Source of the DNA: Desulfobacteraceae bacterium
GTDB lineage: Bacteria; Desulfobacterota; DSM-4660; Desulfatiglandales; Desulfatiglandaceae
Direction: 5' to 3'
DNA: 6,985 bases
NCBI GenBank assembly: GCA_020349865.1
Contig: CP070700.1
Coordinates: 397,910 to 404,894, forward strand
The notes under the pieces are model-generated. The model worked only from the letters and a program-made list of their open reading frames with translations, made no database searches and was not told the origin of the DNA. The position numbers were made by a program, and so were the translations under genes. Of the stretch, positions 1 through 6,985 are shown piece by piece (within the stretch, counting starts at the first letter, position 1; every line of letters begins with the position of its first letter).

Positions 1-1004
1 GCCTCTGTGGCAAAGTATTTGGAGATAGATCCCTCCACCTGCAGGTCCTCTTCACCGGTATCAAGCCTGCGGGCGACCTCTTCAATATACGCTCTGGCCG
101 CTTCGAGCTCCACAGCGTGAGGAACCAGGAGTTTATGGGTATATCCTTGTTTTTCTGAGAGGGTTGTTCCGAATTGCACCCTTTCCTTGGAATATCTGAT
201 GACCCTTTCCAAGGATGCCATGCCTCCACCCAGGCCGAATGTCGCGACCATCAACCTGGTGTATCCGAAGACCTTATTGGCCTCTTTCAGTCCCTTTCCT
301 TCAACACCCCCGATGAGGTTCTCCAGTGGGACAAAGAGATCTTCAAATGTGAGAGGACAGGTATCCGAGGCCCGTATCCCGTGTTTGTCCTCGTGCTTCC
401 CCGGGATCAATCCTTCGGCTCCAGCCTCCACAACAAAAAAAGAAGGGCCTTCCGGCGTGTCCGCAAGAATCGTGTAAAGATCTGCCACGCCGCCGTTGGT
501 GATAAACTGCTTTTGTCCGTTCAACTTATACCCTGTGATTTGCCCCTTATCATCCAGGACTCGCTCTGCCTTTGTTTTCAAAGCCTGGACATTTGATCCG
601 GCTTCAGGCTCGGTGACCCCATAGGCTACAACAAGCCCTTCCTCCGCGATCTTGGTGATATACTTCTCTTTCTGCTCTGGCGTGGCCCCCACTCGGAGGG
701 GGTCCATGCCCAGGCATATGGCCAAAAAGGAAGTGGCTATGGCCAGATCCATTTTTGCCATTCTTTCGGATATTATGGCTATTTCTGTCGCGCCAGCACC
801 AAGACCACCATACTCTTCGGGGATGAAAATCAGATGGAGCGCGATTTCAGGTCCTAACATGAACCGGATGAGTTCCGTTGGAAACTCACCATTTTGGTCC
901 ATTTCCAATTTGGTCTCAAGAGAGAGTCTTTCTTTCTCCAGCTTGTCAATAGTATCAAGCACCATGGAGAGCATTTCAGCATCCATTTTAGTGTGTTGCG
1001 TCAT
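1..1004 (-). CDS. Acyl-CoA dehydrogenase family protein, 3' end cut by window edge
   Basis: This is a flavin-dependent acyl-CoA dehydrogenase, the enzyme class that oxidises an acyl-CoA to the 2,3-enoyl-CoA and passes electrons to an electron-transfer flavoprotein in the cytoplasm. Translating the minus strand from ATG 1004-1002 gives 334 uninterrupted residues. An N-terminal helical region ends in IPEEYGGLG (61-69). The FAD/substrate motif is YGVTEPEAGSN (128-138; the usual form ends in D). The family blocks QFITNGG (166-172), HGIRASDT (208-215) and YSKERVQFG (271-279) follow. A strong Shine-Dalgarno (GGGGAGGA, 1018-1011) supports this start. Family members are about 380-400 residues, so roughly 50-70 residues, including the region that normally holds the catalytic glutamate, lie outside the window. 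The exact acyl substrate cannot be told. The gene follows mlaA by 161 bp and is probably not functionally tied to the Mla operon. Confidence 0.93.
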   Translation of the reverse strand, partial: MTQHTKMDAEMLSMVLDTIDKLEKERLSLETKLEMDQNGEFPTELIRFMLGPEIALHLIFIPEEYGGLGAGATEIAIISERMAKMDLAIATSFLAICLGMDPLRVGATPEQKEKYITKIAEEGLVVAYGVTEPEAGSNVQALKTKAERVLDDKGQITGYKLNGQKQFITNGGVADLYTILADTPEGPSFFVVEAGAEGLIPGKHEDKHGIRASDTCPLTFEDLFVPLENLIGGVEGKGLKEANKVFGYTRLMVATFGLGGGMASLERVIRYSKERVQFGTTLSEKQGYTHKLLVPHAVELEAARAYIEEVARRLDTGEEDLQVEGSISKYFATE

Positions 1005-1165
1005 TCACAATCCTCCCCGTTCTGTTTTTTCTGCGATTTTCTTATCTCTTGCACCAGACACCAGATTTAAAACTTTGCGCCTTTCATCGGCTGCCCTCGG
1101 CTATGAGCTCGGGCCGAATGGGGATCGCTGAAGTCTTCCTGCAGTGAAGTTCATTCCTGGTTATC
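1005..1165. other. Intergenic gap between mlaA and the acyl-CoA dehydrogenase gene
   Basis: Apart from the dehydrogenase ribosome binding site at 1011-1018 I see no gene here. A loose inverted repeat (GCCC...GGGC around 1094-1115) has internal mismatches and no T tract, so I do not call it a terminator. I found no convincing promoter on the minus strand. Whether transcription of the dehydrogenase starts here or reads through from mlaA is open. Confidence 0.5.
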
Positions 1166-2065
1166 TTATTTTTTAATTTTATTTTTGCGGTACTGGTAAT
1201 AGGCGTCTCTTAGTGAAACATAAGGATCCAGAGCGGCCTTTTTTAGGGATTCATATTCTCCAATGGTAAGAGAAGTGGTGTTCACCTGCTCATATCCCCT
1301 GGTTGCCGCGTTATACAATGTTGAATCCACCAGGTAATTCAAAGGATCGATAAAGCCGTCTCCTACCACACCGACCGTGCCCCTGAGGCTGGACGGTCCC
1401 AGGATCGGCCAGTTTATAAAGAAACCCGGCCCAAGGCCATATAATCCCAGCGTCTGGCCAAAGTCTTCATCCTGCTTTTCAAGATTCAATGCAGTTTTGG
1501 CAGGATCCATGAAGCCGAGCATACCAACAGTCGAATTCGCAACAAAACGGAGCAATTCGTTTCCAAAACCTTTGAATTTTCCTTGCAGCAGGCAATTGAC
1601 AGCACGGATCGGCGTGAACAGATTGGAAAAGAAATTACGGACACTAATCCTTAATGGCTCTGGAGCAACTTTTTTGTAACCGGTCGCAACAGGTTTGAGT
1701 ACCCAAAAATAAAGCTTATCGTTAAAATGAAAAAAAATCCGGTTGATGGGCTCAAGGGGATCAGCGATAAAGTCTTCTTCGAATTCTTCCTGGGGTATAT
1801 CATCAAACTCCTCATCAGCATCCTTTGATTTTTCTGCCTGTGAGAGGTTGGGATGCAATACTTGACGGCCTACAGTATTTTGCGATTGGGTATTATCAAA
1901 ATTCACCGCCACTATCAGATAGTCATTGTTAGCATCTAACACTAAAAAATGGTTTCCCTGCTGTGGGTAGCTTGTTGGCTCAGACATTTCTCCTGCAAGG
2001 GAAATGGTCTGCATAAAACTCCAAAAAAATATGAAAAAAGACAAGACACGAAAAAGAATCCTCAT
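1166..2065 (-). CDS. mlaA: MlaA (VacJ) family outer-membrane phospholipid transport protein
   Basis: MlaA is the outer-membrane component of the Mla pathway. It forms a ring lying in the membrane that lets mislocalised outer-leaflet phospholipids pass to the periplasmic carrier MlaC. The 299-residue product has a signal peptide (about 1-24, hydrophobic core FFIFFWSF, likely cleavage SLA/GE). An N-terminal extension that becomes strongly acidic at 83-99 comes next. The family domain runs from DPLEPINR (102-109) through ANSTVGMLGFMDPA (176-189), FGQTLGLYGLGPG (202-214) and DPYVSLRDAYYQYRK (280-294). No cysteine follows the signal peptide, so unlike E. coli MlaA it does not look like a lipoprotein. 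The preceding linker of about 75 residues is longer than in E. coli MlaA. The start has a modest GGAG (2079-2076) 10 bases upstream. It is the last gene of the block, 20 bp after mlaC. The family call is firm; the membrane attachment is inference. Confidence 0.93.
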   Translation of the reverse strand: MRILFRVLSFFIFFWSFMQTISLAGEMSEPTSYPQQGNHFLVLDANNDYLIVAVNFDNTQSQNTVGRQVLHPNLSQAEKSKDADEEFDDIPQEEFEEDFIADPLEPINRIFFHFNDKLYFWVLKPVATGYKKVAPEPLRISVRNFFSNLFTPIRAVNCLLQGKFKGFGNELLRFVANSTVGMLGFMDPAKTALNLEKQDEDFGQTLGLYGLGPGFFINWPILGPSSLRGTVGVVGDGFIDPLNYLVDSTLYNAATRGYEQVNTTSLTIGEYESLKKAALDPYVSLRDAYYQYRKNKIKK

Positions 2066-2085
2066 AGTATATTAACTCCAAAACC

Positions 2086-2694
2086 TCATTGCTTTTCAAC
2101 CTTGGTTTTCAGCTTTTTGATCAAGTCTTTATAAGATGATCGAATAATAATGCTGTTGAATTGGGTCCGGTAATTGTTAATAAGGCTGACACCCTCAACT
2201 GATATATCATAAACCAACCAGTCCCCTGCGTTCTTTTTCAGACGGTACTCGGTCGAAATCTCTGTCTCCTGTTTGGTCAAGATTTTGACTTTAACAACCG
2301 AGTATTCCCCATCAACCCGCTCACTTTCATATAAAACTTTTTCTCCAGAATAGCCTTCTACCCTGTCCAAATAGGTCTGCTCCAGGAGCTTTCCGTAAAG
2401 ATCAATAAACATCGTCTTTTCTTCTATTGTCCTCTTTTGCCAGTGCCTTGCAAGGGTCCGCCGGGACATCTCTTCCCAGTCAAACCGTTCGTCCACAGCC
2501 TTGCGGATGAGCCGCCTTCTTTCCGCCGCCTTTTCAGCGCCTTTCAGTGCCGGATTACTTACAATCCCAATAATTTTATCCGTGGTTACCCTTATCTTTT
2601 CCGTTGGCTCCCCTGCCATGGCAGGCATCGATGCAAAAACAGCAATAGTAAAAACAAGCACACATCCCCATCCCCATAAGTACACTCTATTCAT
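2086..2694 (-). CDS. mlaC: MlaC periplasmic phospholipid-binding carrier
   Basis: MlaC (Ttg2D family) is the soluble periplasmic carrier that moves phospholipids between MlaA at the outer membrane and the MlaFED complex at the inner membrane. The 202-residue protein starts with a clear Sec signal peptide: hydrophobic segment about 8-22 and type I cleavage site AMA/GE after residue 27. Family-typical segments are the helical part with FDWEEMSRRTLARHW (71-85) and the C-terminal WLVYDISVEGVSLINNYR (159-176), which forms part of the lipid-binding fold. The tail is lysine-rich (190-202). Length matches the family (about 200-210). The ATG has a good ribosome binding site, GGGAGG at 2705-2700, five bases away. 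It lies between mlaD (77 bp upstream) and mlaA (20 bp downstream). No lipobox or frameshift is visible. Confidence 0.94.
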   Translation of the reverse strand: MNRVYLWGWGCVLVFTIAVFASMPAMAGEPTEKIRVTTDKIIGIVSNPALKGAEKAAERRRLIRKAVDERFDWEEMSRRTLARHWQKRTIEEKTMFIDLYGKLLEQTYLDRVEGYSGEKVLYESERVDGEYSVVKVKILTKQETEISTEYRLKKNAGDWLVYDISVEGVSLINNYRTQFNSIIIRSSYKDLIKKLKTKVEKQ

Positions 2695-2734
2695 AAATAC
2701 CTCCCGGAATTAGTTCTCGTTTTCGTAATCCGGT

Positions 2735-2751
2735 CTGCCAGCCCTGCCAGC
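2735..2751. repeat. Short tandem repeat CTGCCAGC x2 in the mlaD-mlaC gap
   Basis: Two copies of CTGCCAGC, at 2735-2742 and 2744-2751, are separated by one C in the 77-bp gap between mlaD and mlaC. This is the widest gap in the operon. The repeat could fold weakly but has no terminator features. It may be chance. Confidence 0.35.
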
Positions 2752-2771
2752 AGTCCCCCAACCAATCTTTA

Positions 2772-3218
2772 CTATTCAGTGATCGTCCCAAATACATATT
2801 TGGAAATCAGTTGTTCCAGGTCAACCGGAGGTTGTGTATCACGAATGATTCCCCCTGGCTCAAGATTTTCTTCCAGACCTCCGGGCGAGATCTCAACATA
2901 TTTCTCCCCGATTAACCCTTTTGTCTTTATGGAGGCAATTGCGTCCTCCTGGATTTTCAGGTCCTGTGGAATCACCATGACCACCCGGGCTTGATAATCA
3001 TCCAGAATGACCTGTTTCACACGCCCAACATTTACACCTGCTATGACCACAGATGAGCCCGTTTTCAGCCCACCGCTGCTGGAAAAGATTGCCTGTATCT
3101 CATAACCCTTCTCACCAAACACCTCTAACTTCCCAAGCCTTATGGTCAGATAGGCAAGGCAAACCATCCCCGCAACCATAAATAGACCCACTGCCAATTC
3201 GAGATTAAATTTTCTCAT
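2772..3218 (-). CDS. mlaD: MlaD, MCE-domain component of the phospholipid ABC transporter
   Basis: MlaD is the membrane-anchored MCE protein. Six copies form a ring on the MlaE permease and provide the hydrophobic channel that exchanges lipid with MlaC. The 148 residues contain one N-terminal membrane anchor (about 8-27, with the chain beyond it in the periplasm). A single MCE domain (about 37-115) follows, with VVIAGVNVGRV (57-67) and GLIGEKYVEISPG (101-113). A short C-terminal helix DLEQLISKYVFG (133-144) corresponds to the E. coli segment LEDLIGQFLYG. E. coli MlaD is about 183 residues; the difference is the absence of its low-complexity tail, not a break in the fold. AAGGAG at 3230-3225 lies six bases before the ATG. 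The gene is 33 bp after mlaF. Confidence 0.94.
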   Translation of the reverse strand: MRKFNLELAVGLFMVAGMVCLAYLTIRLGKLEVFGEKGYEIQAIFSSSGGLKTGSSVVIAGVNVGRVKQVILDDYQARVVMVIPQDLKIQEDAIASIKTKGLIGEKYVEISPGGLEENLEPGGIIRDTQPPVDLEQLISKYVFGTITE

Positions 3219-3251
3219 TTATTTCTCCTTGACCTCATTAAACTCCATAGT

Positions 3252-4022
3252 TCAGGCCTGATCCGCAGAATGCACGGATCGGCGTCTTATTGAACTGTTG
3301 AAGGATTCGCCAACGAATGCATGGACGATGGGTTCACCCGATGACATTAATTCTTCTGGTGTACCCTCAGCCCAGATAACGCCCTCGTGGAGCATGGCAA
3401 CCCTGTCCACAATATCAAATACTTTTGGGATCTCATGGGTCACTATTATTCCGGTAAACGAAAGTCGTTTGTGGCAGGAATCAATAACATTGAGAATGGC
3501 AGCGCCAATGACCGGATCCAATCCGGTTGTGGGCTCGTCAAAGAGCATTATTTCAGGATCCAGGACCAGGGCCCTGGCAAGCGCTGCCCGTTTGACCATT
3601 CCTCCGCTTATCTGAGAGGGATATTTGTGCTCCGAGCCTGACAGCCCCACATGCTCCAACTCATTGAGCACCCTCTCACTGATACGTTCGTCATTCAGCC
3701 TGGTCTTTTCCTTTAAGGGGAAGGCCACATTCTCAAAGACGGTCATGGAATCAAAAAGGGCACCACCCTGAAAAAGAAAACCCAGCCGATCTCTCAGACT
3801 CAGTAAGTCCCGGACCCTGAGCGCGTGCACGTCTATTCCGTCCACGATCACCCGCCCTCGATCCGGCTTCATCAGACCAACAACGTGCTTTAAAAGAACG
3901 CTTTTGCCACTACCGCTGCCTCCTATCAAAGCGACAACTTCGCCCTTCCCTATCCCCAATGAGACACCTCTCAGGATTTCTTTGCCGTCGAATAATTTGT
4001 GGAGGCCATCAATCTTGATCAT
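3252..4022 (-). CDS. mlaF: MlaF, ATPase subunit of the phospholipid ABC transporter
   Basis: MlaF is the cytoplasmic ATPase that powers the MlaFED lipid transporter. All nucleotide-binding motifs are present in the 256-residue product: Walker A GGSGSGKS (34-41), Q-loop glutamine 85 in FLFQGGALFDSMTVFENV, ABC signature ISGGMVKRAALARAL (138-152), Walker B EIMLFDE (157-163), D-loop GLDP (167-170) and switch histidine 196 in VTHEIPK. The SGGM signature and the FQGGALFDSMTV segment are typical of the Mla/Ttg2A branch. The frame is open back to 4172, but the extra 49 residues overlap mlaE and do not look like ABC sequence. ATG 4025 and ATG 4022 both start credible proteins. I chose 4022 because AAGGA (4032-4028) is five bases from it and only two from 4025. 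That Shine-Dalgarno overlaps the mlaE stop codon, which suggests translational coupling. The arginine-rich tail (RRR, 246-248) is unremarkable. Confidence 0.95.
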   Translation of the reverse strand: MIKIDGLHKLFDGKEILRGVSLGIGKGEVVALIGGSGSGKSVLLKHVVGLMKPDRGRVIVDGIDVHALRVRDLLSLRDRLGFLFQGGALFDSMTVFENVAFPLKEKTRLNDERISERVLNELEHVGLSGSEHKYPSQISGGMVKRAALARALVLDPEIMLFDEPTTGLDPVIGAAILNVIDSCHKRLSFTGIIVTHEIPKVFDIVDRVAMLHEGVIWAEGTPEELMSSGEPIVHAFVGESFNSSIRRRSVHSADQA

Positions 4023-4030
4023 CATGTTCC

Positions 4031-4810
4031 TTAAAAGAGCAGCGAAGTCATAACATAATCCCACACAAGGATAAGTACTGACGACGTGACAACGGCCTGT
4101 GTGGTTGCTTTGCTTACTCCCTCTGCACCGAACCCGGTGAATATTCCAGTGTAAAGCCCTTTGAAACAGCAAACCCAGATAATAATAACGCCGAAAGTCA
4201 AAGATTTATATATGCCTTCCATGACATCCTTGATATCCATATAGCTGGCCATTTCTCCAAAATAGGTGCCGGCACTAACGCCTAAGAGTTTCACCCCAAC
4301 CAGATATCCCCCAAATATACCCACAACGTCAAAAATGGCAGTCAAAAGAGGCATTGAAATAATCCCTGCCAGGAGGTTTGGGACTATAAGATAACGGTAT
4401 GGATTAAGACCCATGAGCTCAAGCGCATCGACCTGCTCACTGATGCGCATGATCCCTATCTCTGCGGTGATGGCCGATCCAGCCCTCCCGGTGACCATCA
4501 GGGCGGATATTACCGGTCCCAACTCTTTGATAAGGGCAAGTCCCACCATGGGCCCTAAAAAGGCATCGGAGCCAAACCGGCTAAGGCTGTAAAAGCCCTG
4601 AAAGCCCAGGACCATTCCCGAGAACCCCCCTGTGAGGAGGATAACTGAAGTGGATTGTAAGCCGATGAAGCGAATCTGCTTCATGACCCGCATAAATTTG
4701 ATGGGAGGGACGAAGGTATAGAAAAAGGCCTTGAGCAAGAATAGCCCCATGACCCCCAATCTGTATAGATATTCCAGCGAAACTGCTCCCAATATTCGAA
4801 CATATTTCAT
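4031..4810 (-). CDS. mlaE: MlaE, permease subunit of the phospholipid ABC transporter
   Basis: MlaE is the inner-membrane permease of the Mla transporter, acting as a dimer with two MlaF subunits and a MlaD hexamer. At 259 residues it matches E. coli MlaE (260). An interfacial N-terminal helix (about 18-38) precedes hydrophobic segments near 52-75, 86-106, 146-173, 203-224 and 238-258. The family core is KELGPVISALMVTGRAGSAI (95-114), then AEIGIMRISEQVDALELMG (116-134, the coupling region that contacts the ATPase). The C-terminus is GAEGVSKATTQAVV (228-241), close to the family consensus. The start has no good Shine-Dalgarno: the 20 bases before it are purine-poor. Translation may therefore depend on coupling to the gene 43 bp upstream. 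The length match still favours ATG 4810. Confidence 0.94.
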   Translation of the reverse strand: MKYVRILGAVSLEYLYRLGVMGLFLLKAFFYTFVPPIKFMRVMKQIRFIGLQSTSVILLTGGFSGMVLGFQGFYSLSRFGSDAFLGPMVGLALIKELGPVISALMVTGRAGSAITAEIGIMRISEQVDALELMGLNPYRYLIVPNLLAGIISMPLLTAIFDVVGIFGGYLVGVKLLGVSAGTYFGEMASYMDIKDVMEGIYKSLTFGVIIIWVCCFKGLYTGIFTGFGAEGVSKATTQAVVTSSVLILVWDYVMTSLLF

Positions 4811-4853
4811 GGGCGCAAGTCTTTCAAATCTGCATGATTATGTCAAACTGAAA

Positions 4854-6176
4854 CTATATGTCCTTGAGCCGCACATTGGCCGGCGATCTCTCAATAAGGT
4901 CGCCGAAGGACTTCAGGCATTCAGATAGCCTTTCCAGTTCCTCGGACTTGGCAACCGGGATGTTGTCGCTTCCGTGCCCTTCCAGAGTATCCATTACATA
5001 CTTAACTGTCATAATGTCGGTATTATGAGCCGGCTGGTATGCGACGTTTTTATCCCTGTCAACATTGATCTCGGAAACAATACCTGAGCCCACCAATTCA
5101 TACAAGATCAGACGAACAAGGCGAATGGGGATTTCCAGTTTCTGCGAAATCTGGGTCTCATTCAAGGATTTTTCCAAATCAGAAAAATTTTTCACCAGCA
5201 AATGGACAATTCGCAAGGTCAATAGCCTTTTGAAGGCGTTACTTACCCTCAGGCTGTCCGGCTCAAATTCAAAGGTATGCACGTTCTGGTGTGCAAAAGA
5301 TATCTCTGCACCAAAGAGTACGATGAGCCAGCTCAATTGCAGCCATATCAAAAACAGGGGTAGTGCCGCAAAACTTCCGTAAATGGCATTGTATCTGGCA
5401 ACTCCAAACTGTAGACTAATATAGAGCAATTGGAAAATTTGAAACAAAGCGCCGGCAACGATCCCAGCCAATGCACCAGATTTGAAATTGACCTTGGTAT
5501 TGGGCATAAAAATATACATGAATGTAAAAAGGATCCATATTGCGCAATAAGGCAGCAATTTGAGCATAAAAAATATGGCCGGCGCCACAACGCCCAGGAT
5601 GGCAATTTTCTGAATGAAGATTTCCACCTGTCCGGATATAAGAACAGTAATGGTACTTGACGTGATAAAAAGAACAGGACCGATAAGCATAATGGAAAGA
5701 TAATCTGCGACCTTTCTCCCGAATGATCTTCCTTTTTTAACTCCCCATAGATCGTTAAAAGAGTTCTCAATATGCCCCAATACCTTGATAATGGCCCAAA
5801 ACAGGAGAACAATGCCGACGCCAGCCATCACGCCGCCCTTTGTATTTTCCAACAGGGTGTGAGAAAAATTAATAAGTCTTGAAAGAACTTCCTCCTGTCC
5901 CTCCAGCCTCGTCATAAGCTCCCTTTCCAGAGCTTTTTCAAAACCGAAGCCTTTGGCTATGCCAAAAAGCATGGCAAATACTGGCACAATAGAAAGCAAA
6001 GAATAGACGGTTAAGGCCGACGCCCTGAGTTGGCATCTGTCTTCCACAACCCCTTTAAGGGACAAAACAAGAATCCTCAATTGCCTGATCAAAAAGGCCT
6101 TTGACCGCGTGAGATTCCTCTCCTGGATTCTCCATATATCGTCTTTTAAAAATTTTAAAGCCTTGGATATGTTCAT
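4854..6176 (-). CDS. yihY: YihY/BrkB family inner-membrane protein with C-terminal winged-helix-like domain
   Basis: This family was formerly misnamed ribonuclease BN; members are polytopic inner-membrane proteins whose biochemical role is poorly defined, with links to envelope integrity. The 440-residue product has about six membrane segments (near 53-75, 115-137, 158-181, 190-222, 232-256 and 272-292). It carries the family motif IYGSFAALPLFLIWLQLSWL (265-284) and GAEISFA (289-295). A soluble extension follows: residues about 315-385 look like a winged helix, with LNETQISQKLEIPIRLVRLI (338-357) as helix-turn-helix and GIVSEINVDRDKNVAYQP as wing. E. coli YihY (about 290 residues) lacks it, though longer relatives with such a tail exist. 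The frame reaches a GTG at 6242, but ATG 6176 has GAGGAA (6189-6184) seven bases away and begins closer to the usual N-terminus. It is the first gene of the Mla block. Confidence 0.88.
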   Translation of the reverse strand: MNISKALKFLKDDIWRIQERNLTRSKAFLIRQLRILVLSLKGVVEDRCQLRASALTVYSLLSIVPVFAMLFGIAKGFGFEKALERELMTRLEGQEEVLSRLINFSHTLLENTKGGVMAGVGIVLLFWAIIKVLGHIENSFNDLWGVKKGRSFGRKVADYLSIMLIGPVLFITSSTITVLISGQVEIFIQKIAILGVVAPAIFFMLKLLPYCAIWILFTFMYIFMPNTKVNFKSGALAGIVAGALFQIFQLLYISLQFGVARYNAIYGSFAALPLFLIWLQLSWLIVLFGAEISFAHQNVHTFEFEPDSLRVSNAFKRLLTLRIVHLLVKNFSDLEKSLNETQISQKLEIPIRLVRLILYELVGSGIVSEINVDRDKNVAYQPAHNTDIMTVKYVMDTLEGHGSDNIPVAKSEELERLSECLKSFGDLIERSPANVRLKDI

Positions 6177-6183
6177 GATAATA

Positions 6184-6189
6184 TTCCTC
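6184..6189 (-). promoter_or_regulatory. Ribosome binding site deciding the yihY start
   Basis: GAGGAA on the minus strand, seven bases before ATG 6176. The alternative in-frame GTG at 6242 has no comparable purine stretch upstream. Confidence 0.7.
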
Positions 6190-6271
6190 AATTGAGCCAA
6201 GCTTAACAATCGGAATACCTGATAGCAAATACCCAATACCACCTGATTGAGTATTGCTTAATTAGGGTAAT

Positions 6272-6300
6272 AGTTTAATCGTAAATGCTTAGAATGTCAA
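6272..6300 (-). promoter_or_regulatory. Candidate sigma70 promoter of the yihY-mlaEFDCA operon
   Basis: On the minus strand a perfect -35 box TTGACA (6300-6295) is followed after exactly 17 bases by TAAACT (6277-6272, four of six matches to TATAAT). The expected transcription start near 6265 would give a leader of about 90 bases to ATG 6176. No other promoter-like site this good was seen on this strand upstream of the block, and gaps inside the block are short, so a single transcript is likely. Confidence 0.65.
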
Positions 6301-6344
6301 AATCTCTAAGAGGCAGAGTCCTACCCTGTTTTATTATGCTTTTC

Positions 6345-6373
6345 GATACCCCGTCCGCTTGCGACGGGGTATC
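6345..6373. repeat. Perfect palindrome, 11-bp arms, 7-base loop
   Basis: GATACCCCGTC (6345-6355) and its exact reverse complement GACGGGGTATC (6363-6373) flank CGCTTGC. No T run follows on either strand, so it lacks the signature of an intrinsic terminator and is better read as an extragenic palindromic repeat. It might still fold in RNA. Confidence 0.75.
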
Positions 6374-6382
6374 CTCTAGTAT

Positions 6383-6419
6383 CCTCTCCCTGGGGAGAGG
6401 GCTAGGGTGAGGGGTAAAA
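6383..6419. repeat. CCTCTCCC/GGGAGAGG palindromic repeat with GGGTGAGGGG tail
   Basis: CCTCTCCC (6383-6390) pairs with GGGAGAGG (6393-6400) across TG, followed by GCTAGGGTGAGGGG (6401-6414). From memory this composition is typical of a small palindromic repeat dispersed between genes in many bacteria; only a genome-wide search would show its copy number here. Confidence 0.6.
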
Positions 6420-6425
6420 TTAGTA

Positions 6426-6590
6426 TTATGCCTTTGCATCCCCGATTGCTTGCGTCGGAATCATTGATTTGGTGTAAGCGATACCGTAAGGTTGCAACAA
6501 ATCATAAAAGTCCATATAATCTAATCCAAAAATACTTGTCCGCATGTTTGAAGACCCCGTAAACATATCCCTTAGATTGGGAGCATTCAT
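6426..6590 (-). CDS. Doubtful 54-codon ORF, possibly a gene remnant
   Basis: The minus strand from ATG 6590 to TAA 6428-6426 encodes 54 residues with a protein-like composition, for example FGLDYMDFYDLLQPYGIAYT (21-40) and ending in AIGDAKA. I do not recognise a family. GGGG lies directly against the ATG, so there is no properly spaced Shine-Dalgarno. A stop codon lies a few codons upstream in frame, and the 3' end falls inside the second copy of the direct repeat. It could be a remnant of a larger gene, a small hypothetical gene, or chance. The plus strand across the same bases offers only a 44-codon frame with no better claim. Confidence 0.25.
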   Translation of the reverse strand: MNAPNLRDMFTGSSNMRTSIFGLDYMDFYDLLQPYGIAYTKSMIPTQAIGDAKA

Positions 6591-6646
6591 CCCCAGGAGA
6601 GATTATTTTGAGAGACTAAGTGTATAATATTGAGCCAAAAGTTCCT

Positions 6647-6728
6647 AAAAAATCCCCTCTTTCTCTCCTTTACAAAAGGGGAGGACTTATGCTTCCCCCT
6701 TTAACAAAGAGGGATCGAGGGGGATTTT
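6647..6728. repeat. Repeat of about 82 bp with inverted ends and internal hairpins
   Basis: The left end AAAATCCCCTC (6649-6659) is the reverse complement of the right end GAGGGGGATTTT (6717-6728) apart from one missing C. Inside are two further partly self-complementary parts: CTCCTTTACAAAAGGGGAG (6665-6683) and TCCCCCTTTAACAAAGAGGGA (about 6694-6714). This architecture resembles the small nonautonomous repeats built around CCCCCTTT/AAAGGGGG found dispersed in many bacterial genomes. No transposase is nearby. No target-site duplication is obvious. Confidence 0.65.
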
Positions 6729-6784
6729 GTTTGATCAATGTGGAAAGATACCTACCTGTTCTATAAAGTGCCTATGAATGAGTT

Positions 6785-6883
6785 ATGAAAGACGCTGTGC
6801 ACTTTTCAAGAGCCTTGGGTGCCGACGTCTCTATCGAAAATCTAAAGGTCTGTTTCGCTCGATTAGCGTATGACGCAACTTAA
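6785..6883 (+). CDS. Doubtful 32-codon ORF just upstream of the selenoprotein gene
   Basis: ATG 6785 to TAA 6881-6883 encodes 32 residues, including SRALGADVSIENLKV (8-22), ending 24 bp before the selenoprotein start. It has no clear Shine-Dalgarno and I recognise no family. An overlapping 31-codon frame from ATG 6778 is equally unsupported. It may be a leader peptide, a gene remnant or chance. Confidence 0.2.
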   Translation: MKDAVHFSRALGADVSIENLKVCFARLAYDAT

Positions 6884-6895
6884 ACTACAAAAAGA

Positions 6896-6899
6896 GAGG
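6896..6899 (+). promoter_or_regulatory. Ribosome binding site of the selenoprotein gene
   Basis: GAGG within AAAGAGAGGT, eight bases before ATG 6908. It is the only well-spaced Shine-Dalgarno on the plus strand in the right part of the window, and it marks the short UGA-containing frame as a translated gene. Confidence 0.7.
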
Positions 6900-6907
6900 T
6901 AACATTT

Positions 6908-6985
6908 ATGGCAAAAGAGGTTATCATCTATGGCAGAGGCGGCTGACCCTATACACAAGATGCCAGGTCGGCTTACGGCAAAGAC
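6908..6985 (+). CDS. Glutaredoxin-like selenoprotein with in-frame UGA (UPYT motif), 5' part
   Basis: From ATG 6908 the plus strand reads a thioredoxin-fold first strand, KEVIIYG (3-9), then GRGG, then TGA at 6944-6946 (codon 13), then PYTQDARSAYG. The frame stays open to the window edge (26 codons). Glutaredoxins have CPYC after this strand; here UGA stands where the catalytic cysteine would be and T replaces the second cysteine. This fits the small glutaredoxin-like selenoproteins of deltaproteobacteria (I recall a family named Uxx-star). GAGG at 6896-6899, eight bases before the ATG, supports the start, and a SECIS-like hairpin follows the UGA at the right distance. Such proteins are presumed cytoplasmic redox proteins; the substrate is unknown. 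Reading UGA as a real stop would leave a 12-residue peptide. The remainder of the gene lies beyond the window, so the fold is judged from its first 26 residues. Confidence 0.8.
6947..6980 (+). promoter_or_regulatory. Candidate bacterial SECIS element for UGA recoding
   Basis: Bacterial selenocysteine insertion needs a hairpin immediately downstream of UGA whose loop is bound by SelB. Here GCC (6962-6964) and GGC (6970-6972) enclose AGGUC (6965-6969), 18 bases after the UGA. The E. coli fdhF element has an AGGUCU loop at nearly the same distance. A second pairing, UGCC (6961-6964) with GGCA (6977-6980), gives a larger loop that also begins AGG. The visible stem is short, so the assignment rests on loop sequence, distance and the host gene. 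Confidence 0.65.

Follow-up and report, generated by a model that had tools for sequence, protein, structure and literature searches.

Among the described systems, the one closest to the locus studied here is the 'UXX-star selenoprotein family 1' (NCBIfam NF041114), which is listed in the consulted passages of a 2026 review (PMC13188914) as 'Distant Grx-like protein 1', with a UxxT motif and two selenocysteines (Sec). The window, i.e. the whole stretch of 6,985 nt of DNA from a Desulfobacteraceae bacterium that was analysed, ends within the start of a likely selenoprotein gene belonging to this already named family, as judged from its sequence. The gene shares with the family the N-terminal IYG..UPYT site, has over-cut-off orthologues in the same gene position and shows no difference from the family in its 26 visible residues, the tail lying beyond base 6985. 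On balance, it is probable that this is a cut-off UXX-star family 1 gene in which the UGA likely encodes Sec, and that its product is a protein of about 71 residues, likely with a second Sec and with a predicted function as a small redoxin with two selenium centres. In the full protein, this second Sec is likely placed three codons before the stop.

The 5' part of the gene occupies positions 6908..6985 of the forward strand and translates as MAKEVIIYGRGG-UGA-PYTQDARSAYGKD, starting from an ATG at 6908-6910 in a frame that stays open through the last base, 6985, where it is cut by the contig end. A likely ribosome binding site, GAGAGG (6894..6899, forward strand), could be read directly 8 nt before the ATG, and AAGAGAGG was present at a comparable distance upstream of the nearest orthologues in genomes G001 and G003. 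The in-frame TGA (6944..6946, forward strand), likely Sec13, coincides with the attacking Cys of glutaredoxins, and at this place either TGA or a Cys codon was found in 132/132 family loci; the motif TGA-CCN-TAY-AC to which it belongs has a single occurrence in the window when both strands are counted. The 26-residue read-through matched NF041114 (E 6e-7, 29.6 bits over 21 of the 70 model positions, the cut-off of 72 being that of whole proteins) and also the wider family NF041212 (E 3.9e-4); therefore, it is not a chance frame. A Pfam search of the fragment gave no match, glutaredoxin PF00462 included; against this same model the orthologue P0002 scored 26.8 bits (gathering score 22.9) and P0005 fell just below, with 22.3. 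Thus, the UGA-containing gene with a ribosome site and a run-off frame proposed in the first-pass annotation was confirmed, and the assignment of Sec to the attacking-Cys position of a glutaredoxin-like gene was supported as likely, as was the presence of Thr at +3 in place of the resolving Cys. With UPYT at this site, the window has neither the second Cys of the CPYC of dithiol glutaredoxins nor CGFS, the motif of monothiol glutaredoxins. The string 'UPYT' was not met in the part of the literature surveyed.

Relatives were reached through the divergent neighbour of the gene, which encodes a YihY/BrkB-type membrane protein (4854..6242, reverse strand; PF03631, 1.9e-52) and served as synteny anchor, taking the best 80 of 193 loci. 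In the top three of these best 80 (L001-L003), from metagenome-assembled genomes labelled Desulfobacteraceae, YihY was 80-81% identical, and a full-length UXX-star gene (93.7-97.5 bits with NF041114) was found divergent from yihY in 3/3 of these nearest genomes. Over the 26 codons of the window, 67-70 of the 78 nt were identical to the three closest orthologues; the TGA was kept, and 3-4 codons differed synonymously and 4-6 non-synonymously. Among public proteins, P0005 and P0003 were identical to the window at 23/26 and 21/26 residues, respectively, both with Trp written at the place of the UGA. The gene located 3' of UXX-star was read as threonine synthase in the three nearest genomes, and rlmH was read in two of them. 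No common partner gene was found, as 188 ORFs around 59 loci, named by eye, gave only clade-level neighbours; those of another clade were endonuclease III and nucleoside diphosphate kinase (also named by eye).

Between yihY and the UXX-star gene, the window contains at 6645-6732 a repeat of the type AAATCCCC...GGGGGATTTT, which had at least 32 matches in G001 (including one in the corresponding intergenic region), at least 43 in G002 and at least 41 in G003. It resembles a REP or MITE-type element; no inverted repeat was listed at this place by the repeat search. A weak Rfam match to mir-4660 sits on this repeat, and the two weak Rfam matches of the window, both below gathering scores, were attributed to the repeat or to chance. 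Neither a tRNA-Sec nor a SECIS family appeared among the matches of the Rfam search of the window. In another part of the window, the called MlaF frame (3252-4172) begins at a TTG inside mlaE, whereas the gene probably starts at an internal ATG (MMIKIDGLHKL).

In the three nearest orthologues, the C-terminal tail reads GGT-U-GV-stop, with a second in-frame UGA in each of them, and the L085 orthologue (71 residues; 108.2 bits with NF041114, cut-off 72) reads MTKKVIIYGKGG-U-PHTQDARSAYGKDAQYVDVKKESDKLQEMLTHSGGGRKVPVIVEGKKITIGYGGT-U-GV. As the 78 bases of the window stop short of this tail, the second Sec is taken from the relatives. Genomes with the family over its cut-off were 10/17 of those chosen, 27/85 of the class and 100/395 of those drawn from the phylum (overlapping sets), and 0/14 control genomes. 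In total, 132 distinct over-cut-off loci were read, made up of 119 loci plus L142, L222-L232 and the first copy in L233, some rows being near copies (e.g. L223 and L225). Loci that scored under the family cut-off (L091-L099, L128-L130 and L234-L241) were left out; of the eight in the last group, the five that could be read (L235, L236, L237, L240 and L241) proved to be ordinary glutaredoxins with CPYC or CPWC and no Sec in the tail.

The tail codon was TGA in 131/132 loci and TGG in one (L111), and Cys was found at the tail in 0/132 family loci, although these were picked with a profile spanning the tail, which may thus hide tail-Cys members. The stop lay three codons beyond the tail position in 115/119 loci, and this Sec-X-X-stop tail is probably the meaning of 'UXX-star'. 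The real stop that follows the tail UGA was TGA in 62 loci, TAA in 34 and TAG in 21 (n=117). Therefore, as the final stop varies and the tail codon does not, the tail UGA does not simply serve as the stop of the gene. The tail UGA was also present in all 15 loci that have Cys at the first site.

A few members depart from the common pattern. L111 (5-214), the sole one with TGG (Trp) at the tail, lies near a contig start, and its TGG may reflect mutation, error or loss. In L233 (G449:C16) there is a tandem pair of UXX-star genes, the starts of which are about 425 bases apart. A divergent set (L208, L210, L222-L227 and L232) carries about 10-13 additional residues after the last strand and before the Sec tail (e.g. 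GDASLRGGIPLFGGTUPIK), and several members of this set have UPFC or UPYC and not UPYT.

The codon at the UPYT position was TGA in 117/132 loci and Cys in 15/132. Homologues with Cys aligned to the UGA, named in the first-pass annotation as a check of its proposal, do therefore exist, both in these 15 loci and in 48/131 public proteins. Codons, trees and stems were counted on 119 loci, without L142 and the 12 later-read loci. When both sites were masked, the tree of these 119 loci required 11 Sec/Cys changes at site 1, 7 of them forced by well-supported branches, and one change at site 2, the tail. As this tree is built on 72 columns, leaves 64/114 inner branches open and gives on average 12.5 site-1 changes when labels are shuffled, the 11 changes may be inflated by its poor resolution and the number of switches is uncertain.

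Since the tail Sec is never Cys in the 132 loci and the attacking site switches repeatedly, it may be, and we advance it tentatively, that the indispensable redoxin centre of the UXX-star family is the C-terminal Sec and not the classical N-terminal site. If so, these proteins would be glutaredoxin-fold enzymes with an intramolecular diselenide or mixed Se-S pair, in which a Sec tail has been substituted for the last helix and a second SECIS lies mostly 3' of the stop codon. A small protein with a tail Sec that lacks a Cys counterpart in the loci read, beside a switching site, would also offer a simple system to test what selenium can do and sulfur cannot. What is added here is that the tail Sec is nearly invariant whereas the N-terminal site switches, a contrast for which no claim of being unpublished is made; it was not met in the consulted passages of PMC13188914 and PMC2398784.

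The putative structure of the complete protein was approached with an AlphaFold2 model of the L085 orthologue (mean pLDDT 87), whose closest folds were glutaredoxin and NrdH. In the model, the relative adopts a beta-alpha-beta-alpha-beta-beta glutaredoxin/NrdH core that ends where the last glutaredoxin helix would begin, and the tail Sec is placed in a glycine-rich tail replacing that helix. The continuation of a glutaredoxin-type fold after the cut point, on which the first-pass annotation depended, is thus supported in relatives. The most likely mechanism would be that of a two-centre selenol redoxin, a chemistry that we infer. U13 (Cys in some members) would attack a disulfide, a selenenyl sulfide or a soft-metal bond, the tail Sec would resolve the product through an intraprotein Se-Se or S-Se bond and a reductase or small thiol would then reopen this bond.

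An unlikely alternative, though one to be reckoned with, is that the two selenols serve as a ligand pair for soft metals or metalloids (e.g. mercury, arsenic) or as a carrier of selenium or sulfur species, the protein not being a disulfide-exchange enzyme. Against this use stands the glutaredoxin fold with its invariant Pro53, which we take to be the cis-Pro place of redoxins. Moreover, none of the neighbour groups common to at least three of the 59 loci appeared metal-handling when representatives were named by eye. The same alternative is nevertheless contemplated in the consulted passages of PMC13188914, according to which the Sec of UXX-star proteins might bind metals as a ligand or encounter substrates as yet unknown.

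The two-centre redoxin also has to be compared with a one-Sec, monothiol-like glutaredoxin, the chemistry put forward in the first-pass annotation, in which U13 alone would be used and glutathione would resolve. Such a protein is suggested by the UGA at the attacking-Cys position and by the Thr that replaces the second Cys of CPYC, but it is quite improbable, as this reading is overturned by the GGT-U-GV-stop tail, the second UGA being present in 3/3 nearest orthologues and in 131/132 family loci, those with Cys at site 1 included. Therefore, the fragment, for all its resemblance to a monothiol redoxin with a single Sec, is more likely to be the first third of a protein with two Sec residues.

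The way in which these genes appear in public databases was followed in 131 proteins, including 120 of the 3063 matches of a profile search, the search alignment of which consisted of 63 of the 119 loci. Among the matches listed, 80/131 had Trp at both places, 48/131 had Cys at site 1 and ended exactly before the tail position, 2/131 (P0021 and P0022) started after the first UGA and 1/131 had Leu at site 1, and no tail Cys was found in any of these 131. The warning that standard gene callers would miss the gene was thus a fair one, with fragments that begin after the first UGA and others with Trp at the UGA places. That the UGA is a true stop, or an organism-wide Trp codon, with the frame beyond it a relic, is scarcely credible, since the proteins with Trp at both places (80/131 among the matches listed) are taken as products of the callers' alternative code, whereas MlaC and the called MlaF frame end with TGA in the window itself, the nearest genomes contain selA, selD or tRNA-Sec, and at site 1 UGA or Cys was read in 132/132 loci and never a Trp codon.

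The machinery for Sec, another check named in the first-pass annotation, was only partly recovered in the nearest genomes, where selA, selD and tRNA-Sec were found in part and selB was not found in any of the three. G001 had selA and selD over cut-off and a tRNA-Sec (ARAGORN, L100), G002 had the tRNA-Sec only (ARAGORN, L101) and no selA, and G003 had selA and selD over cut-off; selB was over cut-off in 0/3 of these genomes, which are fragmentary (2.0-3.2 Mb). Two candidates from G003 were discarded, namely a 47-bit tRNA-Sec match (L102) that corresponds to tRNA-Trp and a SelB match of 193.6 bits, a 398-aa frame located beside this same tRNA-Trp, which was read as EF-Tu and not counted. Class-wide, selA was over cut-off in 73/85 genomes and selB in 66/85, and one or the other was present in 25/27 UXX-star genomes of the class (all except G002 and G082) and in 58/58 of those without UXX-star. 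As selA or selB is also present without UXX-star, this co-occurrence does not discriminate. The selD genes of two of the nearest genomes (L219 and L220; G001 and G003) contain one in-frame TGA, so SelD is likely a selenoprotein itself.

Regarding the decoding of the first UGA, the rule given for bacterial SECIS elements in the consulted passages of PMC13188914 asks for a G within the first two positions of the loop, to which a G or U is often adjoined on the 3' side, at 16-37 nt after the UGA, and for an upper stem of 4-16 pairs with an MFE of -7.5 or lower. In the window, GCC-AGGUC-GGC (6962..6972, forward strand), contained in Ala-Arg-Ser-Ala codons, is the likely apical part of such an element. 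Its loop, AGGUC (6965-6969), begins 18 nt after the TGA and agrees with the rule in loop and spacing, whereas its stem has three contiguous pairs, one mismatch and one further pair where the rule asks for four. The thermodynamic folds were unconvincing, as the segment 6940-6985 reached its MFE of -10.9 in a different structure (z -1.15) that was not clearly more stable than shuffles, and the fold from the TGA onward gave -4.6 (z +0.9) in a sequence that ends 39 nt after the TGA. A free hairpin scan selected other stems in the window and in the orthologues of G001-G003, which also have three contiguous pairs. In view of the thermodynamic folds and of the family z values given below, the codon choice of Sec versus Cys loci was used as evidence instead.

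The GCC and AGG of the window are the commonest codons of Sec members at their positions. The Ala codon at +6 ended in a pyrimidine (GCC or GCT) in 106/106 Sec loci versus 6/13 Cys loci, in which GCG or GCA made up the other 7/13, and the Arg codon at +7 ended in G or T in 104/104 Sec loci (AGG, CGT or CGG; two loci have Leu) versus 8/12 Cys loci, the remaining 4/12 having CGC. Fisher p values for the Ala and Arg codons were 3e-8 and 7e-5 with all loci and 1.6e-6 and 6.9e-4 with 69 representatives, kinship being uncorrected in both cases. Four or more contiguous pairs flanked the loop in 80/106 Sec loci and in 2/13 Cys loci, and zero pairs in 0/106 and 7/13, respectively. In the hairpin scan, in which the shuffles preserve dinucleotides approximately, stems of at least 5 pairs followed site 1 in 70% of 56 Sec representatives compared to 18% of shuffles, and in 54% of the Cys loci (n=13) compared to 28%. 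After the tail codon such stems were present in 93% of 69 representatives versus 36% of shuffles, and the loop of the best tail hairpin began 20-23 nt away from the tail codon's first base in 48/69, hence beyond the stop codon. The mean z over 48 nt was -0.77 for Sec site 1 (n=106), -0.37 for Cys site 1 (n=13) and -1.56 after site 2 (n=119). Codon usage after the first site fits a SECIS loop mainly in the loci in which this site is UGA.

When compared with known redoxins, the modelled relative resembles glutaredoxins (PF00462; 3ic4, E. coli Grx3 3grx and cGrx2 4tr0) in the fold of its residues 1-67 and in the attacking residue, with which helix 1 starts, but UXX-star proteins differ from them in that Sec takes the place of Cys and Thr that of the second Cys, the final helix is missing and a C-terminal Sec tail is present. 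The fold also matches that of NrdH-redoxins (1h75, 4hs1 and 4fiw), which share with UXX-star the Gly-aromatic pair after the last strand and, unlike it, have a CxxC dithiol and a final helix. In mammalian thioredoxin reductase, as in UXX-star, the Sec belongs to a short C-terminal tail and lies close to the stop; in contrast to that enzyme, UXX-star is no flavoprotein, and its tail Sec would face its own N-terminal Sec or Cys.
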